A stretch of 64,000 bases of DNA. It comes from Methanobacteriota archaeon (GTDB lineage: Archaea > Thermoplasmatota > Poseidoniia > Poseidoniales > Thalassarchaeaceae). The DNA is taken from assembly GCA_018650285.1 (NCBI GenBank), contig JABIGF010000021.1, positions 1 to 64,000 of the forward strand. Direction: 5' to 3'. Under the pieces are notes generated by a model. It saw nothing but the letters and a program-made list of their open reading frames with translations. It was not told where the DNA came from and made no database searches. Below are positions 1 through 64,000 of this stretch, piece after piece (position 1 is the first letter of the stretch; each line of letters opens with the position of its first letter). The translations under genes were made by a program, and so were the position numbers.

Positions 1-308
1 GGGAAATCAGACAATGTTTTTCCTTTCATTGAAATTGAATTCTTTCTTTTCAAGTATTTTCCTTTACCAATGTTTTGAATTGTTCTTCTGGAACACCCAT
101 ATTCATCTGCTAGTTGACTCACTCCGATTTTCCCATTAGCATTTGACGGTAAACCATTCCACTTAGCCAATATTTCGGCAACTGCTTGGGAATCAAACTT
201 CCTCGCCACAATATCTTCGTTAAATCCGCGAGTAATTACAATATCTATGTTTGAATTCTTACTTCGACTCTGATTATAATGAAAACCCTTTGATTGAAGT
301 AGTACGAC
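1..308 (-). pseudogene. HTH-containing protein fragment, runs off the window
   Basis: The minus strand is open for about 102 codons from a TGA at 309-311 to the window edge. No ATG occurs until close to the edge; only internal GTG and TTG codons are present. The translation contains a helix-turn-helix-like stretch (LADEYGCSRRTIQNIGKGKY) of the kind found in HNH/NUMOD homing endonuclease and recombinase-type proteins. A basic tail (KYLKRK) follows. The missing start suggests a 5'-truncated remnant, but a gene starting at an internal GTG or TTG cannot be excluded. It lies next to the 3' end of the MazG-like gene. The family is inferred from the HTH pattern alone. Confidence 0.35.
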
Positions 309-342
309 TCAGAGGGTACGGGCTGAGCAACGCCTCAGTAAC

Positions 343-756
343 TCATTCATCACCAGTATACTCTGTCACGCGAATACCTAAGTTACCACGCCTAGCTTTT
401 CTCTGCATTATGCGGTCCATCTTTTTGTGAAAGGCAGACTCCAAGTCAACTTCCATCGCCAAAGCGTTACCAAGAGTCAAAATGAATACATCAGCCAACT
501 CTTCAGCAGCCTCCTCAGCAGGCTTTCTCTTTGTGATTGCAGCCGATAATTCACCCAACTCCTCAATCATTAGAGCAAGTCGGTAACCCATATCGTGACC
601 GTTATTTTCTGCACTAGCGAAATCGTGTTTAGCATGGAATTTAGCAACCCTGCACATCATCGTCTCCCAAGAACCATCTGGCAAACCTGTATCATCCAAA
701 CCCTCTTGATTTGGGTGCTCCATCCACTCATTCACGTCTATCGCTCTGTCACTCAT
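343..756 (-). CDS. MazG-like nucleotide pyrophosphohydrolase
   Basis: This 137-residue protein belongs by motif to the all-alpha MazG/NTP-PPase superfamily, which hydrolyses (d)NTPs or related nucleotides to monophosphate and pyrophosphate. The metal-binding signature is visible as EELGE at residues 65-69 and EEAAEELAD at 81-89, giving the EExxE...ExxD pattern. It is one MazG domain with an N-terminal extension of about 50 residues. The start at 756 was chosen because AGAGGAG precedes it at good spacing; an earlier in-frame start at 822 would overlap the upstream phosphorylase gene. The gene follows mtnP by 29 bases on the same strand, so both nucleotide-salvage or house-cleaning genes may be co-transcribed. 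Substrate cannot be read from sequence. Confidence 0.8.
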   Translation of the reverse strand: MSDRAIDVNEWMEHPNQEGLDDTGLPDGSWETMMCRVAKFHAKHDFASAENNGHDMGYRLALMIEELGELSAAITKRKPAEEAAEELADVFILTLGNALAMEVDLESAFHKKMDRIMQRKARRGNLGIRVTEYTGDE

Positions 757-785
757 AGCCACTCCTCTAGAGGGCCGGATGAAAA

Positions 786-1571
786 TCATTCGTACGCGAG
801 AAGTGCAGTCAAACAGCGCCAAATGATTCCACGCATATCTGCCGCTTTTGCCTCAACCGAATCGTGATCTATTGCTGCAGTCGCATCACTTGGGTTCTTT
901 CCAGCCGCCCAATTACTTGATGCGATTAGCCCGACATGAGGAATACCAGTTTCAGCAATCAATCTCGCCTCTGGCGATATTGTCATACTTGCTGCAGTTG
1001 CACCTAAACGAGCAAAAGCCTCAATTTCAGCAGGAGTTTCAAACTGTGGACCATTGACATGTGAAACCACATGGTCAAGAGTAAGTTCCTCATCACTTTG
1101 TTCACCTAGAATTGGTCGCAAAAGGTCGCGCAAGTCGCTAGGGTAGTGGTGTGTCATGTCAGCATGGTGAGCATGTTCCTCTGAGAAAGTAACAGGTGTA
1201 CTCACAAAATCAAGGGTGTGCTCTGCCATACCAACAATCCCAGGTGGGAAATGTGGGTCAATCGCTCCAACTGACTGAATTGAAACAATTACATCAGAAT
1301 TACAAGCTTGTGCCGCCTTAACATTAGCATGATAATTAATCAAATGAGGAGGTGTTGTCTTTCCATCACCATGGTGTCGGTGAATTACAAAAATCCTGCT
1401 ATCTGTCTGCCCTTCACGAGAAATAACCATTATTTCTGCTGGGACATCGCCATAATCAGTCTCTAATTCCAAGTTATCCAACATTGAAATTGAATATCCT
1501 GAATCGCCTAAATCTGCTTCTGCGACGAGTTGCTTCATGCCGGTACCGCCGATTACGGCGACACGCTGCAT
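786..1571 (-). CDS. mtnP: S-methyl-5'-thioadenosine / purine nucleoside phosphorylase
   Basis: A 261-residue protein of the PNP/MTAP phosphorylase family, normal length for it. It starts with a beta strand and phosphate-binding loop (VAVIGGTGM). The middle contains the family's IHRHHGDGKTTPPHLINYHAN segment in two parts (IHRHHG, then NYHANVKA) and the substrate pocket GPQFETPAEIEAF. The reaction is phosphorolysis of methylthioadenosine, or of a purine nucleoside, to free base and (methylthio)ribose-1-phosphate. Archaeal members often have mixed specificity, so MTA versus inosine/guanosine is not decided. It lies 12 bases downstream of the eS1 gene and directly upstream of the MazG-like gene on the same strand. 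Confidence 0.85.
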   Translation of the reverse strand: MQRVAVIGGTGMKQLVAEADLGDSGYSISMLDNLELETDYGDVPAEIMVISREGQTDSRIFVIHRHHGDGKTTPPHLINYHANVKAAQACNSDVIVSIQSVGAIDPHFPPGIVGMAEHTLDFVSTPVTFSEEHAHHADMTHHYPSDLRDLLRPILGEQSDEELTLDHVVSHVNGPQFETPAEIEAFARLGATAASMTISPEARLIAETGIPHVGLIASSNWAAGKNPSDATAAIDHDSVEAKAADMRGIIWRCLTALLAYE

Positions 1572-1583
1572 TCACTCATCACC

Positions 1584-2507
1584 TCACTCGCTTAGTCTTG
1601 CAATTAATTCGGCTTTCTTGCCGCCAACAGGTTTTCCTACTGCCTTAAGGAGTTCTTTGAGTTCTGCTACCTTTAGAGTTGATAGGTCAACATCACTAGC
1701 AGCGTCATCTGAATCTTCAACAACTTCTAGTGCTGCTTCTTCATCGGATGATTCTTCATCTTCTGAATCGCCTTCATCTTCTGAATCATCTTCATCCGAC
1801 ATTGCCTTCTCAAGTGCAGCAGCCTTCTTGGCTGCTCGCTCAGCACCAGCACGCTTCTCTTCTTCATGAATCTCATCAAGAGTTGGCCCATCTGCTGTAA
1901 CAACACCAGATTGAATCAACTGAACCTTACGGATCATCACGCTGCGTGTTGGCTGAATAATCTTGATTGCTTCAATCAAAGACTTTTCAACAGCATCAGT
2001 TAGGAATGCATTCTGAACTTCCAACCATGTAGAGCGTGCGGTGTATTGCAAAAGAGTGTCGCGCATCAACTTGCGCATCTGACTCTTCTGACTTGTCTTG
2101 AGTCGGTTTACTGCAACTATCACTGGCTTTACTCGAATGTAATATCCATCAGCAGTAACACAATCTACAACATCATCCACTTTACCGCGATGACGGCGGA
2201 TTTGACGGCGGATGTAATCGTTTTGAAGAGCGTGTCCAATGTACTCAGTTAGAGCATCTTCGCCACGGGTATCAACAACACGGAATCTGAGTTTGACGTG
2301 CATCTTTGAAAAGTCACCATCAACTTCATTTTGAGTGGTTTCATAAATTCGACCCATCAAGTGTTCGGGAGTTTCTCCCATTGTTTCTCCAATGACCTTG
2401 TATTGCCAAGGTGTACGTGGTGCTCGGATGGTAAACCAACGCTTTGACTTCCACTTATCCCTCTGCTTTCTTGCTGCTGCGCGTGCTTTTGCTCCTTTAA
2501 CGGCCAT
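1584..2507 (-). CDS. rps3ae: 30S ribosomal protein eS1 (S3ae) with C-terminal SAP domain
   Basis: Residues 1 to about 220 are the archaeal/eukaryotic small-subunit protein eS1 (S3ae). They have a basic N terminus and family blocks such as WFTIRAPR and MRKLMRDTLLQYT. The protein is 307 residues, well above the roughly 200-220 usual for archaeal S3ae. The extra part is a Glu/Asp/Ser-rich linker (about 225-272) followed by a SAP-like module at about 274-307 (LKVAELKELLKAVGKPVGGK...LI.RL). SAP modules usually bind nucleic acids. The extension is in frame without interruption, so it is a true fusion in this assembly. An intergenic region of about 200 bases separates it from the divergent gene at 2705. 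Confidence 0.92.
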   Translation of the reverse strand: MAVKGAKARAAARKQRDKWKSKRWFTIRAPRTPWQYKVIGETMGETPEHLMGRIYETTQNEVDGDFSKMHVKLRFRVVDTRGEDALTEYIGHALQNDYIRRQIRRHRGKVDDVVDCVTADGYYIRVKPVIVAVNRLKTSQKSQMRKLMRDTLLQYTARSTWLEVQNAFLTDAVEKSLIEAIKIIQPTRSVMIRKVQLIQSGVVTADGPTLDEIHEEEKRAGAERAAKKAAALEKAMSDEDDSEDEGDSEDEESSDEEAALEVVEDSDDAASDVDLSTLKVAELKELLKAVGKPVGGKKAELIARLSE

Positions 2508-2594
2508 TATTGAACACCTGTGGTCTGACGGGGGCTACCCCTTTAGCGTCCCGCCGACCTGCCCTCACTATTTCAACTCAACCTAACCACTAAG

Positions 2595-2622
2595 CGGGTG
2601 ACAAACCCACCCGTAGGGTGAC
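2595..2622. repeat. Small inverted and direct repeat in divergent promoter region
   Basis: CGGGTG at 2595-2600 can pair with CACCCG at 2608-2613 across a 7-base loop. GGGTGAC occurs at 2596-2602 and again at 2616-2622. It lies between the divergent eS1 and COG1325 genes. It could be an operator or a leader hairpin for eS1; nothing further supports either. Confidence 0.3.
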
Positions 2623-2704
2623 TTATTGAATTTTCAATCCAATTTAACCTATTCAAAGTGATTCCAACGGCATCATAAATTAGAGTCAGCCTTTGGCCGG
2701 AATA

Positions 2705-3193
2705 ATGGCACTTCCCATCCACCGACTTGAATGGTCGGTTCACGCTTCATCTGTAGCCAATATTGAAGCAATAGCAGACGCTATGTCTTGGCTTATTGGC
2801 GATGATGAATTAGTTGATATTGAGATGACAAAATCATTCCACACATCACCAATGTATATCATCACTGCATTTGCAACAAAAAAAAGTGAGGCAAGAGTTG
2901 CAATTACTAGACTTGGCCCAGTTATATTGACAGAGGTTGCAGACTCATTAGAAGATAGAATTGATGATGAAAATTGGCTTCATCTTCGTATCAAGTTAGT
3001 TGATCTAGTTACAGGTAACCTCACTCTAGTCAGCCCACATGAAAATGTAGAGTGTGTGAAAGGAAGAATGAAACTTGAGATATATCCCGGTAACGACGTT
3101 ACTGAAGTAGCCAAAAAACTCCTATTGGAAGGTTCTGAAGTTGCTCTACGCCGTGGCTTTCCAGAGAGCCCAATTAAAATAGAGAATGAGTAA
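2705..3193 (+). CDS. COG1325-type RNA-binding protein (exosome-associated, predicted)
   Basis: A 162-residue protein that looks like the archaeal COG1325 family, described as a predicted exosome-linked RNA-binding protein with a dsRBD-like fold. It opens with a short strand (IHRLEWSVHASS), and the body contains the NWLHLRIKLVDLVTGNLTL-type pattern and the block LEIYPGND. ATG at 2705 is preferred over an in-frame TTG four codons upstream. The gene is followed on the same strand by a ferredoxin gene 45 bases downstream. Family assignment rests on overall pattern and length, so confidence is moderate. Confidence 0.65.
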   Translation: MALPIHRLEWSVHASSVANIEAIADAMSWLIGDDELVDIEMTKSFHTSPMYIITAFATKKSEARVAITRLGPVILTEVADSLEDRIDDENWLHLRIKLVDLVTGNLTLVSPHENVECVKGRMKLEIYPGNDVTEVAKKLLLEGSEVALRRGFPESPIKIENE

Positions 3194-3237
3194 CTTCATA
3201 GAATAGTGGCTTGCAGCGACCATTCAGAGGAATTAGT

Positions 3238-3510
3238 ATGACTCACGTAGTAGTATCCGGATGTGTTGGAAAGAAGTACCAAGAATGTGTTGCTGTTTGC
3301 CCTGTAGAGGCGTTTAGAGAAGCGGACACATATCTTGTAATTGACCCTGATGAGTGCATTGATTGTGGCGCATGCATCACCGAATGTCCAGAAGATGCAA
3401 TCTTTGCAGACACAGATGTACCTTCAGAAGAAGAGGCGTGGATTGACCGCAATGAAACAGAAGCAGTCGACCTACCAGTTGCTGAAGGCGATTCACCAGT
3501 TCTTGCATAA
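3238..3510 (+). CDS. Ferredoxin, 7Fe/8Fe type
   Basis: A 90-residue ferredoxin starting at ATG 3238 behind a GAGGAA SD. Two cluster-binding segments are visible: an N-terminal one, C(8 residues)C-x3-CP (GCVGKKYQECVAVCPVEAF), and a classical CIDCGACITECPEDAIF. The wide spacing of the first segment is typical of seven-iron ferredoxins carrying one 3Fe-4S and one 4Fe-4S cluster. The C terminus is acidic, as in the DUF3470-like ferredoxins. It is a soluble low-potential electron carrier; its partner is not evident from neighbours. Confidence 0.88.
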   Translation: MTHVVVSGCVGKKYQECVAVCPVEAFREADTYLVIDPDECIDCGACITECPEDAIFADTDVPSEEEAWIDRNETEAVDLPVAEGDSPVLA

Positions 3511-3545
3511 ATTTGATAATAGAAATATTATCCAAATTTCGCAAC

Positions 3546-4529
3546 TCAATTGCCGCGGTTTTCCATCCTAACATCTAGGGTTTCAATTTCTAGACCTGGC
3601 ATTGGTGCTGCCATCATTGCTGAAGCTTCAGCAATCTTTTCGGGGTCTTTGAAGTGGTGAGTTGCATGAACAATTGCTTGCGCTGTAGTAACTGGGTCCT
3701 CGGACTTGAAAATTCCAGAGCCGACAAAAATTCCATCCATGCCTGTCTGCATTAGAAGAGCCGCATCAGCAGGAGTTGCAATTCCACCAGCAGAAAATGT
3801 CACAACAGGGAGTCTGCCCATTGATGTGACCTGCGTTAGAATCTCATTGACGCCTTCTATGCACTCTTCAATAGTTCCAAATGGTGTAGTCTCTAATTCA
3901 AGGGCGATTTCACTCATCTCCTCTATTTTCATGAATCCCCCGACAATTTGTTCAACGGCAAAACCGAAATCTTCGTCGTCACACCTTTGTAACCAATCAA
4001 TTTCCTGAGCAACAAGTCTTGCATGCTGCATTGCACTGACAACATTCCCAGTACCTGCTTCACCTTTGGTTCGCATCATTGCTGCGCCTTCGAAAATTCT
4101 TCTTACTGCTTCACCTAAGTTAGTACAACCACAAACAAATGGTATAGTAAAATCATTTTTTGGAATGTGATAAAATGGATCTGCAGGAGTAAGCACTTCT
4201 GACTCATCTACCATATCAACACCAAGAGCCTCTAAAACTCGTGCTTCCTCACTATGACCAATTCTTGCTTTGGCCATTACTGGAATTGATGTCGTCTCAA
4301 TAATTCCCTTGATAAGGTCAGGATGACTCATTCTTGCAACACCACCCGCTGCCCTAATATCTGCAGGGACTCTTTCAAGCGCCATTACTGAAGTTGCACC
4401 AGCATCTTCTGCAACTTGTGCTTGTTCTGGAGTAACGACATCCATGATGACGCCTCCTTCCTGCATTTTTGCAAAACCCCGCTTAAGCAATTCTGTGCCA
4501 TGTCGCATTTCTGTCATGTCAAAAGCCAT
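3546..4529 (-). CDS. pdxS: Pyridoxal 5'-phosphate synthase subunit PdxS
   Basis: A 327-residue TIM-barrel synthase subunit that makes PLP from ribose 5-phosphate, glyceraldehyde 3-phosphate and ammonia supplied by PdxT. Family hallmarks are present: [20 protein letters not shown], the catalytic lysine in [10 protein letters not shown] (Lys87), the second lysine in [11 protein letters not shown] (Lys155) and the phosphate-binding end [17 protein letters not shown]. Length is normal. The start is uncertain by a few codons because no clear SD is seen. The glutaminase partner PdxT is not in this window. It faces the ferredoxin gene convergently. Confidence 0.96.
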
Positions 4530-4583
4530 GTCAATCAAACCATGGGGTGGGTTAGTTGCTCATCAATGTTAGTAAGAGAAATT

Positions 4584-4850
4584 TTATTCAAGTGGGTGGT
4601 CAACACCCTCTTCACCAAGTACCCACTTCAGGCATTTGATGACCCCTTGCAGCGCTTTGTAATTCCTTGCTGCTTCTTTCATCCCTTCTTTGTCAGAATT
4701 TTCTCGGCACTCTTCAAACCACCCCTGCCACTCATCACCACGCAGCTCTGCTAGTTCAAGCATGTCTTCAATCTCATCCCATTGGCGGTCGTAAGAACGC
4801 TGGGGAGTCGGAGAGGAGTCGTCCATCGGAGCGCCCGCATTATTTTGCAT
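4584..4850 (-). CDS. Small acidic hypothetical protein
   Basis: An 88-residue acidic protein of no recognised family. It is predicted to be mostly helical, with tryptophans in a pattern (QWDEIEDMLELAELRGDEWQGWFEEC) that suggests a compact soluble helical bundle. The coding frame is intact and lies on the same strand as the coiled-coil gene upstream. An internal ATG at 4826 is an alternative start; neither start has a strong SD. No function can be proposed. Confidence 0.55.
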   Translation of the reverse strand: MQNNAGAPMDDSSPTPQRSYDRQWDEIEDMLELAELRGDEWQGWFEECRENSDKEGMKEAARNYKALQGVIKCLKWVLGEEGVDHPLE

Positions 4851-4919
4851 ATTTTAGTGTGATGCCGGATAGCATCCAATAAAGTCCATCGCAATACTGT
4901 TCTGCAATATTATTTGTAT

Positions 4920-5927
4920 TCATTCACTCTTTGTGGTCTTGCCACGGTGCCCACGACGAGGTGCGGTTGTCTTTCGTCCTTTGCGCCTTGATTTGGAAGT
5001 TGTTTCTTGTTCTTTACGACCAGCCGTCCCACCAAGAGAAAGTTCACCAGAGCCCATCAAATTTGAAACTAAATCAGCAGCCAGTTTCTCATCATCTTTC
5101 GGAGTTGAAAGAGAATCCTCAACTGATTTATTGTGAATTGTTATCCAAGATTTACGCTCATCACGAAGTGCTTGTAATTCACCACGTGCCTCAGTAACTT
5201 GAGCACGAAGTGCCTCTATCTGCTGATGTACCTCATCAGCATCACTTCTCGCTTTAACAAACATGTTGTGCAATCTATCGCCTTCAGCCTTTAGGAAATC
5301 ACGCTCTTCGAATTTTGGCTTGATTCCCTCCCAAACTTCATCAGCTTCTTTGTGATATTCGGTCATTTTCTTATGTTCATCATCGGCTTCTGCCTTCAGC
5401 AACTCAATAGAACCCTCTAAATCGCTAAGATCAATTTTTATTCTCAACTCTTCCTCAACAAGTGGTTCAAGTTCCTTTATTTTGTTCATAATAGATTTTA
5501 ATTTCTTCAGAATTTTGTTTTCTGCTTCTAATGTAAGGGTACCATCAGTCATCAAACGCTGTTCGAATTGTTCTACCTGGTCCCTATGTTCTGACAATTG
5601 CAATACAACTGATTTTTCACGATTTGATTTTGTTGATTTTGAGCGTGAAAATAAATTTCGAAGTTGTTCTTGAATTGCATCCCTGCGCGCTTGGTGGACT
5701 TTTGCCTTATTTCGTATCTCTTTTTGTGATTCAAGCAGGGCTTTTATCTCCTCTCGCAATTGACTGTATTGATTTTGCACACCATCTCTTTGGTCAGCAT
5801 TTGCACGTGCTGTTTCGTTATGTGTGCGGCGTTGATCAGAAAGCCTACGCATCCTTGTTTCCATTCCCTGAAGCCTCTCTTTGACTTCATCGCCCTCCGG
5901 GTCAGACTCTTCTTCATCCCGTGCCAT
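4920..5927 (-). CDS. COG1340-like coiled-coil protein with basic tail (paralog 1)
   Basis: A 335-residue protein made almost entirely of charged heptad-like helix from about residue 10 to 260. A short motif follows (LVSNLMGSGELSLGG), then a Lys/Arg-rich tail (KSRRKGRK, PRRGHRGK). It resembles archaeal COG1340-type coiled-coil proteins, whose function is unknown. Related genes lie at 9330, 10175 and 12829. The basic tail suggests nucleic-acid or ribosome contact, which is inference. It is downstream of the DtxR gene on the same strand. Confidence 0.7.
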   Translation of the reverse strand: MARDEEESDPEGDEVKERLQGMETRMRRLSDQRRTHNETARANADQRDGVQNQYSQLREEIKALLESQKEIRNKAKVHQARRDAIQEQLRNLFSRSKSTKSNREKSVVLQLSEHRDQVEQFEQRLMTDGTLTLEAENKILKKLKSIMNKIKELEPLVEEELRIKIDLSDLEGSIELLKAEADDEHKKMTEYHKEADEVWEGIKPKFEERDFLKAEGDRLHNMFVKARSDADEVHQQIEALRAQVTEARGELQALRDERKSWITIHNKSVEDSLSTPKDDEKLAADLVSNLMGSGELSLGGTAGRKEQETTSKSRRKGRKTTAPRRGHRGKTTKSE

Positions 5928-5975
5928 CGGCTTCGCCGACTCACCTATCCCATATCAAGGCGTCTTTGACAGTAG

Positions 5976-6626
5976 TCAATCCGTTCTAACCAAAATACGT
6001 GACTGAAGAGGCACTCCAACCATTATTTCAACACCATCAATAATCCATTTCCCATCAGAAGATTTGACCGATGAACCGACTGAAATACCAACATCCTTCA
6101 ACGTTTTTTCATCTGTGCCATCTACGATGATTAACTCAACTGTTGCAGCAACATCATTTGGTAAAGCAAATAATGGCAGTAACAATCTATCAACATCTGC
6201 ATTTACTACGCGTGATGCCGGTGGAATCTCTGTCCCATCAGGTGCTGTTTTTGGATAACCAAGTAAGCGGTCTATAGCAAATTCCAACTCATCGGTCAAT
6301 GCGTGTTCAAGCCTACAAGCCACGTCCTTAATATCACCACTAAAATCAAGCATTTGAACAAGAAATACCTCCATTAATGCCTCTCTTCTTTTGACTCTAC
6401 TCGCTGCTTGAATGCCTTGCTCATTGAGTGTTACTCCTTTGTACGGAACATGATTAACGAACCCTTTGGTTCCAAGTCGTTTCAGCATTTCACTCGCACT
6501 CGCTGCGGTCACACCCATCGCCTCAGCGACCTCACTTGTGCGAATTGGTTTCTCACTATCCTCCACATATATTTCAAAAAGGACTTTTAGATACATTTCT
6601 TGGTCTTCAAGAATCGGCCCAGCCAT
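5976..6626 (-). CDS. DtxR/MntR-family metal-dependent transcriptional regulator
   Basis: A 216-residue regulator with an N-terminal winged helix (residues about 5-65, with the recognition region TSEVAEAMGVTAASASEMLKR). It is followed by the metal-binding dimerisation domain (RREALMEVFLVQMLDFS, CRLEHALTDELEFAIDRLLG) with the family's Cys/Glu/His ligand pattern. A C-terminal FeoA/SH3-like segment spans about 145-216. Such proteins repress iron or manganese uptake genes when loaded with metal. It starts 9 bases after the stop of the zinc-ribbon membrane protein gene on the same strand, so they are probably co-transcribed. The metal sensed is not readable. Confidence 0.9.
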   Translation of the reverse strand: MAGPILEDQEMYLKVLFEIYVEDSEKPIRTSEVAEAMGVTAASASEMLKRLGTKGFVNHVPYKGVTLNEQGIQAASRVKRREALMEVFLVQMLDFSGDIKDVACRLEHALTDELEFAIDRLLGYPKTAPDGTEIPPASRVVNADVDRLLLPLFALPNDVAATVELIIVDGTDEKTLKDVGISVGSSVKSSDGKWIIDGVEIMVGVPLQSRILVRTD

Positions 6627-6635
6627 AGTAACACC

Positions 6636-9263
6636 TCACTCTTTTTCAGCCATGAATTTCACTTCACACCTTGGGCATTTTGCCGTAATTGGGCGGCGGT
6701 CGTATGGCACACGTAGCCTCTGTCCACATGACGGGCAGCGGATTTCATCGCCAACTGATGAAGAGGTATGCTCTGCACTGCTAGACCTTGTTGGCTTTGG
6801 CTTTGAGGGGGATGGCTTATTCTTGATTGGGACCGACTTTGACTCATTAACAACCTCTGTAATGTCATCATCTACACGCTTTTGTTCTACTTTTTCAACT
6901 ACAGGCACTGGTTCTGGTGCAGGTTGTTCAACAGGATTCACTTGGAACACATGGGTACAGGCCGGACAACGTGCTTGACCATCATAATCATGCGGCACTC
7001 GCAAAGTCATATCACAAGATGGACAGCCCACTTCCTGTTTTGCTGTTGGATTCGCCCTTTCTTTGGAAACGGCTCTCGCTTCGCCACGAGCTTGTTCTCT
7101 TGCTTCACGCCGCTTTTGACGCAACTCTTTGCGCTCTTCAGGGTCCTCTCCTTGCCAAACAAAGACAAATCGAGCAACAGAAGCAATCACGATACCTGCT
7201 ACAGCACCATAGATAATGGCAGACCAGGGAATCTCCACCTCATCAGCAATTTCTGGCGATTTAGAACCATACGATTTCATTGCTACCGTTTGACTAGAAC
7301 CATGGCGCCATTCTAATTGGAGATCTACCGAATTTCCCATGGGCCAAGCATCGATTGAAATCTGTCCAGATTCACTATCCCCTCCTTCTACTAGGGGCGC
7401 AGAACCTTCCCAAATAATCTCATTTGTGGAAGTTATTTTCACAACAAGAACCCCTCCTCCAATAGTATCTATGCCATCATTTGAGAGGGTGTATGCGATT
7501 GTTGCTGAAGCCCCATTTACTGGTACTGCTGGATTTGCCACGCCTAGAATAGCACTTGGTACAACATTAGGCTCGCTAGCCAACCTAGTAGCATTCATTT
7601 CAGAAGTTGATGAACTAGTCCAATCAGTTGCCACTAAATTAAGCCACACTTGGTCAGCCTCAGAAGGGTAGCCCAAATCAAATGAAAGTGACCTTTGACC
7701 CGGTGCTAACAAAATATCAGTTTGAATTACAGTCACACTGTCACCTCCAGAGGAGTGACCCATGGTGAGGGAAATAACTCGTGAACGACCTTCTGAAAGT
7801 TCTAATTCAACTTCACCTGACAATCCATCAGAAGTAGTCCAATCAACTGAAGTGAGAGACCCGACTAATTGTTGAGAGGGCGAGACTTGAATTTCAACTT
7901 CGCCTGAAAGATTGCTATCTACCAAACCATCTTCGCTAACAACAGACCATGTAATCGTCCTACTACCAGCACTACCCAACAGCGTATGAGATACTTCGAG
8001 TTGCAAACTATTCCCCACCTCAAAAGTGCGAGAAAGGCCTTGTGAATCCCCACCTGAGTCTGAAATTACTAACCGCGCGTGCCCTTGGTAATCACCGCCA
8101 TTATGGACTATCAGTGTCGCATGTAAGTCATCACCTACATGGAAATTTGTGCCAACTATTGCTAGCCCTGCACTACCAGCTGTTGAGAAATGAGCCGCAT
8201 CCATATTGTAAGAATGTGAAAAATTAATTGTTGAATCATCATGGATACGTTCTTGACTTGAAACAGCACAAATCAAATCTCCAGGCCTTACTGCCAACGA
8301 AAATTGGCGGGATTCAGTTGAATTAACTCCAACTGAAATAGTCTCTTCAAACACTCCTGAATTAGAGAATATACACGATAATACTCCAGACCATGCGACC
8401 TCTCCTGAATTACTTACGTTCACTTCCCAAGTAACACTTTGACCTAACGCAGGAGTGGAATTGTCAACGTTAGCAATAATTGTCAAACGAGCCAATGGCG
8501 GTGGACCGACTGAAATACTAGAGCCCTCAAATTGTCCGGAAAGATTTGCCAATAATGCGATTGACGGGTTTTCCAATAACATTGGAGTTGTGAAATTGGC
8601 ATATCTGGTTGATTCTCCCGGCACAGACAAATTTTGGTTCACAATATTGCCACCATCAACTGAGAGCCCGACTGAACCATTCCATTCTACTTCACCTGAA
8701 TTACTAACAGGTATCTCAACCCACCCAATATCTCCATCTCTGAAAGTAGAATTACCACTTAATTGCCCTGTATCATTATTGACAGGATTAACCAACCAAC
8801 TGTTGAAATCGCCCAAGATTGCGTTCGCTGGAGCGAGACGTTTGATGAATTGGCTAATCTCGTCGGTATGATTTTCATAAGGTGTCCCAACACCTCCATA
8901 CAATTGTAATGTTAGTGTATATTGCCCAACACCTAGTTGTGAAAAATTGAATTGAATTGTGGATATTTCATCACTAGAGAGGTTCAATGTGATGTTTTCA
9001 GAAGCTATCAAAGTATTATTTATCAGATCATCAGCACTAACTAAAGTCATGTTGATACTACCAACAGAAGGAACGTCATGCGATATTACATCAACTGTAA
9101 CATTGACATCGCCAGCTCCTTCTTCCATATCTCCAATAACTGAAAAGGTAGTTGTATCCATCAATAATCCTGAACCCGTTGCAGATACCACCGGAAGAAG
9201 TGGTATCAGTAGAAAGAGCACTGAAACAAGAATGGCGAATCGCCGCGCATGGGTGCCACTCAT
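6636..9263 (-). CDS. Secreted-domain membrane protein with CARDB-like repeats and two cytoplasmic zinc ribbons
   Basis: An 875-residue membrane protein. Residues 1-29 form a signal peptide (ILVSVLFLLIPLLPVVSA). Residues about 30-670 are Ser/Asn/Gly-rich beta-sandwich repeats in CARDB style, with recurring NSGEV.W..SV and Asn-rich sequons. A transmembrane helix lies at about 678-703, followed by a short charged helix. Two MJ0042-like zinc ribbons follow at about 743-776 (CPSCDMTLRVPHDYDG..CPAC) and 841-875 (CPSCGQRLRVPYDRR...CPRC), joined by a Pro/Lys linker. The topology is extracellular sandwich domains with cytoplasmic metal-binding knuckles. It lies upstream of the DtxR gene in the same orientation. 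Ligand and function are unknown. Confidence 0.75.
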   Translation of the reverse strand: MSGTHARRFAILVSVLFLLIPLLPVVSATGSGLLMDTTTFSVIGDMEEGAGDVNVTVDVISHDVPSVGSINMTLVSADDLINNTLIASENITLNLSSDEISTIQFNFSQLGVGQYTLTLQLYGGVGTPYENHTDEISQFIKRLAPANAILGDFNSWLVNPVNNDTGQLSGNSTFRDGDIGWVEIPVSNSGEVEWNGSVGLSVDGGNIVNQNLSVPGESTRYANFTTPMLLENPSIALLANLSGQFEGSSISVGPPPLARLTIIANVDNSTPALGQSVTWEVNVSNSGEVAWSGVLSCIFSNSGVFEETISVGVNSTESRQFSLAVRPGDLICAVSSQERIHDDSTINFSHSYNMDAAHFSTAGSAGLAIVGTNFHVGDDLHATLIVHNGGDYQGHARLVISDSGGDSQGLSRTFEVGNSLQLEVSHTLLGSAGSRTITWSVVSEDGLVDSNLSGEVEIQVSPSQQLVGSLTSVDWTTSDGLSGEVELELSEGRSRVISLTMGHSSGGDSVTVIQTDILLAPGQRSLSFDLGYPSEADQVWLNLVATDWTSSSTSEMNATRLASEPNVVPSAILGVANPAVPVNGASATIAYTLSNDGIDTIGGGVLVVKITSTNEIIWEGSAPLVEGGDSESGQISIDAWPMGNSVDLQLEWRHGSSQTVAMKSYGSKSPEIADEVEIPWSAIIYGAVAGIVIASVARFVFVWQGEDPEERKELRQKRREAREQARGEARAVSKERANPTAKQEVGCPSCDMTLRVPHDYDGQARCPACTHVFQVNPVEQPAPEPVPVVEKVEQKRVDDDITEVVNESKSVPIKNKPSPSKPKPTRSSSAEHTSSSVGDEIRCPSCGQRLRVPYDRRPITAKCPRCEVKFMAEKE

Positions 9264-9329
9264 ACCCCACCCTGCTACAAGGGGGTTGAATGACCTTTAC
9301 TGTTGAAACAGTAGGAAAAGCCTACCTTT

Positions 9330-10178
9330 ATGAAAGGCGGACAGGTCGCCGGTTTGCCTATGGATGTCAAGACACTACTAGCCATGACTCCAGAGGATGT
9401 GGCTCAAGCGATTATCGCCCGACGTCACGAACTAAGTGAGGCACTGCCTAGCATTGTTCGGGAACGACGTCAAGAATTAGACCACCTCAACCCAATGCTT
9501 GAACAGGCTTTACTTGAAAGAGATAAAGCAACAGCAGCAGTATCAACTCTAAAAGAAGAGAGAGATTCACTACAAAAACAGGCAAAAGAACTACGAAAGA
9601 AACTTACTTCTCTACGTGAGACACTAATTGCAGAAAAGAGGCTGAAGAATCCAAACCCCGGGTGGGCAAAGGAAAAACTCGCCACAAAATTAGCCGAGAT
9701 TGAAGAAAAACTTGAAACTTCAGCCCTTGACTTGAATAGTGAAAGGAAACTTCTCAGACAAATGCGAGAATTGACTCGCTCTCATGAAGAATGGGTGGCT
9801 GAAAGAATTGAATCAGACCCTGGGCTAAAAGAATACCAAGATGGCTGGAAACAACATCACCAACTACTCAAAGATGCTGATGAAGCACATGGAAAACTGG
9901 TTGGCTTGGCTGAAATAAGTGGTGAACACCACACCAAATACGCTGAACACAAGGAAGTTCACCGAGATGCACAAGGTCAGCACAATCGAGCAAAGTCCCT
10001 ACTTTCAACGGGTGACGACATTGTTAGTTACTGGAATCACCGGATCACAAACGGTTTTGATGATTTGAAAGATGGTACTGGTGACCTAATGGCTGCATCA
10101 CGTATGGTCGCTGAAGGTTCTCCATCAAGCATGCCAAGACGCCCACCCGAAGAAAACGCCGGAGGTGAGGAAGAATGA
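9330..10178 (+). CDS. COG1340-like coiled-coil protein (paralog 2)
   Basis: A 282-residue, highly charged, helix-rich protein with long coiled-coil stretches (about 40-200) and an acidic C terminus ending GGEEE. The N-terminal 20 residues (LLAMTPEDVAQAIIARRHEL) look like a small globular helix pair. It overlaps the next coiled-coil gene by four bases (ATGA), so translation of the two is probably coupled. An internal ATG at 9360 is an alternative start. No enzymatic motif is seen. Confidence 0.65.
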   Translation: MKGGQVAGLPMDVKTLLAMTPEDVAQAIIARRHELSEALPSIVRERRQELDHLNPMLEQALLERDKATAAVSTLKEERDSLQKQAKELRKKLTSLRETLIAEKRLKNPNPGWAKEKLATKLAEIEEKLETSALDLNSERKLLRQMRELTRSHEEWVAERIESDPGLKEYQDGWKQHHQLLKDADEAHGKLVGLAEISGEHHTKYAEHKEVHRDAQGQHNRAKSLLSTGDDIVSYWNHRITNGFDDLKDGTGDLMAASRMVAEGSPSSMPRRPPEENAGGEEE

Positions 10179-11236
10179 GTGATGATGCTCAGAATTCAAA
10201 ACCTCAAAAAAATGGGGAGAAGAATCGCGGCCAGAAAGGTCGTGGCGGTAAAGGCCGAGGGAAAAAGGGCAACCGCCGAGATTTCTTTGAAGATTTAAGA
10301 GAACTTGAATCGCATCAAATTGAAGATATGTTGAGCGATAACAAAGCATCTGCTCGTTCCATTGAATCACAATTAGAATCGCTAGAAAGCGAGCGCGCTT
10401 CATTGATTTCTACGGTTCAAGTATTGAGAACAGCACTATACAGTTCAGGTGGCATAAGCAAAGAACGCCGTGAGTTGTTAACCGAATTGAAAGCACGCAA
10501 TATCCAGATAAATGAAATAAAAGAAAATAGGGATAGCATCAATGAAAGAGTATCTCCCCCTCTCAAATTAATTGAGAGGTTGTTGAAGAGGACATGGCGA
10601 GATTTAACAACAATTAGAGAAGACCCAAGTAAGGCGCCAAATTTACCAAATGAAATTCAAAAATTCTCTTTCTTCTTTGAATTGAAAGAAATGCACAAAC
10701 TAAAGATGGAATCAGACGCATCTCACATACAATTCGTTGACCTAATAAGAAAACAAAAAGAGACCATCAAGAAACTTGATGGATTGCAGGACGAATCAAC
10801 AGGAATTGCAGAGAAGGCTACAGATGAAAATCCACGTTTAGCTGGTACCACCATCAGCAGAAAGGAGGAAAAAGTCCTCAATGATCGCATTGAAAAAATG
10901 CTTGATGTCATCAGAACTCAACGCCGTGAACTCCGAAGACTAAAACGAGAAATTGGCAGATTAGATTCCTACCTCCGTATTCGTGTCGAAGATGAGCGGC
11001 GTGGACGAAAGGTTCGCAAGCGAATTAATACACTCAGAGAGCACGCGATGAGCGGTGGCACACTATCTATGGAAGATATGGCAAGAATTCTAGAAACTGG
11101 GGGTCTTTCACAACTCCAACAAAGTCAAGATAATGCTGCGAAGAAGGGCAAAAAGAGTGACCGGAAGCGTGGAGGGCGAAGAAAAACTCAGCCGCGCCGC
11201 GGTACCACACGTTCATATCAGAGACGCGAAGAATGA
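10175..11236 (+). CDS. COG1340-like coiled-coil protein with basic ends (paralog 3)
   Basis: A 353-residue protein. It has a Lys/Gly/Arg-rich N terminus (about 8-35), a long coiled coil (about 45-290), and a short motif EHAMSGGTLSMEDMARILE. A strongly basic tail (GKKSDRKRGGRRK, PRRGTTRSYQRR) ends it. The SGGTLSMED motif matches similarly placed C-terminal motifs in the paralogs at 4920 and 12829. It is translationally coupled to paralog 2. The two basic ends suggest binding to RNA, DNA or ribosomes (inference). Confidence 0.7.
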   Translation: MSDDAQNSKPQKNGEKNRGQKGRGGKGRGKKGNRRDFFEDLRELESHQIEDMLSDNKASARSIESQLESLESERASLISTVQVLRTALYSSGGISKERRELLTELKARNIQINEIKENRDSINERVSPPLKLIERLLKRTWRDLTTIREDPSKAPNLPNEIQKFSFFFELKEMHKLKMESDASHIQFVDLIRKQKETIKKLDGLQDESTGIAEKATDENPRLAGTTISRKEEKVLNDRIEKMLDVIRTQRRELRRLKREIGRLDSYLRIRVEDERRGRKVRKRINTLREHAMSGGTLSMEDMARILETGGLSQLQQSQDNAAKKGKKSDRKRGGRRKTQPRRGTTRSYQRREE

Positions 11237-11286
11237 GGAAATTTTCGCACCTTGTTTATTGACCTCTTCGCTCCACCATTGAAATC

Positions 11287-11637
11287 GTGAAGGCGAGAAT
11301 CGTTGGCGAACTGGCTGCCATTGATGGAGTTGATTGGAGTGCTCTTGCTTCAAAAGAGGGATTCATACTTGATGTTGCAGGAGCTCCTGCAGTATTCCTT
11401 GAAGCAACTGCCTCATTGATACCATCAATAATAGAAACTGCGACTGAGATCAATTCAAATGCAAAATTAGGTCAACCAACTACAACAACAATAAACGGTT
11501 CAGATGGGACTCTAATTATCACTAGAATAAATGATGATTATTCGCTAATAATTAAGTGCGAAGCAAAATCAAATCTTGGATTAATTCGAAAATCTGCTAA
11601 TGATGCCATCGCTAATTTAATTCCACTATTAGAGTGA
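11287..11637 (+). CDS. Roadblock/LC7-like small protein
   Basis: A 116-residue alpha/beta protein starting with GTG. Its pattern fits the Roadblock/LC7 fold: an opening helix, a strand around GFILDVAGAP, a long helix (FLEATASLIPSIIETATEIN), then GTLIITRINDDYSLIIKC and a closing helix. These domains act as regulators or scaffolds of small GTPases in bacteria and archaea. It lies 50 bases after the coiled-coil pair on the same strand and could belong to that transcription unit. Assignment is by fold-like pattern, not by a diagnostic residue. Confidence 0.55.
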   Translation: MKARIVGELAAIDGVDWSALASKEGFILDVAGAPAVFLEATASLIPSIIETATEINSNAKLGQPTTTTINGSDGTLIITRINDDYSLIIKCEAKSNLGLIRKSANDAIANLIPLLE

Positions 11638-11656
11638 AATACAATATTATTGTGGA

Positions 11657-12814
11657 TTAGGTCAATACTTCATCAAGACGATCTTGTTCAACTGCCTTGC
11701 GAAGTTCCATTGCAATTCTTCGCCCACTGCTCATTGGCTTTCTCCAAGTTGCATTACCATATGGGTGGCCAACACTAACATGGACATTTGTTCCGCCACC
11801 AACACGTGGCGCTACATCATAAATTGAATAATTCATATCCTTGTCAATGCACGTTTGCAAACAGAATGGCCCGATAATCCCAGGGTCATAATGCTCTTTA
11901 CTCGCAGTAATGAACTTCTCGCCAAGTTCAAAGGCCTCTTCAAGAAGACTTTCACGAATTGTTGCGGTATTATGACCTACAACTGTCATCTCTGGGATTT
12001 GTTGATGGATTGGCATGGTCATTTGTTGAGGCGCAGGTAACCTAACATGGCCATCAAGGCTAGACTCAAATCGCCAATCAACTCCGAGTAATTCTAATTT
12101 GGACATCTCCTCTTCTAACGGACTATAGAAAAAGTTGAGATTGAATACAGGGCCGATAACATACCTCTCAATCCTAGCACCAGAAAGACTGGCCTCATCA
12201 ATCACACCTTGTGCCAATAGTGCTTGAGACTTCTCTTGATATTCTGCAAAAGAAGCGCAAGTGAAGAAACCACGCTCAAGTTTCTTCTCAGCGTGGTGTA
12301 ACTTGACAATAACCAAACAATCAATGTCTTCGGGATTTTCAATTGCTTCAGGATACGGTAACCCTGCTTTATCTAATATCCAATAGTAATCTTGCTCCTC
12401 AGTTCGCTCTTCCATCCGTAACATGTTACGACTGCCAAACATCGGGACGCGGAAATCATTCTCTATTGCCCCCATACCACAATATGATGTAAATGAGCGG
12501 TTAGGAATGTAAACGACATTTCGGTCACGCATTCCTTGTTGGAATGATGGTTCTAATACACCATCAAATCGATCAAGTACAACTGCCTTGTCAACCATCC
12601 CCCTTTGTACTCTTCCTGAATTGGTTCTTTCAGTCTTGAAATACTCTGAATAGGTTTTTTCCCTACCCTTTTGACAATATGCAACTGTTGGGAATCCCTC
12701 TTCAATAGCACCGTCACAAATATCCAATGCAGAATGGCTTGCGGTCATACCAATTCGCAACTTCATACGGTCATAATCAGTGAGTATTTCACTAATATCT
12801 GAGGCTTCTATCAT
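11657..12814 (-). CDS. purP: PurP, formate-dependent FAICAR synthetase
   Basis: A 385-residue ATP-grasp ligase of the archaeal PurP family. It makes FAICAR from AICAR, formate and ATP in purine biosynthesis, replacing the folate-dependent step of PurH. The N terminus carries the PurP start (GMTASHSALDICDGAIEEGF, then VAYCQKGREKTY). The ATP-grasp part includes FGSRNMLRMEER, YVIGPVFNLNFFYSPL and the metal/ATP end YDVAPRVGGGTNVH. Length is usual for the family. The start at 12814 is preferred because the frame before it overlaps the upstream gene. It lies just downstream of coiled-coil paralog 4. Confidence 0.95.
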   Translation of the reverse strand: MIEASDISEILTDYDRMKLRIGMTASHSALDICDGAIEEGFPTVAYCQKGREKTYSEYFKTERTNSGRVQRGMVDKAVVLDRFDGVLEPSFQQGMRDRNVVYIPNRSFTSYCGMGAIENDFRVPMFGSRNMLRMEERTEEQDYYWILDKAGLPYPEAIENPEDIDCLVIVKLHHAEKKLERGFFTCASFAEYQEKSQALLAQGVIDEASLSGARIERYVIGPVFNLNFFYSPLEEEMSKLELLGVDWRFESSLDGHVRLPAPQQMTMPIHQQIPEMTVVGHNTATIRESLLEEAFELGEKFITASKEHYDPGIIGPFCLQTCIDKDMNYSIYDVAPRVGGGTNVHVSVGHPYGNATWRKPMSSGRRIAMELRKAVEQDRLDEVLT

Positions 12815-12828
12815 CTTTGATACGCCCC

Positions 12829-13671
12829 TCAATCATCTCTCTGCATCGCCATTAGTTGTTCGGTTGAAAGGGTTTGTCCAGACATTAAGGCTGACATTAA
12901 GTCGACATTTTGAGCCGAAGCATCCGCCTTTGAAGGTTGAATTCCATCAGCACGGTCTTGGATAGCCTTGAGTAAATGGCGTGAACTCCAAGTGCACCGC
13001 ATAGCTACGATGTAGTATTGATGCTCTCTATCTGCCTCTACCTTTGCAGTAACAAAAGCGCGATGCGCTAATTCATGCTCATCATTCAAGCGTCGAGTTT
13101 CATCCTTTAGTTTACCCATTAAATCGTGAGCGGCTTGGGCAGCATCAGCCGCATCTAGAACTTGTTTGTGGGCATTATCACAAGCAATTTTTAGATTATT
13201 CAATTCACTATTGGAATCACCAGCAGCAGAAGAGGTTTGAGAGGCTTCCAAATCTTTCAACTTACGTACCCAAGATTTCATTTGATCAGAAAATTTAGTA
13301 TCGTTAATCTTACCAGTCATATGGTCCATTTCTAAATCATTCATCTTTTTCTTGATGAATGCTGGGCTATCGTCTTTACGACGACGGTCTCCACGGTCAC
13401 CGTCAGACCCATGAAGTTCGATACGAAGTGTATTGTAGGCCTTATTTGCAACATCTCGTTCCTTCTTTGAATCACGAACACGAGTGTTTTCCTTATCACG
13501 AACAGAACGCTGGCGTTCTATTTCATCATACAATTCACGCTTCTGACCGTTTACTGCCTCTCGGCGTGAACGATTTTCAACGACTTTTGCGTTCCATTCA
13601 TCACGCTGTTCTTGATGTTTTTTGATAAAGATTTCAGAAGCCGATTCAATTTCTTTCAATGCCTGTTGCAT
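12829..13671 (-). CDS. COG1340-like coiled-coil protein (paralog 4)
   Basis: A protein of about 280 residues rich in Lys, Glu, Asp and Arg. It has a long coiled-coil body broken by a short Gly/Ser segment near the middle. The C terminus ends with LMSALMSGQTLSTEQLMAMQ, which matches the SG-x-x-LS-x-E motif of the other coiled-coil paralogs here. ATG 13671 is chosen because GGGAG precedes it; a GTG at 13698 would add nine residues. It runs into purP with a 14-base gap, so the two may be co-transcribed. Function is unknown. Confidence 0.68.
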   Translation of the reverse strand: MQQALKEIESASEIFIKKHQEQRDEWNAKVVENRSRREAVNGQKRELYDEIERQRSVRDKENTRVRDSKKERDVANKAYNTLRIELHGSDGDRGDRRRKDDSPAFIKKKMNDLEMDHMTGKINDTKFSDQMKSWVRKLKDLEASQTSSAAGDSNSELNNLKIACDNAHKQVLDAADAAQAAHDLMGKLKDETRRLNDEHELAHRAFVTAKVEADREHQYYIVAMRCTWSSRHLLKAIQDRADGIQPSKADASAQNVDLMSALMSGQTLSTEQLMAMQRDD

Positions 13672-13859
13672 CAACCACCAACTCCCGATTTCATTCACCC
13701 GCCCCTAGGGAGCGGTACCACGCAACCCTTCGACTAAGGTGGGGCATTTAACCACTATGATTTGTATTGATGATAGGAGAAATGGCGCAGCATTGAATTA
13801 TTTTCCATCATGCACCCAATAACGATTAATACCGAGTCCAAAATGGAGGGGTGGGAATC

Positions 13860-14543
13860 ATGTACGTAGGCGGCATTGCAGGAATGGAACGGGTAATCAG
13901 TCACGATGTCAATCCACCATATCTATCACTAATTACTGGACCTCCTGGATCCATGAAAACCAGTTTTTCATTATCTATGATTTCCAATCATCTCCGAAGG
14001 ACAGGGCAATTTGGACTATACTGCACAGTTGAAGAGACTGTTGACAGTCTACTAAAGACTTGTAATTCAATGGGATTAGAACTACCACCAAATCTACAAA
14101 TCACCGATTTAACTGAACTACGAAAAGAAAATGAGGCAATGGACTACCTCAAATTTACCCGTCGGATGATTCAACATTTCAAACAAGAGAGAGGTGACCA
14201 ATTCAGCGTCTTCATTCTAGACTCTCTTGGTGCAATTTACAGTTTAACCAAAGTAGATGAAGAGATGCGAAAGAAAATGTTTGGATTCTTTGACTTTCTT
14301 CGAACTCAGGGACTTTATACATTCATCATCACTGAAAGGCAACAAGGTGAAAATGCTGAATTACAAGGTAACGAAGGATTCATCGCAGATGGTATCATCA
14401 ATCTTGGGCTTGACCGAAGAAACGGCAAAATTGTAAGAACTATGCAAATAGAAAAAATGCGACACGTACGACACAGCATGGAAAAACAAGCTATTGACAT
14501 TAGTGCTGGCGCTGTTACAGTCATGGGACCTCTGTTTGATTGA
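13860..14543 (+). CDS. KaiC/RadA-like RecA-superfamily ATPase
   Basis: A 227-residue single-domain RecA-fold ATPase. Walker A is GPPGSMKTS at about residues 27-35 and Walker B is FSVFILDS at about 115-122. The remainder fits archaeal KaiC-domain proteins, including a catalytic Glu-pair region CTVEETVDSLL. Many archaeal single-domain KaiC proteins act in signalling or motility (FlaH-like); no archaellum genes are nearby. The start is ATG 13860, ten bases after GGAGG at 13845-13849; a GTG at 13851 is too close to the SD. It is monocistronic by context. Confidence 0.85.
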   Translation: MYVGGIAGMERVISHDVNPPYLSLITGPPGSMKTSFSLSMISNHLRRTGQFGLYCTVEETVDSLLKTCNSMGLELPPNLQITDLTELRKENEAMDYLKFTRRMIQHFKQERGDQFSVFILDSLGAIYSLTKVDEEMRKKMFGFFDFLRTQGLYTFIITERQQGENAELQGNEGFIADGIINLGLDRRNGKIVRTMQIEKMRHVRHSMEKQAIDISAGAVTVMGPLFD

Positions 14544-14565
14544 GATTCAAATCTAACGACACAAC

Positions 14566-15549
14566 TCATGCGATATTGAGTATCTCACCACTCAAGCCAT
14601 GAACGACCATCCATCCATTGCTTGGGAAATTAACCAGCCAACCTGGTATCAATACAGGTGATGATATCAATTCTGCAAATTGCTCCTCTATACGCCACCA
14701 ATGAAGGATGCTACCTTGCACATCACCGCCAGCACTTTCCTGAGTAACGCGCCAATGCCTTCTCTCCTCGCAAACAGAAGGTAATTCTGAACGTACCATT
14801 TCAAGAGTCATCCATGAATGGGGTGCAATCTTCTCTAATTGAGGGACAAATGATAACTTTTCAACATCGCCCAACCTCATTAGATTAGATGAAAATGGGT
14901 CTTCAATTAATGTCCAACGGTGTCTCTCTTTGACATCTTCTGGCCCGAGAAGATGCCCCTCAACCTCCCAACATCTACCTTCTAACAATATTGGACGAAC
15001 TTGTAGCCTCTCATACCCACGTTGTGAAAGCCATTCTGTAAGTTGGATTTTTGGTTTGAATGCCACAGCATCTGGTGGAGGTGGAGTTGATTGTTCAGTG
15101 CGATTAGTAATTGCATTTATTGAACTAGAGATATTGCTTGAATCTGTATTTAATATTAATCTCCCAGCCAAAACCGCTTGCCCTATCCAACTGGCAAGGT
15201 CGCTTTCACTCCAAATTAGTAACTCAATTTCGGGCGGCGTGGGGATACGTTCGATTTCAACAAGTTTTCTTTCTGAGACTAGCCAATGTGAACCAGCCGG
15301 CGCATCAACTAGCCACCTCTCCAATTCCATTCTGTCAATCGGCGCCCATCCGGGCTGAGCATGCCAAACATATGCTCCAATCATTGCAGGGCAGTTTGCT
15401 TGAACATTTGCAATGGAAACTATGCTTCCAAGACAAGCAATCCCTGGAGTGCGAGAAATAATCCCTGACGACTTTACCTCTATTCCAAGTTCATCAAGAA
15501 CTAGAGGTAATGAAACTGCCATTGAGACTGCGCCGCCCCATGGGCTCAT
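14566..15549 (-). CDS. Hypothetical protein downstream of the RNA polymerase operon
   Basis: A protein of about 327 residues of no family I recognise. The N-terminal half resembles an alpha/beta globular domain with hydrophobic strands (GIACLGSIVSIANV). A Pro-rich hinge (STPPPPDAVAF) divides it at about residue 158, and the second half is Trp-rich (ILHWWRIEEQF, SPVLIPGWLVNFPSNGWMVV). No transmembrane helix is clear. It follows rpl30e on the same strand after about 65 bases that hold an 18-base palindrome. That spacing leaves open whether it is in the same transcript. Confidence 0.6.
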   Translation of the reverse strand: MSPWGGAVSMAVSLPLVLDELGIEVKSSGIISRTPGIACLGSIVSIANVQANCPAMIGAYVWHAQPGWAPIDRMELERWLVDAPAGSHWLVSERKLVEIERIPTPPEIELLIWSESDLASWIGQAVLAGRLILNTDSSNISSSINAITNRTEQSTPPPPDAVAFKPKIQLTEWLSQRGYERLQVRPILLEGRCWEVEGHLLGPEDVKERHRWTLIEDPFSSNLMRLGDVEKLSFVPQLEKIAPHSWMTLEMVRSELPSVCEERRHWRVTQESAGGDVQGSILHWWRIEEQFAELISSPVLIPGWLVNFPSNGWMVVHGLSGEILNIA

Positions 15550-15566
15550 CAATGCTCGCCTTTCTT

Positions 15567-15584
15567 TTGGCCCTATAGGGCCAA
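15567..15584. terminator. 18-base perfect palindrome after rpl30e
   Basis: TTGGCCCTATAGGGCCAA is a perfect palindrome that can fold into a 7-bp stem with a TATA loop. It lies between rpl30e and the next gene on the minus strand, so it could be a transcript-end or processing hairpin, or a protein site. No T-run follows on the minus strand, so an intrinsic terminator is only one reading. Confidence 0.35.
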
Positions 15585-15613
15585 TTGATGCTTACTTACA
15601 ATCAGCGGTTAAT

Positions 15614-15913
15614 TCAATCTAGATTACTACGCAAAGATAGCAAATCACTGCTTCCAGCATCAACCACACAGATTGTACTGACATGGAAGGGTCTAGCACA
15701 TGCTGCCCCAAGTTCTCTGTTCACCATTGCAACTTGATGCATTGGTATATCAGGATGACTCGCATGCAACTTTTCAACATATTCTGTTGGGCAGTTTGCA
15801 GCAATAATCACTAACTTTGCTTCTCCATGTGCACATGCTGCTTCAGCCTGATTCTGGCCAAACAACAGTGTACCACTCTTCATTGCGCTCTTCAATTGTT
15901 TTACAATATCCAT
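15614..15913 (-). CDS. rpl30e: 50S ribosomal protein L30e
   Basis: A 99-residue protein of the L7Ae/L30e/Gadd45 family. Visible hallmarks are KSGTLLFGQNQAEAACAHGEAKLVIIAANCP near the N terminus (in pieces GTLLFGQNQ and KLVIIAANCP) and the RNA-binding end GAACARPFHVSTICVVDAGSSD. In archaea rpl30e commonly follows the RNA polymerase A'' gene, as here. ATG 15913 follows a GGAGG SD at good spacing. The protein binds 23S rRNA and kink-turn-like motifs. Confidence 0.93.
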   Translation of the reverse strand: MDIVKQLKSAMKSGTLLFGQNQAEAACAHGEAKLVIIAANCPTEYVEKLHASHPDIPMHQVAMVNRELGAACARPFHVSTICVVDAGSSDLLSLRSNLD

Positions 15914-15960
15914 TTTTATTCCTCCATACTCCACATTTGTATCTCATGGTCGGATTTTAA

Positions 15961-17496
15961 TCATGATTCTTCTGGTATGTAGAACAGTTCTACACTACCT
16001 GTACCCAATGCCACTGGCTGGCCGACAATAATATTCTCAGCAACACCAGCAAGTTCGTCTTGTTCACCAATAATTCCTGCACGTAGCAAGTGGTTAACTG
16101 TGACTTCGAAAGCGGCACGAGCAAGAATACTGTGCTTGTTTCCAGACACACCGTGTCGACCAATGGCTCTAACTTCGCCTTCACTTGTCATCACGTCTGA
16201 TACAGTAATCAAGTGGCGGACGTCAACATCAAGACGTGCATCATTTAGAGTTAGGATCAACTCATTGATGATTGCTTGTCGAGCTGCTTCAACACCTAGG
16301 TATTGGTGGATTTCGGTAATATTGTTGGTGTATGTTCTTGCTCTATCAATTCCCTCAAACTCACTGACTGCGGCCAAATTACTACCTATTGTAGCAATGT
16401 AGAATTCACCAGTATTAGCATCCTTCTGAGTATTTGCTCTCTCGATGCCAGCTACACCCTTCAAACGAAGTTCCTTGACTTTCTCTTCTAGAGCAAGTAA
16501 CTCGGTGTAATTTGGGTTGGCTTCGTCTGCTTCCTTCTTTCGCCCAGGGATAATGGTCAACAGTTTTGGTCGCGCATCATTATCTGCTTCAATGAACAGT
16601 TTTAGGCGGCGGGAGAGTATTTCTCGGACCTCAACAGGCTTGATGCCTTTTTGTTTCATATTCCCAGGTATCAACTTGAGAGTAATACGTCGCTGAGTGA
16701 CATCAGTCTCAATGACTGCAATGTCCTTTGCGTCGGTGATTTCCAACGATGCTGCCAAATTTCTGACCTTTTTCTCGTCTTCTCTCAAGTTAGAATCAAG
16801 ATGGATTCTCATAGTTGGTGTTGAAGACTTCTTTCGAGCGTCAACAATCTCAATGATTCTAGGCAAACCTTGTGTGACGTTGACAGTTGCTACACCCGCG
16901 TAGTGGAACGTTCTCATTGTCATCTGTGTACCAGGTTCTCCAATGGATTGTGCTGTAATAATTCCAACAGCCTCAAATGGATCAACTGTGGTTTTGTTAG
17001 TTTCAATAACCGCTTCCGAAATAACTGCAGATGCTTGCTTTGCAGTTAACTTAGCCATTCCTCTCTCTTCAATTGCTCTAGCCAAATTGCTTAGAGTCAA
17101 CATAGATATTTCAGCACCTTCCTTCTCTGCTGCTTGAACAAGAGAATCATAGACAGGTCCTGAATGAACATCCAATGATAATTGGATCATCTTTTGTTCC
17201 ACATCAAACTCTTCAAGTTCTTGTTGTACCTTGACTCTGCGTTTTGCCGCCCTGCGACGAACTACGGTCGTACTTGTTGCGGATGCGGATGATGCACGTG
17301 CGCGCTTTCCAAACTTCTGAATGACCTGGCTTAATTTATCTGCTTCATCAGATGATAAACCGCAAATCTTAGCGATTTCACCCGGTGAGAGGATCTTGAC
17401 ATCGTCCCACTTTCGGCCATCTGCCAAATTGTGCGCATAATCTTCAGGGACACCCATGTCCATTAGCTTCTTCTTGGTTGCTGACTTATCTACCAT
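15961..17496 (-). CDS. rpoA2: DNA-directed RNA polymerase subunit A'' with N-terminal extension
   Basis: The C-terminal part of the largest RNA polymerase subunit, 511 residues, against about 380-400 usual for archaeal A''. The core starts near residue 90. It holds the trigger-loop region [20 protein letters not shown] and the terminal block ([20 protein letters not shown]). Residues about 3-75 are an extra domain ([13 protein letters not shown]...AHNLADG) clearly similar to the N terminus of RpoH in the same operon. A basic linker ([18 protein letters not shown]) joins it to the core. ATG 17496 overlaps the rpoA1 stop (ATGA-type junction) and has a GGAGGTG SD. Confidence 0.97.
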
Positions 17497-20400
17497 CAAT
17501 TACCACCTCCTAGTGCATTATCTAGAACTGAGCGAACATTGAGCGCTGCACCTCTAATACTTCTTGTTGGATCAGTACCATCTTCACCGTAACTAAACTG
17601 AATAATTCGGTCTGCAGTGTTTCTAACTGAATGTTGCCCGTCATTGTGTACCTTCAAATCATCCATCGCGTTAATGAGACGGCGTTGCATGTATCCCGAC
17701 TTGCTTGTACGAACTGCAGTATCAACAAGAGATTCTCGGCCAGAAACTGAGAGCATAAAGAACTCTGTTGGCTCAAGTCCTGCCTTGAATGAGGATTGAA
17801 CGAACCCTTTCTCACGTGCACCTTTTGCATTTCGCTCGAAGTGCGATAGAACTCTATTCTTGTAACCGCGCTCTAGACGTTGACCACGAACTCTGGTTTG
17901 ACCAATTGAACCGGCCATCATTGAAAGATTGTCCATAGAACCACGTGCTCCAGAAACAGCCATCATTACAGCGGCGTTATCGCTAGCGAGATGCTCTCTA
18001 GCAATCTCACCAGTTCGTGACCTTGACTGGTCAAGAATCTGCATGATATCTTCTTCAAGAGTCTCTTGTGGAGTTCTTCCTGGTCTTGCTTCATACTTCT
18101 TTCCATCTTTCCCGTATAGTTCGAGTTTGTCATCCACATCTCTGATAGAGTTTGAGTTGATTTCAATAATCTCACTACGTGCTGCTGGAGGCAAATCTTC
18201 ATCATCGATTCCAGTTGTGAAACCAAGTGCTGTACAGATTCCAATTGTCAACTGTGTTAATTCATTAAGGAACTGTGCGCCACGAGCGCTTCCGTGATTC
18301 TGCAATACTGCATCCAATAACTTTCCATCTTCTGCACCAATTCCAGTTTTATCAATAGTTCCAGACATGATTTTACCGTCTACGACTTCCACTTGGTCAT
18401 TACTACGGCTCTTGTAACTGAGGTTTATTCCATCAGGCAAAATTAGGTTCAGCAGTTCTCTTCCTGCATAACCTACATCACCATTCTCATCCTTGACTTC
18501 CTTTGGTAATTCTCCAGTCCATTCAATTTTGCTCAATACTTCAAGAGCTTGAATCTTAGGGATCACTCTGTCGTTATTTGTTAACAAGTATGCTCCAGAA
18601 ATGTGGTCGTGAATACCACCAATTACTGCCCCACCATATCGCGGAGAGAGGATGTTTTCTTGTACTCGCATCAGAACCTTTGCTTCAGCACGAGCCTCTT
18701 CAGACTGAATGATGTGAAGATTCATTTCGTCACCATCGAAATCTGCATTGTACGGCGTACATACTGACAGATTGAATCGGAATGTCTTTCCTGGCATCAC
18801 ACGTACTTCGTGAACCATCATTGACATTCTGTGAAGAGATGGCTGTCGGTTGAAAATTACGACATCACCATCAATCAAGTGGCGTTCCACAACCATTCCT
18901 GGCTTAGGATTACCTTCAATGTCAATTGTTGCCAAACGATCTTCGACAGCAGTACGCTCTTCGTCTTCTTCATTCCATGGAGAAGCGCAGTGAGGGCAAA
19001 CAACAGCCAAATGGTCCGGGTATGGCTCATCAGTGTGTTCCTGCTCCCAGCGCCATCTGTTGTGAATTATTGTTTGTGGGTCATCTTCAGGCAACTGATT
19101 TCCGTTCTCATCTTCACCACGCAAATTTGCGATTGTAGAATCTAAATCAGCAACCCAATTCTCTTGCAATCCTTCAACTGTTCGACGGTTTTCCCTTCGA
19201 ATAATGAGTCCTGGCAAAAAGTTTGGAGCTCTTAGAACTTCATTGAGTTCAGGAGCCATTCCTTCGTAAGGCTCGCCACGTTCTGGGTCGCCGCCGTCAC
19301 AAGTTGGATTCAAACAGCGGAATCCTGACCAAATGAATTTTGTTCGGTCAGTGATTCTTACACGGTGTGTGTCACCTCGAACAATGTAGTTGACACCAGG
19401 GTGCTTATCAGGACCACGAAGAATCATCTCACGAAGTTGCTCACGGTTTCTCTTAGTTACCCGAATTGGTACTGTCAAATCTTTAGCAGACATCTCAGGC
19501 ACACCAACAGCGTTGATGCCAAGGAACGGATCTGGTGAAATTACAGAACGTGCACAGAAGTTAACACGCTTTCCAGACAAGTTACTGCGGAAACGTCCTT
19601 CCTTACCCTTCAACCTCTGAGTCAGAGTCTTCAATGGACGACCGCTACGGTGACGTGCAGGCGGAATACCACTAGTTTGGTTGTCAAAGTAGGTAGTAAT
19701 GTGGTATTGCAAAAGTTCCCAAAGGTCCTCAACAATCAATTGTGGCGCACCTTGGTCACGGTTTTCTCTTAGCCGCTGGTTAATTCTCAAGACGTCAACA
19801 AGCTTGTGTGTCAAGTCGTCTTCAGAACGGTCTCCGCTCTCAAGAGTAATAGATGGTCTAACAGTAATTGGCGGCACAGGAAGAACTCGCATAACTACCC
19901 ACTCTGGGCGGTTAGATTCCTTGTCCATTCCAATGAAGATTAAGTCCTCTGTTGGAATACCTTCCAACCATTCACGAATATCTCGCGCGTTCAGTTTGTG
20001 CTCGCTCTTATCCTCTTTCTTTTCCTTGAAAGTAGTTGGCTTTTCAAGCATGATTTTTCCTTGCTCGCTACCACAGTGCATACAAACTGCCCTTTTTGGT
20101 CCGCTGCAGGTCTTCTCAATATCCTTGATGATTTTCTTCAATTCCGGAGATCCTGGGCCGTGCTTTTGGATAATATCCAATACTCGGTTACGGTAGAAAT
20201 CCTGCTCAGATAGTTCACTATCGTGAGGGTGGGTTCCTGGCGTTTCATGGAGAAGCGCTCGGTTACACTTGTTACATGTAGTCTTCAACGAAGACTTGAT
20301 GAGTGGAGTGAAACCACAATGGATAACCGGTAATTCAAGTTGAATGTGACCGAAATGGCTTGGACACTCATCGTGCTTATTTCCACAGGTTTCACAACGA

Positions 20401-20591
20401 ATACCTTGTTCAATTACACCCATTTGAGGGTCCATCAAACCTTGATGGAATGCGTGGCCATCGTCCTTGTAGGTGTCTGCAGTCTTGACTTCAACTGCAC
20501 TGAGTCGGCGAATTTCGTTTGGCGCCATCAAACCGAATTTGATGGAAGCAATGCGCTTTGGTATCTTTGATGCATCTAATTTCTTTGCCAT
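17496..20591 (-). CDS. rpoA1: DNA-directed RNA polymerase subunit A'
   Basis: The N-terminal part of the largest RNA polymerase subunit, 1031 residues, longer than the roughly 870-910 typical of archaea. The zinc-binding clamp ([20 protein letters not shown]), a second Cys cluster ([21 protein letters not shown]) and the rudder/lid region with [17 protein letters not shown] are all present. The catalytic Mg-binding loop [10 protein letters not shown] is at about residues 611-620. Extra length comes from insertions such as the acidic stretch near residues 480-560 ([15 protein letters not shown]). It overlaps rpoA2 by one base and follows rpoB by five. Confidence 0.98.
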
Positions 20592-20596
20592 TTACC

Positions 20597-23500
20597 TCAC
20601 CTCCTGTCCTCCAGTTGAAGCCGCATCGCGACTCCAAGTGATTTCATTTCATCAAGAAGCAATTTGAATGCATATGATGTCTCAACAAGATGAACTTCTG
20701 CACTCTCTCCGTGAACTGGGCTGACATAACAGCGACGACGGTTGTCCCAGTATGCTACGTGGCCACTCTGGGCGCAAACTGGTAGAGTTACACCATCAGA
20801 TTCGTCAAGTAATCTATCCTTGATAACCATTGAAGCACCATGAGCAATTAGACAGTCTCTCTCCATTTCACCAAATCTTAGACCACCTTGACGGGCACGT
20901 CCTTCAGTTGGCTGGCGAGTGAGAATTTGCACTCTTCCACGGCTACGTGCGTGAATCTTGCTGCTGACCATGTGGTGGAGTTTCTGATAATAGATACAAC
21001 CAACAAAAATGTTGGATGGATACTCATCACCAGTTTCACCATTAATCATACGCTCGCGACCAGTGTGCTGGAAACCATTACGAAGTAATCCTTCGCGAAG
21101 TGCAGTCTCTTTTTCACCAGAGAAAGCGGATGCGTCAATGAAACGACCTTCCATTGCACCAACTTTTCCGCCAATCATCTCAAGGATGTGAGCTACTGTC
21201 ATTCTGCTAGGAATAGCGTGTGGATTGATAATCAAGTCAGGTACAACACCATCTACAGTAAACGGCATGTCTTCTTGGTCAACCAAGCGACCGACAACAC
21301 CTTTCTGTCCGTGACGTGACGAGAACTTGTCACCAAGTTCAGGGATTCTATGTTGGCGTAGAACGATTCTGACCAGACGGCCAGCATCCAAACTCTCTGT
21401 GACAAACAAGTGGTCAACATGTCCACTCTCACCGTGTCGTACATGCATACTGGACTCCTGACGGTATTGTCCCATCATGAAAGCACCATGTCCTTCTTCT
21501 AAGAAACGAGGTGGGCTTGTCTTCCCCACTAGTACAGCAGGGTCGTCATCTTCTCTCTTTGCAGAAAGCATTGTTTCAGGATGTGGAAGACCATCGTACT
21601 CGAGATGTTCATACTCTGAACTATCCTTCCGTCCCTTCACTTCATCTTGACCAGTTCCAGGAATCTGTATCTCTTCTTCTTGGCCACCAGGGAATCTCTT
21701 TCTTTCGGCATTGTAAGTTCTTACGAAACTTGAACGGCCAAGTGAGCGTTCGACTGATGCTCGATTCATGATGACAGCGTCTTGCATATTGTAGCCATGA
21801 TGGCTGAGAATAGCGACAATGTAATTCTGTCCACCTGGTCGGTTGACGAAATTTGTTGACTCCATTGATTGGGTTTGAACAATTGAACGCTGTGGGTAAT
21901 CAAGAATATGCATTCTTGTATCAGGGCGGACACGGTGATTGCTTGCTGGCAAACCAAGTGACTGCTTGACCATCGCTGTACCACCGGTAACACGTGGAGT
22001 TGAGTTGTGTTCTGGGTAAGGAACTAAACTTGCACACACACCGAGAATCAACTGAGGGTCAATCTCAACGTGAGTGTATACAAGAACATCGCCGGACTTC
22101 TTTTCACGACGACGTAATTTGTCAATGTCCTCTTGGAAGTAATTTAGAGGGACTTTGAATTTCTCTGTCACCCATGTGCCGTTGGATAATTGAATTTCTG
22201 CTTCCAATTCTGCTTGCTTGATATCAAATTCACCAAGATTTGTCCAAGTTACCTTTGCAGGATTGATTGGACGCTGGTGCTTTGGTGATAGAGTTGGGAG
22301 ATCATATGCACGTGGTGCAACAAGTAGGTCTTCTTCCTCTTCTGCGTCAACCCACTCAACAACTCCCTCATTTACAAGGTCTTTGAAAATCATCTCTCGG
22401 TCTGCTAGAGCAACCAAGTGTTCCTTTGCAAGAGTCAATGTACCACTTTCTAGAACTAATAGTGGTCTGAGTATTCTACCCTTGTCAGTATTGATAAAAA
22501 TATCGCGATTCACTGAATCGTGACGAATACTTACTTCAGGACGGATACGTCCATTTCTACGACGTCTCTTGAAGTGTGAAACCAAACGATGTGGATTCTT
22601 GTGTAGTCCGAAAATGTCACCATTAACGTGAACACGGGAACCTTCGGACCAATCCTCTGGTTCAACGACATTCGCTTCTTTTAGCAATTCTTTGACATCA
22701 TCTTCTGAAACCGCTTCTGAAACATCGATCATCTGAGCTGCGTTCTTCACTAGACCACAATTCTGACCTTCAGGAGTTTCATTAGGACATAGACGTCCCC
22801 ATTGTGTTGGGTGCAAGTCACGTGCCTCGAAGTGAGGCTGGCTTCTGACAAGTGGGCTAGTTACACGGCGCATGTGTGAAAGTGCTGAGATGTATGTCGT
22901 ACGGTCAAGCAACTGGCTGACACCTGTACGGCCACCGACCCAGTTTCCTGTAGCCAAAGCGTGCATTATCTTTGATGTTAGAACATCGGGGCGCAAACAA
23001 CTGTTGATTTTCAGTTCACGCTTTCTGTTGTGGTGCCTCTCAAGTTGGTATTTGAGGTCACGAGCTAGTTGAGTCATACTGACACGGAAAAGGTCCTCAA
23101 TCAAATCTCCAGCAAGACGTACTCGCTTGTTTGCGTAGTGGTCCTTGTCGTTTGGCTTTCCATCAGTAATTGCCATTTCGAGAACTTGACGCACAATTCT
23201 TCCAAGGAATACTGCCTTCTTGAGGCGGTGCTCTGGTTGGTTACCTAGGTGAGGTAGTAATTCCTTATCCATCAGATTGGTGACTCTCTGCTCACGGTAT
23301 TCTTTCTGCTGACCAGCAGCAAATTTCTTCTCAAGCCAAGCAAGTGCTTCATCATGAGTTTCTACACCGTATGCGTCCTTTGTTTCAGGGTCTCTGACGT
23401 GATTGATGTTAGCAACAACGTACTTGAAAGCGTCTTTGTGTCCTGCGATAGAAGCGAATATCTCTTCATCGGAATCAATTCCAAGAGCACGCATCAACAA

Positions 23501-24277
23501 AACTGCTGGAATAACTTGTGCACCTGCACTGCTAATCTTAACCATCAACATTCCATCTTTTCTCTTTTCAACAGTCAATGGCTTTCGAACACCATCTCGT
23601 TGTGAGAAAATCTTTGCAACTTCTGTTGCACGGCTGTATCGCTTGCTCATCTCAACAGTAACTCGGTTTGGAGCCAAGTCTTCCATAGAAATCAGAACAC
23701 GTTCAGTACCATTGATGATGAAATAACCACCAGGGTCGTACGGATCTTCTCCTTTCTTCTGTAGTAACTTCATGTAATGAGTGCGGTCTTCTTCACTCAT
23801 CTCTGGATTGAGGTTACGATCAGTGTCAATGTGACCGGGGTTTAGGTTACAACGCTCTGAACGAACCATGACAGGCAAGTTTCCAACTTGCACTTTGTCT
23901 TCCTTAATTGGGGTTGGATGGTCATCGCGGTGAATGGTGAAATCAAGATAGATTGGTGAAGAATAGGTCAACTTACGAAGTCGGCATTCAAGAGGTGTTG
24001 CATCCTCGTTATTTGCTCCATTCGCTTCACGAATGGTTGGGGGACCTAGAGTCAGATTCTTCATTCTAACTGAAATTTCATGATCTAATACGTCAAGTTT
24101 GACTAATCCACCTTCATCATCTTCAATAATTTCATCTGTTCCAATTCGAATATTGCGAACAATTTTCTCAAATCTACTTTCTCGACCATCGCCTTTAGGC
24201 AAACAATCATCGTATGATGCGATTTGGTGATTAACTAAACTTCTTTCTCTGAAATATGTCTTGATAATTTCTCTCAT
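20597..24277 (-). CDS. rpoB: DNA-directed RNA polymerase subunit B, unsplit
   Basis: The second-largest RNA polymerase subunit as one 1226-residue chain; many other Euryarchaeota split it into B'' and B'. Conserved blocks include PNETPEGQNCGLVKNAA, SRHGQKGVVG, NPHAIPSRMTVAHILEM and the C-terminal clamp GESAEVHLVETSYAFKLLLDE. The C-terminal zinc site is unusual. In place of the C-x2-C ... C-x2-H-type knuckle it reads VCAQSGHVAYWDNRRRCYVSPVHG in two parts (VCAQSGH, RRCYVSPVHG), with Ser where two of the usual Cys would stand. The gene starts 13 bases after rpoH and ends 5 bases before rpoA1. Confidence 0.98.
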   Translation of the reverse strand: MREIIKTYFRERSLVNHQIASYDDCLPKGDGRESRFEKIVRNIRIGTDEIIEDDEGGLVKLDVLDHEISVRMKNLTLGPPTIREANGANNEDATPLECRLRKLTYSSPIYLDFTIHRDDHPTPIKEDKVQVGNLPVMVRSERCNLNPGHIDTDRNLNPEMSEEDRTHYMKLLQKKGEDPYDPGGYFIINGTERVLISMEDLAPNRVTVEMSKRYSRATEVAKIFSQRDGVRKPLTVEKRKDGMLMVKISSAGAQVIPAVLLMRALGIDSDEEIFASIAGHKDAFKYVVANINHVRDPETKDAYGVETHDEALAWLEKKFAAGQQKEYREQRVTNLMDKELLPHLGNQPEHRLKKAVFLGRIVRQVLEMAITDGKPNDKDHYANKRVRLAGDLIEDLFRVSMTQLARDLKYQLERHHNRKRELKINSCLRPDVLTSKIMHALATGNWVGGRTGVSQLLDRTTYISALSHMRRVTSPLVRSQPHFEARDLHPTQWGRLCPNETPEGQNCGLVKNAAQMIDVSEAVSEDDVKELLKEANVVEPEDWSEGSRVHVNGDIFGLHKNPHRLVSHFKRRRRNGRIRPEVSIRHDSVNRDIFINTDKGRILRPLLVLESGTLTLAKEHLVALADREMIFKDLVNEGVVEWVDAEEEEDLLVAPRAYDLPTLSPKHQRPINPAKVTWTNLGEFDIKQAELEAEIQLSNGTWVTEKFKVPLNYFQEDIDKLRRREKKSGDVLVYTHVEIDPQLILGVCASLVPYPEHNSTPRVTGGTAMVKQSLGLPASNHRVRPDTRMHILDYPQRSIVQTQSMESTNFVNRPGGQNYIVAILSHHGYNMQDAVIMNRASVERSLGRSSFVRTYNAERKRFPGGQEEEIQIPGTGQDEVKGRKDSSEYEHLEYDGLPHPETMLSAKREDDDPAVLVGKTSPPRFLEEGHGAFMMGQYRQESSMHVRHGESGHVDHLFVTESLDAGRLVRIVLRQHRIPELGDKFSSRHGQKGVVGRLVDQEDMPFTVDGVVPDLIINPHAIPSRMTVAHILEMIGGKVGAMEGRFIDASAFSGEKETALREGLLRNGFQHTGRERMINGETGDEYPSNIFVGCIYYQKLHHMVSSKIHARSRGRVQILTRQPTEGRARQGGLRFGEMERDCLIAHGASMVIKDRLLDESDGVTLPVCAQSGHVAYWDNRRRCYVSPVHGESAEVHLVETSYAFKLLLDEMKSLGVAMRLQLEDRR

Positions 24278-24290
24278 TTCATTCGCCTCC

Positions 24291-24881
24291 TCAGTTACCC
24301 TCTACTACTAATCTGTAAGCGACATGGATGCCAGCAGAAGGGCTTCTCCTTGTCACACGAATAACTCGGTTGTTCAACCAACCAGCACGTAGTTCATCGT
24401 CCTTGTTTTCCATTGCTTCTTTCAAAGCCTGGATTGCAGGGTCTGTAATCAAAATCTTAGGTAATAGTTCAATTCGAAGACGAGGGCTGCCATCAATATC
24501 AGTCCCAACTAAATCCCAAGGCTCTAGTTCTTCCATTTCTCCTTCTGATGGAACTAATTCGTGTAGTGGAACTAATTCGTGATTTAGGACATTGAATCTC
24601 ATTTCCCCAAGTGAGATGTTTGTTTCAAGAGCTTTGAGTTCTGCTTTCATCTCAACACGGCGTGTTGGACGGCGACGCTTGGATGCTGTCTGCTCACGAA
24701 TGATGTCCATGATTTTTTCAAGTTCAGATTCACCTTCCTTGAGACTCAATTTTGTAGCAACATCTTGGGTACTCATCTTCTTGATGGTATCCATGTTCGC
24801 ATCGTCTGCCAATTTGTGTGCTAATTCTTCCTTAACACCCAATTCCATTAACCGCTTTTTCGTTGATGATTTTACCGCCAT
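24291..24881 (-). CDS. rpoH: DNA-directed RNA polymerase subunit H with N-terminal extension
   Basis: A 196-residue protein whose core is archaeal RpoH, the homologue of the C-terminal domain of eukaryotic Rpb5. The RpoH core (NVLNHELVPLHELVPSEGE, then VRVTRRSPSAG at the end) occupies roughly the last half. Typical archaeal RpoH is about 80 residues, so this one carries an extra N-terminal domain of about 100. The first 70 residues (KSSTKKRLMELGV..ELAHKLAD) match the extra domain of RpoA''. It begins the polymerase operon, in the order rpoH-rpoB-rpoA1-rpoA2-rpl30e. The start at 24881 has GGGGG just upstream. Confidence 0.93.
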   Translation of the reverse strand: MAVKSSTKKRLMELGVKEELAHKLADDANMDTIKKMSTQDVATKLSLKEGESELEKIMDIIREQTASKRRRPTRRVEMKAELKALETNISLGEMRFNVLNHELVPLHELVPSEGEMEELEPWDLVGTDIDGSPRLRIELLPKILITDPAIQALKEAMENKDDELRAGWLNNRVIRVTRRSPSAGIHVAYRLVVEGN

Positions 24882-24935
24882 GCCAATACCCCCGAACTCA
24901 CCAAAAACGCAGGACTGCGGAGCGACCAAGTGGAG

Positions 24936-25009
24936 CGGGCCTGACGGGGTTCGAACCCGCGACCAACGGATTAAAAGTCCGTCGCTCCACCTGACTGAGC
25001 TACAGGCCC
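24936..25009 (-). tRNA. trnK-UUU: tRNA-Lys (anticodon TTT)
   Basis: The minus strand reads as a full cloverleaf. The acceptor stem GGGCCTG pairs with CAGGCCC. A D-arm (GCTC...GAGC), an anticodon stem ACGGA/TCCGT with loop CTTTTAA, and a T-arm with GCGGG TTCGAAC CCCGT complete it. The anticodon is TTT, so it is lysine. Discriminator base G; CCA is not encoded. No intron is seen. It sits immediately upstream of rpoH, about 55 bases before its start, on the same strand. Confidence 0.96.
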
Positions 25010-25203
25010 ATTGCTATTGGTGACTAACCTCGGACTTGGGTACCCTTCAAAAGCCTGTCGCATGGCATACGCTAACCATGATGGCCACTTGGCCACGTCT
25101 TGGAGTTCGGGTTCTCCAAACGGTCGTTTAGCCGAGTATGGCATAAAGGTATCCATCAATTCTCACAAATACTCTTGAAATAGGTGACTATCAACGGACA
25201 ACT

Positions 25204-26667
25204 ATGGCTGACCCAATTCGTATAGAGGTTGAGTCACAAGATAAAATGCCATCAACTACTGAATGGAAAATGACCGGCGGCCCCCCATTACCAATCCTTG
25301 TGCCGGCCACTGTTTATCCCCCACGGGAAGACTCGGAATTGCTTGATATTGCTCTGGCAAATTTAGGGGAAGGAAATGGGCGGAAATTTCTTGAAATCGG
25401 CTGTGGCAGCGGGGTCATATCGATCGCCGCAGCAAAGCGAGGATGGGATGTTTCAGCTTGCGACATTAATCCATTCGCAGTCGCAGCAACAAAAGGCAAC
25501 GCAACTCGGAACAATGCCCAAGTATCTACAATCGAAGGAGGTTTGACATCCGAGTTGGTTTTCACCAACAGCGCCACCATAGAATCACAAGGGCCTTTTG
25601 ATGTAATAGTGTGGAATCTCCCCTACTTATCGCCAGTTAATCTAGATGAACCAAGACTTGGACCATTTGAAGATGCAGGACTTGTTGACACGCCTGAAAA
25701 TAATGGCTGGGGGGTAGCACTACTCAATCATCTTGAACAAAATCAAAAACTCTTGAGCCCAGGTGGTTCAATTTACCTCGTCCACACCAATAATGAACGT
25801 GGAAATCTTCTCCAAAGCAGATGGCGGAAATATGGTTGGGCAACTAGAATCGCAGGTGAATTGCGTTTCAATGACGGTGAAAGAATTACCTGTTTTTGCG
25901 CCTGGAAACCATTTTCGCATAAATCTATAGAATGGCATAATAAACTAGATTCGACTAACCTTTTCTTGTTTGAAAATGAAAGAGATGTTGGTACACTAAT
26001 AGCCTGTAAAAATCAGAAAAAAGGGCGCGGGCAAAGAGAACGCGAATGGATTCAGCAACCAGGTGATTTTGCCGGGAGTTGGTTATTAGATCCGAATCTC
26101 ATTGCCGAAGGTGTTGGAAAAATTCAACTCTTTGCTGGCATTGCAGTTATTGACACAATATGTAGCCTAGCTAGATTGCCATTAGCATCAAATCATTGGA
26201 CAAATTGCAACCCTATAGGGAATAACAGCATCTCTATGAAATGGCCAAATGATGTATTATTTAATGGGAAAAAACTTGCTGGCTGCTTAATGGAAGGGCG
26301 TCAAACTGGAGATAAACAAAAAGTAGTTCTGGGAATTGGCGTGAATTTGACGCCATTAAACAGCGACACCATTCCTTCAGCAGGACTATCTGAAATCATC
26401 CACGATGTTGATTTGGATGAATTTAGCAATAATCTAAACGGCTCTATTTCTTCATTCTTTGAAGAGGGTGAACTATTGCCAAAAAGGCAAGACTATGACC
26501 AAGTTAGTTGGGCATTACTTGGGAATTTCCTTGACCAGGGGATATCTCTACAAAATGAAAAAGAAAAATTGAGAGTAACCAAAATAACTCATACTGGTGA
26601 ACTAATTTGCACAAATGAAATGTCTGACAAAATTATTGCTGAAAGTTATGGCAATGCATGGAACTGA
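25204..26667 (+). CDS. HemK/Mtq2-like methyltransferase fused to biotin protein ligase
   Basis: A 487-residue two-domain protein. Residues 1 to about 238 are a class I SAM-dependent methyltransferase of the HemK/Mtq2 type. They show VYPPREDSELL, the SAM loop LEIGCGSGVISIAA (about 63-76), CDINPFAV, and the catalytic motif NLPY at about 138, where the family usually has NPPY. Residues about 243-487 are a BirA-type biotin ligase. They show WHNKLDSTN, the biotinyl-AMP loop KKGRGQRERE (274-281), MKWPNDV (about 346) and KLAGCLMEG/VVLGIGVNL. Usual BirA ligases have GRGRRG in the loop; here it reads GRGQRE. No wHTH DNA-binding domain is present. The likely substrate of the second domain is the biotin carrier encoded at 50439. 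Fusion partners have an uninterrupted linker (FSHKSIE). Confidence 0.88.
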   Translation: MADPIRIEVESQDKMPSTTEWKMTGGPPLPILVPATVYPPREDSELLDIALANLGEGNGRKFLEIGCGSGVISIAAAKRGWDVSACDINPFAVAATKGNATRNNAQVSTIEGGLTSELVFTNSATIESQGPFDVIVWNLPYLSPVNLDEPRLGPFEDAGLVDTPENNGWGVALLNHLEQNQKLLSPGGSIYLVHTNNERGNLLQSRWRKYGWATRIAGELRFNDGERITCFCAWKPFSHKSIEWHNKLDSTNLFLFENERDVGTLIACKNQKKGRGQREREWIQQPGDFAGSWLLDPNLIAEGVGKIQLFAGIAVIDTICSLARLPLASNHWTNCNPIGNNSISMKWPNDVLFNGKKLAGCLMEGRQTGDKQKVVLGIGVNLTPLNSDTIPSAGLSEIIHDVDLDEFSNNLNGSISSFFEEGELLPKRQDYDQVSWALLGNFLDQGISLQNEKEKLRVTKITHTGELICTNEMSDKIIAESYGNAWN

Positions 26668-26703
26668 CTTCATTACGGCGAATCGAGGAATAAAGTTGAG
26701 CAA

Positions 26704-27243
26704 TTAAGATGATTCAACGACATCAGAAATATCTGCATCGCCATCAACATCTTGCATCTTTCTCCAAATCCCCCATACAAGAACAAAAATTGATACAATG
26801 GCAGGAATGAATTGAACAGGAATCTGTCTTTGGTTAGTCACAGATATTTCCCAACTACCTTGGCCGTTCATTTCAACAGTCACCTTCCCGCTCACATCAA
26901 CAGAATTACTACTTGTGAAAGAACCATCTTCCTCAATTTCAAATGTAGTAGTGCTCGACAATTCATTGCCATCTTCATCTATAATTTTGATGGAATTCAT
27001 AGAACAGGATTCATTACCACCACACATCGGCGTTGCATGAATTACTACATCATCGTTTGAACCAAGTATCCCTACTGACATTATTCTCACCTGTTGTGTA
27101 GATGATACCTCTCCAAAATCAGTTGGAGGAATGTAGAGTGTAGCAAACATTGCAATTGCAAAGGCGCCAATAATTCCAATGGCTCCAACGATTATTGCTA
27201 TGTCGTGAGGCGCCACCTCTACACTCTCGCCGCCACCCGCCAT
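26704..27243 (-). CDS. Membrane protein of unknown function with two transmembrane helices
   Basis: A protein of about 179 residues. A first transmembrane helix lies near residues 15-37 (IAIIVGAIGIIGAFAIAMFA). A beta-rich extracellular region with Cys, Asn and Asp follows (HATPMCGGNESCSMNSIK). The second helix is near 145-165 (FIPAIVSIFVLVWGIW), followed by an acidic cytoplasmic tail. The two close cysteines suggest a disulfide outside the cell. No family recognised. ATG 27243 is taken instead of a TTG at 27261. It converges with the fusion gene at 25204. Confidence 0.6.
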   Translation of the reverse strand: MAGGGESVEVAPHDIAIIVGAIGIIGAFAIAMFATLYIPPTDFGEVSSTQQVRIMSVGILGSNDDVVIHATPMCGGNESCSMNSIKIIDEDGNELSSTTTFEIEEDGSFTSSNSVDVSGKVTVEMNGQGSWEISVTNQRQIPVQFIPAIVSIFVLVWGIWRKMQDVDGDADISDVVESS

Positions 27244-27632
27244 AGGGGGGCGAGCAATCAATGCACCATGAACATCGCCCTCCCAACTACTGTTGCAAAA
27301 GTATAGCTATTATTCAATAATCTGCTCTAACAAAGTTGATGATATTTCTATAAAATACAAAAAAAGAAATTTGAATGACAGTTACGAGAATGTGAAATTA
27401 TAGGAGTTTATGATGACATACGCTTTGATGCCGCAATGTATCAATGTTATTGTTGATTTGATAGTTTTTGAACGAATGAATAGTATTGAGCATAAATCCT
27501 GTGCATATAGACACTATAAAGAGAAAAGGCTGAACGGGGGAGACTCAATGATTAAAGGCGACCCGCGACGCCAACGCCCCCTGTGGGGGGCGGTCAATGC
27601 AACTGCTGAATAAATCAAAGGAGAGTCACAAA
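27244..27632. promoter_or_regulatory. Divergent intergenic region with TATA-like box and GC-rich leader hairpin before glutamate synthase
   Basis: About 390 bases without a convincing gene. TATAAA at 27515-27520 is a plausible archaeal promoter element for the glutamate synthase operon. CGCCCCC at 27575-27581 pairs with GGGGGCG at 27586-27592 around a TGTG loop, giving a 7-bp GC-only stem about 40 bases before the ATG. The SD (AAAGGAGAG) follows it. A leader of this kind could carry a regulatory hairpin. A 67-codon frame at 27410-27613 has an SD-like AGGAG, but its composition is not convincing as a gene. Confidence 0.4.
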
Positions 27633-29108
27633 ATGGGTAATGATGGGAATCAAGTCACACTAACAAAGGAAGAATTTGCGAGACAATCGCGAATTCTTGC
27701 CGACAGTTACCACCGCTACCACATTGATGCGATGGAAACCCCAGATCGCCAAGCATTACCTAACAACTTCATTGTGAAGGTTGGAAAGATTGGCCTAGCC
27801 AAAATGATTACTTCAGAAATTTTCCACTATTGGGGTAAATGGGACGTAGTATTCTCAAGACCTTGCACATACGGAGTTTTCTCTGGACCAATTGGTGGTT
27901 TCTCTCCCCGCCCTGAAATGTGCGTTGGATGCCTTAGATGCACTGTCCAACACCCTGAGTTTGTCACAGTATTACCTAATCCTGCCCGAGCAGCCCTAGG
28001 TGATTCATACCTATCCTCAAAACTTATCTCAACAATTGACGACGAAGCGAGAAAAGGAACGGTTCCAGTCAGAGGCCAAGGATACCGTGGCCGCTTTGGA
28101 GGCCCAGGTTGGGATGGCATGTTTACCGATATGTCCGAGATTGTCCGACCTAGTAGAGATGGAATCCATGGCCGTGAATTGATTAGTACTGTAGTAGATA
28201 TTGGTTCCAAACCCATGTCTCTAAAGTTTGATTCAAATGGAGAATTGGTCAATGAAGGGCCAAAAATGATGAGCATACAAGTGCCATTCGTTTTTGATTC
28301 ACCAGATGGAAACATCATGACAAAAAAATTGGCTACTATATGGAAAACGGCTGCTGAGCAGATTGATACTCTAGCAATGCTACCTGCTGAATTGGTCACA
28401 ACAAATTCACTTGCAAGCAGAGCGGTTGTGCCGATCTTGTCCACTAATGATGCTGCAAATGCTGGCTCTTTTGGAAATGGTACAAGGATGGTAGAGCTTG
28501 ATTCTTGGGATAATGCAGCATTTGAAACTGCAAAAGCAAGCAATCATGACCTCCAAATCGGAATTAGATTGCCATTTGAATCAGGTTGGCAGAGTAAACT
28601 CACAGAAATGGTTCAAGCCGGTGTTCCCGTAATTCATTTTGTAGCCAACAACCATGGCGAAGACAATGAGGGGAATTTTATCATGGATTTATTGATGGAG
28701 GCTCACAATATGCTTCTTGAATCCGGCACACGTGACAAAGTCACTTTCCTCAACAGCGGAGGCATTGTTGCAGCCGACCACCTGCCAAAATCAATCATTT
28801 GTGGCCTTGATGCTGTTGGATTAGACCTACCTCTGTTTATTGCAATGCAAGCACGATTAAGCGGCGACACCGCCTCAAGAAGTGGATACAAACTAAAATT
28901 ACCAAGAAAATGTGATGATAAATGGGCAACTCAAAGAATTGTCAATCTATCTGCATCTTGGAGAGACCAACTTCTCGAAATATTGGGTGCAATGGGTGTC
29001 CGTGAAGTTCGCAGACTGCGGGGCGAAATGGGGCGTGCAATGTGGTGCGCACATCTAGAGGCCGAAGCATTCTCTGAAATCGAGGGATTCCTCGGAGGTG
29101 ATGAATAA
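27633..29108 (+). CDS. Glutamate synthase-related FMN-domain protein (first paralog)
   Basis: A 491-residue protein of the FMN-binding glutamate synthase alpha-subunit superfamily. A ferredoxin-like half motif CVGCLRCTVQHPE lies near residue 95. The block GYRGRFGGPGWDGM..DMSEIVRP is characteristic of archaeal GltB-type FMN domains, and HGRELISTVVDIGSKPM follows. The C-terminal half is a degenerate TIM barrel (FLNSGGIVAADHLPKSIICG). It is followed by a second, more canonical FMN-domain gene. Whether it binds FMN itself is unclear. The start at 27633 has a strong SD (AAAGGAGAG). Confidence 0.75.
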   Translation: MGNDGNQVTLTKEEFARQSRILADSYHRYHIDAMETPDRQALPNNFIVKVGKIGLAKMITSEIFHYWGKWDVVFSRPCTYGVFSGPIGGFSPRPEMCVGCLRCTVQHPEFVTVLPNPARAALGDSYLSSKLISTIDDEARKGTVPVRGQGYRGRFGGPGWDGMFTDMSEIVRPSRDGIHGRELISTVVDIGSKPMSLKFDSNGELVNEGPKMMSIQVPFVFDSPDGNIMTKKLATIWKTAAEQIDTLAMLPAELVTTNSLASRAVVPILSTNDAANAGSFGNGTRMVELDSWDNAAFETAKASNHDLQIGIRLPFESGWQSKLTEMVQAGVPVIHFVANNHGEDNEGNFIMDLLMEAHNMLLESGTRDKVTFLNSGGIVAADHLPKSIICGLDAVGLDLPLFIAMQARLSGDTASRSGYKLKLPRKCDDKWATQRIVNLSASWRDQLLEILGAMGVREVRRLRGEMGRAMWCAHLEAEAFSEIEGFLGGDE

Positions 29109-30433
29109 TGGCAATGAGTAAAGACCCTGTAAAGCCGAGTGAAGCGCTACTGAAGAAGACTACTGACCTGATGCACGATGGTATGGATGCTCGTGCATTT
29201 GGTGAATTTGAGATGCCTCCAGCACTTGGAGATGCACGATGGACCGACGAATTGATTCTGTCAACATGGCACATGGCTGCCACCGGGAAAGTCCCAGACA
29301 ATCTAAATTACAAAACCGGATTGAGCAACGGCGGCTTTGACCGACTTGACTTCAAGATGCTAAATGAAGACCAGTGGCTTGAACATTCAGAAGATATTGA
29401 TACTAGTATCTCGCTCAATCGAAGAGGAGATGAGCGTCATAATCCAACACCACCTATCCCAATATATGGGGGCGGAATGTCTTACGGTTCTGTTTCAGTA
29501 AACGTGATGCTCGCACGGGCAAAAAATGCACAAAAATGGAACACTTTCATGTCAACTGGCGAAGGTGGATACCCTGAACAACTCTACGAATGCAAAGAGC
29601 ATGTCATCACTCAAGTTGCAACAGGTTACTTTGGTGTAGAAGAGAGATCGATACAAGCCGCACCTATTGTAGAATTCAAGTATGCACAAGGAGCAAAACC
29701 TGGACTTGGTGGACATTTATTGGCAAGTAAAGCAGGTGAAGAAGTTGCAAAGATGCGTGGTAGCGTACCTTTCGTTAGCTTGTTTAGCCCTTTTCCGTTC
29801 CACTCAACATATTCTGTTGAAGACCACTCAAAACATATTGATTGGATTCAAACTGTCAACCCTGACGCTTTGATTTCAGTCAAAGTATCAACACCGCATG
29901 ATGTAGACATGGTTGCTGTTGGTTCGTACTATGCTGGCGCTCATATCATTCACTTAGATGGTGGCTTTGGCGGCACTGGTGCCGCCCCTGAAATTGCCAA
30001 GAAGAATATTGCAATGCCAATTGAATTGGCAATTCCAAAAGTTCACAAATTCCTCATCAAAGAGGGAATTCGTGACAATGTCACTCTAATTGCTAGTGGT
30101 GGAATCAGGACTGCAGACGATATTGCAAAGGCGATTGCACTTGGTGCAGATGGCGTGGTTCTAGGAACAAGCGACCTTGTTGCAATGGGTTGTACCCGTT
30201 GTTCTAATTGTGAAGGCGGCCCATCAGGAAGAGGTTGTCCATGGGGATTAACTACTACTGACATTGAACTACAAGAATGGATTCAACAAGAATGGGCTGT
30301 AAAAAGGCTAGACAACTACTACACAGCATTACAATGGCGCCTAAGAGAAATTCTGCGACAGTTAGGACTTGGTGATGTCAAGGACTTAGTCGGCCGAACT
30401 GATTTACTGAAATATGTAAGAGGTGATGCTTGA
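29108..30433 (+). CDS. gltB: Glutamate synthase, FMN-binding catalytic domain
   Basis: A 441-residue protein carrying the synthase TIM barrel that converts 2-oxoglutarate plus ammonia to glutamate using FMN and an iron-sulfur cluster. Visible motifs are YGGGMSYGSVS (near residue 118), HLDGGFGGTGAAP, IASGGIRTADDIAKAIALGADGV and the 3Fe-4S ligand segment CTRCSNCEGGPSGRGCPWG. It overlaps the previous gene through TAATG and the next by one base, so the three form one operon. It corresponds to the archaeal split GltB2-type subunit. Confidence 0.92.
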   Translation: MAMSKDPVKPSEALLKKTTDLMHDGMDARAFGEFEMPPALGDARWTDELILSTWHMAATGKVPDNLNYKTGLSNGGFDRLDFKMLNEDQWLEHSEDIDTSISLNRRGDERHNPTPPIPIYGGGMSYGSVSVNVMLARAKNAQKWNTFMSTGEGGYPEQLYECKEHVITQVATGYFGVEERSIQAAPIVEFKYAQGAKPGLGGHLLASKAGEEVAKMRGSVPFVSLFSPFPFHSTYSVEDHSKHIDWIQTVNPDALISVKVSTPHDVDMVAVGSYYAGAHIIHLDGGFGGTGAAPEIAKKNIAMPIELAIPKVHKFLIKEGIRDNVTLIASGGIRTADDIAKAIALGADGVVLGTSDLVAMGCTRCSNCEGGPSGRGCPWGLTTTDIELQEWIQQEWAVKRLDNYYTALQWRLREILRQLGLGDVKDLVGRTDLLKYVRGDA

Positions 30434-33009
30434 TGTCAAACCCAGAATCACTTCTTGATTCAAGGCGTCTGATGAATAGCCGCTTGCCGAAATTTGAGTT
30501 AAACGAAGATGATGCCGCAGAAGGCGGCTGTGGTGTTGTTGGACTAGCGTGTGAAATCCCAGTCGCAGGGCGGCACCTATTCGATTCACTAGAACAAATG
30601 CGAAACCGTGGCAATGGCAAAGGCGGCGGTGTTGCGATGGTCGGACTTAACCACGAAGATTTTGGAGTTAGCCAAGAAATACTACTGAATGATTACTTGT
30701 ATGCAATTGCTTACTTAGATGACTCAGTGCGAGAATCTGTTGAAAAACAATTTATTAACTCAATGTTTAATATTGACCATGTCCATGAAGTGCCAACCAT
30801 TGATAGATGGCAGGATCTAGAAAATTTGGATGTGAAACCACCCAACGTAGTCTGCTATTTCATCAGACCAAAACCAGCAGCGATTGAGCAATTCCTCCAA
30901 GATGGCGGACTTACTGAATCTGATTTCTCTGATACTAAAGCTATGTGTGATGAAATGGTTTTCCAAAACACACACAAATTAAATGTTGAATTTTATGCCA
31001 AAGACCAGCGCGCTGATGCCTTTGTTCTTAGTCACGGACAGAACATGATAATCCTGAAGATTGTAGGTTACGCTGAAGATGTGATTCGCTACTATAGACT
31101 AGATGACACAACGGCACATGTATGGATTGGCCATCACAGATACCCTACACGTGGAAGAGTGACTCACCCTGGTGGAGCACACCCCTTTGGGCAAGGAATT
31201 GATGTCGCATTGGTACACAATGGTGATTTCTCCAATTATGTTTCAGTAAAGGACTACCTTGGACAACGTGGAATGGAACCACTATTCTTCACAGACACTG
31301 AAGTTGCAGCGCTCGGATTTGACCTTCACTCACGTGTATACGGATATCCAATGGAATACGTAATTGAGAGTCTCGCACCAACTGGCGAACTTGATTTCAT
31401 TATGCTTCCAGAAGAAAAACAAGAAGTCTATGAAGCAATTCAAAAAACCCACATTCATGGCTCCCCTGATGGCCCTTGGTTCTTCATTATCGCCAAACAG
31501 AATTTAGGTTCACACCAATTAATTGGAATTACAGATACTAGCATGTTGCGTCCTCAAGTATTCTCCTATCAGCGTGGAGAGGTTGGGATCGCATTCTGCG
31601 GCAGCGAAAAGCAAGTTATTGATGCTGTTTTGGAAAGCCTATCTTCAGAAGATAAGCGATTCTGGCGACGCTGTGACAAATATTGGAATGCTCGCGGCGG
31701 CTCATACACCGATGGTGGTTCATTCATCTTTGATGTGAACCCTGATGGGAATGGTGGCCATGAACTAATCATGAGTAACAAATTCGGTGCTATCGTAGAT
31801 ACTCATCCGACAGGTGATTTCGTCGCCACAGAAGCGGCAATGACATCAGGATTTGAATGGCCAAGTGAATGGAATGCTACTGAAATATTCCCATCTATTG
31901 CCGAGAAGATTCCAGCAATGGACTGGCCTGCAGCAAGAGGTTTACTCTCTGAAATTGGGTCTCATGCTAGCCAACATTCTCGACGCAAAGCTATTGACTT
32001 ACTCTGCCTACTTCTAAATCGCAAATATGACACCGGTGGTATGCGAACTAGCCGCTGGCTAGATTGCGTTGAAGATGCAATCATGAGCATACTCAACCAT
32101 GCTGGGACAAAACCATGCGGACATTTCACAGGCCAAAAATCACCAGGCCACCTACCAACACCTGCAAGCCATACTCAAGCAATTGTCGTAGATGCTAGAC
32201 CTTATCCAATTGAAGGCACTGAATCTCTAGCAAGAGAATTAGTAGCCCTTCACAAAATTGGTTGGAAGAACTTTTTCGTAACCAACTGTCACGGTCACCG
32301 ATTCATAGGAAACGGTTTTGGAATGGAGACAGAAGATATTCGAATTGATGTCTTTGGTAGCGTCGGAGATTACCTCGGCAGTGGCAGTGATGGGATGACT
32401 ATACACATGCACGGCAACGCCCAAGACCAAGTCGCACAAATTCACAAGAGAGGCACTTTGGTTGTTCATGGAGATGTAGGGCAATGCTACGGTTACGGGG
32501 CCAAAGGAGGGCGCCTCTTTGTCCAAGGGAATGCTGCTGGTAGACCTATGATCAACTCTGTTGGAAGCCCTAAACTTGTCATCAATGGAACTGCACTTGA
32601 TTACCTCGCCGAGTCATTCATGGCTGGCGACCCACTTGAGGGGGGAGGTTTTGTCATCATCAATGGAATCGCTTTTGATGAAAACGGAATAATTACTGAT
32701 TTGGACACACCTTACCCTGGTGGAAACCTGTTCAGCCTATCTAGTGGTGGAGCAATCTATGTACGAGACCCATACAATGTGTTATCATCATCACAACTTA
32801 ATGGTGGGGAATTCGTCACATTATCGGATGCCGATTGGGACGTGATAGAACCATTACTTGCTGAAAACGAGGCACATTTCGGTATACCTCTTGCAAGACT
32901 ACTTTCTGTTGAGGGAGAAATTCATTCACCTGCTGAAGTCTATCGCAAGATAATACCGCTGAAGAATAAAGCACTATCAGTTGAAGATAGTTGGGCTGGG
33001 AAACATTAG
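30433..33009 (+). CDS. gltB: Glutamate synthase, glutaminase (GATase II) plus GXGXG domains
   Basis: An 858-residue chain that joins the class II glutaminase of GltB to the C-terminal GXGXG beta-helix, two parts that many archaea encode separately. The presumed nucleophile is Cys33 in AAEGGCGVVGLA; about 32 residues would have to be removed to expose it. Substrate-binding blocks follow (VWIGHHRYPTRG, ALVHNGDFSNYV). The GXGXG part is at about 640-800 (GDVGQCYGYGAKGGRLFVQG). ATG 30433 follows a stop of the previous gene by overlap. The carrier of reducing equivalents (GltD or ferredoxin) is not adjacent. Confidence 0.9.
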   Translation: MSNPESLLDSRRLMNSRLPKFELNEDDAAEGGCGVVGLACEIPVAGRHLFDSLEQMRNRGNGKGGGVAMVGLNHEDFGVSQEILLNDYLYAIAYLDDSVRESVEKQFINSMFNIDHVHEVPTIDRWQDLENLDVKPPNVVCYFIRPKPAAIEQFLQDGGLTESDFSDTKAMCDEMVFQNTHKLNVEFYAKDQRADAFVLSHGQNMIILKIVGYAEDVIRYYRLDDTTAHVWIGHHRYPTRGRVTHPGGAHPFGQGIDVALVHNGDFSNYVSVKDYLGQRGMEPLFFTDTEVAALGFDLHSRVYGYPMEYVIESLAPTGELDFIMLPEEKQEVYEAIQKTHIHGSPDGPWFFIIAKQNLGSHQLIGITDTSMLRPQVFSYQRGEVGIAFCGSEKQVIDAVLESLSSEDKRFWRRCDKYWNARGGSYTDGGSFIFDVNPDGNGGHELIMSNKFGAIVDTHPTGDFVATEAAMTSGFEWPSEWNATEIFPSIAEKIPAMDWPAARGLLSEIGSHASQHSRRKAIDLLCLLLNRKYDTGGMRTSRWLDCVEDAIMSILNHAGTKPCGHFTGQKSPGHLPTPASHTQAIVVDARPYPIEGTESLARELVALHKIGWKNFFVTNCHGHRFIGNGFGMETEDIRIDVFGSVGDYLGSGSDGMTIHMHGNAQDQVAQIHKRGTLVVHGDVGQCYGYGAKGGRLFVQGNAAGRPMINSVGSPKLVINGTALDYLAESFMAGDPLEGGGFVIINGIAFDENGIITDLDTPYPGGNLFSLSSGGAIYVRDPYNVLSSSQLNGGEFVTLSDADWDVIEPLLAENEAHFGIPLARLLSVEGEIHSPAEVYRKIIPLKNKALSVEDSWAGKH

Positions 33010-33011
33010 TG

Positions 33012-33368
33012 TCAGCGCTTTTGCCGCTTTACTACAATATCCATCCGTTCACGCACTAGCCGGATTTTTCCAGAACTTGTCACTGACTTCACGCCTTGGA
33101 AGCCCTCTTCAAACAACGGCCTGACGGTGCTGAAAATTGGCAGTGGTATGCGCAATATCGCTTTATTGTCAATAAAATCAAAGAGACGCCATCCTCCATC
33201 CAACAACTCAATGCTTTCAAGAATTTTTTCTAGTTCTTCGCGACTAGAAATGGAGTCAACTAGTAAAAGCCCAAGCCAGCGGTGCTTGCCTCGAGCCGCC
33301 TTACGTAACTTGGCCACGTAGCGGCGTGGGTGCATCGCCCTTAACAAGAGTGGGCGCGTGGAACACAT
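33012..33368 (-). CDS. Probable RNase P subunit Pop5 (Rnp2-like)
   Basis: A small basic protein of about 118 residues from ATG 33368, or 107 from ATG 33335. The pattern fits Pop5/Rpp14: a basic N terminus (PRRYVAKLRKAARGK), a strand HRWLGLLLVDS, a helix, a strand (KAILRIPLPIFSTVRPLF) and a terminal VTSSGKIRLVRERM, comparable to the family's SG-x-I end. These proteins assist RNase P RNA in 5' maturation of tRNA. No single residue proves it, so confidence is moderate. It is divergent from the next gene, sharing the palindrome CATATG at the start codons. Confidence 0.5.
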   Translation of the reverse strand: MCSTRPLLLRAMHPRRYVAKLRKAARGKHRWLGLLLVDSISSREELEKILESIELLDGGWRLFDFIDNKAILRIPLPIFSTVRPLFEEGFQGVKSVTSSGKIRLVRERMDIVVKRQKR

Positions 33369-34739
33369 ATGAGCGACGATATCAATGACGATAGCACGCT
33401 CAATCAAATCGGCAACGATACAGAAAAAGAGCATGTAGAGATTGAAGAATTGCAGACTTTTGGCCTACGCCAATTGTTTGCCACAATGATTGACCTCAAG
33501 ACCTTGCCACATATTCTATTACTACTCGTATTATCGTCCCTACTCTACGGTTTTGCACAAACATCAGACACTATGGCCACATATTCCTCCATTGCATTTC
33601 TATCGCTCGCAGGAGGCTATGTATTGACGGCAACAGGAACAAGGTGGGAATCTGTTTACAAGCTTGTCAGAGTTTCAGAAATTAATTCTGAATCATGGTT
33701 CAAATCACTAGTGCTGAGATCACTTCGAGCCTGGTCACTGCCACTGATATTAAGCGGCATTATTGCCACTGGTTTCTTTTTCTTGATTAAAGAATATGAA
33801 TTCATAGGAGAGTGGCTGCCGCTATCTCTTGCTAGCCTTTTCCTTATTTGGTCAATAGGACAAGGGATGTCATTTCGCAGTGGTACTGCAACATGGATTG
33901 CGGGCTCTCAGAAATCACTCGATGACAATTCACGAAGTGGTGGGATTGCTGCCATTGCATTTTGGCAACTGTTTGCAGTTTCAACAGTTGCAATACTTAT
34001 TGGATATTGGTTCAGCAACGGTTTCACCGGTGAATTCAGTGAAAAGGCAGGTTGGATTGGATTTATCATCATCTCAATAGGTATCCAAATAGGAATTATT
34101 TATTGGTTATCTGAACTACTCCAAGATGTCTCTTCAACCAAAGGTGGAGCGCGGTTTGCAATTCTTTGGAGCATGATTTCACAAATCTTTGTCACATGGC
34201 ATTTTGCAAGTGCATGGCGCAGATTTGTTGGAGAAACCTCGGTTTCAGCGATGATAATAGAAGAATTATTCTTGATGGCAATTACGGTCCTCCTCGCAAT
34301 ATGGGCACTTGCCTCAAGAAGTATTTCTCGTGGTGGAAAACTATTCACCTCTGATAATGCTCTATTTTGGGGCTTAGCATTTGGCTTTGGATACTCTGGA
34401 AGTATAGCAATGATAACCTATGTAACTAGCACATTTGGTGATGGAAATCTTGCCATCACAATGGCAATTGGCCACCTTGTCACTGCTGCAACCATCGTTT
34501 GGATTCACCCAATGACTCTGAATAGACACGCATCTCAAATATCGAAACTCGTAAAAACTCCTGAGTCTGAAAATATAGAAGATATCCCTGATACAATAGT
34601 TGAACATACGGAAGATGTATCGGATGAAGTGGCTACGATTGAGGTGGATTTACCTGCCACAGAACATGATATTGAGGAGAGTGTGGAATCACCAACCAAC
34701 GACTCTGAGGATGATGATGACATAGAGTTAGTAGAATAG
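33369..34739 (+). CDS. Multispanning membrane protein with acidic tail
   Basis: A 456-residue protein with about ten hydrophobic segments between residues 50 and 390 (for example LPHILLLLVLSSLLYGFA and GWIGFIIISIGIQIGIIYW). A hydrophilic N terminus of about 45 residues precedes them. A strongly acidic C-terminal tail of about 70 residues (DDDDIELVE) follows. No transporter signature that I can name is visible. Its stop abuts the convergent stop of the FtsZ-like gene with no spacing. It looks restricted to this lineage, which is inference. Confidence 0.75.
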   Translation: MSDDINDDSTLNQIGNDTEKEHVEIEELQTFGLRQLFATMIDLKTLPHILLLLVLSSLLYGFAQTSDTMATYSSIAFLSLAGGYVLTATGTRWESVYKLVRVSEINSESWFKSLVLRSLRAWSLPLILSGIIATGFFFLIKEYEFIGEWLPLSLASLFLIWSIGQGMSFRSGTATWIAGSQKSLDDNSRSGGIAAIAFWQLFAVSTVAILIGYWFSNGFTGEFSEKAGWIGFIIISIGIQIGIIYWLSELLQDVSSTKGGARFAILWSMISQIFVTWHFASAWRRFVGETSVSAMIIEELFLMAITVLLAIWALASRSISRGGKLFTSDNALFWGLAFGFGYSGSIAMITYVTSTFGDGNLAITMAIGHLVTAATIVWIHPMTLNRHASQISKLVKTPESENIEDIPDTIVEHTEDVSDEVATIEVDLPATEHDIEESVESPTNDSEDDDDIELVE

Positions 34740-35642
34740 TCAGAGACCACTTACTACTGCCACTACACGCATTTTCCCGTCTAAATCATCTGAATGGCGT
34801 GCGCCTAGAATTACTTGTGCATCATCTGTTAATCCTCGCGTGAATGCCTCGGCAACTTGTTCCATCTGATATATTGACATCTGCCTTCCACCCTCTAGTT
34901 GTAGCAAACAACCGCTCGCCCCAATCACTTCCAAACTTGCAAGCGGTGCTGAAAGCGCCTTCAAAAAGAGGCCTTCTGGATCATTTGCATCTCCTTCTGC
35001 GACAATCATTGTTGCCGCACCCTTTCGTTGTACAACAGAACGGAGGTCCATTAAATCAAGATTGATTATCCCCACTTGTCCTAAAGTTAGAATGAGCCCT
35101 TGCACCAAATCTTCAACCCAAGATGGGCGAGTTCTCCAATCTACACCTCTTGACCTTGCCTGCCATGCTAATCTGTCAAGTGATAATTGAGCACATACAT
35201 CTGATGCATCCTCTAGTTTGTTGAATGCGGGAAGTGCGATTGCTCGCCTAGTGGGATGGTCTTCAAATGGCATACCAGCAATTGAAATCACAATGGCACC
35301 TTTACGAGATGCTTGTGCCGCTAATGCTGGAGCAGCTCCCGTGCCAACGCCACCACCCAGCCCAGTCAATAGAATCAACAATTCTACGGGTTCGAGAATT
35401 TTTTCCATGATTGCTGTTGATTTCAAATAATGGGATGAAGCCAATTCAGGCAAAGCAGCACAACCCTCTTCAGAAGATTCGCCAAGTGGGAGACAGTGGG
35501 CTTGGCGAGAATCTTCAAATGATGAATCATCAGAATCAATGAGTAACAAATCACACTCATCAGAACAACGAGAATGTGCCCTTTTCGCCCATATTGAGCC
35601 AAGGCCACCAACGCCTGCTATCAAGAGACTCCCGTCGTGCAC
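34740..35642 (-). CDS. Divergent FtsZ/tubulin-superfamily protein
   Basis: A 300-residue protein that reads as FtsZ throughout its length but is short at the C terminus. An N-terminal Rossmann strand and glycine loop (LLIAGVGGLGSIWAKRA) comes first. The tubulin signature follows at residues 96-102 as GGGVGTG where FtsZ has GGGTGTG. The T7 loop is intact (INLDLMDLRSVVQ, Asn194, Asp196, Asp199). The C-terminal domain (GLFLKALSAP, RGLTDDAQVILGARH) completes it. There is no C-terminal tail that could bind FtsA or SepF. Val in place of the signature Thr and the low overall similarity suggest a non-canonical cytoskeletal paralog. GTP binding looks plausible and hydrolysis possible. The start is a GTG. 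Confidence 0.82.
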   Translation of the reverse strand: MHDGSLLIAGVGGLGSIWAKRAHSRCSDECDLLLIDSDDSSFEDSRQAHCLPLGESSEEGCAALPELASSHYLKSTAIMEKILEPVELLILLTGLGGGVGTGAAPALAAQASRKGAIVISIAGMPFEDHPTRRAIALPAFNKLEDASDVCAQLSLDRLAWQARSRGVDWRTRPSWVEDLVQGLILTLGQVGIINLDLMDLRSVVQRKGAATMIVAEGDANDPEGLFLKALSAPLASLEVIGASGCLLQLEGGRQMSIYQMEQVAEAFTRGLTDDAQVILGARHSDDLDGKMRVVAVVSGL

Positions 35643-35755
35643 AACTTATGCGCTGAGCGGGCAAGGGATTGATGTTTCGCCACAAACAGTAGTTGAAAGC
35701 CGACTTGCAACATCTGTGTCCTATTGCCAAGTGTATTCGAAAAATGGAATATCGC

Positions 35756-36061
35756 TTAATCGTAAGATGCATATCTCTGGTAACGCCTTCTTTCATCACG
35801 AGCCCAGGCGTTATCCGGTTCAATTTCAAGAACTTTTGAATAATACTCTATTGCTTTCTCAAATTCGGAGAAATATTTCCCGTACAAATTACCGAGGTTG
35901 CTCAATACTGGAATGCATCCACCGTCATCATCAAGCATTGCCAATAGAATTTTTTCAGCACCGGTTAAATCGTGCATTTCCATCTTTGTTTCGGCATCAT
36001 CAAGAAGAGTGATTTGCTCATTAGTCAAATTGTAGATATTCTCCCATCTACCTCCACTCAT
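35756..36061 (-). CDS. Small TPR-repeat protein
   Basis: A 101-residue protein with tetratricopeptide-like helix pairs, most clearly in the block AIEYYSKVLEIEPDNAWARDE near the C terminus. An earlier copy lies in LTGAEKILLAMLDDDGGCIPVLSNLGNLY. TPRs mediate protein contacts. It lies upstream of the FtsZ-like gene on the same strand with about 113 bases between them. No partner can be named. Confidence 0.7.
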   Translation of the reverse strand: MSGGRWENIYNLTNEQITLLDDAETKMEMHDLTGAEKILLAMLDDDGGCIPVLSNLGNLYGKYFSEFEKAIEYYSKVLEIEPDNAWARDERRRYQRYASYD

Positions 36062-36250
36062 GGCCTCACCTAATTTAGTGGGGTGAGGGGCTACCTCTTC
36101 ATCTCTTCTCAGGAGCGGGTAGTCGGTGACAATGAAAAAAACATACTATACCCAATAAACGCACCACTGCGGGACCTTATGCACTAAGCCAACAGCAAAC
36201 GATTATTAGACCTATGCAAGTCCGAGGATTTAACTTAGGTTGAGGGTAGC

Positions 36251-37078
36251 ATGGAGAGCAAAATCAACGACCTTCGTCTACCGCTGATTGTTCTGCTTTC
36301 AGCCCTTCTTTTGGCAAGCAGTACTATTGCCGAATCCAAAGGAATTACAGGAGACGTAGCCGAAGGAGATACAGACGTTGCAAAAAACGGTTGCACCTGC
36401 CATTCTGATTACAAAATCGCACCATCAGATACTGTAACACTCATTGTTGATGGGGTGCCATTTTCATGGGCTGAAGGCAACACTTACACATTTACAATTC
36501 AATTGATTGGCGGACCAGATATTGCTGGAGGCCACTCAAACAGTGGTGGTTTCTCAATGCGTGCATCAGCAGGAACGCTTAGCGCAGCAACCGGTTTTGA
36601 AGACCTTGTCAAAAACGACGGTTCAGAACAAACAATGACTCACACTGAAGATGGAGCCCAAGTTCCTGACCGCATTTGGCAAGTAACTTGGACGCCGCCC
36701 GCTACAGGAAATGGTGATGTGACATTTTGGGTCGCTGGAAATGCAGTTGATGGAAATGGGGCTGCAATGGCACCAGATTCCTACAACCGTCTTTCATTCC
36801 CTCTAACTGAAGGTGCTGACAACGGCAATACTCATGCATTCATCGCAGGAGATGGAAACATTCAGGCACCAGCCGCAGCAAGTGGACACATTGACCTGCA
36901 CAGCATGGGAGCAAAATTCCGAGCTCACTGGCTTGGGCTTCTTGGATTTGGAGCCGTTATTTCAGTCCTAATCTTCTGTGGATTCTTCCTCCGTTACGGT
37001 TTCAGCCACAACTACAGTGGCCGCACAAACCTCATTCGATTGAGAATTAAGAATCTTCGCCGAGGTGACCAATTATGA
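36251..37078 (+). CDS. Exported reeler-like protein with CxCH motif and membrane anchor, first gene of cytochrome b/Rieske operon
   Basis: A 275-residue protein with an N-terminal signal peptide (LPLIVLLSALLLASSTIA). Near residues 48-51 it carries NGCTCHS, a CxCH arrangement rather than the CxxCH of cytochrome c, as seen in reeler/choice-of-anchor-type domains. Asp/Ser/Gly-rich beta structure follows (GGHSNSGGFSMRASAGTLSA). A C-terminal transmembrane helix spans about 226-250, and a basic cytoplasmic end follows. Whether the CxCH binds heme or metal is not settled by sequence. Its position at the head of the operon suggests an extracytoplasmic subunit or ligand-binding part of the complex. 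It overlaps the next ORF by four bases. Confidence 0.75.
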   Translation: MESKINDLRLPLIVLLSALLLASSTIAESKGITGDVAEGDTDVAKNGCTCHSDYKIAPSDTVTLIVDGVPFSWAEGNTYTFTIQLIGGPDIAGGHSNSGGFSMRASAGTLSAATGFEDLVKNDGSEQTMTHTEDGAQVPDRIWQVTWTPPATGNGDVTFWVAGNAVDGNGAAMAPDSYNRLSFPLTEGADNGNTHAFIAGDGNIQAPAAASGHIDLHSMGAKFRAHWLGLLGFGAVISVLIFCGFFLRYGFSHNYSGRTNLIRLRIKNLRRGDQL

Positions 37079-37152
37079 GCGACCAACAACGACTTGACTG
37101 TTGGAAAGAAGCACTCACAACATATCTGAAAGAAAGAGGTGACAAGTCGTGA
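37075..37152 (+). CDS. 25-residue ORF coupled between two operon genes
   Basis: A 25-codon frame (MSDQQRLDCWKEALTTYLKE, then RGDKS) that overlaps the end of the preceding gene by an ATGA and the start of the following gene by a GTGA. Its ATG is preceded by GAGGTGA at 37062-37068 with a 6-base gap. The next gene's GTG has the same SD at 37136-37142 and the same 6-base gap. A short amphipathic helix is likely. It may be a real small subunit or a translational relay; no homolog is known to me. Confidence 0.6.
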   Translation: MSDQQRLDCWKEALTTYLKERGDKS

Positions 37153-37598
37153 ATCAAGATGTTGTTACACGAATGCTTCGTCAAGTCGCATCGGGTGAGG
37201 TAAGTATTGAAGATGCCCGTACCGCTCTTTCAGGTGTAGAGTTAGATGAAGAAACATACGAAGCGGCAATTGATCACGGAGTCTTCAACAAAGTAGAACC
37301 AGGCACAGTTGTCCGCGCCACGCTCTCACCAAGTGGTTCATCTGCGTTGGTTGTACTGATTTTCCTTTGGGGTGTTGGTTGGACACTTTACTGGGCTGGA
37401 GCAATGACATACGGCCTCTACAATGGCTGGCAACAACAGCAACTTTCCTACTATCTTGGGATGACCATGGTCACACTAATCATCATGGGCATTGTCTATC
37501 TCAAATGGGTATTACCCGATTTAGTTGTCGTCAAACATCGACGTGGCAAATTTGTCGGACCAAAGGACCCAGACAGTTGGCAACAATACGAGGTGTGA
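37149..37598 (+). CDS. Two-TM membrane protein of the cytochrome b/Rieske operon
   Basis: A 149-residue protein. The soluble N-terminal part (residues 1-60) contains helical segments (VTRMLRQVASGEVSIEDARTAL). Two transmembrane helices follow at about 64-90 and 100-121, then a basic end. It starts at a GTG with a strong GAGGTGA SD. It sits between the reeler-like protein and the Rieske protein, which implies a small accessory subunit of the same complex. No family is recognised. Confidence 0.75.
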   Translation: MNQDVVTRMLRQVASGEVSIEDARTALSGVELDEETYEAAIDHGVFNKVEPGTVVRATLSPSGSSALVVLIFLWGVGWTLYWAGAMTYGLYNGWQQQQLSYYLGMTMVTLIIMGIVYLKWVLPDLVVVKHRRGKFVGPKDPDSWQQYEV

Positions 37599-37601
37599 TT
37601 T

Positions 37602-38477
37602 ATGGCAAGAGAATTCCGTCTCCGCCCTTCACCAAATGCTGATGTATTTAGTAATGAAAGTGGCTACAGTCTTGACCGAAGGCGCTTCATGCGGTATTCA
37701 TTCAACTCAGCAGCAGGCCTTATCACAATGGCAAGCCTTGGTTCAATTGGATTTGCTTCACTATTAATGGGGACGAGAGATAGCGAAGGTGGCAGCAATG
37801 CAATCAGTTACTGGGTCCCAAAAGGGCAAGAAGATTCCGTGTGGTATGGTTCAAAACACCTAGAAGCCATGAAGAAAAGTGAGTTTGAAGGAGAAGCGGC
37901 AAAAAGTGCAACTAATATGTCTGGAGCACAGGGCGTGTGGGGTGGAATGCCAGTAACAGTTGTTTATGTCCCTCACGAAGAAAACAAGAATAGCGCCACA
38001 TCTACTGGAGCACCACGATTCCAATTCATGGACGGAGTTGACCAAACTGGAGCAATTATTGGTTACGGTGGCGAAATAGAAGAAGAAGAAAAATGGTCTG
38101 TCCTCAAGATACATGATAACATCGTTATCCTGATGTCTCGTTGCCCGCATTTGTGTTGCATCCCAGGGTGGCAACTTGTTGCAAATGATTTCACAGCGGA
38201 TAATTGGCTGCCTGGCGGACTAGATTCAGGCGGAAATAAACTATTCTGCATATGCCACTCAAGTCGTTTCGACCCAACAGTAATTGAGAAAAATACCAAT
38301 ATCAACAGAACAAACGGTGCGGCTTTCCAGTATTTTGGCATCAAAAGAACCGGTGGGCCAACACCTGTTGGAATTCCATTAATTCCATTCGTTGTAAACA
38401 ACGATGTGATGGAAGCAATTGATTTTGAGGCAGAAGGAGTGGTCGAAATTCTCGACTGGTACACATACTGCAGTTAA
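37602..38477 (+). CDS. Rieske iron-sulfur protein
   Basis: A 291-residue membrane-anchored Rieske subunit. A twin-arginine-like start (RRRFMRYSFNS) and hydrophobic segment (GLITMASLGSIGFASLL) suggest folded export by Tat. The [2Fe-2S] ligands are visible in CPHLCC (Cys181, His183) and CICHSSRFD (Cys216, His219), with Cys185 or Cys186 and Cys218 available for the usual disulfide. The stretch between the two motifs (about 30 residues) is longer than in many bc1 Rieske proteins. It is followed 14 bases later by the cytochrome b gene. Confidence 0.95.
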   Translation: MAREFRLRPSPNADVFSNESGYSLDRRRFMRYSFNSAAGLITMASLGSIGFASLLMGTRDSEGGSNAISYWVPKGQEDSVWYGSKHLEAMKKSEFEGEAAKSATNMSGAQGVWGGMPVTVVYVPHEENKNSATSTGAPRFQFMDGVDQTGAIIGYGGEIEEEEKWSVLKIHDNIVILMSRCPHLCCIPGWQLVANDFTADNWLPGGLDSGGNKLFCICHSSRFDPTVIEKNTNINRTNGAAFQYFGIKRTGGPTPVGIPLIPFVVNNDVMEAIDFEAEGVVEILDWYTYCS

Positions 38478-38491
38478 GGAGGAAAAAAGAA

Positions 38492-39358
38492 ATGTTACTA
38501 CAATTTTGGTTCCTATGGCTCTTCATTATTATCGTCACAGTATTAGTGGCACTAACGCTTCGAAAAGAAAACGAAGATATTCCTCGAAAAGAACTTCTTC
38601 GTGCAGTTGAATCGGTTGGAAAGATGGGGATTGCAGAAAAATTATTCCTTTGGACCTTCTCTTGGCTAGATACAAGATTCAGAGTCCAAGATTATTGGGC
38701 AATGAGCCGTGACGCGTATCAATCTGTCCACAGACAGATGCCACTCACTCACTCTGAGAAGTATAAACTCAGAATCATTTGGTATTGGTATCCCCTATAC
38801 TGCTTAGGTGGAATCTCATTCCTCGCATTCATTATCCTAGTCATTACAGGAACAATTCTTGGGATTTACTACGTGCCTGGCGGAGATGGCGACCCTACCC
38901 CTGCATACAGCAGCATGGAATTTATCATGACTCAATTGCCATTTGGCTACATTATGCGAAGTATACATCACTGGGCGACTCACTTCATGGTGGCGTCGGT
39001 TTTCCTACACATGTGCCGAGTATACTTCACAGGTGCATACCGCAACCCACGTGAGTTGAATTGGCTCATTGGAGTTGGACTAATGGCTTTGACAATCGTC
39101 ATGGGTTACTCAGGATACTTACTACCGTGGGATGCATTAGCATTTGGAGCTGCAACTATCGGAATTGCAATGGCCAAAGCAACACCACTGATAGGTGGCT
39201 GGGTTGCGACTCTAATGTTTGGAGGTACTTCACTTTCAGGTGCTGCAGTTACCCGCATGTATTTCCTACACGTATTCATCCTACCAGTTGTTGTAACCAC
39301 ACTCATCATAATTCACCTGTTCATCGTTTGGGTTCAAGGCATTGCGGAGCCACATTGA
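38492..39358 (+). CDS. Cytochrome b, N-terminal (b6-like) heme-binding part
   Basis: A 288-residue integral membrane protein of the cytochrome b6 type. The four heme ligands can be assigned: His159 and His173 (IHHWATHFMVASVFLHMCR), and His260 and His275 (FLHVFILPVVVTTLIIIHLF). RVYFTGAYRNPRELNW and GYSGYLLPWD match b6 strongly. An extra transmembrane helix precedes them (residues 4-22). The C-terminal half of cytochrome b, with the Qo PxWY motif, is encoded in the next gene. The SD GGAGGAAAA precedes ATG 38492. Confidence 0.95.
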   Translation: MLLQFWFLWLFIIIVTVLVALTLRKENEDIPRKELLRAVESVGKMGIAEKLFLWTFSWLDTRFRVQDYWAMSRDAYQSVHRQMPLTHSEKYKLRIIWYWYPLYCLGGISFLAFIILVITGTILGIYYVPGGDGDPTPAYSSMEFIMTQLPFGYIMRSIHHWATHFMVASVFLHMCRVYFTGAYRNPRELNWLIGVGLMALTIVMGYSGYLLPWDALAFGAATIGIAMAKATPLIGGWVATLMFGGTSLSGAAVTRMYFLHVFILPVVVTTLIIIHLFIVWVQGIAEPH

Positions 39359-39371
39359 GAGGTGAGTCAAA

Positions 39372-42272
39372 ATGGGAATGATAGATAATTTTGGCCGCAT
39401 CGCTGATGTGTATATGCGTGAAAAGGACAAGATGCAAGATACTGAAGAAGAACGTCGTCGAGTCTTCGTAGGACATCCTCTTTGGCCACATGAAGTATTG
39501 AGAGATACAATTGTTCTTGCCGCAATGATGGCAGTTCTATGTTTCTATTCTTGGTTAATCCCACCACCACTACACAGTGCCGCAGATCCTTTCGCACAAG
39601 CAGGGTTCGTTTTCCCTGACTGGTACGTACTTTTCTCATACGGATATCTTCGTTGGGGAGAATACCTTCCACAGTTTGATATCCCACTACCTCAAATCAT
39701 AGGTGATTTCTTCGGCAGCCCAGTCATCTCATGGAATGCTGGATGGTGGGGTGCGTTCCTCACTGGTTTCCCTGTTGGGATACTTGCACTACCTCCTTTC
39801 CTCGGTGGGCGTGCAAAACGTGGTGTTGAAGACCCATGGTTTGCTACTGCGGGAATGATATACCTCGCTCACGTTTGGTTTATCAGTGTCTTTTCAATAA
39901 ACATCTTCTTGCAGTTATACGGGAAAAATCGTGCTGACTTCTGCCAATTAAATTCACACGCAGGACTAAGTTGCGGCGTAAGAGAACCGTGGATTGCAGA
40001 CCTCTTTAATGCCATACCGTGGATATTAACTGGGATATTAATTTGGATTGTCATCTATTTTATTGCCAAGTCGTATCTAATCAAAGCTGCTGGCTCAAGA
40101 ATCAATCCAAAGGCGGGCCGTACCGTTGCTTTAGGTGCGCTTGTAATCGCCATACTTCTTTCAGCGGTTTCATGGCCCATATATGATAATGGATTCTGGG
40201 ATGTTGGTGGATTTGGTGCGATGGATGATGTTGACGATTTAGCAACTCTAAGAAACCAACCAGTTGACACACTAGTGATGATGGATGAAAGCCACCTTTG
40301 GGATAGTATGTCAGACAACTGCCTAACATATGGAGCGAGTTCAAATAGCCCATTATGGCAAAATTCCAAATTTGAATCTGGCGATTCTGCCCGTTCCGAA
40401 TTTTGTTTGCTACCCGCCATACATTGGATGAATTGGGGGATTTTCCAACCTGTTCAACCAATATTAATGGATTTCTCTGATGCAAATAATCACCAACAAA
40501 CTCAGACCACCGATGGCGCCATCACCGGCGGAGTAAATGGATTTACTGAAGTATTCAGTTTCGCAGGAGACTCAAGCCTTTCTAACAATTATTTGTTAAC
40601 AGTAGAAGATCTCGGTGTTGATGAATTATCATTGGACTTAGGTTGTACTTTCAGAACAAGCACACGAAATGCTGGCGACCATAGCATCGCAATAGATGTC
40701 GCAGATGTAAGTGGCGCTAATGTAGCAAGCCTAAGCGGTAACTTGGAAGAAGGTGTCACTTGCACCACAAAGACATTCACTGTAAACCCAGGGACCTACA
40801 CTGTATCCATATTGATGGACTCAGCCTTTGATACCGGTAACTCAACAGTACTAGTTAATGCCACCTCAGCCATCAAAGTTACTCAACCACTAATTCTCAA
40901 CCCAGATACCGGAATGGCTCTTGACAGAACAAACAGTACAGAACTTGCTCTCGCTGGCATCTCTACTGATGGACTCTCATCTCTAACAATAGACAACCCC
41001 ACCTTCCATAAAAATCCCAAAGCGCTTGACGCGAAGTTGACTTATTCGCTATTCATCCCACCTCTTGCCCTTGGTGCAATGATGTATATTCTACTACGTA
41101 GTATGGCCCGTGGATATGAATACGAGATGAACAAATGTTACGGTTGTGACCTATGTGACGATGCTTGCCCTGTACGACTATTCACTGGAGGAGATAAACT
41201 CAACATTATCTACAACACTTGGAACAATGAAGACAATGGTGTACCACTATTCGCTTGTTTAACCTGTGGCGCTTGCACCAACGCCTGCCCACAATTAGTC
41301 GACTATGATTCATATATTGACATTCGCCGAAACTTGGTTGTTGGTGGGCCACCAGCGGCAAATATCCCTCATACTGTATTGCAAGCAGTGTTAGCAGCAG
41401 AAGCTGATGAAGAAGCAAACGACGACTTCATTTCAGTTGCAGACTACCCTATCCCATCCAATATCGGATACTACCCAGGTTGTGTTGATTACCTAGACCA
41501 AGATATGGTCTTTAGTCACCTCAACAAAGGAGAAATGAATCTCGGTGAAACAACAACCGCTGCATTTACCCTGTTTGATGAAATGGGAATTGATGTATCC
41601 TACCTCGGACGTGACTTCCTCAAGTGCTGTGGACATGACCAGAAGTGGCAAGGTATGGATAATGTGTTTGACAAGTTAAAATCCCACAACAAAGAGAAGT
41701 TAGAAGCAAGTGGAATAGACACTTTAGTCAGCAGTTGTGCAGAATGTTTCCACACCTTTGCTAAAGATTACGGCCTAGAAGGTATCAAAGTGATGCACAC
41801 TACAGAATTTTTGGCAGAACAAGGATTTGATGTTGACTTGACAACCAGTTGTCCAAAGACTGTCACATTCCATGACCCATGTCGCCTTGGTCGGCAAATG
41901 AATGTCTATGATGAACCGCGTGAACTGATTGAAAATGTCTCAGGCGTAACTATGGTTGAGATGGAGCATCACCACGAAGACGCATTGTGTTGTGGTGTCT
42001 CTAGTATGATGTCTTGTAACGAAGAGAGCAGAACTATCAGAGTTGAACGCTTTGAAGAAGTCAAGGCGACTGGTGCTGATATGATGATCACATCGTGTCC
42101 AAAATGTGTCGCCCACTTTGAGTGTCTCAAGTTTGAAGGAGACCCCAGTTACGACTTCGAAATCACTGATATTGTATCCTTCCTAGCAAAGCAAATTGAG
42201 GAGAAAAAGACTCTCGGTTCAGGTGCAACAGAAATAATCAACAACACCTCTACAGATGAAGCAACTGCTTAA
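39372..42272 (+). CDS. Cytochrome b C-terminal domain fused to HdrD-like iron-sulfur module
   Basis: A 966-residue fusion. Residues about 30-275 are the C-terminal, subunit IV-like part of cytochrome b, with the Qo motif PDWY at 82-85 and several transmembrane helices. Residues about 280-550 form an Asp/Ser/Asn-rich extracytoplasmic beta region. A helix at about 555-575 (FIPPLALGAMMYILLR) returns the chain to the cytoplasm. Residues about 585-950 look like HdrD/GlpC: two 4Fe-4S motifs (CYGCDLCDDACP near 589, CLTCGACTNACP near 628) and two CCG domains, with CCG near 752 and 873 and SCAEC/SCPKC partners. This joins a quinone-site subunit to a disulfide- or dehydrogenase-type iron-sulfur module. 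It starts behind GAGGTGAG. Confidence 0.9.
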   Translation: MGMIDNFGRIADVYMREKDKMQDTEEERRRVFVGHPLWPHEVLRDTIVLAAMMAVLCFYSWLIPPPLHSAADPFAQAGFVFPDWYVLFSYGYLRWGEYLPQFDIPLPQIIGDFFGSPVISWNAGWWGAFLTGFPVGILALPPFLGGRAKRGVEDPWFATAGMIYLAHVWFISVFSINIFLQLYGKNRADFCQLNSHAGLSCGVREPWIADLFNAIPWILTGILIWIVIYFIAKSYLIKAAGSRINPKAGRTVALGALVIAILLSAVSWPIYDNGFWDVGGFGAMDDVDDLATLRNQPVDTLVMMDESHLWDSMSDNCLTYGASSNSPLWQNSKFESGDSARSEFCLLPAIHWMNWGIFQPVQPILMDFSDANNHQQTQTTDGAITGGVNGFTEVFSFAGDSSLSNNYLLTVEDLGVDELSLDLGCTFRTSTRNAGDHSIAIDVADVSGANVASLSGNLEEGVTCTTKTFTVNPGTYTVSILMDSAFDTGNSTVLVNATSAIKVTQPLILNPDTGMALDRTNSTELALAGISTDGLSSLTIDNPTFHKNPKALDAKLTYSLFIPPLALGAMMYILLRSMARGYEYEMNKCYGCDLCDDACPVRLFTGGDKLNIIYNTWNNEDNGVPLFACLTCGACTNACPQLVDYDSYIDIRRNLVVGGPPAANIPHTVLQAVLAAEADEEANDDFISVADYPIPSNIGYYPGCVDYLDQDMVFSHLNKGEMNLGETTTAAFTLFDEMGIDVSYLGRDFLKCCGHDQKWQGMDNVFDKLKSHNKEKLEASGIDTLVSSCAECFHTFAKDYGLEGIKVMHTTEFLAEQGFDVDLTTSCPKTVTFHDPCRLGRQMNVYDEPRELIENVSGVTMVEMEHHHEDALCCGVSSMMSCNEESRTIRVERFEEVKATGADMMITSCPKCVAHFECLKFEGDPSYDFEITDIVSFLAKQIEEKKTLGSGATEIINNTSTDEATA

Positions 42273-42310
42273 GCAACTCTTGAAAGGGAAAAGCCCGAAG
42301 GGTGCAATAG

Positions 42311-42643
42311 ATGAGTCGACTTGACGAAGTGCAAAAACGCCGCCAACTTGAAGCGGAACGCATTGAGAAAAGCATGGCAAAAATGGCTGAAGAAAAAGCG
42401 GAAAGCGTTGGCGAAGGAGAATTATTCGTAGCCTTCGTTGATATTGACAATTGCATTGGTTGCGATCAATGTATGATTGTCTGTGATGACAAAGCCATAG
42501 AACTCTATGACTTGCCACTAAGGACAACTGGCTTAGAAAGCGAAGTAAACAAGAAAGCGAGAATATTACGCGAGCAATGTACTGGATGCCGCCTGTGTGC
42601 TTTAGCTTGCCCGACCAATGCAATAACAATGATTGATAGGTGA
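42311..42643 (+). CDS. 4Fe-4S ferredoxin domain protein of the cytochrome b operon
   Basis: A 110-residue protein with a helical Glu/Lys-rich N terminus (about 1-40) and two cluster motifs: CIGCDQCMIVCDDKAIELYD and CTGCRLCALACPTNAIT. In the first motif the last cysteine is followed by Asp rather than the usual Pro. A link between the soluble electron pool and the HdrD-like module encoded just upstream is a reasonable reading. The gene follows the fusion gene by 38 bases and precedes a small membrane protein. Confidence 0.88.
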   Translation: MSRLDEVQKRRQLEAERIEKSMAKMAEEKAESVGEGELFVAFVDIDNCIGCDQCMIVCDDKAIELYDLPLRTTGLESEVNKKARILREQCTGCRLCALACPTNAITMIDR

Positions 42644-42647
42644 GGAA

Positions 42648-42956
42648 ATGAGTGAAAAAACGGATGAGGAAGAGCCTGTGCGCTTTGGCTCAGAGTTTGG
42701 ACCATACCGGTCTAGCCATAGTTCTGGTGTGACTTTATCAACTTTCAAAACCCTAGTTTGGCTATCGAATTTAGGTGGCCTATTGTTAGTAGTCATCGCC
42801 CTTGAAATGATGATTGTACAACAACGATTTTACTGGGGATTAGCAGCCTTAATCGCAGGTGTCATCGTAGCATTATTCCCATCAAATTACGAAATTGTCG
42901 GAATGGGAAAAAAGAATGAAGCCGCGGAAAATGATGATTCTCAAAATAGTGACTAA
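42648..42956 (+). CDS. Small two-TM protein at the end of the cytochrome b operon
   Basis: A 102-residue protein with an acidic N terminus, two hydrophobic helices (SNLGGLLLVVIALEMMIVQQ and GLAALIAGVIVALFP) and an acidic, Asn-rich end. ATG 42648 follows GGTGAGGAA; an upstream in-frame TTG overlaps the ferredoxin gene. Its last position in the operon suggests a small membrane subunit. No family is recognised. Confidence 0.6.
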   Translation: MSEKTDEEEPVRFGSEFGPYRSSHSSGVTLSTFKTLVWLSNLGGLLLVVIALEMMIVQQRFYWGLAALIAGVIVALFPSNYEIVGMGKKNEAAENDDSQNSD

Positions 42957-42977
42957 TCAAGTCAGATGAAAGCATGG

Positions 42978-44228
42978 CTAATCAATCAGAGATACGACAG
43001 ATGAAGTGAGTTCTGCAAGTTCTGAACCCATTGCTAGCATTGCCAACTCAGCAACTAAAGCGTGCCAGTTATCAACACGCTCCAAAATTAAATCACCACC
43101 CTCCATGGTAGAAATATCATCGGGCTGCAAAAATTTTGTAGAAGGCGTATTCAAATTTTCCATCATTCCTTTTTTTGAATTTGCTCTATAAAATGTAGCG
43201 CAACTTTTCCCCCCTACACCATAAGCACACGGTTCAATCACGTAATCTCCAAGTTTGAGGAAAGTAGGAACTCCTTCTTGTATTAGGAAATCAATAGCAT
43301 CAGCTCCACCTTTACCATAGGTGAGTTTGTTTAATTTACGATTTGAGAGGTTTAACAATTCATCACCACTACGTATTTCGAGTATCCCTAAACCATAGGT
43401 GCCAGAATCATTCTTGACAAAAAGTGTAGGCTCTCCTTGAATCCCATATTCGTCATATTTACTCTGTAAATAAACAAGGCAATCATCTACTTGCGCTGCT
43501 AACTTGATGAGACAAGACTCTTTTTCCAAACATTTTTCCTCGCTAACAAACCAATGTGTTCCAAGCAACCAAGGGTCAATATCAAGAATTTTTGCCGCCT
43601 TATCAATAAAAGGTTGAACGTGTCTAAAGTGACTCGATTTTCGTCGCTGATACCATCCCATTTCTTGAGGTGGAGCAATTTCAATATCGCCGACACCTTG
43701 GAGTGGACTATGGCTCAAATCATTGTTTAGAATAATCATGTCCGGAGTTTCCCCATCAATTATCACTTCACCATCTGCTGAAACTTCACTAAGTGACAAG
43801 GTTCCTGAAAGCCCCTCAACTTCAGATAATCCAGTTAATTCTGGTGAACCTACTGTAACCTTCCTGCCGTTAATAGAAAATAATTTTTTTATTGTTATGA
43901 GATTCTCTACATATCCCTTATTCCTCGTATGACTCTCTGGCCAAATATGTAACCATTCTACTTCTGGATGTTCGTTGAGAAGCAAATTGGAGAGCGATTC
44001 AGATAGGACGTGGCGGTCGGAATCTCCTACATTGTTGAACCCTGCAGGGAAGGCATTGGCATCTACTGCTGCAACTTTCCAACCAGCATCTCTAATGTCA
44101 ACTGAAGCATAGAGAGGCATCGGTTGTTTCGCTCTCTCAATAGCAAAAAATTCTGTTAATTCTTCACGCTTTTCTTCCAATTTGGTAGTTAAATCGCTAA
44201 GAATTGGTGGACCTTGATATTCACTCAA
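42978..44228 (-). CDS. gshA: Glutamate-cysteine ligase, GshA (Acidithiobacillus-type)
   Basis: A 416-residue enzyme that resembles the GshA family named from Acidithiobacillus (TIGR02049/PF08886-like), which makes gamma-glutamylcysteine. Marker segments are ASVDIRDAGWKVAAVDANAF, PAGFNNVG, QEMGWYQRRKSSHF and KNDSGTYGLGI, close to the family's characteristic order. No glutathione synthetase gene is adjacent, so gamma-glutamylcysteine may be the end product. It shares orientation with asnB, whose stop is 9 bases upstream. Confidence in the family is high, and that in the end product low. Confidence 0.85.
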   Translation of the reverse strand: MSEYQGPPILSDLTTKLEEKREELTEFFAIERAKQPMPLYASVDIRDAGWKVAAVDANAFPAGFNNVGDSDRHVLSESLSNLLLNEHPEVEWLHIWPESHTRNKGYVENLITIKKLFSINGRKVTVGSPELTGLSEVEGLSGTLSLSEVSADGEVIIDGETPDMIILNNDLSHSPLQGVGDIEIAPPQEMGWYQRRKSSHFRHVQPFIDKAAKILDIDPWLLGTHWFVSEEKCLEKESCLIKLAAQVDDCLVYLQSKYDEYGIQGEPTLFVKNDSGTYGLGILEIRSGDELLNLSNRKLNKLTYGKGGADAIDFLIQEGVPTFLKLGDYVIEPCAYGVGGKSCATFYRANSKKGMMENLNTPSTKFLQPDDISTMEGGDLILERVDNWHALVAELAMLAMGSELAELTSSVVSLID

Positions 44229-44237
44229 TATATCACC

Positions 44238-46136
44238 TCAATCAACATCCTCAAGCAAATCCCATAGTCCCTTCTTTTCTCTTCCGACGCCACCATCAGT
44301 TATGTGTAATGACTCAAAGAGACGCAACCCTATTGACATATCTGGTTGAGTTTTTAGAATACGCTGTAAGCCTGAATATCTCTCAGCCCATTCATTAGCA
44401 TGTGGCCTTAGTTCAGTAAGTAACTCATTGAGAAGAGTTGGAGATGTCGCTGTGCCGGCGGGTAATTTTGGCCTATTTACAATTGAACTTGGTAAATCAG
44501 TCAATGCTGCCGCTGCCCTTAATGCCAATTTTTCTTGTTTTCCACGAATTCTCCAATCAACCGGAATCGTATGTGAACTCTTTCTATGTGCTGAGCCAAG
44601 GAATGGAACTCTGACCTCTAAACCGTGAGCCATGCTGTGGCGGTCAACTAAACGTAACTGAAAATTAGATAGTTGTCCATGGTCCATTTCAAATTGCAAA
44701 GTACTAGTGACATCAGAATAAACCTCTGCCGGATTATGCTTTGAGGCCCGCCAGGGTTGAGCGGCGCCTTGTGATTCTACTGCAGAAATATCTTTCACAA
44801 GATGGTCTGCAAATGGGTGACGGCTAGCCAATAATCGTGAAGATATCAATTCTTGGTGGCCAACTAAATTTCGATAACGAGGATATCCACCATGTAATTC
44901 ATCAGCACCTTGGCCGCATAATCCAACAGTAACAGAAGATGCCATTTTCTTAAAAAGTGGCTGGAAAAATAGCACCGAAATGTCAAGATCCTCACCATGC
45001 CACCCAAGTGATGGCAAAGTACGCCAGAAACAATCTTCTTCCAAAGTAGAGGTGTGATGTCCGAGGTCTAATGCGGCACAAACCTCCTCGGCAGCACGAA
45101 AATCGGGATTGTCTTCATCTTCAGCAACAGTCCAACACTCTGGAACGGGTTGACCAGCTTGAGCGGCTGCCTTGTGAGCCAGCCCCGCAACCATGCTAGA
45201 ATCCAAGCCGCCTGAAAGGATGATTCCAAGTGGCACATCTGACATCAATCTATCTTGGATGCTTTCACAAAGGCTGTCAAGCAAAGGAGCAGCATCAACC
45301 TCAGGCTGCCAACTACTAGATGGCATGACTTTTTCAGCAGAATAAGTCGCTACACCAGTCAATGTGGCGCGCCCTTCACTATCAAGTGACCATGTCTCAA
45401 TTGTTGCTGGAGCAACCTGTGATACTCCTTCAAAGAGGGTTGTTTCATCTAATGGATATTCAAATGCTAACCTCGCCAACATCGCGTTTTCATCAATCCT
45501 AGGAGTGTATTCGGGGTGCGCACAGAATGCTTTTGCCTCACTTGCCACTAATAATTCTCCAGAAGGAGTGATAGTCCGCAATAATGGTTTGACACCAAGT
45601 GGGTCTCTCGCCAATACCAATTCTTGCCGTTTTGAATCCCACAGAGCAAAACCAAAGATTCCATCCAACTTGCTAACCCACTCAACATGCGCATTGGCGG
45701 GATTATTCGTTGCGTCTGCGTTGGCAGTGCGACGCAAATTCCCAACTAATGTTGAACGTATTGCAAATGAGCCATTATCGTTAGATGTTGTAGAATTAGA
45801 AATCCCCGAACTAGATGCCCCATTATTGGAGAAATGATGTGCTGCTAGAATAACCTCTCCATCCCCTTTTGTTTTCCATTCGTAGCCTGAATAATCTCTT
45901 CTTAATCGGCGGTAATTGTAAATCTCACCATTTTGAACTAACCAGCAACCATGCTCTGAACCAATTGGTTGGTCGGAACCTGCCAAATCAACTATTGAAA
46001 GCCTAGAATGCCCTAAGGAACAATTTTCATCCCCCCAAACCTGAATACCATCAGGTCCACGATGAGCAAGAATGTCAGCCATTGCTCGCGATAACGAAAG
46101 GTCGCCAACGCCGAGTACTGCCGTTATCCCACACAT
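44238..46136 (-). CDS. asnB: Asparagine synthetase (glutamine-hydrolysing)
   Basis: A 632-residue enzyme. The N-terminal glutaminase starts with the nucleophile Cys2 (MCGITAVLG) and holds the usual AHRGPDG and NGEIYNYRRLR. The synthetase domain has the PP-loop ILSGGLDSSM and the substrate blocks GQGADELHGGYPRYRN and VPFLGSAHR. A Ser/Asn-rich, low-complexity insertion of about 45 residues lies at about 105-150 inside the glutaminase half. The length is slightly above normal because of this insertion. Aspartate plus glutamine (or ammonia) and ATP give asparagine. It lies upstream of gshA on the same strand. Confidence 0.93.
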   Translation of the reverse strand: MCGITAVLGVGDLSLSRAMADILAHRGPDGIQVWGDENCSLGHSRLSIVDLAGSDQPIGSEHGCWLVQNGEIYNYRRLRRDYSGYEWKTKGDGEVILAAHHFSNNGASSSGISNSTTSNDNGSFAIRSTLVGNLRRTANADATNNPANAHVEWVSKLDGIFGFALWDSKRQELVLARDPLGVKPLLRTITPSGELLVASEAKAFCAHPEYTPRIDENAMLARLAFEYPLDETTLFEGVSQVAPATIETWSLDSEGRATLTGVATYSAEKVMPSSSWQPEVDAAPLLDSLCESIQDRLMSDVPLGIILSGGLDSSMVAGLAHKAAAQAGQPVPECWTVAEDEDNPDFRAAEEVCAALDLGHHTSTLEEDCFWRTLPSLGWHGEDLDISVLFFQPLFKKMASSVTVGLCGQGADELHGGYPRYRNLVGHQELISSRLLASRHPFADHLVKDISAVESQGAAQPWRASKHNPAEVYSDVTSTLQFEMDHGQLSNFQLRLVDRHSMAHGLEVRVPFLGSAHRKSSHTIPVDWRIRGKQEKLALRAAAALTDLPSSIVNRPKLPAGTATSPTLLNELLTELRPHANEWAERYSGLQRILKTQPDMSIGLRLFESLHITDGGVGREKKGLWDLLEDVD

Positions 46137-46192
46137 CGGTTACAACCACCACGTTCACACACTATCAATGCGTGTGTGAAAGAAAATTAATT

Positions 46193-46300
46193 TCACCAGT
46201 AAACTACGCCAATAACAAAAGTCGCGATAAGGGATACTGCATAAACCAGCACATAGAGACTTTGAGAAGGGGCATCATCTTGCAATACTTGATCACTCAT
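46193..46300 (-). CDS. 35-residue single-pass membrane protein
   Basis: A 35-codon frame with an acidic N terminus (MSDQVLQDDAPSQS) and one strong membrane helix (LYVLVYAVSLIATFVIGVVY) ending with Trp just before the stop. Its composition is far from random, which supports coding. It fills an otherwise empty gap of 250 bases between asnB and the next gene on the minus strand. SD support is weak (GAGTGA about ten bases upstream), so it may be leaderless. Small subunits of this kind accompany membrane enzymes, but its partner is unknown. Confidence 0.5.
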   Translation of the reverse strand: MSDQVLQDDAPSQSLYVLVYAVSLIATFVIGVVYW

Positions 46301-46386
46301 ACAAGTCACTCGAGAAGAGTTCGGGCTAAAACAATAACCCTTTAGCAATCTACAATTATTCCAATCAATAACCTAGTATTTACATC

Positions 46387-47037
46387 TCAAAGAAGAATAA
46401 AAGATAGGATGATGACCACAAATAGTGGAATTAAGATCATTGTACCGTTATCATCAATCCAACGCAATCTTGGCCATTCAGCAGCCACCTGAATTGGCGG
46501 TATTATCAGTGCAAAAATTAGTGGTGTTTCCAAAAAATTCCAAGAGAGAAGCCAACAAATATATACAACCATTAATCCAGCAATGAAAACTATTTTTGGC
46601 TCTTTCCCGGCTCTTCTAGCTTCACCCATTACAGGGTCACCGAAAGATAAACCAAAAACCAATGGAGCACCAAGAGCCGCACCCATTACTCCTGCTAAAG
46701 GTGAAAGTGCGAGGGCTAATCCAACCCCTATGGCACCCCAAAAAAGTGCACTTAACTGATGGGCCTCGTATGCTCTTTGACCGATAATTGTGAAGCCGAT
46801 TTTAAGGCGGATTACTTCTGCAACTGTAATCAATGAAACGACTACAAAAACAAACATAGAGGGAGTAACGCCCAACATTTCTGAAATACTCTCACCATGC
46901 CAATAGTATAGCCAAGGAATTAGACTCATACTAATGTGAGTTAAACGCCTTAGAAGGTGACCACCCATGCCACCAACGCTATGTTTCACATGGTCTGGTT
47001 CATATGACTCTTCATCCAACAATAAACCTTCTTCCAA
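46387..47037 (-). CDS. Dolichol kinase/DGK1-like polytopic membrane protein
   Basis: A 216-residue protein with about six hydrophobic segments. RRLTHISMSLIPWLYYW near the N terminus and ALGAPLVFGLSFGDPVMGEAR in the middle resemble the CTP-dependent polyprenol/diacylglycerol kinase group (SEC59/DGK1/VTE5-like), which has a basic RK..H segment and a late FGD motif. A lipid-kinase or cytidylyl-related role is therefore suggested, not shown. It starts four bases before the MeaB stop on the same strand, so both are likely in one transcript. Confidence 0.5.
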   Translation of the reverse strand: MEEGLLLDEESYEPDHVKHSVGGMGGHLLRRLTHISMSLIPWLYYWHGESISEMLGVTPSMFVFVVVSLITVAEVIRLKIGFTIIGQRAYEAHQLSALFWGAIGVGLALALSPLAGVMGAALGAPLVFGLSFGDPVMGEARRAGKEPKIVFIAGLMVVYICWLLSWNFLETPLIFALIIPPIQVAAEWPRLRWIDDNGTMILIPLFVVIILSFILL

Positions 47038-47041
47038 TACA

Positions 47042-47911
47042 TCACCCTCGTTTGCTTTTAACCCACTCTTGAGCCGTAAATTGACCTTTAGATATTGACT
47101 CTAAAACCTCGTTAATATCCTTTCTTGAAAGAAGGTCCGCATCCCATGCAGTTAGCAGACGTTCGCGGGCGCGAGCCAATTCAGCCCCTGCCCTAACAGG
47201 GAGATTCAATAATTGCTTAGCCAATTCCAAAATGCCTTCTCCTGATTTAGAAGAGGTTAGAATTACTAGAGGTGCTGAATCTGACAATTCTAGTGCTGAA
47301 ATTATTTGAGCGGCAGCGCGGTCAGCACCGTCTAAATCTGATTTGTTTACCACTATGAGATCTGCTAATTCCATCACACCCGCCTTTTCAGCTTGTATTT
47401 CATCACCACGACCTGGAGATTCAACGAGTAGAATCCTGTCGGCAACCGAAACAATCCTAATTTCAGATTGACCTGCTCCAACTGTTTCAATAATAACAAG
47501 GTCATAACCACAAATCCGCATTACATCTGCTGCTAATCCAACAGTTGTTGGCAAACCACCTGGATGATTGCGAGTTGCTATTGAACGGACAAACACAGAG
47601 TCATTATCATCTGCGGAATCCATTCTCACACGGTCGCCCAATAATGCTCCACCGGATAGTGGGGATGAAGGGTCAACCGCTAATACCCCTACACACAACC
47701 CATCGTCTGTCCATTTTGCAAGTAATTGCTCAATTAGTGTACTCTTGCCAACACCTGGAGCGCCAGTGACTCCAATGACCGTACCATCTGATTGTCGAAC
47801 TGGAATCTCAAGAGAAGCGTGACTGACTTCGTCATTTTCTACAGCAGTCAACAATTTTGCTAAACTTCGGCGGTCTCCACTCTGAGCAAGAGAGAGTAGG
47901 TTGTCGGCCAA
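47042..47911 (-). CDS. meaB: Methylmalonyl-CoA mutase-associated GTPase MeaB
   Basis: A 289-residue G3E-family GTPase that guards and reloads the B12 cofactor of methylmalonyl-CoA mutase. Walker A is GAPGVGKST, followed by VLAVDPSSPLSGGALLGDRVRM, the Mg/switch region VRSIATR..PGGL, DLVIIETVGAGQSE and the guanine-specificity motif VVNKSDLD. Length and order match MeaB/ArgK. The start is probably TTG at 47911 with GGAG upstream. It lies four bases after the B12-binding subunit gene. Confidence 0.95.
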   Translation of the reverse strand: MADNLLSLAQSGDRRSLAKLLTAVENDEVSHASLEIPVRQSDGTVIGVTGAPGVGKSTLIEQLLAKWTDDGLCVGVLAVDPSSPLSGGALLGDRVRMDSADDNDSVFVRSIATRNHPGGLPTTVGLAADVMRICGYDLVIIETVGAGQSEIRIVSVADRILLVESPGRGDEIQAEKAGVMELADLIVVNKSDLDGADRAAAQIISALELSDSAPLVILTSSKSGEGILELAKQLLNLPVRAGAELARARERLLTAWDADLLSRKDINEVLESISKGQFTAQEWVKSKRG

Positions 47912-47915
47912 AAAT

Positions 47916-48362
47916 TCACGCTCCGCTAGACCATGTCCAATCGCCGCCTTCGCCTACACCAACAGCATCTCCTGCAGTAGACATCTTGGCAACGGTTTCA
48001 ACAAAGTCTGCCATTTCCTGCATTTTTGTACCGGGCCCAAAAATTGCCCGCATTCCTGAATCGAACAGAGGTTGTCTCTCATCAATTGGAATTATTCCTC
48101 CGCCAAAAACAACTACATCATTGCAGTCAGACTGACGGAGTAAATCACAAATTCTCGGAAATAAAAACGCGTGTGCCCCCGATAATGATGAAAGGCCAAG
48201 TAAATCGACATCTTCGTCAATGACTGTCCGAACAATTTGTTCAGGAGTACGCCTCAAACCAGTGTAAATCACCTCATGCCCAGCATCACGTAGGGCTCTA
48301 GCCACAACCTTAGCGCCACGGTCATGCCCGTCAAGCCCCGGTTTGGCAATTACGATTCGCAT
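47916..48362 (-). CDS. Methylmalonyl-CoA mutase, B12-binding subunit
   Basis: A 148-residue stand-alone cobalamin-binding domain. The lower-axial-ligand motif D11-x-H13-x2-G16 is visible (KPGLDGHDRG), followed by GLSSLSGAH and VVFGGGIIP, which complete the D-x-H-x2-G...S-x-L...GG pattern. In archaea the mutase is commonly split, with the catalytic large chain in a separate gene; that large chain is not in this window. ATG 48362 is preferred, with GGAG six bases upstream. It is divergent from the carboxyltransferase gene at 48522. Confidence 0.93.
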   Translation of the reverse strand: MRIVIAKPGLDGHDRGAKVVARALRDAGHEVIYTGLRRTPEQIVRTVIDEDVDLLGLSSLSGAHAFLFPRICDLLRQSDCNDVVVFGGGIIPIDERQPLFDSGMRAIFGPGTKMQEMADFVETVAKMSTAGDAVGVGEGGDWTWSSGA

Positions 48363-48521
48363 GGCCATCTCCACTGTGACGAGATGACACCCCCATTTCA
48401 AGTGAGCGCAGGCCAAAATTCACTTCTCAAAGGTCATTACTAGCCAATATTATGCGTCAATAACAATATGATTTAATCGCGAAGTCTATGGAGGGGGCGC
48501 GATACCTAAGAGGCGAGCCGA

Positions 48522-50075
48522 ATGGATTCGACTGAGGGGAGGCTGAATGATTTGCGGCGGCGAAAAGCCATTGCTGCAGCCGGTGGCGGCGCTCAACGAG
48601 TTGATTCACAACATGCCAAAGGCAAGATGACTGCTCGTGAAAGATTAGAAATCTTGCTTGATGAAGGGACGTTTCAGGAACTAGATTCTCTTGTAGAACA
48701 TCGCTGCCGTGACTTCGGCATGGACCAAAATGTCATCCCGGGAGATGGTGTTGTAACAGGGCATGGAACAATCGACGGGCGACCTGTTTACTGCTTCGCT
48801 CAAGATTTCACCGTCTACGGTGGAAGCCTTGGTGAAATGCACGGGCTAAAAATTTGCAAAGTTCTTGACATGGCGATGAAAACAGGGGCGCCTGTTATCG
48901 GTTTGAACGACAGCGGCGGCGCTAGAATACAGGAAGGAGTTGCAAGTTTGGGCTCATATGCTGAAATATTTTTCAGAAATGTTAGAGCGAGCGGTATTAT
49001 TCCTCAAATCAGTCTCATTATGGGTCCTTGTGCAGGAGGTGCAGTTTACAGCCCAGCGATTACCGATTTCGTAGTAATGGTTGACAAAACAGCTCATATG
49101 TTCATCACTGGGCCAGAAGTTATCAAAACTGTAACCAATGAAGACGTATCTTTCGAAGAATTAGGTGGCGCCCACACCCACGCATCTATGTCTGGAGTCA
49201 CTCACTTCACAGCCTCAAACGATGAAGATGCATTGGGATTAGTTCGTGACCTTGTCTCATACTTACCACAAAACAACTTAGAAACTACTCCAGTAAAGAG
49301 AACCAACGATTCGCCGGAAAGAGAATGTGAAGGATTACAAGAAATTGTCCCAGATGATCCTCAAAAGCCATACGATGTCATTGATGCAATTAGTGAAATT
49401 GTTGATGATGGTGCATTTTTAGAGGTCCAAGCAGATTTTGCACGCAACATTGTTGTTGGTTATGGCCGATTAGACGGCCATACTGTTGGAATCGTGGGCA
49501 ATCAACCAAAAATCTTGGCTGGTTGCTTGGACATTGACGCATCCGTCAAAGCCGCGAGATTCATCCGATTCTGTGACGCATTCAATATTCCTCTGCTAAC
49601 ATTAGTAGATGTACCTGGATTCCTGCCTGGTGCTAATCAGGAATGGGGTGGAATTATTCGCCACGGTGCGAAATTGCTCTATGCTTACTCTGAAGCAACT
49701 GTACCGAAATTGACTGTGATAATGAGAAAGGCATACGGGGGAGCCTACGATGTGATGTGCTCAAAGCACATCCGAGGCGACTATAATATTGCTTGGCCAA
49801 CTGCTCAATTAGCAGTCATGGGCGCCGATGGAGCAGTGCAAATCATTCACCGCAGGCGTATCCAAACCGCCACCAACCCCGAACAAGAAAGGGAGAGATT
49901 GGTAGAGGAATATGGGGAATTATTTGCCAACCCCTACAAGGCTGCTTCTTTGGGTTATCTTGACGATGTCGTTGAACCACGCCATACTCGAACAAAACTC
50001 TGTAAGGCTCTTGGAATGTTATTGGATAAACAAGAAGACCGCCCAGCAAGAAAACACGGAAATATCCCATTATGA
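48522..50075 (+). CDS. pccB: Acyl-CoA (propionyl-CoA) carboxylase carboxyltransferase beta subunit
   Basis: A 517-residue carboxyltransferase of the crotonase-like PccB/AccD5 type. Hallmarks are [20 protein letters not shown], the oxyanion regions [13 protein letters not shown] and [17 protein letters not shown], and the biotin-side block [20 protein letters not shown]. It moves CO2 from carboxybiotin to propionyl-CoA (or acetyl-CoA), giving methylmalonyl-CoA. The neighbouring MeaB and B12 subunit argue for propionyl-CoA. The biotin carboxylase is not in the window. Confidence 0.95.
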
Positions 50076-50084
50076 GGTGAAGAT

Positions 50085-50432
50085 ATGGAAGAAGATTCGT
50101 ACAGCAACGCGCTGAGCAAGATTCTCCACGACGGTCGTGGCCCGTTAAATCAAATTGAAGAATTTGACACACCAATTCCACCAGAAGATTCCAAAGAAAA
50201 TACTGAACAAGTTATTGAAAAAACTGACACCATTATTACTGATAATGGAAGAAGCGAATTGCGCCGCATTGCGGCGCTAATGGCCGTGATTACAATGCAA
50301 ACAGATGCCCCCGACTCACAATCAAAAATTGGCCGTCAACTTGGAAGTGCTTGGGCTCAAGACCATCGCCGTTCTGCAATGGGATTGCCAAACCTTACTT
50401 TCAGCAGGTCAAAAAGGTCGACTTGGAGGTGA
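50085..50432 (+). CDS. Small hypothetical protein between pccB and the biotin carrier
   Basis: A 115-residue soluble protein with an acidic, Asp/Glu/Ser-rich first half and a helical C-terminal part (ELRRIAALMAVITMQ, then GRQLGSAWAQDHRR). The order helix-then-GR...W is loosely reminiscent of the soluble tail of OadG/epsilon-like small subunits of biotin carboxylases. It sits between the carboxyltransferase and the carrier, so a small structural subunit is a fair guess. The SD GAGGTGA precedes ATG 50085. Not recognised with confidence. Confidence 0.55.
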   Translation: MEEDSYSNALSKILHDGRGPLNQIEEFDTPIPPEDSKENTEQVIEKTDTIITDNGRSELRRIAALMAVITMQTDAPDSQSKIGRQLGSAWAQDHRRSAMGLPNLTFSRSKRSTWR

Positions 50433-50438
50433 TTTAGA

Positions 50439-50852
50439 ATGAGTGAAATTCGTAAAGTCACCGTCAACGGGGAGATATTTGAAGTTGAAGTTGAACCCGA
50501 TGGAGACTCATGGAAAGCAACTGTTGAAGGTGAAACTTTTGATATTTCAGTTGAAGGCGGCGCGTCTCCTAATGCCAGAAAAAAACAACGCTCAGGGAAA
50601 AAACGTAAGAAATCTGGTGTTGTCTCAAGTAGCATACCTGGTAAAATCATCACAGTTGAAGTAGAAACTGGACAACAAGTTACCGAAGGCGATGTCATCT
50701 TAATTCTTGAAGCGATGAAAATGCAAAATGAAGTTGCAGCCCCCATTACCGGCACAGTAATTGAAATCAATTGTGCTGCGGGAGAAAATATCGAAGCAAA
50801 CCTGCCTTTGGTAGTTATTGAACCTCCTGCTGATGATGGGGTCGAAGCGTAA
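50439..50852 (+). CDS. Biotin carboxyl carrier protein
   Basis: A 137-residue carrier. An N-terminal strand-rich segment (about 1-45) is followed by a Lys/Arg linker (KKQRSGKKRKK) and the biotinyl domain. The target lysine is Lys94 in LEAMKMQNEV, with flanking strands ending in GTVIEINCAAGENIEAN. It is a subunit of the acyl-CoA carboxylase encoded by the adjacent pccB. The biotin ligase domain of the gene at 25204 is the likely modifying enzyme. It starts six bases after the previous stop. Confidence 0.93.
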   Translation: MSEIRKVTVNGEIFEVEVEPDGDSWKATVEGETFDISVEGGASPNARKKQRSGKKRKKSGVVSSSIPGKIITVEVETGQQVTEGDVILILEAMKMQNEVAAPITGTVIEINCAAGENIEANLPLVVIEPPADDGVEA

Positions 50853-50897
50853 GACAATTAACTACCAACTGAAAAGATTACACTAGAGGCGAACAAT

Positions 50898-51161
50898 ATG
50901 ACAGAAGAATCCGAGCAGCCTCAACAGAGCGGCCCTCGTTGTGATTACCCTGGTTGTGAAGTGGAAGGAGAAATTGTTAGCCGTCTATCGCCAGAAGGAT
51001 ATCTTGTTGCCACAGGAAAGAAAGCATATTCCTTCAGAGAAGCATATCGTAGATTCAATTATTGCAAAGAACACCATGATGAATTAATGAATGGTGTCTG
51101 GAGTAGAATCACGTTTGATGCTGATAAAGACGACGACCATGTCGCTCCAACAGCCATCTAA
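50898..51161 (+). CDS. Small Cys/His-rich hypothetical protein
   Basis: An 87-residue acidic protein. Possible zinc ligands are Cys15 and Cys20 (CDYPGC) and a later CKEHHDEL. The C-x4-C and C-x2-H-H arrangement suggests a single compact zinc site. It follows the carboxylase genes by 45 bases on the same strand. No family is known to me and no function is proposed. Confidence 0.55.
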   Translation: MTEESEQPQQSGPRCDYPGCEVEGEIVSRLSPEGYLVATGKKAYSFREAYRRFNYCKEHHDELMNGVWSRITFDADKDDDHVAPTAI

Positions 51162-51185
51162 TTCTAGGCAATTAATTTCTAAGAA

Positions 51186-52721
<1,536 letters not shown>

Positions 52722-52782
52722 TCAGGATTCGGCAGAGATGGATTCAAATGTAATAAGATATTGGCAGTAAAGGGAATGAGAC

Positions 52783-53196
52783 ATGAGTGAAGCACAAGCA
52801 TACTATGATGGATTGATAGCACAAGGGCACCCGCCTGAAAGTGCATTGCAATATACACAGCAACATTTCCCCGGATTTGTTCCTGTAATGGCTGCACCAG
52901 CACCTGCACCTGCAATGGCTGCACCTGCAATTAACATAGGTGCGATTGGCGTGGGGACTGCTCCTATGATGCAACAAATAATGGCATCAGACAAAGATTG
53001 GACTACTACCCTGATTCTCAGCCTTGTCGGATTGTTAGGCATTTGTGGAATCGATCGGTTTTACACAGGAAGTATTGGACTAGGAATTCTCAAGTTGATA
53101 ACTCTCGGTGGTTGTGGAATATGGTGGCTCGTTGATCTGATTATGCTAGTTACAGGCTCCTACAAAGATGGCAACGGAATGCCAGTCGCAAAGTAA
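52783..53196 (+). CDS. TM2-domain membrane protein
   Basis: A 137-residue protein. Residues 1-33 form a short helical module (YYDGLIAQGHPPESALQYTQ). An Ala/Pro/Met-rich linker is at about 35-62. The C terminus is a TM2 domain (LILSLVGLLGICGIDRFYTG, then GILKLITLGGCGIWWLVDLIM) with two transmembrane helices and the intervening DRFYTG loop. The stop codon directly abuts the convergent stop of the DUF2752 gene. Function unknown. Confidence 0.82.
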   Translation: MSEAQAYYDGLIAQGHPPESALQYTQQHFPGFVPVMAAPAPAPAMAAPAINIGAIGVGTAPMMQQIMASDKDWTTTLILSLVGLLGICGIDRFYTGSIGLGILKLITLGGCGIWWLVDLIMLVTGSYKDGNGMPVAK

Positions 53197-53625
53197 TCAA
53201 AACAGATTACTTAACCAACGGCTCCAAAAGAGCCATGCGAATACAGGTATTGTTACCGTAAGCCACGATTTATACAACCATATAGGGGTAGATGGGATAT
53301 CCTTGTATTGACCTAATCTCAAATCCCTAATTGATGCAAATAGCATCCAAACAAAAGCACCGTAGATTAACGGAGAACCAAGATTGTAATCCAATGCTTC
53401 AGAAAATCTGGCATGGGTAATTGATACGAAAGAACGGGTCATGCCACAAAAAGGACATTCTATCCCAATTAGATGGGATATTGGACAGAGGCTTAATCCT
53501 GTCACACGTACAGGATTTAGAATGGCAGAAACTGCCAATGCGCCACCTGTAATTGCTGCCATAATTGCTGCGGGGGAAGTAAAAATCTTGATGCGGGATG
53601 CATCCACCTCTGACCCCTCACCCAT
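53197..53625 (-). CDS. DUF2752 membrane protein
   Basis: A 142-residue protein with the DUF2752 pattern CPISHLIGIECPFCGMTRSF, including the closely placed Cys-Pro-x-Cys-Gly and Thr-Arg-Ser. Three hydrophobic segments are visible (AIMAAITGGALAVSAIL, IYGAFVWMLFASIRDL, LTVTIPVFAWLFW). The family is of unknown function and is common in bacteria and archaea. It abuts the TM2 gene and is followed upstream by the HD-domain gene. Confidence 0.83.
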   Translation of the reverse strand: MGEGSEVDASRIKIFTSPAAIMAAITGGALAVSAILNPVRVTGLSLCPISHLIGIECPFCGMTRSFVSITHARFSEALDYNLGSPLIYGAFVWMLFASIRDLRLGQYKDIPSTPIWLYKSWLTVTIPVFAWLFWSRWLSNLF

Positions 53626-53645
53626 GATGGGCCGAGGGTGTCAAA

Positions 53646-54968
53646 TTATTGAAAGATAATGCGCTCCGCAATATCAGCAACTGCTTCTGTTGCATTTGGC
53701 AATGTCATGATGAACATTGCAGCCTGTGAAACTTGCCTTCTACGCAAAGCATCGGCAATAGGAGTATGCTCTTGGAACCAACGGGTCTTACCATCACGGC
53801 CAAGTATTCTAACATCAACTTGTGACATTCTTGGCTCAGAAAGAAGAAGTTTTACACTTGGCACATCGATAGCAACAAATCCCTCTGGAACTTTAGCACG
53901 GCGGCATATTTCATCTTCAATTTCACGCCTCTCTTCACCGTTTTGGGCTAGATGAATTAATCTCTTTATTTGTGCCTCACTAAATTCCTCTGCACGACGA
54001 GTAATACAAACTTTGAGTAATTGACGATATTTTAGACGGCGCAACATCTCTTTAGCAATGCCACCTGCTTCTGCCAATGCTTGCCAAATTTCAGCATCGA
54101 CCATCCTTTGCATATCAACTGCATCAGGAAGGTCTTCCGCACTTCTTTCAACGGCTCTAGAAAGCATCATCTCGGTAACTCTTGTTACCTTGTGGAAGTA
54201 TACTGCCGAATACATCAATCCACGAGCCATTAACATGCCCTCTAATGCGGGGACTCCTCCTTCCTTGACAGCGATGCCACCGCTATGACTTTCAAGACAC
54301 TCAACTAATCGAAGATGGTCAACAACTCCATGAGTAACACCTGTGAAATGTGCATCGCGCAATAGATAGTCTAGTTGGTCACAATCAACAGGCCCATGAA
54401 TTAAGTGTGCTAGAGTATTGTCCTGTGTTTCAAAATTGCTTGCGCCCTCCGACCATTGGAATAGATTCCTCTCAGTTCCTGCAGCATCAGCACCATGAAT
54501 CAAACCAGCAACCTGCTCGGGGTCAATGCCATGTTTTTCTAGAATATCCGGCACTTTTTGCCTGTTTTCAAAAAGTGACTGTTCGTCATCACGCAATATA
54601 TCGTAATCACCTGTGATAATCCCTTCAGTAATGTGCATATGGTCCGCTCCACCTCTCTCATGCAAAATATGTTCAAGCGTGTGCGAATATGGCCCGTGAC
54701 CTACGTCATGAAGCATACCTGCCACCTGAACTACTGCCTTATCGTGTTCATCTAAATCAACTGAATCTGCCATTAATCCGCCAATATGGGAACAACCCAA
54801 GGAATGTTCAAATCTTGTATGATGGGCTCCAGGGAATACTAGATGAGCTAATCCCAGTTGCTTAATATGGCTCAATTTATTGAACTCTGGGGTTGCTAAA
54901 AGGTCCTCTCTAACACCTTTTATTCGAAACATTCCATGAATGGGGTCATTGATTACTTTGCCCGACAT
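53646..54968 (-). CDS. HD-domain phosphohydrolase (dGTPase/SAMHD1-like)
   Basis: A 440-residue protein with an N-terminal HD domain. The metal ligands are visible in HHTRFEHSLGCSHIGG, the HD pair in AGMLHDVGHGPYSHTLEHIL, and a downstream Asp in VDCDQLDYLLRDAHFTG. The start (VINDPIHGMFRI) is typical of the YdhJ/SAMHD1-like group that acts on (d)NTPs or related nucleotides. The C-terminal 150 residues are an extra helical/regulatory part. The exact substrate is not determined. Confidence 0.85.
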   Translation of the reverse strand: MSGKVINDPIHGMFRIKGVREDLLATPEFNKLSHIKQLGLAHLVFPGAHHTRFEHSLGCSHIGGLMADSVDLDEHDKAVVQVAGMLHDVGHGPYSHTLEHILHERGGADHMHITEGIITGDYDILRDDEQSLFENRQKVPDILEKHGIDPEQVAGLIHGADAAGTERNLFQWSEGASNFETQDNTLAHLIHGPVDCDQLDYLLRDAHFTGVTHGVVDHLRLVECLESHSGGIAVKEGGVPALEGMLMARGLMYSAVYFHKVTRVTEMMLSRAVERSAEDLPDAVDMQRMVDAEIWQALAEAGGIAKEMLRRLKYRQLLKVCITRRAEEFSEAQIKRLIHLAQNGEERREIEDEICRRAKVPEGFVAIDVPSVKLLLSEPRMSQVDVRILGRDGKTRWFQEHTPIADALRRRQVSQAAMFIMTLPNATEAVADIAERIIFQ

Positions 54969-55052
54969 TACTTCACCTTCGCATCTGAGCCTTGGCGCTC
55001 CTCTTTCAACTTGAGGGCGAGAGGCGGTTCATTCGGGATAGATAAGCAATAA

Positions 55053-58000
55053 TCACTGCTGGCCGCCTTCTTGTTGGCCATACCCTTGTTGATTAGCATA
55101 CCATTGTGCTTGACCCTCTGTTGGATACCAGCCGCCATGCTGTTGTTGTTGCTGGCCCATCTGGGCCCACCATTCTGCTTGCTGAGAAATTCTCAATTCT
55201 TCTTCTAAGTCAGCGCGGCGTTCATCGATTTTATGGCGTAGTAACATGCCTTGAGAGCCTGCAATTGAGCCACCTCTTAGTGCCTCATCTAGTTCTTCTT
55301 CAAGATCTGCTAAACCTTGGAATCCTTCTGCTCGCTGCAATTCATCTTCCATTCGCTCAAATGTCTTGCGTGAACGTGAACTTGAAGTAAATTGAATTGC
55401 AATCATCCCAACGGAAAACAACACCAATAGGAGAACTGCACCTGTCACAACTTTCCCTACATCATCTTGCAATAGAGCACTATCAGCTAATTCTGATTCA
55501 ACAACATCATCTGCCCGACCATCATTATCCGTATCTACTGGAACGCTTGTAGGGTCAAGTGGATTACTGACTGGGTCTGAACGTACTTCATCAGTATTAG
55601 AATAGCCATCTCCGTCAATATCCCAATCCCATGAGTCAGGAATACCGTCACCATCCATATCAGGGCAACCTAGCATAAATGTAGTTGAGTTACCATTTTT
55701 ATTTGGACAATCATCAGACATATTTGTACCCGGTTGGTCTGCAAATCCATCACCATCACCATCAGACCAAAGTAAGCCATTTTGTGGGAATGGGTCGACA
55801 CTGTCAGAATAACCATCGCCATCCCAATCTTCGCAACCCAATAATCCGCCAAGGGAAGAATTACCGGCTCTTGCAGGACAATCATCGGGGTTTAATCCAT
55901 TAGGATTGTCTCCATATCCATCACCATCACTATCTTCCCATTGTGTGCTATCATTCGGGAATGGGTCGCCATCATCGGAATATCCATCTCCATCTCCATC
56001 GGGACAACCATATCGGTCTTCAAAAGAAGTGCCGAAATCATCAGGGCAGGCGTCAACTGGTACAGCGCTTTCTTCTGCTTCATCAACAAAACCATCCCCA
56101 TCACGGTCCGGACAACCGTTTGAAGTCAAACCTGCCACAGTAGGGCAGTCATCATTGTCGTTAGAAAGTCCGTCACCATCATTGTCAGGGCAACCAAATC
56201 GGTCAATTGTACTGTTTCCATCTCTATCGGGGCAAGCATCAACTTCGCTACCATTGGAATTATCACCATATCCATCTCCATCAGTATCTTCATGTTGAGT
56301 TGGATTTGACGGTACAGCATCTTCAATGTCTGCCCAACCATCACCATCTGAATCTAGACAACCAATGAGATTCTGCCATGAATCTCCAAATTCATATTCG
56401 CAATCATCATACGGCAAAATGCTGTCATCCAATCCTTCGTCTTCAAAGCCATCATTATCCCAATCCAAAGGCATAGGGTCAGGAGAAAATGCCCCAGGTA
56501 CCCACATTCCAGGCCAATGTGATTTACGTGTATCATTCCAAGAACCATCAGCCCAGTTATCACCCATACTATCGCCATCAGAATCATTCCACTGAGTTGG
56601 CTGGCTTGGGAAACGGTCATTCAAAACTGATTGACCATCGCCATCAAGGTCAAGACAGCCATATTGATCTCTCCAGGAATTACCCCACATCATTGGGCAA
56701 CCATCTGGAGTTGTGCCATTTGGATTATTTCCAAAACCATCCCCATCAGTATCCTCCCACTGAGTTGAATCTAAAGGCAAATGGTCTACTGTATCAGGCC
56801 ATCCATCTCCGTCAGTATCAATACAACCGTAATATCCTGCACCGGTTGAATTGCCGAATATATCTGGACAATCATCGCCCTGGAATCCAGTAATGTTGTC
56901 TCCAAAGCCATCCCCATCACGGTCATACCATTGAGAACTATCATTAGGAAATACATCAGTCCCATCTCCTACACCATCACCATCTGTATCAACACCATAC
57001 ACAATGATGAAACCATCAGCGCCACCCATGCTACTCAATGTAATTGAATTTACATCATCGTAAGCATTACTGTGAAAGTAGCCGCCATATACTGTTGTGC
57101 CATTTCGGATTGCCACACCATATGCGGTGTCAGTACTTGTGCCCCCGAAATGATGGATATTGTCCCAAAGATACGCTGAAGGGTTATTTGGGTCAGGAAT
57201 CAATGTACCAAAGAATGCATCTTGGCCGCCACGGCTAGTGATGTAACTATTTCCAAACCATGCAGTATTTTCGAACATTCCTGCAATTGTAATATTTCCA
57301 GTTACCTTATCCATATCTATTGCATAACAATAATCAGTACTACTACCGCCAACAGGCTGAGCCCACAAGTTTGAACCAGATGTGGAATACTTTGCTACAA
57401 AACAATCCCAATTAGATGACTGTTGATATGCATAAATCCAAGTGTTATCAAACAGAGCCCGATAGTAAAACCAGCCAGTAATTGCAATTTCACCATTATT
57501 ATCAATTGCGACATCACGCCCATATGAGTTGTATGATGAAGATAAGTATCCAGCCATTTTTGCCCACACACAATTACCCGAAGGCGAAAATTTTGCAACA
57601 AATATACGAGAATAACTACTTGAAGAATAACTTGGGTTTAGTGAACCACAACTACCGCCCATATTGATTCGATATCTAAATTCACCAGATACTGCAATAT
57701 CGCCATTATCATTTACATCTATTCCGTAGCCGTATTGATAATATGATTCATACATCCTATTTGCCCAAATGAACTGCCCATTTGTATCCAAAGCGGCAAC
57801 AAATACTTCATCATAACTGTATGTTTGTAGAGTATGCTGACCAAAAGAAACCGTCCCAGAACTGTAATATGAACCGGTAATGTATACTTTCCCATCATTT
57901 CCAATTGCTACACCTCTACCGTAGTCAGTACTGCTTCCACCAGCTTGTGCAGACCATAACCAAGTCCCATTTGTATCCAATTTTGCAACAAAAATGTCGT

Positions 58001-58502
58001 AACTCCCACGCACTGAAAAAGTGGTTGTCCCAAAGTTAGCAGTACTATCAAAGCTACCAGTAATAGATACATTACCACCATCGTCAACATCAACATCTAA
58101 ACATTGATCATGTGAACTGCCGCCCATTCTTTCCACCCAAAGCCAATTACCAGAAGGACTTATTTTTCCAACAAATCCATCATTGCTTCCTTGTGACGTA
58201 ATAGTTATTGATCCAAAGGTGGTTGTCCCATAGAATATTCCGCAAACATAGGTATTTCCAAAAGCATCTAACTCTACAGATTCAACTTTATCTGTACTCT
58301 GAGTCCCAGATACCTTCTGGCTCCACAATAGTGTTTCTTGCGCCGGTGAGAACATTACCTCATGCTCATCAGCCAATTCGTTGTCTATTTGGTCAAAATC
58401 AATAGTTGAAATCAAGGTCGAAAGCAACGAAAACAGGAAAATTGCAACCAATATCCCTGATTTTGCCATTACATTTCGCCGAGTTGCTGGTCCGCTAGTC
58501 AT
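55053..58502 (-). CDS. Giant secreted, membrane-anchored protein: beta-propeller-like repeats plus DxDxDG calcium repeats
   Basis: A protein of about 1149 residues. A signal peptide (ILVAIFLFSLLSTLIS) is followed by about 450 residues of SBBP-like propeller repeats. A typical unit is WAQPVGGSSTDYCYAIDMD. Then come about nine thrombospondin-3-like units, each with DxDGDG Asp-rich loops and paired CP/GC cysteines (DSDGDGYGDNPNG, DDCPARAGNS). A transmembrane helix lies near 1015-1040, then a cytoplasmic coiled coil and a Gln/Gly/Tyr-rich tail (QQQQQHGGWYPTEGQAQWY). The Asp loops probably bind Ca2+. It may be an adhesin or substrate-binding surface protein. ATG 58502 follows GAGGG. Confidence 0.8.
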   Translation of the reverse strand: MTSGPATRRNVMAKSGILVAIFLFSLLSTLISTIDFDQIDNELADEHEVMFSPAQETLLWSQKVSGTQSTDKVESVELDAFGNTYVCGIFYGTTTFGSITITSQGSNDGFVGKISPSGNWLWVERMGGSSHDQCLDVDVDDGGNVSITGSFDSTANFGTTTFSVRGSYDIFVAKLDTNGTWLWSAQAGGSSTDYGRGVAIGNDGKVYITGSYYSSGTVSFGQHTLQTYSYDEVFVAALDTNGQFIWANRMYESYYQYGYGIDVNDNGDIAVSGEFRYRINMGGSCGSLNPSYSSSSYSRIFVAKFSPSGNCVWAKMAGYLSSSYNSYGRDVAIDNNGEIAITGWFYYRALFDNTWIYAYQQSSNWDCFVAKYSTSGSNLWAQPVGGSSTDYCYAIDMDKVTGNITIAGMFENTAWFGNSYITSRGGQDAFFGTLIPDPNNPSAYLWDNIHHFGGTSTDTAYGVAIRNGTTVYGGYFHSNAYDDVNSITLSSMGGADGFIIVYGVDTDGDGVGDGTDVFPNDSSQWYDRDGDGFGDNITGFQGDDCPDIFGNSTGAGYYGCIDTDGDGWPDTVDHLPLDSTQWEDTDGDGFGNNPNGTTPDGCPMMWGNSWRDQYGCLDLDGDGQSVLNDRFPSQPTQWNDSDGDSMGDNWADGSWNDTRKSHWPGMWVPGAFSPDPMPLDWDNDGFEDEGLDDSILPYDDCEYEFGDSWQNLIGCLDSDGDGWADIEDAVPSNPTQHEDTDGDGYGDNSNGSEVDACPDRDGNSTIDRFGCPDNDGDGLSNDNDDCPTVAGLTSNGCPDRDGDGFVDEAEESAVPVDACPDDFGTSFEDRYGCPDGDGDGYSDDGDPFPNDSTQWEDSDGDGYGDNPNGLNPDDCPARAGNSSLGGLLGCEDWDGDGYSDSVDPFPQNGLLWSDGDGDGFADQPGTNMSDDCPNKNGNSTTFMLGCPDMDGDGIPDSWDWDIDGDGYSNTDEVRSDPVSNPLDPTSVPVDTDNDGRADDVVESELADSALLQDDVGKVVTGAVLLLVLFSVGMIAIQFTSSSRSRKTFERMEDELQRAEGFQGLADLEEELDEALRGGSIAGSQGMLLRHKIDERRADLEEELRISQQAEWWAQMGQQQQQHGGWYPTEGQAQWYANQQGYGQQEGGQQ

Positions 58503-58565
58503 ACTCATCCCTCACACGCACGCGAGGTTCTAGACATAGAACTTATTGTCGGCAATTTGTGGAAC

Positions 58566-59015
58566 TTATGCACCGGGATAGGATGCCATGTAGGAGTTTA
58601 AGCGCATCATAAGACGTTCATCACCTTGATTTTCTATCATAGACCTTACAGCCTCTTCCACCAATGCGTGCTCATTTGGTTGAAGATTCATAGCCTTACG
58701 CAAATAATCCAACATTGCCATCTCATCATCGGTGATTTCATCATCATCAAGAGCAGCAATCAATAATGATTGGTAACATGTTGCATCCCCAATATGCCTA
58801 CATGACCATTCTTCTTCTTCTTCTTCAGAAACAGGTGACTTCTCCACACCCTCAAAAATCTCATGTGCGAATTTTTTAGCCCCCTTACTAACGCCTATGC
58901 ATTGTGCAAGAATATCAAGAATTGCTGCTTCTTCATCGGTGACAACACCATCTTCCATTGCTACTTGTAATGTCTTCAAATAAAACATCAATCCGCGGCT
59001 CGAAGTATTGGGCAT
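58566..59015 (-). CDS. TerB-like duplicated helical protein
   Basis: A protein of about 149 residues with two similar helical units. Each has a DxxxTDEE-type loop (AMEDGVVTDEEAAILDILAQ and ALDDDEITDDEMAMLDYLRK) and following helices, resembling a duplicated TerB fold. TerB-like domains often appear in membrane stress or metal systems. Start position is uncertain; ATG 59015 is used. It is upstream of the giant repeat gene on the same strand. Function unknown. Confidence 0.6.
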   Translation of the reverse strand: MPNTSSRGLMFYLKTLQVAMEDGVVTDEEAAILDILAQCIGVSKGAKKFAHEIFEGVEKSPVSEEEEEEWSCRHIGDATCYQSLLIAALDDDEITDDEMAMLDYLRKAMNLQPNEHALVEEAVRSMIENQGDERLMMRLNSYMASYPGA

Positions 59016-59218
59016 GACCCTCGGCAACCGCACCCGCTATTTGACGGTGACCTTGCATCTTTATCCAAGCAGAAAACAAATCAAACTGACATTTTTGCTG
59101 AAATCCATATAATCACATACCCTTCTGGAGGGCTGATGAGGAGGGGAGCGGACTGAGCGGAATTGTTCCCGGCGACCTACTAACTTCCGCCGGGCACCCC
59201 GAAAGTGTTGCAAAAGTC

Positions 59219-59503
59219 GTGACTGCACTTTCACAACAAAGATTGCTCACAATCAAAGAGTTAGCAAACCATTCCGGACTCTCTACAAGTCAAGTTTCTA
59301 GCGGGCGCAAGCAAGGCCGTTACCGAGGTTGGGTATCATCTACACAAGGTGAAGTATTGGGCAAAGGAAGACCAAAGCATCTGTGGGAATTGAGTGTCTC
59401 GCCACTTGAGTTAATTCGTGAATTAGAAAGTGAAGCAACTACAAAACAAGTGATCCTATCAAATGCGGTCAAAAGATTACGTTCGGAACTCCGAAAAAAA
59501 TAA
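59219..59503 (+). CDS. Winged-HTH-like DNA-binding protein (start uncertain)
   Basis: A 94-residue basic protein from GTG 59219 with an HTH core (LTIKELANHSGLSTSQVS) and a basic continuation (SGRKQGRYRGW). The coding frame stays open upstream to about 59111. A CTG at 59153 with GGAGGGG at 59140-59146 six bases away would extend it to MSGIVPGDLLTSAGHPESVAK..., which reads like protein. Extending it is inference because CTG starts are rare. It is followed by a ribbon-helix-helix gene. Confidence 0.6.
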   Translation: MTALSQQRLLTIKELANHSGLSTSQVSSGRKQGRYRGWVSSTQGEVLGKGRPKHLWELSVSPLELIRELESEATTKQVILSNAVKRLRSELRKK

Positions 59504-59610
59504 ATTCAGACGATTACGTTTGTCTTGCGGTTCAGATAAGTGAAAATACAACTCATTTATTCCAACAAATTGGTCGTAAGACAAAATTTGGTTTTTTCGG
59601 ATTTCCGCCT

Positions 59611-59691
59611 GTATTACACCAGCTAACTGTCGTACTGCATCGTATTACTAGCCATACAATATTGTAATACAATGTAATAACGCCGTAAGAC
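59611..59691. promoter_or_regulatory. Cluster of GTAATAC/GTATTAC elements upstream of the RHH gene
   Basis: GTATTAC occurs at 59611-59617 and 59642-59648; its reverse complement GTAATAC at 59664-59670; a near copy GTAATAA at 59674-59680. GTAAGAC occurs at 59685-59691, with another at 59575-59581. The inverted pair at 59642 and 59664 is spaced 22 bases centre to centre. The cluster lies just before a ribbon-helix-helix gene, so an autoregulatory operator is likely, by analogy with CopG/NikR-type proteins. Confidence 0.5.
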
Positions 59692-59736
59692 AGGATAATA
59701 TACTAGCTTGTAGTCGAATAGGTCGGAGAGAGGCAG

Positions 59737-60108
59737 ATGAGCAACCCAAGTCAAATGGTTTCAGTTCGCTTTACAGAGGAAGAAATCCTCGAAATTGAAA
59801 GGCGTATTGGCTTTGATGGGATGCGCAACCGTAGCGATGTAATACGCCGTGGTGTACACAAGTTGCTAGATGAAACTGCATCAGGAGATTCCAAAACCAG
59901 AGCAACTATTCGCGTGGGCAAGGCTGTAAGACAGCAACTCGAAATTCTTGAAGAGTTGACTGGCATGGATGCAAGTTCAGCAGCTGCTCTTGGAATAGGC
60001 TTGCTACTAGAGCAACAAAACAAGAAGATCAAGACTAGTCTTGACGACGGAATGTCACTTCTTGATGAAATTAAAATTCGCGGTTCTCATGAGGACCACA
60101 TTGAATAA
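59737..60108 (+). CDS. Tandem ribbon-helix-helix DNA-binding protein
   Basis: A 123-residue protein. The N terminus is a ribbon-helix-helix module: a strand MVSVRFTEEE, then helices EILEIERRIGFD and RSDVIRRGVHKLLDE. A second, weaker copy (ATIRVGKAVRQQLEILEELTG, ending ALGIGLLLEQ) suggests a tandem RHH, so the protein could form a compact dimer of pairs. Such proteins repress their own operon through short inverted repeats, which are present upstream. The SD GGAGAGAGG precedes ATG 59737. Confidence 0.8.
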   Translation: MSNPSQMVSVRFTEEEILEIERRIGFDGMRNRSDVIRRGVHKLLDETASGDSKTRATIRVGKAVRQQLEILEELTGMDASSAAALGIGLLLEQQNKKIKTSLDDGMSLLDEIKIRGSHEDHIE

Positions 60109-60155
60109 TTTAGGGTGAGATAAGTGAGCGATGGGATGCACACGAAGAACACAAA

Positions 60156-60474
60156 GGGGGGGTGTAACAACCCCCCCGCCTCTCCTTTCTTCGCAAATCT
60201 TCGCAAGAGAGCCTATCAAGGGAGTAACCAATTCAATACTTTCATTCCAAATCCGACCCTTGGACTATTCAATCTTCGTCTTAGAGCACGTTCCTCAGTC
60301 GTAGATGTAGCACACTCAAACAATACCCCCGTTCCCGCTTATGCGGGAACACCCCTTCACGACGAACTTTGATTCGTCACCCCGCCCTCTTCGGAGGGCA
60401 CCCCCAATTAGGAGCAAGGCCGACAGGCTTGTCACAATTCAAACCCAACCTTATTGAGCGGCCGAATCGCCGCT
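60156..60474. ncRNA. Gene-free hairpin array, candidate structured RNA or recombination region
   Basis: The roughly 370 bases between the RHH and helicase genes contain no convincing gene but six strong inverted repeats. They are: G7/C7 at 60156-60162 and 60171-60177; GTTCCCGC/GCGGGAAC at 60331-60350; GACGAA/TTCGTC at 60361-60378; GCCCTC-TTCG-GAGGGC at 60384-60399 (a C(UUCG)G tetraloop); GACA/TGTC at 60422-60433; and AGCGGC/GCCGCT at 60457-60474. CCCC linkers separate hairpins 2-4 and follow them. A tandem TCTTCGCAA repeat sits at 60188-60206. Strand cannot be decided. Confidence 0.5.
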
Positions 60475-60481
60475 AAGAATC

Positions 60482-62533
60482 GTGGCGGAGAAAAATAGCA
60501 GAACCCCCGGTTATCTTGCTCATGAACACCTTCGACCAGGGCAAGCTGAAATGATTGAAGAAGCCCACCAAGTATTAACTCAGCGTGGTTCTCATATCGC
60601 CTGTGCACCTACTGGCATAGGCAAAACTGCTGCTGCACTTTCTGCAACAATAGACGCAGCGTTTTCTAATCCGGAAAAGCGGACAATATTTTTCCTCACC
60701 GGGCGCCAATCTCAACATCGTATCGTAGTAGAAACCGTTCGTAGCATAAATGCAAGAAGACATGGCACTCAGAGCAAAATAAAACTGATTGATATCGTTG
60801 GGCAACAATCGATGTGTATTGATGAAATCCGCCAGGAGTTTTCATCCATATTCGCACGACTATGTGCTGATAAAAGGAAGAACAGGCATTGTCGACCCTA
60901 CACACAAGAAGTTGATGGATTACGATTGAAAGTTCTCAATGAGCCACTCCATGTTAGTGAACTAATCAAAGTGTCAAGAAGTTACACTGAAGAAGGCTCA
61001 TCAAAAGCTGCTTGCCCGTGGAAAGTGGCTCGTGAATCAGCAAGTGGAGCGGACATCATAGTTTGTGATTACAACCACTTGTTCAATGAACGAGTCAGAG
61101 ATGCCTCTCTAAATGCCATGGGAATTGACCTAAGTGAAGTAATCATTATTGTTGATGAAGCACATAACCTACCCACTAGAATCACCCAAGGAATGCGCCG
61201 AGTTTTGAGTGATGACCTCCTACTATCTGCTCGCCTAGAAATGGAAGAACACATTGAAACTTTAGAAGACCATGAGAAAAAAGGAGGCTTGGAAACAAAG
61301 CCTGAAATGTATGTTCAACTAAGGGCTGCTAAAGCCGCACTAGGGCGAATAAGAGCGGATTTTAGCGCTTTTTTCCGCACCCAAACTCAAGCACTATACA
61401 GAGAAAAAAGTGAAGAAATGCGAATTGCCAATCAAGTTATTGTAAATTTATTCAATTCGGCACTAGCCTCTGAAATTAGCGGGAATGCACTGACACTAAA
61501 CCAACTAGCCCAGCTAATTTCAATGGTACAAGTAGACATAGATCCAGATGTTGATGAAGAAAAAGAAACCGCAAGTGAACGACTTTCAGAATTATTGTTT
61601 TTACTCTCTAGATTAGGAGACAACCACGCCCTTGCATTCGTATACTCTCACGGTAAAGGTGATGCCCCACGACTAACCACTCACCTCCTAGACCCTGGAA
61701 TAGTATCAGGGCCAGTATTCGAAGAAGCTGCCGGCGCACTACTCATGTCTGGAACTCTCTCGCCACCTGAAATGTATGGGGAATTACTCTCGTTACCCAA
61801 GTCTCGGCCAATAACTTCGGAGGAATATCCTTCACCATTTCTATCTGACAAGCGTCCTGTTGCAATCGCATCAGGCGTGACTACAAAATACACAAGAAGA
61901 GGCGCTAGCAATACTGAAAAAATTAGAGAGCATATACGAGCAATAGCTGCAGAAGCCCCAGGCCATATTGCCGTGTTCACACCATCATACGCATTGTTGG
62001 AAGAAATCATCGGTGGTGGAGTATGGCATGGTCGCCGTGTCATGATGGAAGAATCCGGATGGTCAAAAGCGAAAATTGATTCTCTTTTGCGCGATTTGGA
62101 AATGTCTCGCTCAGCAGGTGAAAAAATCCTTCTCGCCGGTGTATTTTCAGCCAAATTAAGCGAAGGAGTCGATTATCAAAGAAACCTGCTTGATGCTGTA
62201 GTTTGCATTGGCCTTCCTTTAGCCCCTCCATCTGAAGAATTAAAGGCGAAAAAAGATTACTACGAAGAGAGGTTTGGTAGTTCAAACTCATACCGCTGGG
62301 CTGTCCAACAACCAGCAGTCAATGCACTAATGCAAGCGATGGGAAGGCCAATCAGAAAAATGGGCGACCGCGCCTTCATATTGATGTTAGAAGACAGATT
62401 ATTGATGCCACAATTCAAACGACTGTTGCCAAAAAACATGAATATTCTGACTGTTGCTAGTGAAGAATCAACAAGACGGCATGTGAAACGATTTTTCAAA
62501 CGCCATCCTGAACCAGCAATTGGGGATGAATAA
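60482..62533 (+). CDS. Rad3/XPD-type DNA helicase with Fe-S cluster
   Basis: A 683-residue superfamily 2 helicase. Walker A APTGIGKT is at 42-49, DEAH box IIVDEAHN near 222-229, and motif VI-like QAMGRPIRKMG near 619. Between Walker A and DEAH are four cysteines (about 112, 128, 137 and 178, in MCIDEIR, LCADK, RHCRP, AACPW) in the XPD/Rad3/DinG Fe-S arrangement. It probably unwinds DNA 5' to 3' in repair or replication-associated work. Start is GTG 60482 with no SD. It lies 8 bases after the last hairpin of the array. Confidence 0.92.
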   Translation: MAEKNSRTPGYLAHEHLRPGQAEMIEEAHQVLTQRGSHIACAPTGIGKTAAALSATIDAAFSNPEKRTIFFLTGRQSQHRIVVETVRSINARRHGTQSKIKLIDIVGQQSMCIDEIRQEFSSIFARLCADKRKNRHCRPYTQEVDGLRLKVLNEPLHVSELIKVSRSYTEEGSSKAACPWKVARESASGADIIVCDYNHLFNERVRDASLNAMGIDLSEVIIIVDEAHNLPTRITQGMRRVLSDDLLLSARLEMEEHIETLEDHEKKGGLETKPEMYVQLRAAKAALGRIRADFSAFFRTQTQALYREKSEEMRIANQVIVNLFNSALASEISGNALTLNQLAQLISMVQVDIDPDVDEEKETASERLSELLFLLSRLGDNHALAFVYSHGKGDAPRLTTHLLDPGIVSGPVFEEAAGALLMSGTLSPPEMYGELLSLPKSRPITSEEYPSPFLSDKRPVAIASGVTTKYTRRGASNTEKIREHIRAIAAEAPGHIAVFTPSYALLEEIIGGGVWHGRRVMMEESGWSKAKIDSLLRDLEMSRSAGEKILLAGVFSAKLSEGVDYQRNLLDAVVCIGLPLAPPSEELKAKKDYYEERFGSSNSYRWAVQQPAVNALMQAMGRPIRKMGDRAFILMLEDRLLMPQFKRLLPKNMNILTVASEESTRRHVKRFFKRHPEPAIGDE

Positions 62534-62534
62534 T

Positions 62535-62636
62535 ATGGGAAGCCCAACGTATCTCACCACTCTTGTAAAGGAAAAATTCGATGTGAGGCGGCACGAAGGC
62601 TTCAATGAGGTCGGGCGTAACGGAGGGGTTAGGTGA
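62535..62636 (+). CDS. 33-residue ORF coupled to the next gene
   Basis: A 33-codon frame beginning one base after the helicase stop (MGSPTYLTTLVKEKFDVRR...). It ends with a TGA that overlaps the GTG start of the next gene (GTGA). This arrangement is the same as the 25-aa ORF at 37075. It lacks a strong SD. It could be a small peptide or only a relay that couples translation of the next gene. Confidence 0.4.
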   Translation: MGSPTYLTTLVKEKFDVRRHEGFNEVGRNGGVR

Positions 62637-63115
62637 GAGAGATGGAGTGGCAACCAATCACTATTGAAATCGGGCAACAAAAGAACGCCACTGAGCCTCA
62701 AAAGCGGGCTACTGGAGGGCTGAACACCTCTCCAGAAGAACTACATCAAAACTTCCTTAGTGACCTTGGCCACTTGCAAGAAATTCATGATTCGCATCAA
62801 ACAACAATGACTGGTAATTTTTCACCTGTTGAAGCAAACTTTGACCGCCTTGCTGGAGTCCTATCAACTGAAGCAATGTTGAACCGATTTGAAGGAGTAT
62901 CAGAGAATGATTTGATTTCTCTCCCTCTCCTTGGCTGCGAATTATCTGGCGTCCAACTTAGTTGTGGTGAAATTGATGGTTCTTCAATTATCAAACTATC
63001 AGTAACTGGGCGTGACGGTAGCGAACTTGAACAAGCGTTTGCTCTTCCTTCAGGAAGCAATCTTGCCACCGCCACATGGGATGATGGAAAACTCTACCTC
63101 GCCCTTAATCGTTGA
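62633..63115 (+). CDS. Hypothetical protein downstream of the helicase
   Basis: A 160-residue protein. The first 60 residues are hydrophilic and helical (PEELHQNFLSDLGHLQEIHDS). A later strand-rich part (about 95-155, LSGVQLSCGEIDGSSIIKL and LATATWDDGKLYLAL) may be a small beta domain. GTG 62633 is supported by GGAGGG upstream and by overlap with the preceding 33-codon ORF; ATG 62642 is an alternative. No family is recognised. Confidence 0.6.
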   Translation: MREMEWQPITIEIGQQKNATEPQKRATGGLNTSPEELHQNFLSDLGHLQEIHDSHQTTMTGNFSPVEANFDRLAGVLSTEAMLNRFEGVSENDLISLPLLGCELSGVQLSCGEIDGSSIIKLSVTGRDGSELEQAFALPSGSNLATATWDDGKLYLALNR

Positions 63116-63166
63116 GAGTATTCACTCAACCAACGTTCCAAACCTAAGCGGAATCAACTGAATTGA

Positions 63167-64000
63167 TCAACGCATTGGTATTTCTGCGAGGTTCTCAATT
63201 TCACCAAGTGCTTTACCTAGTGCATCTTGAGCCTGAGCCTTGTGAGCTTCACCCATTTCGTGACGTGAGTAACGAGCCTCTTCAAAGACGCTATCAAGAG
63301 CCACTAATGCATCCTCATTGATTGGCAATGCCTTACGAATTGCCATTTCGAATTCACGAACTGTCTCAAAATCTCTCCTAAGGAATCGGTGTCTCATCAG
63401 AATTGCACAGAGGCTTTCGTAACAGTTGAAAATTGCCTCTCGTGTTTCATCGCCTGCGGCCAACAATTCTGCAGTATAAGCAAATACATCTGCTAATTCT
63501 GCAAGAGCCGATTGCTTACGGCGGCGCCAATAAACTGCAAATGCCACCACTCCTAGAAGAGCAGCACTCAAGCCACCATACACCCAACCGCTGACACCTT
63601 CTTGTGCCTGAGCTGCAGTCAGTACAGTAACTTCCATTGTAGTTTCAAGTCGAGCCCTATCATCTTCTGCAACCTGTTCATCGGTTGAATTGATTTGAAC
63701 ATAGAGTGTACCGTAAGTTTCCCCGTCTCCGTATGGCGCCATTGGCGTTACTGAAACAAACTCAAACCAGAATGAACCATTTGTACCAGTGCGCCCAGTA
63801 AGAGTGCGCGAAAGTTCACGTGATTCGTTGTATAGAACCGCTGTTACTGCAATATCAGATGCAGGCAATTGTGTATCCTTTGCTATCGCCTCAACCCATG
63901 CAATTACACGATCACCATTGTATGGAACTGTTTCCACACCAGTCTGGAAATCAACAGGAACTACAACAAATATGGAGGTGTTTATTTGTCCACCGTTGAA
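63167..64000 (-). CDS. DUF4129-containing membrane protein, 5' end outside the window
   Basis: The frame is open through the right edge, so the N terminus is missing. Visible are an extracellular beta region of about 120 residues (YNESRELSRTLTGRTGTNGS), a transmembrane helix (YGGLSAALLGVVAFAVYW), then a cytoplasmic DUF4129-like helical part (SLCAILMRHRFLRRDFETVREFE, EEARYSRHEMGE). DUF4129 domains commonly occur at the C terminus of transglutaminase-like membrane proteins. Whether a catalytic domain precedes it cannot be seen here. Confidence 0.7.
   Translation of the reverse strand, partial: FNGGQINTSIFVVVPVDFQTGVETVPYNGDRVIAWVEAIAKDTQLPASDIAVTAVLYNESRELSRTLTGRTGTNGSFWFEFVSVTPMAPYGDGETYGTLYVQINSTDEQVAEDDRARLETTMEVTVLTAAQAQEGVSGWVYGGLSAALLGVVAFAVYWRRRKQSALAELADVFAYTAELLAAGDETREAIFNCYESLCAILMRHRFLRRDFETVREFEMAIRKALPINEDALVALDSVFEEARYSRHEMGEAHKAQAQDALGKALGEIENLAEIPMR

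Follow-up and report, generated by a model that had tools for sequence, protein, structure and literature searches.

Several described enzymes couple a CCG protein to a membrane b cytochrome, among them HdrDE, DsrMK, TmcBC and HmcEF. The EtfD subunit of ETF:menaquinone oxidoreductase (9ojn, PMC13083937) similarly has a membrane b cytochrome fused to Fer4 and CCG domains, two of each, which wire electrons to quinone; this combination of domains recurs at the locus described here. Among the planktonic archaea of the surface ocean, Marine Group II (MGII) is described as the most abundant, and no member of it is in culture. The group is listed with a complex III of cytochrome b and Rieske protein only, the canonical complex being absent, and with an orphan RnfB as the protein accepting ferredoxin electrons (PMC6336850).

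The window analysed here, a 64,000-nucleotide stretch of contig JABIGF010000021.1 from a member of the Poseidoniales, carries seven ORFs on the plus strand at 36251-42956, and our ORF check returned them at the positions given by an earlier sequence-only reading of this DNA (Table 1). They encode, in order, a CxCH protein, a DUF7318 protein, a Rieske protein, a b6-type cytochrome b, a fusion protein, a 2[4Fe-4S] ferredoxin and a small membrane protein, and this order is intact in 64/64 relative loci. Pfam and NCBIfam matches bear out the earlier description of a reeler-like exported CxCH protein, a two-TM protein, a Rieske protein and a cytochrome b in one operon. The Rieske protein scores 33 bits against TIGR01416, under the cut-off of 97, and the Cys and His residues of both its boxes are invariant. 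The operon encodes no CxxCH protein (cytochrome f or c1) and has the CxCH choice-of-anchor V protein instead, so we do not class the complex as b6f or bc1. The CxCH motif of this protein is invariant in 10 aligned relatives, and the protein is a candidate p-side subunit. Searches of Pfam and NCBIfam assigned the small membrane protein to no family; weak relatives of it occur near unfused operons. The gene found at some loci between the ferredoxin and the membrane protein is glycosyltransferase-like, lies on the other strand and was judged unrelated.

Table 1. Features of the operon and of its cytochrome b and fusion chains (positions in the window; residue numbers refer to the chain concerned)
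Feature	Position	Strand	Basis
choice-of-anchor V protein, exported, CxCH, one C-terminal TM helix	36251..37078	+	NF041895 E 1.2e-22
DUF7318 protein, two TM	37149..37598	+	PF24002 E 5.2e-6; operon-conserved
Rieske protein, boxes CPHLCC and CICHSS	37602..38477	+	TIGR01416 E 4.9e-8
cytochrome b N-half, b6-like	38492..39358	+	PF00033 (Cytochrome_B) E 4.5e-41; aligned to b6
Cys104 codon, haem c_n cysteine position of cytochrome b6	38801..38803	+	aligned with YC(L/I)GG of b6
966-aa fusion: subunit-IV (petD) half and HdrC-HdrB-like module	39372..42272	+	Fer4 and two CCG domains
PDWY motif, quinol-oxidation site, residues 82-85	39615..39626	+	invariant in 48 chains
extracytoplasmic insertion, residues 271-555 (beta domain about 390-503)	40182..41036	+	hydropathy, charge, AF2 secondary structure
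HdrC-like part, two cubane [4Fe-4S] motifs, Cys 589-639	41136..41288	+	Fer4_9 E 1.6e-8; 8 Cys invariant
CCG domain 1, Cys 704, 752, 753, 789, 792	41481..41747	+	PF02754; Glu791 invariant
CCG domain 2, Cys 837, 873, 874, 909, 912	41862..42119	+	PF02754, 69 bits
2[4Fe-4S] ferredoxin	42311..42643	+	Fer4_21 E 3.1e-13
small membrane protein, last gene of the operon	42633..42956	+	conserved 3' of ferredoxin

The window genome is a draft (28 contigs, 88.6% complete), and the fusion might accordingly be an assembly join of two unrelated genes. We give this next to no weight, because all 80 independent loci fetched from the 134 records encoding relatives span both parts (some of them ending at contig ends), including the single-amplified genomes L045, L054, L055, L068 and L074. 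Almost all genomes sampled from the order have the fusion, and it occurs throughout both families. Both observations that would have undone the original reading, a join inside the fusion gene and homologs that never carry the two parts in one chain, are thus contradicted by these loci.

Six TM helices are predicted in the fusion, and the charge bias fits a cytoplasmic iron-sulfur module with residues 271-555 outside. In this predicted topology the Hdr arm begins directly after the last TM helix, with the cubane motifs nearest the membrane and the clusters on the cytoplasmic side. All 8 cubane cysteines and 9 of the 10 CCG cysteines are invariant across 48 chains; the remaining one, C753, is kept in 47/48 and replaced by Ser in the other. 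These motifs and the topology agree with the earlier account of one chain joining the PDWY half, an insertion, a cytoplasmic 4Fe-4S pair and two CCG domains. The outside location of the insertion stands by hydropathy and charge, but the insertion is not a general feature of such chains: it is specific to Poseidoniales and absent from G026, G035 and a split form of the fusion. The full-length AF2 model of the fusion is weak. Modelled alone, the module has EtfD, LutA and HdrB as its top folds, with pLDDT <50 in the cubane part.

The cytochrome b carries, as previously claimed, four haem histidines (H159, H173, H260 and H275), placed in two helices at the b6-type spacing of 14/15; they align to b6, and all are invariant. 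The petD identity of the fusion's membrane half was confirmed through relatives that match PF00032. Together with the operon's Rieske protein and the P(D/E)WY half, these residues show, as far as sequence motifs can, that the quinol-oxidising core is complete. By alignment, the cytochrome b also retains the b6f cysteine for binding the predicted haem c_n. This Cys104 is invariant in 12 Poseidoniales and missing in 7/8 unfused relatives, so that it largely tracks the presence of the module.

In a module tree that included the window sequence, the fused modules form one clade (100/99) separate from the EtfD/LutA types and group with MvhD-HdrCB proteins; the EtfD-like and LutA-type proteins of this same genome fall elsewhere. 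Like HdrBC/HdrD, the module has two cubane motifs and two CCG motifs of five cysteines each, and the LutA/GlcF signatures CCGSxxxR, CAGC and CCGGGGG are not present in the module, whose tree position lies outside that group (100/99). Judged by these characters, the module is HdrC-HdrB-like and not generic HdrD, GlpC or EtfD; its previous label, HdrD/GlpC-like, should be changed to HdrC-HdrB-like given its place with MvhD-HdrCB. Its best NCBIfam match is the thiol:fumarate reductase TfrB, with weaker matches to DsrK, TmcB and HmcF.

Sequence and fold both point to M. smegmatis EtfD as the closest solved structure. This would suit an ETF or other flavin dehydrogenase that docks at the CCG domains, in the manner of mycobacterial EtfD or LutA, and feeds quinone through the complex. 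The genome has EtfAB while an ETF-QO Fer4 domain was not found in it, and in another lineage, represented by G035 and G041, an HdrA-MvhD flavoprotein gene adjoins the fusion. However, EtfAB lies on another contig, the Poseidoniales operon has no flavoprotein gene, and the genome encodes a separate EtfD-like protein with EtfD-type CSG and CPHC motifs. The EtfD ligand pattern Thr539 plus His583 is not present in the fusion, which has Cys753 and Glu791 at these positions, nor is the five-TM (NarI-like) haem b domain of EtfD/EMO types, the membrane part being subunit-IV-like. The separate EtfD-like protein and the module tree disfavour ETF input, and we regard it as quite unlikely.

The same CCG sites allow a reading as a thiol/disulfide enzyme, in which HdrB-like sites would oxidise a dithiol or reduce a disulfide and exchange electrons with quinone via the cubane clusters and haems, ferredoxin being an accessory or a second input. 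Both five-cysteine motifs are retained in nearly all Poseidoniales, which together with the HdrCB grouping and the TfrB match makes this a serious possibility, though on balance an unlikely one. In L012 and in class-mates of the g21 lineage, Ser replaces the second Cys of CCG1, a change comparable to the Thr of EtfD that should abolish one catalytic cluster (PMC13083937), and noncubane clusters that cleave disulfides should be sensitive to oxygen, yet the hosts are aerobes. A glutamate-cysteine ligase (GshA) gene next door would fit thiol chemistry, but was set aside as a link since it lies on the other strand and occurs in only 32 loci.

Eight other Thermoplasmatota genomes (G001, G013, G022, G031, G047, G063, G077 and G214) carry the operon without module and ferredoxin. 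They share the cytochrome b family and the backbone, mostly with DUF7318 and Rieske, but lack the Hdr module and the operon ferredoxin (no homologue was found at the 8 loci) and mostly the haem c_n cysteine. Because their operon has neither part and their subunit IV ends exactly at the fusion point, module and ferredoxin together look like an added cassette. The module had been thought to substitute for the usual bc1 partner; the retained Rieske protein, PDWY site and b-haem ligands, together with the module-free operon elsewhere, indicate that it is an addition and not a replacement. In the class-mate lineage g21 the CCG pair is a separate gene, and this split form keeps the ferredoxin, with an extra ferredoxin or flavodoxin domain, and has no haem c_n cysteine.

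We tentatively propose, as plausible though short of probable, that this is an aerobic complex III with an HdrCB arm, which would double as a ferredoxin:quinone reductase. The arm, on the subunit-IV half at the cytoplasmic (n) side, would be served by the co-encoded ferredoxin. 2-Oxoacid:ferredoxin oxidoreductases would reduce ferredoxin, and electrons could pass through the Hdr arm, the membrane-near cubane clusters and then haem c_n and haem b_n to quinone at the n side. The PDWY site would oxidise the quinol and split its electrons, with one passed to Rieske, halocyanin and oxidase while the other returns via the b haems; this site and the Rieske protein would thus keep complex III function alongside ferredoxin input. 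Consistent with this are the conserved operon, the ferredoxin adjacent to the fusion in 73/74 relatives, its absence where there is no arm, and its retention in the split lineage with an added domain. The haem c_n cysteine largely accompanies the module, and CcmF/CcmC-family proteins were found in 40/40 genomes. POR_N occurs in 59/60 genomes and NuoF in 6/60; MvhD, in 0/40 Poseidoniales genomes, was rejected as a partner within the order, and ETF electrons have their separate EtfD-like protein. The EtfD- and HdrB-like fold and the predicted position of the clusters also agree with the proposal. The scheme presumes both ferredoxin docking and inward electron flow. Against it, two conserved CCG sites far from the membrane would be superfluous in a plain wire, and ferredoxin could already be oxidised, at a greater energy saving, by a complex I that lacks NuoF. 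Moreover, the haem c_n cysteine is missing from g21, no ferredoxin gene lies in the sequenced neighbourhood of G026, and the window genome itself belongs to the six that have a NuoF-type protein.

The same parts could run in reverse: quinol oxidised at PDWY would send its low-potential electron out via haem b_n/c_n and the Hdr arm, aided by membrane potential, and reduce ferredoxin for biosynthesis. Electrons would have to climb a large potential span from quinol to ferredoxin, and POR already makes reduced ferredoxin in nearly all genomes, which leaves this use very improbable even though proteorhodopsin-bearing relatives could provide the potential (PMC9723583). A reversible ferredoxin/Q-cycle machine linking the pools of ferredoxin and quinone with the Rieske/halocyanin branch is rather improbable as well; in the dark, amino-acid-derived ferredoxin electrons would enter the Q-cycle, and in the light, membrane potential from proteorhodopsin could re-reduce ferredoxin through the Hdr arm.

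The earlier reading, in which a cytoplasmic iron-sulfur module belongs to a quinone-linked complex of cytochrome b and Rieske protein, is supported, and the evidence favours a new electron entry point to the respiratory chain, with ferredoxin the presumed donor and inward the presumed direction. One half of cytochrome b permanently joined to an Hdr-related module, next to a ferredoxin, suggests a second place of electron entry. A bc-type complex with such a built-in cytoplasmic arm would add an entry point where usually only quinol feeds, and would help explain the fate of ferredoxin electrons in cells mostly without the complex I NADH module. The same operon with and without the arm offers a natural comparison with which to address the long-standing question of haem c_n function.

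No described complex among the structures and literature searched matches the fusion, in keeping with the initial impression that no standard complex contains it. The literature searched mentions an MGII-specific complex III without an Hdr-type module, and a review of methanotrophic archaea (PMC5244752) contains no description of the fusion. HdrABC (MvhD-HdrCB group; 5odc, 8rwn) shares with it two cubane and two five-cysteine CCG motifs, the sequence group and the CCG fold, whereas here the module is covalently joined to cytochrome b, MvhD is found in 0/40 genomes of the order and the Poseidoniales operon has no HdrA gene. EtfD differs in its own five-TM haem domain and in having no Rieske protein and no Q-cycle site, and HdrDE, DsrMK, TmcBC and HmcEF have NarI-type cytochromes without a Rieske protein or P(D/E)WY site. 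Cytochrome b6f (1q90, 7r0w) has in common the split cytochrome b, the 14/15 spacing, the cysteine at the haem c_n position, the Rieske protein and P(D/E)WY. In contrast to b6f, the operon lacks cytochrome f/c1 and adds the HdrCB arm and ferredoxin, and its subunit IV has extra TM helices and an outside domain. Ferredoxin-driven quinone reduction has been proposed for b6f in cyclic electron flow, and may offer an analogy for the route suggested here.

All seven ORFs of the operon (36251-42956) lie where the sequence-only reading had placed them. Family scans identified a choice-of-anchor V protein with CxCH, a DUF7318 protein, a Rieske-type protein, a b6-like cytochrome b, a 966-residue chain with two Fer4 motifs and two CCG domains and, behind this fusion, a 2[4Fe-4S] ferredoxin; the small membrane protein encoded last matched no family in these scans. 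The operon stands on contig C10 of a draft genome (2.1 Mb, 88.6% complete) whose best relatives are genomes of Poseidoniales/Thalassarchaeaceae.

The fusion of cytochrome b to the iron-sulfur module is real. A GTDB genome scan found 134 stretches encoding a relative, and in all 80 loci inspected, some of which end early at a contig end, the match covers both the petD-like and the Fe-S parts, bearing out the expectation that homologs carry both in one chain. An assembly join or a chimeric bin was rejected as the source of the chain on this evidence, since the inspected loci include at least five single-cell genomes (L045, L054, L055, L068 and L074), in which a chimeric bin is ruled out as the cause. 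The five genes that begin with the CxCH protein and end with the fusion keep their order in 64/64 loci holding all five. In 73 of the 74 loci with enough 3' sequence, the ferredoxin lies close downstream on the same strand (72 counted plus L078, where the match to the fusion ends inside that to the ferredoxin; the sole exception is L083). Among 293 Thermoplasmatota genomes, most of those in both Poseidoniales families carry the full-length fusion, and most of the remainder in these families carry fragments. Among the loci compared, the upstream FtsZ-like and TPR proteins are conserved neighbors in 64 and 66, respectively, and the flanking GshA-type gene has a homolog in 32.

Coordinates of features in and beyond the operon (G000, genome of the window; C, contig; L, locus examined)
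Feature	Location	Strand or further occurrence
FtsZ-like protein and TPR protein, upstream of operon	34740-36061	- (other strand)
Exported anchor-V protein	36251-37078	
GshA-type glutamate-cysteine ligase (PF08886), adjoins operon	42978-44228	- (opposite strand)
EtfD-like protein, 668 aa: membrane domain, two Fer4, two CCG (CSG/CPHC)	G000:C24, L089:8579-10582	-
Ferredoxin-flavodoxin-SdhB-like (Fer2_3) fusion, 650 aa, beside HdrB/SdhE-like CCG protein	G000:C13, L090:6785-9599	-
NuoF-type (Complex1_51K) proteins, about 530-660 aa	G000:C20:103143-103625	also 5/59 other genomes of order
HdrA-like + MvhD (FlpD) protein directly after cytochrome b-HdrCB fusion, lineage f25	L125:5435-6379, L143:757-2289	
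Small membrane protein with C-terminal glutaredoxin-like domain	L175:9338-9856, L178:4602-5072	

Cytochrome b is alignable with b6 over residues 102-287, and the four haem histidines assigned earlier do have the b6 spacing of 14 and 15. Its C104 aligns with the Cys in the YC(L/I)GG motif of b6, which in b6f is Cys35 and holds haem c_n on the n-side. The 966-residue chain has PDWY and six predicted TM helices, and its charge bias predicts a cytoplasmic Fe-S part and an extracytoplasmic loop 271-555. Seventeen of its 18 cluster cysteines are invariant across 48 chains, and C753 is kept in 47. The chain falls below the Pfam petD model, which is reached by fusion homologs in G026 and G035 and by the unfused G001 form. 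For the whole chain AF2 gives a weak model (pLDDT 62); the one for residues 575-946 (pLDDT 67, cubane part <50) matches in fold methanogen HdrB (which has the highest TM to target, 0.67), LutA and the EtfD of M. smegmatis.

The module tree, also rerun with the long G035 branch left out, gathers every cytochrome-b-linked module into a single clade (100/99). This clade is nested in a larger group that includes the MvhD-HdrCB proteins (100/99) and is separate from the EtfD-like and LutA-like proteins. The signatures of the fusion module (CCGHDxxW, C(A/P)EC, CCGVSxxM and CPKC) agree with the tree, whereas the genome's own EtfD-like protein has CSG and CPHC. In EtfD, Thr539 and His583 make the CCG sites a linear [3Fe-4S] and a fully ligated cluster (PMC13083937); the fusion instead has Cys753 and an invariant Glu791 at these positions, but L012 and the g21 class-mates have Ser at 753. 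No ETF-QO Fer4 domain turned up in the genome of the window, and its EtfD-like protein probably serves this archaeon as ETF:quinone oxidoreductase.

A phylum-wide cytochrome b search turned up a related cytochrome b and subunit IV in eight genomes from outside the class. Most of these also have DUF7318 and Rieske genes, and the anchor-V protein is present in several; module and ferredoxin are both absent at these eight operons. Unfused subunit IV typically ends in GYEFNLNRTYYKVR; in fused forms the equivalent stretch leads without a break to the first cubane motif, GYEYEMNKCYGCDLC. The product of the operon's last gene has a weakly similar counterpart, also a small membrane protein, behind subunit IV in G001 and close to the operon in G214. 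Because of these relatives, HdrCB and ferredoxin look, from sequence, like a cassette placed between two old neighbors; the cassette, like the fusion architecture, is seen directly in the genomes compared. Near two unfused operons, a small membrane protein and a glutaredoxin-like domain with CxxC form one chain. In family f3 of the same class, which we infer to be probably Marine Group III, subunit IV is joined to the cubane pair alone, the CCG pair is a separate gene, and the ferredoxin has an additional ferredoxin or flavodoxin domain; G003 of this family has the same gene order with an apparent frameshift. The fusions of G026 and G035/G041 are without the outside insertion, and in G035/G041 the next gene encodes the HdrA-like protein, making lineage f25 a candidate, read from gene order, for a bc-type complex with an attached flavin site. 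The haem c_n position is Cys in Poseidoniales, G026, G035, G041 and G003, and Ser, Ala or Thr in 7/8 unfused forms; apart from two departures (Ser in the g21 class-mates, Cys in unfused G063), the cysteine largely tracks the module. Seven unfused forms make one clade in the cytochrome b tree (100/99), which is compatible with, though no proof of, one origin of the fusion.

Across the order, POR_N (2-oxoacid:ferredoxin oxidoreductase) occurs in 59/60 sampled genomes, so ferredoxin would be made nearly everywhere. NuoD occurs in 38/40, and NuoF in 6/60 including the window's genome, so most of these genomes lack the NADH input of complex I; FlpD/MvhD was found in 0/40. A CcmF/CcmC-family protein is present in 40/40, making haem c attachment feasible, and the CxCH of the anchor-V protein is possibly an unusual c-haem attachment site. 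This motif is invariant and is not CxxCH. Halocyanin, highly transcribed in Thalassarchaeaceae (PMC9723583), is the likely acceptor of the Rieske protein. The operon ferredoxin matches the rnfB model below its cut-off and may be the 'RnfB' noted in MGII by Tully et al. (PMC6336850). The 650-residue Fer2_3 fusion, whose flavodoxin domain is similar to that joined to the operon ferredoxin in L124, may form an unusual complex II together with the adjoining CCG protein.

Most likely, ferredoxin would hand electrons to the HdrCB arm, from which they would cross the cubane pair adjoining the membrane and reach quinone through haem c_n/b_n. Oxidation of quinol at the PDWY site would go on alongside, as would the Rieske branch; here we infer donor, direction and path. 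The main weakness of such a ferredoxin wire is that two conserved CCG sites are superfluous for it, and a thiol/disulfide role of these sites is its strongest rival.

None of the PDB entries matched by sequence or fold shows an Hdr module in a Rieske/cytochrome b complex, and we found no description of this pairing in the openly accessible literature searched. Tully et al. (PMC6336850) call the complex III of MGII MGII-specific and, in the passages searched, do not mention an Hdr module there, and the other MGII and Thermoplasmatota literature searched is silent on one. The complex consists of known modules, in a combination undescribed in the literature searched.
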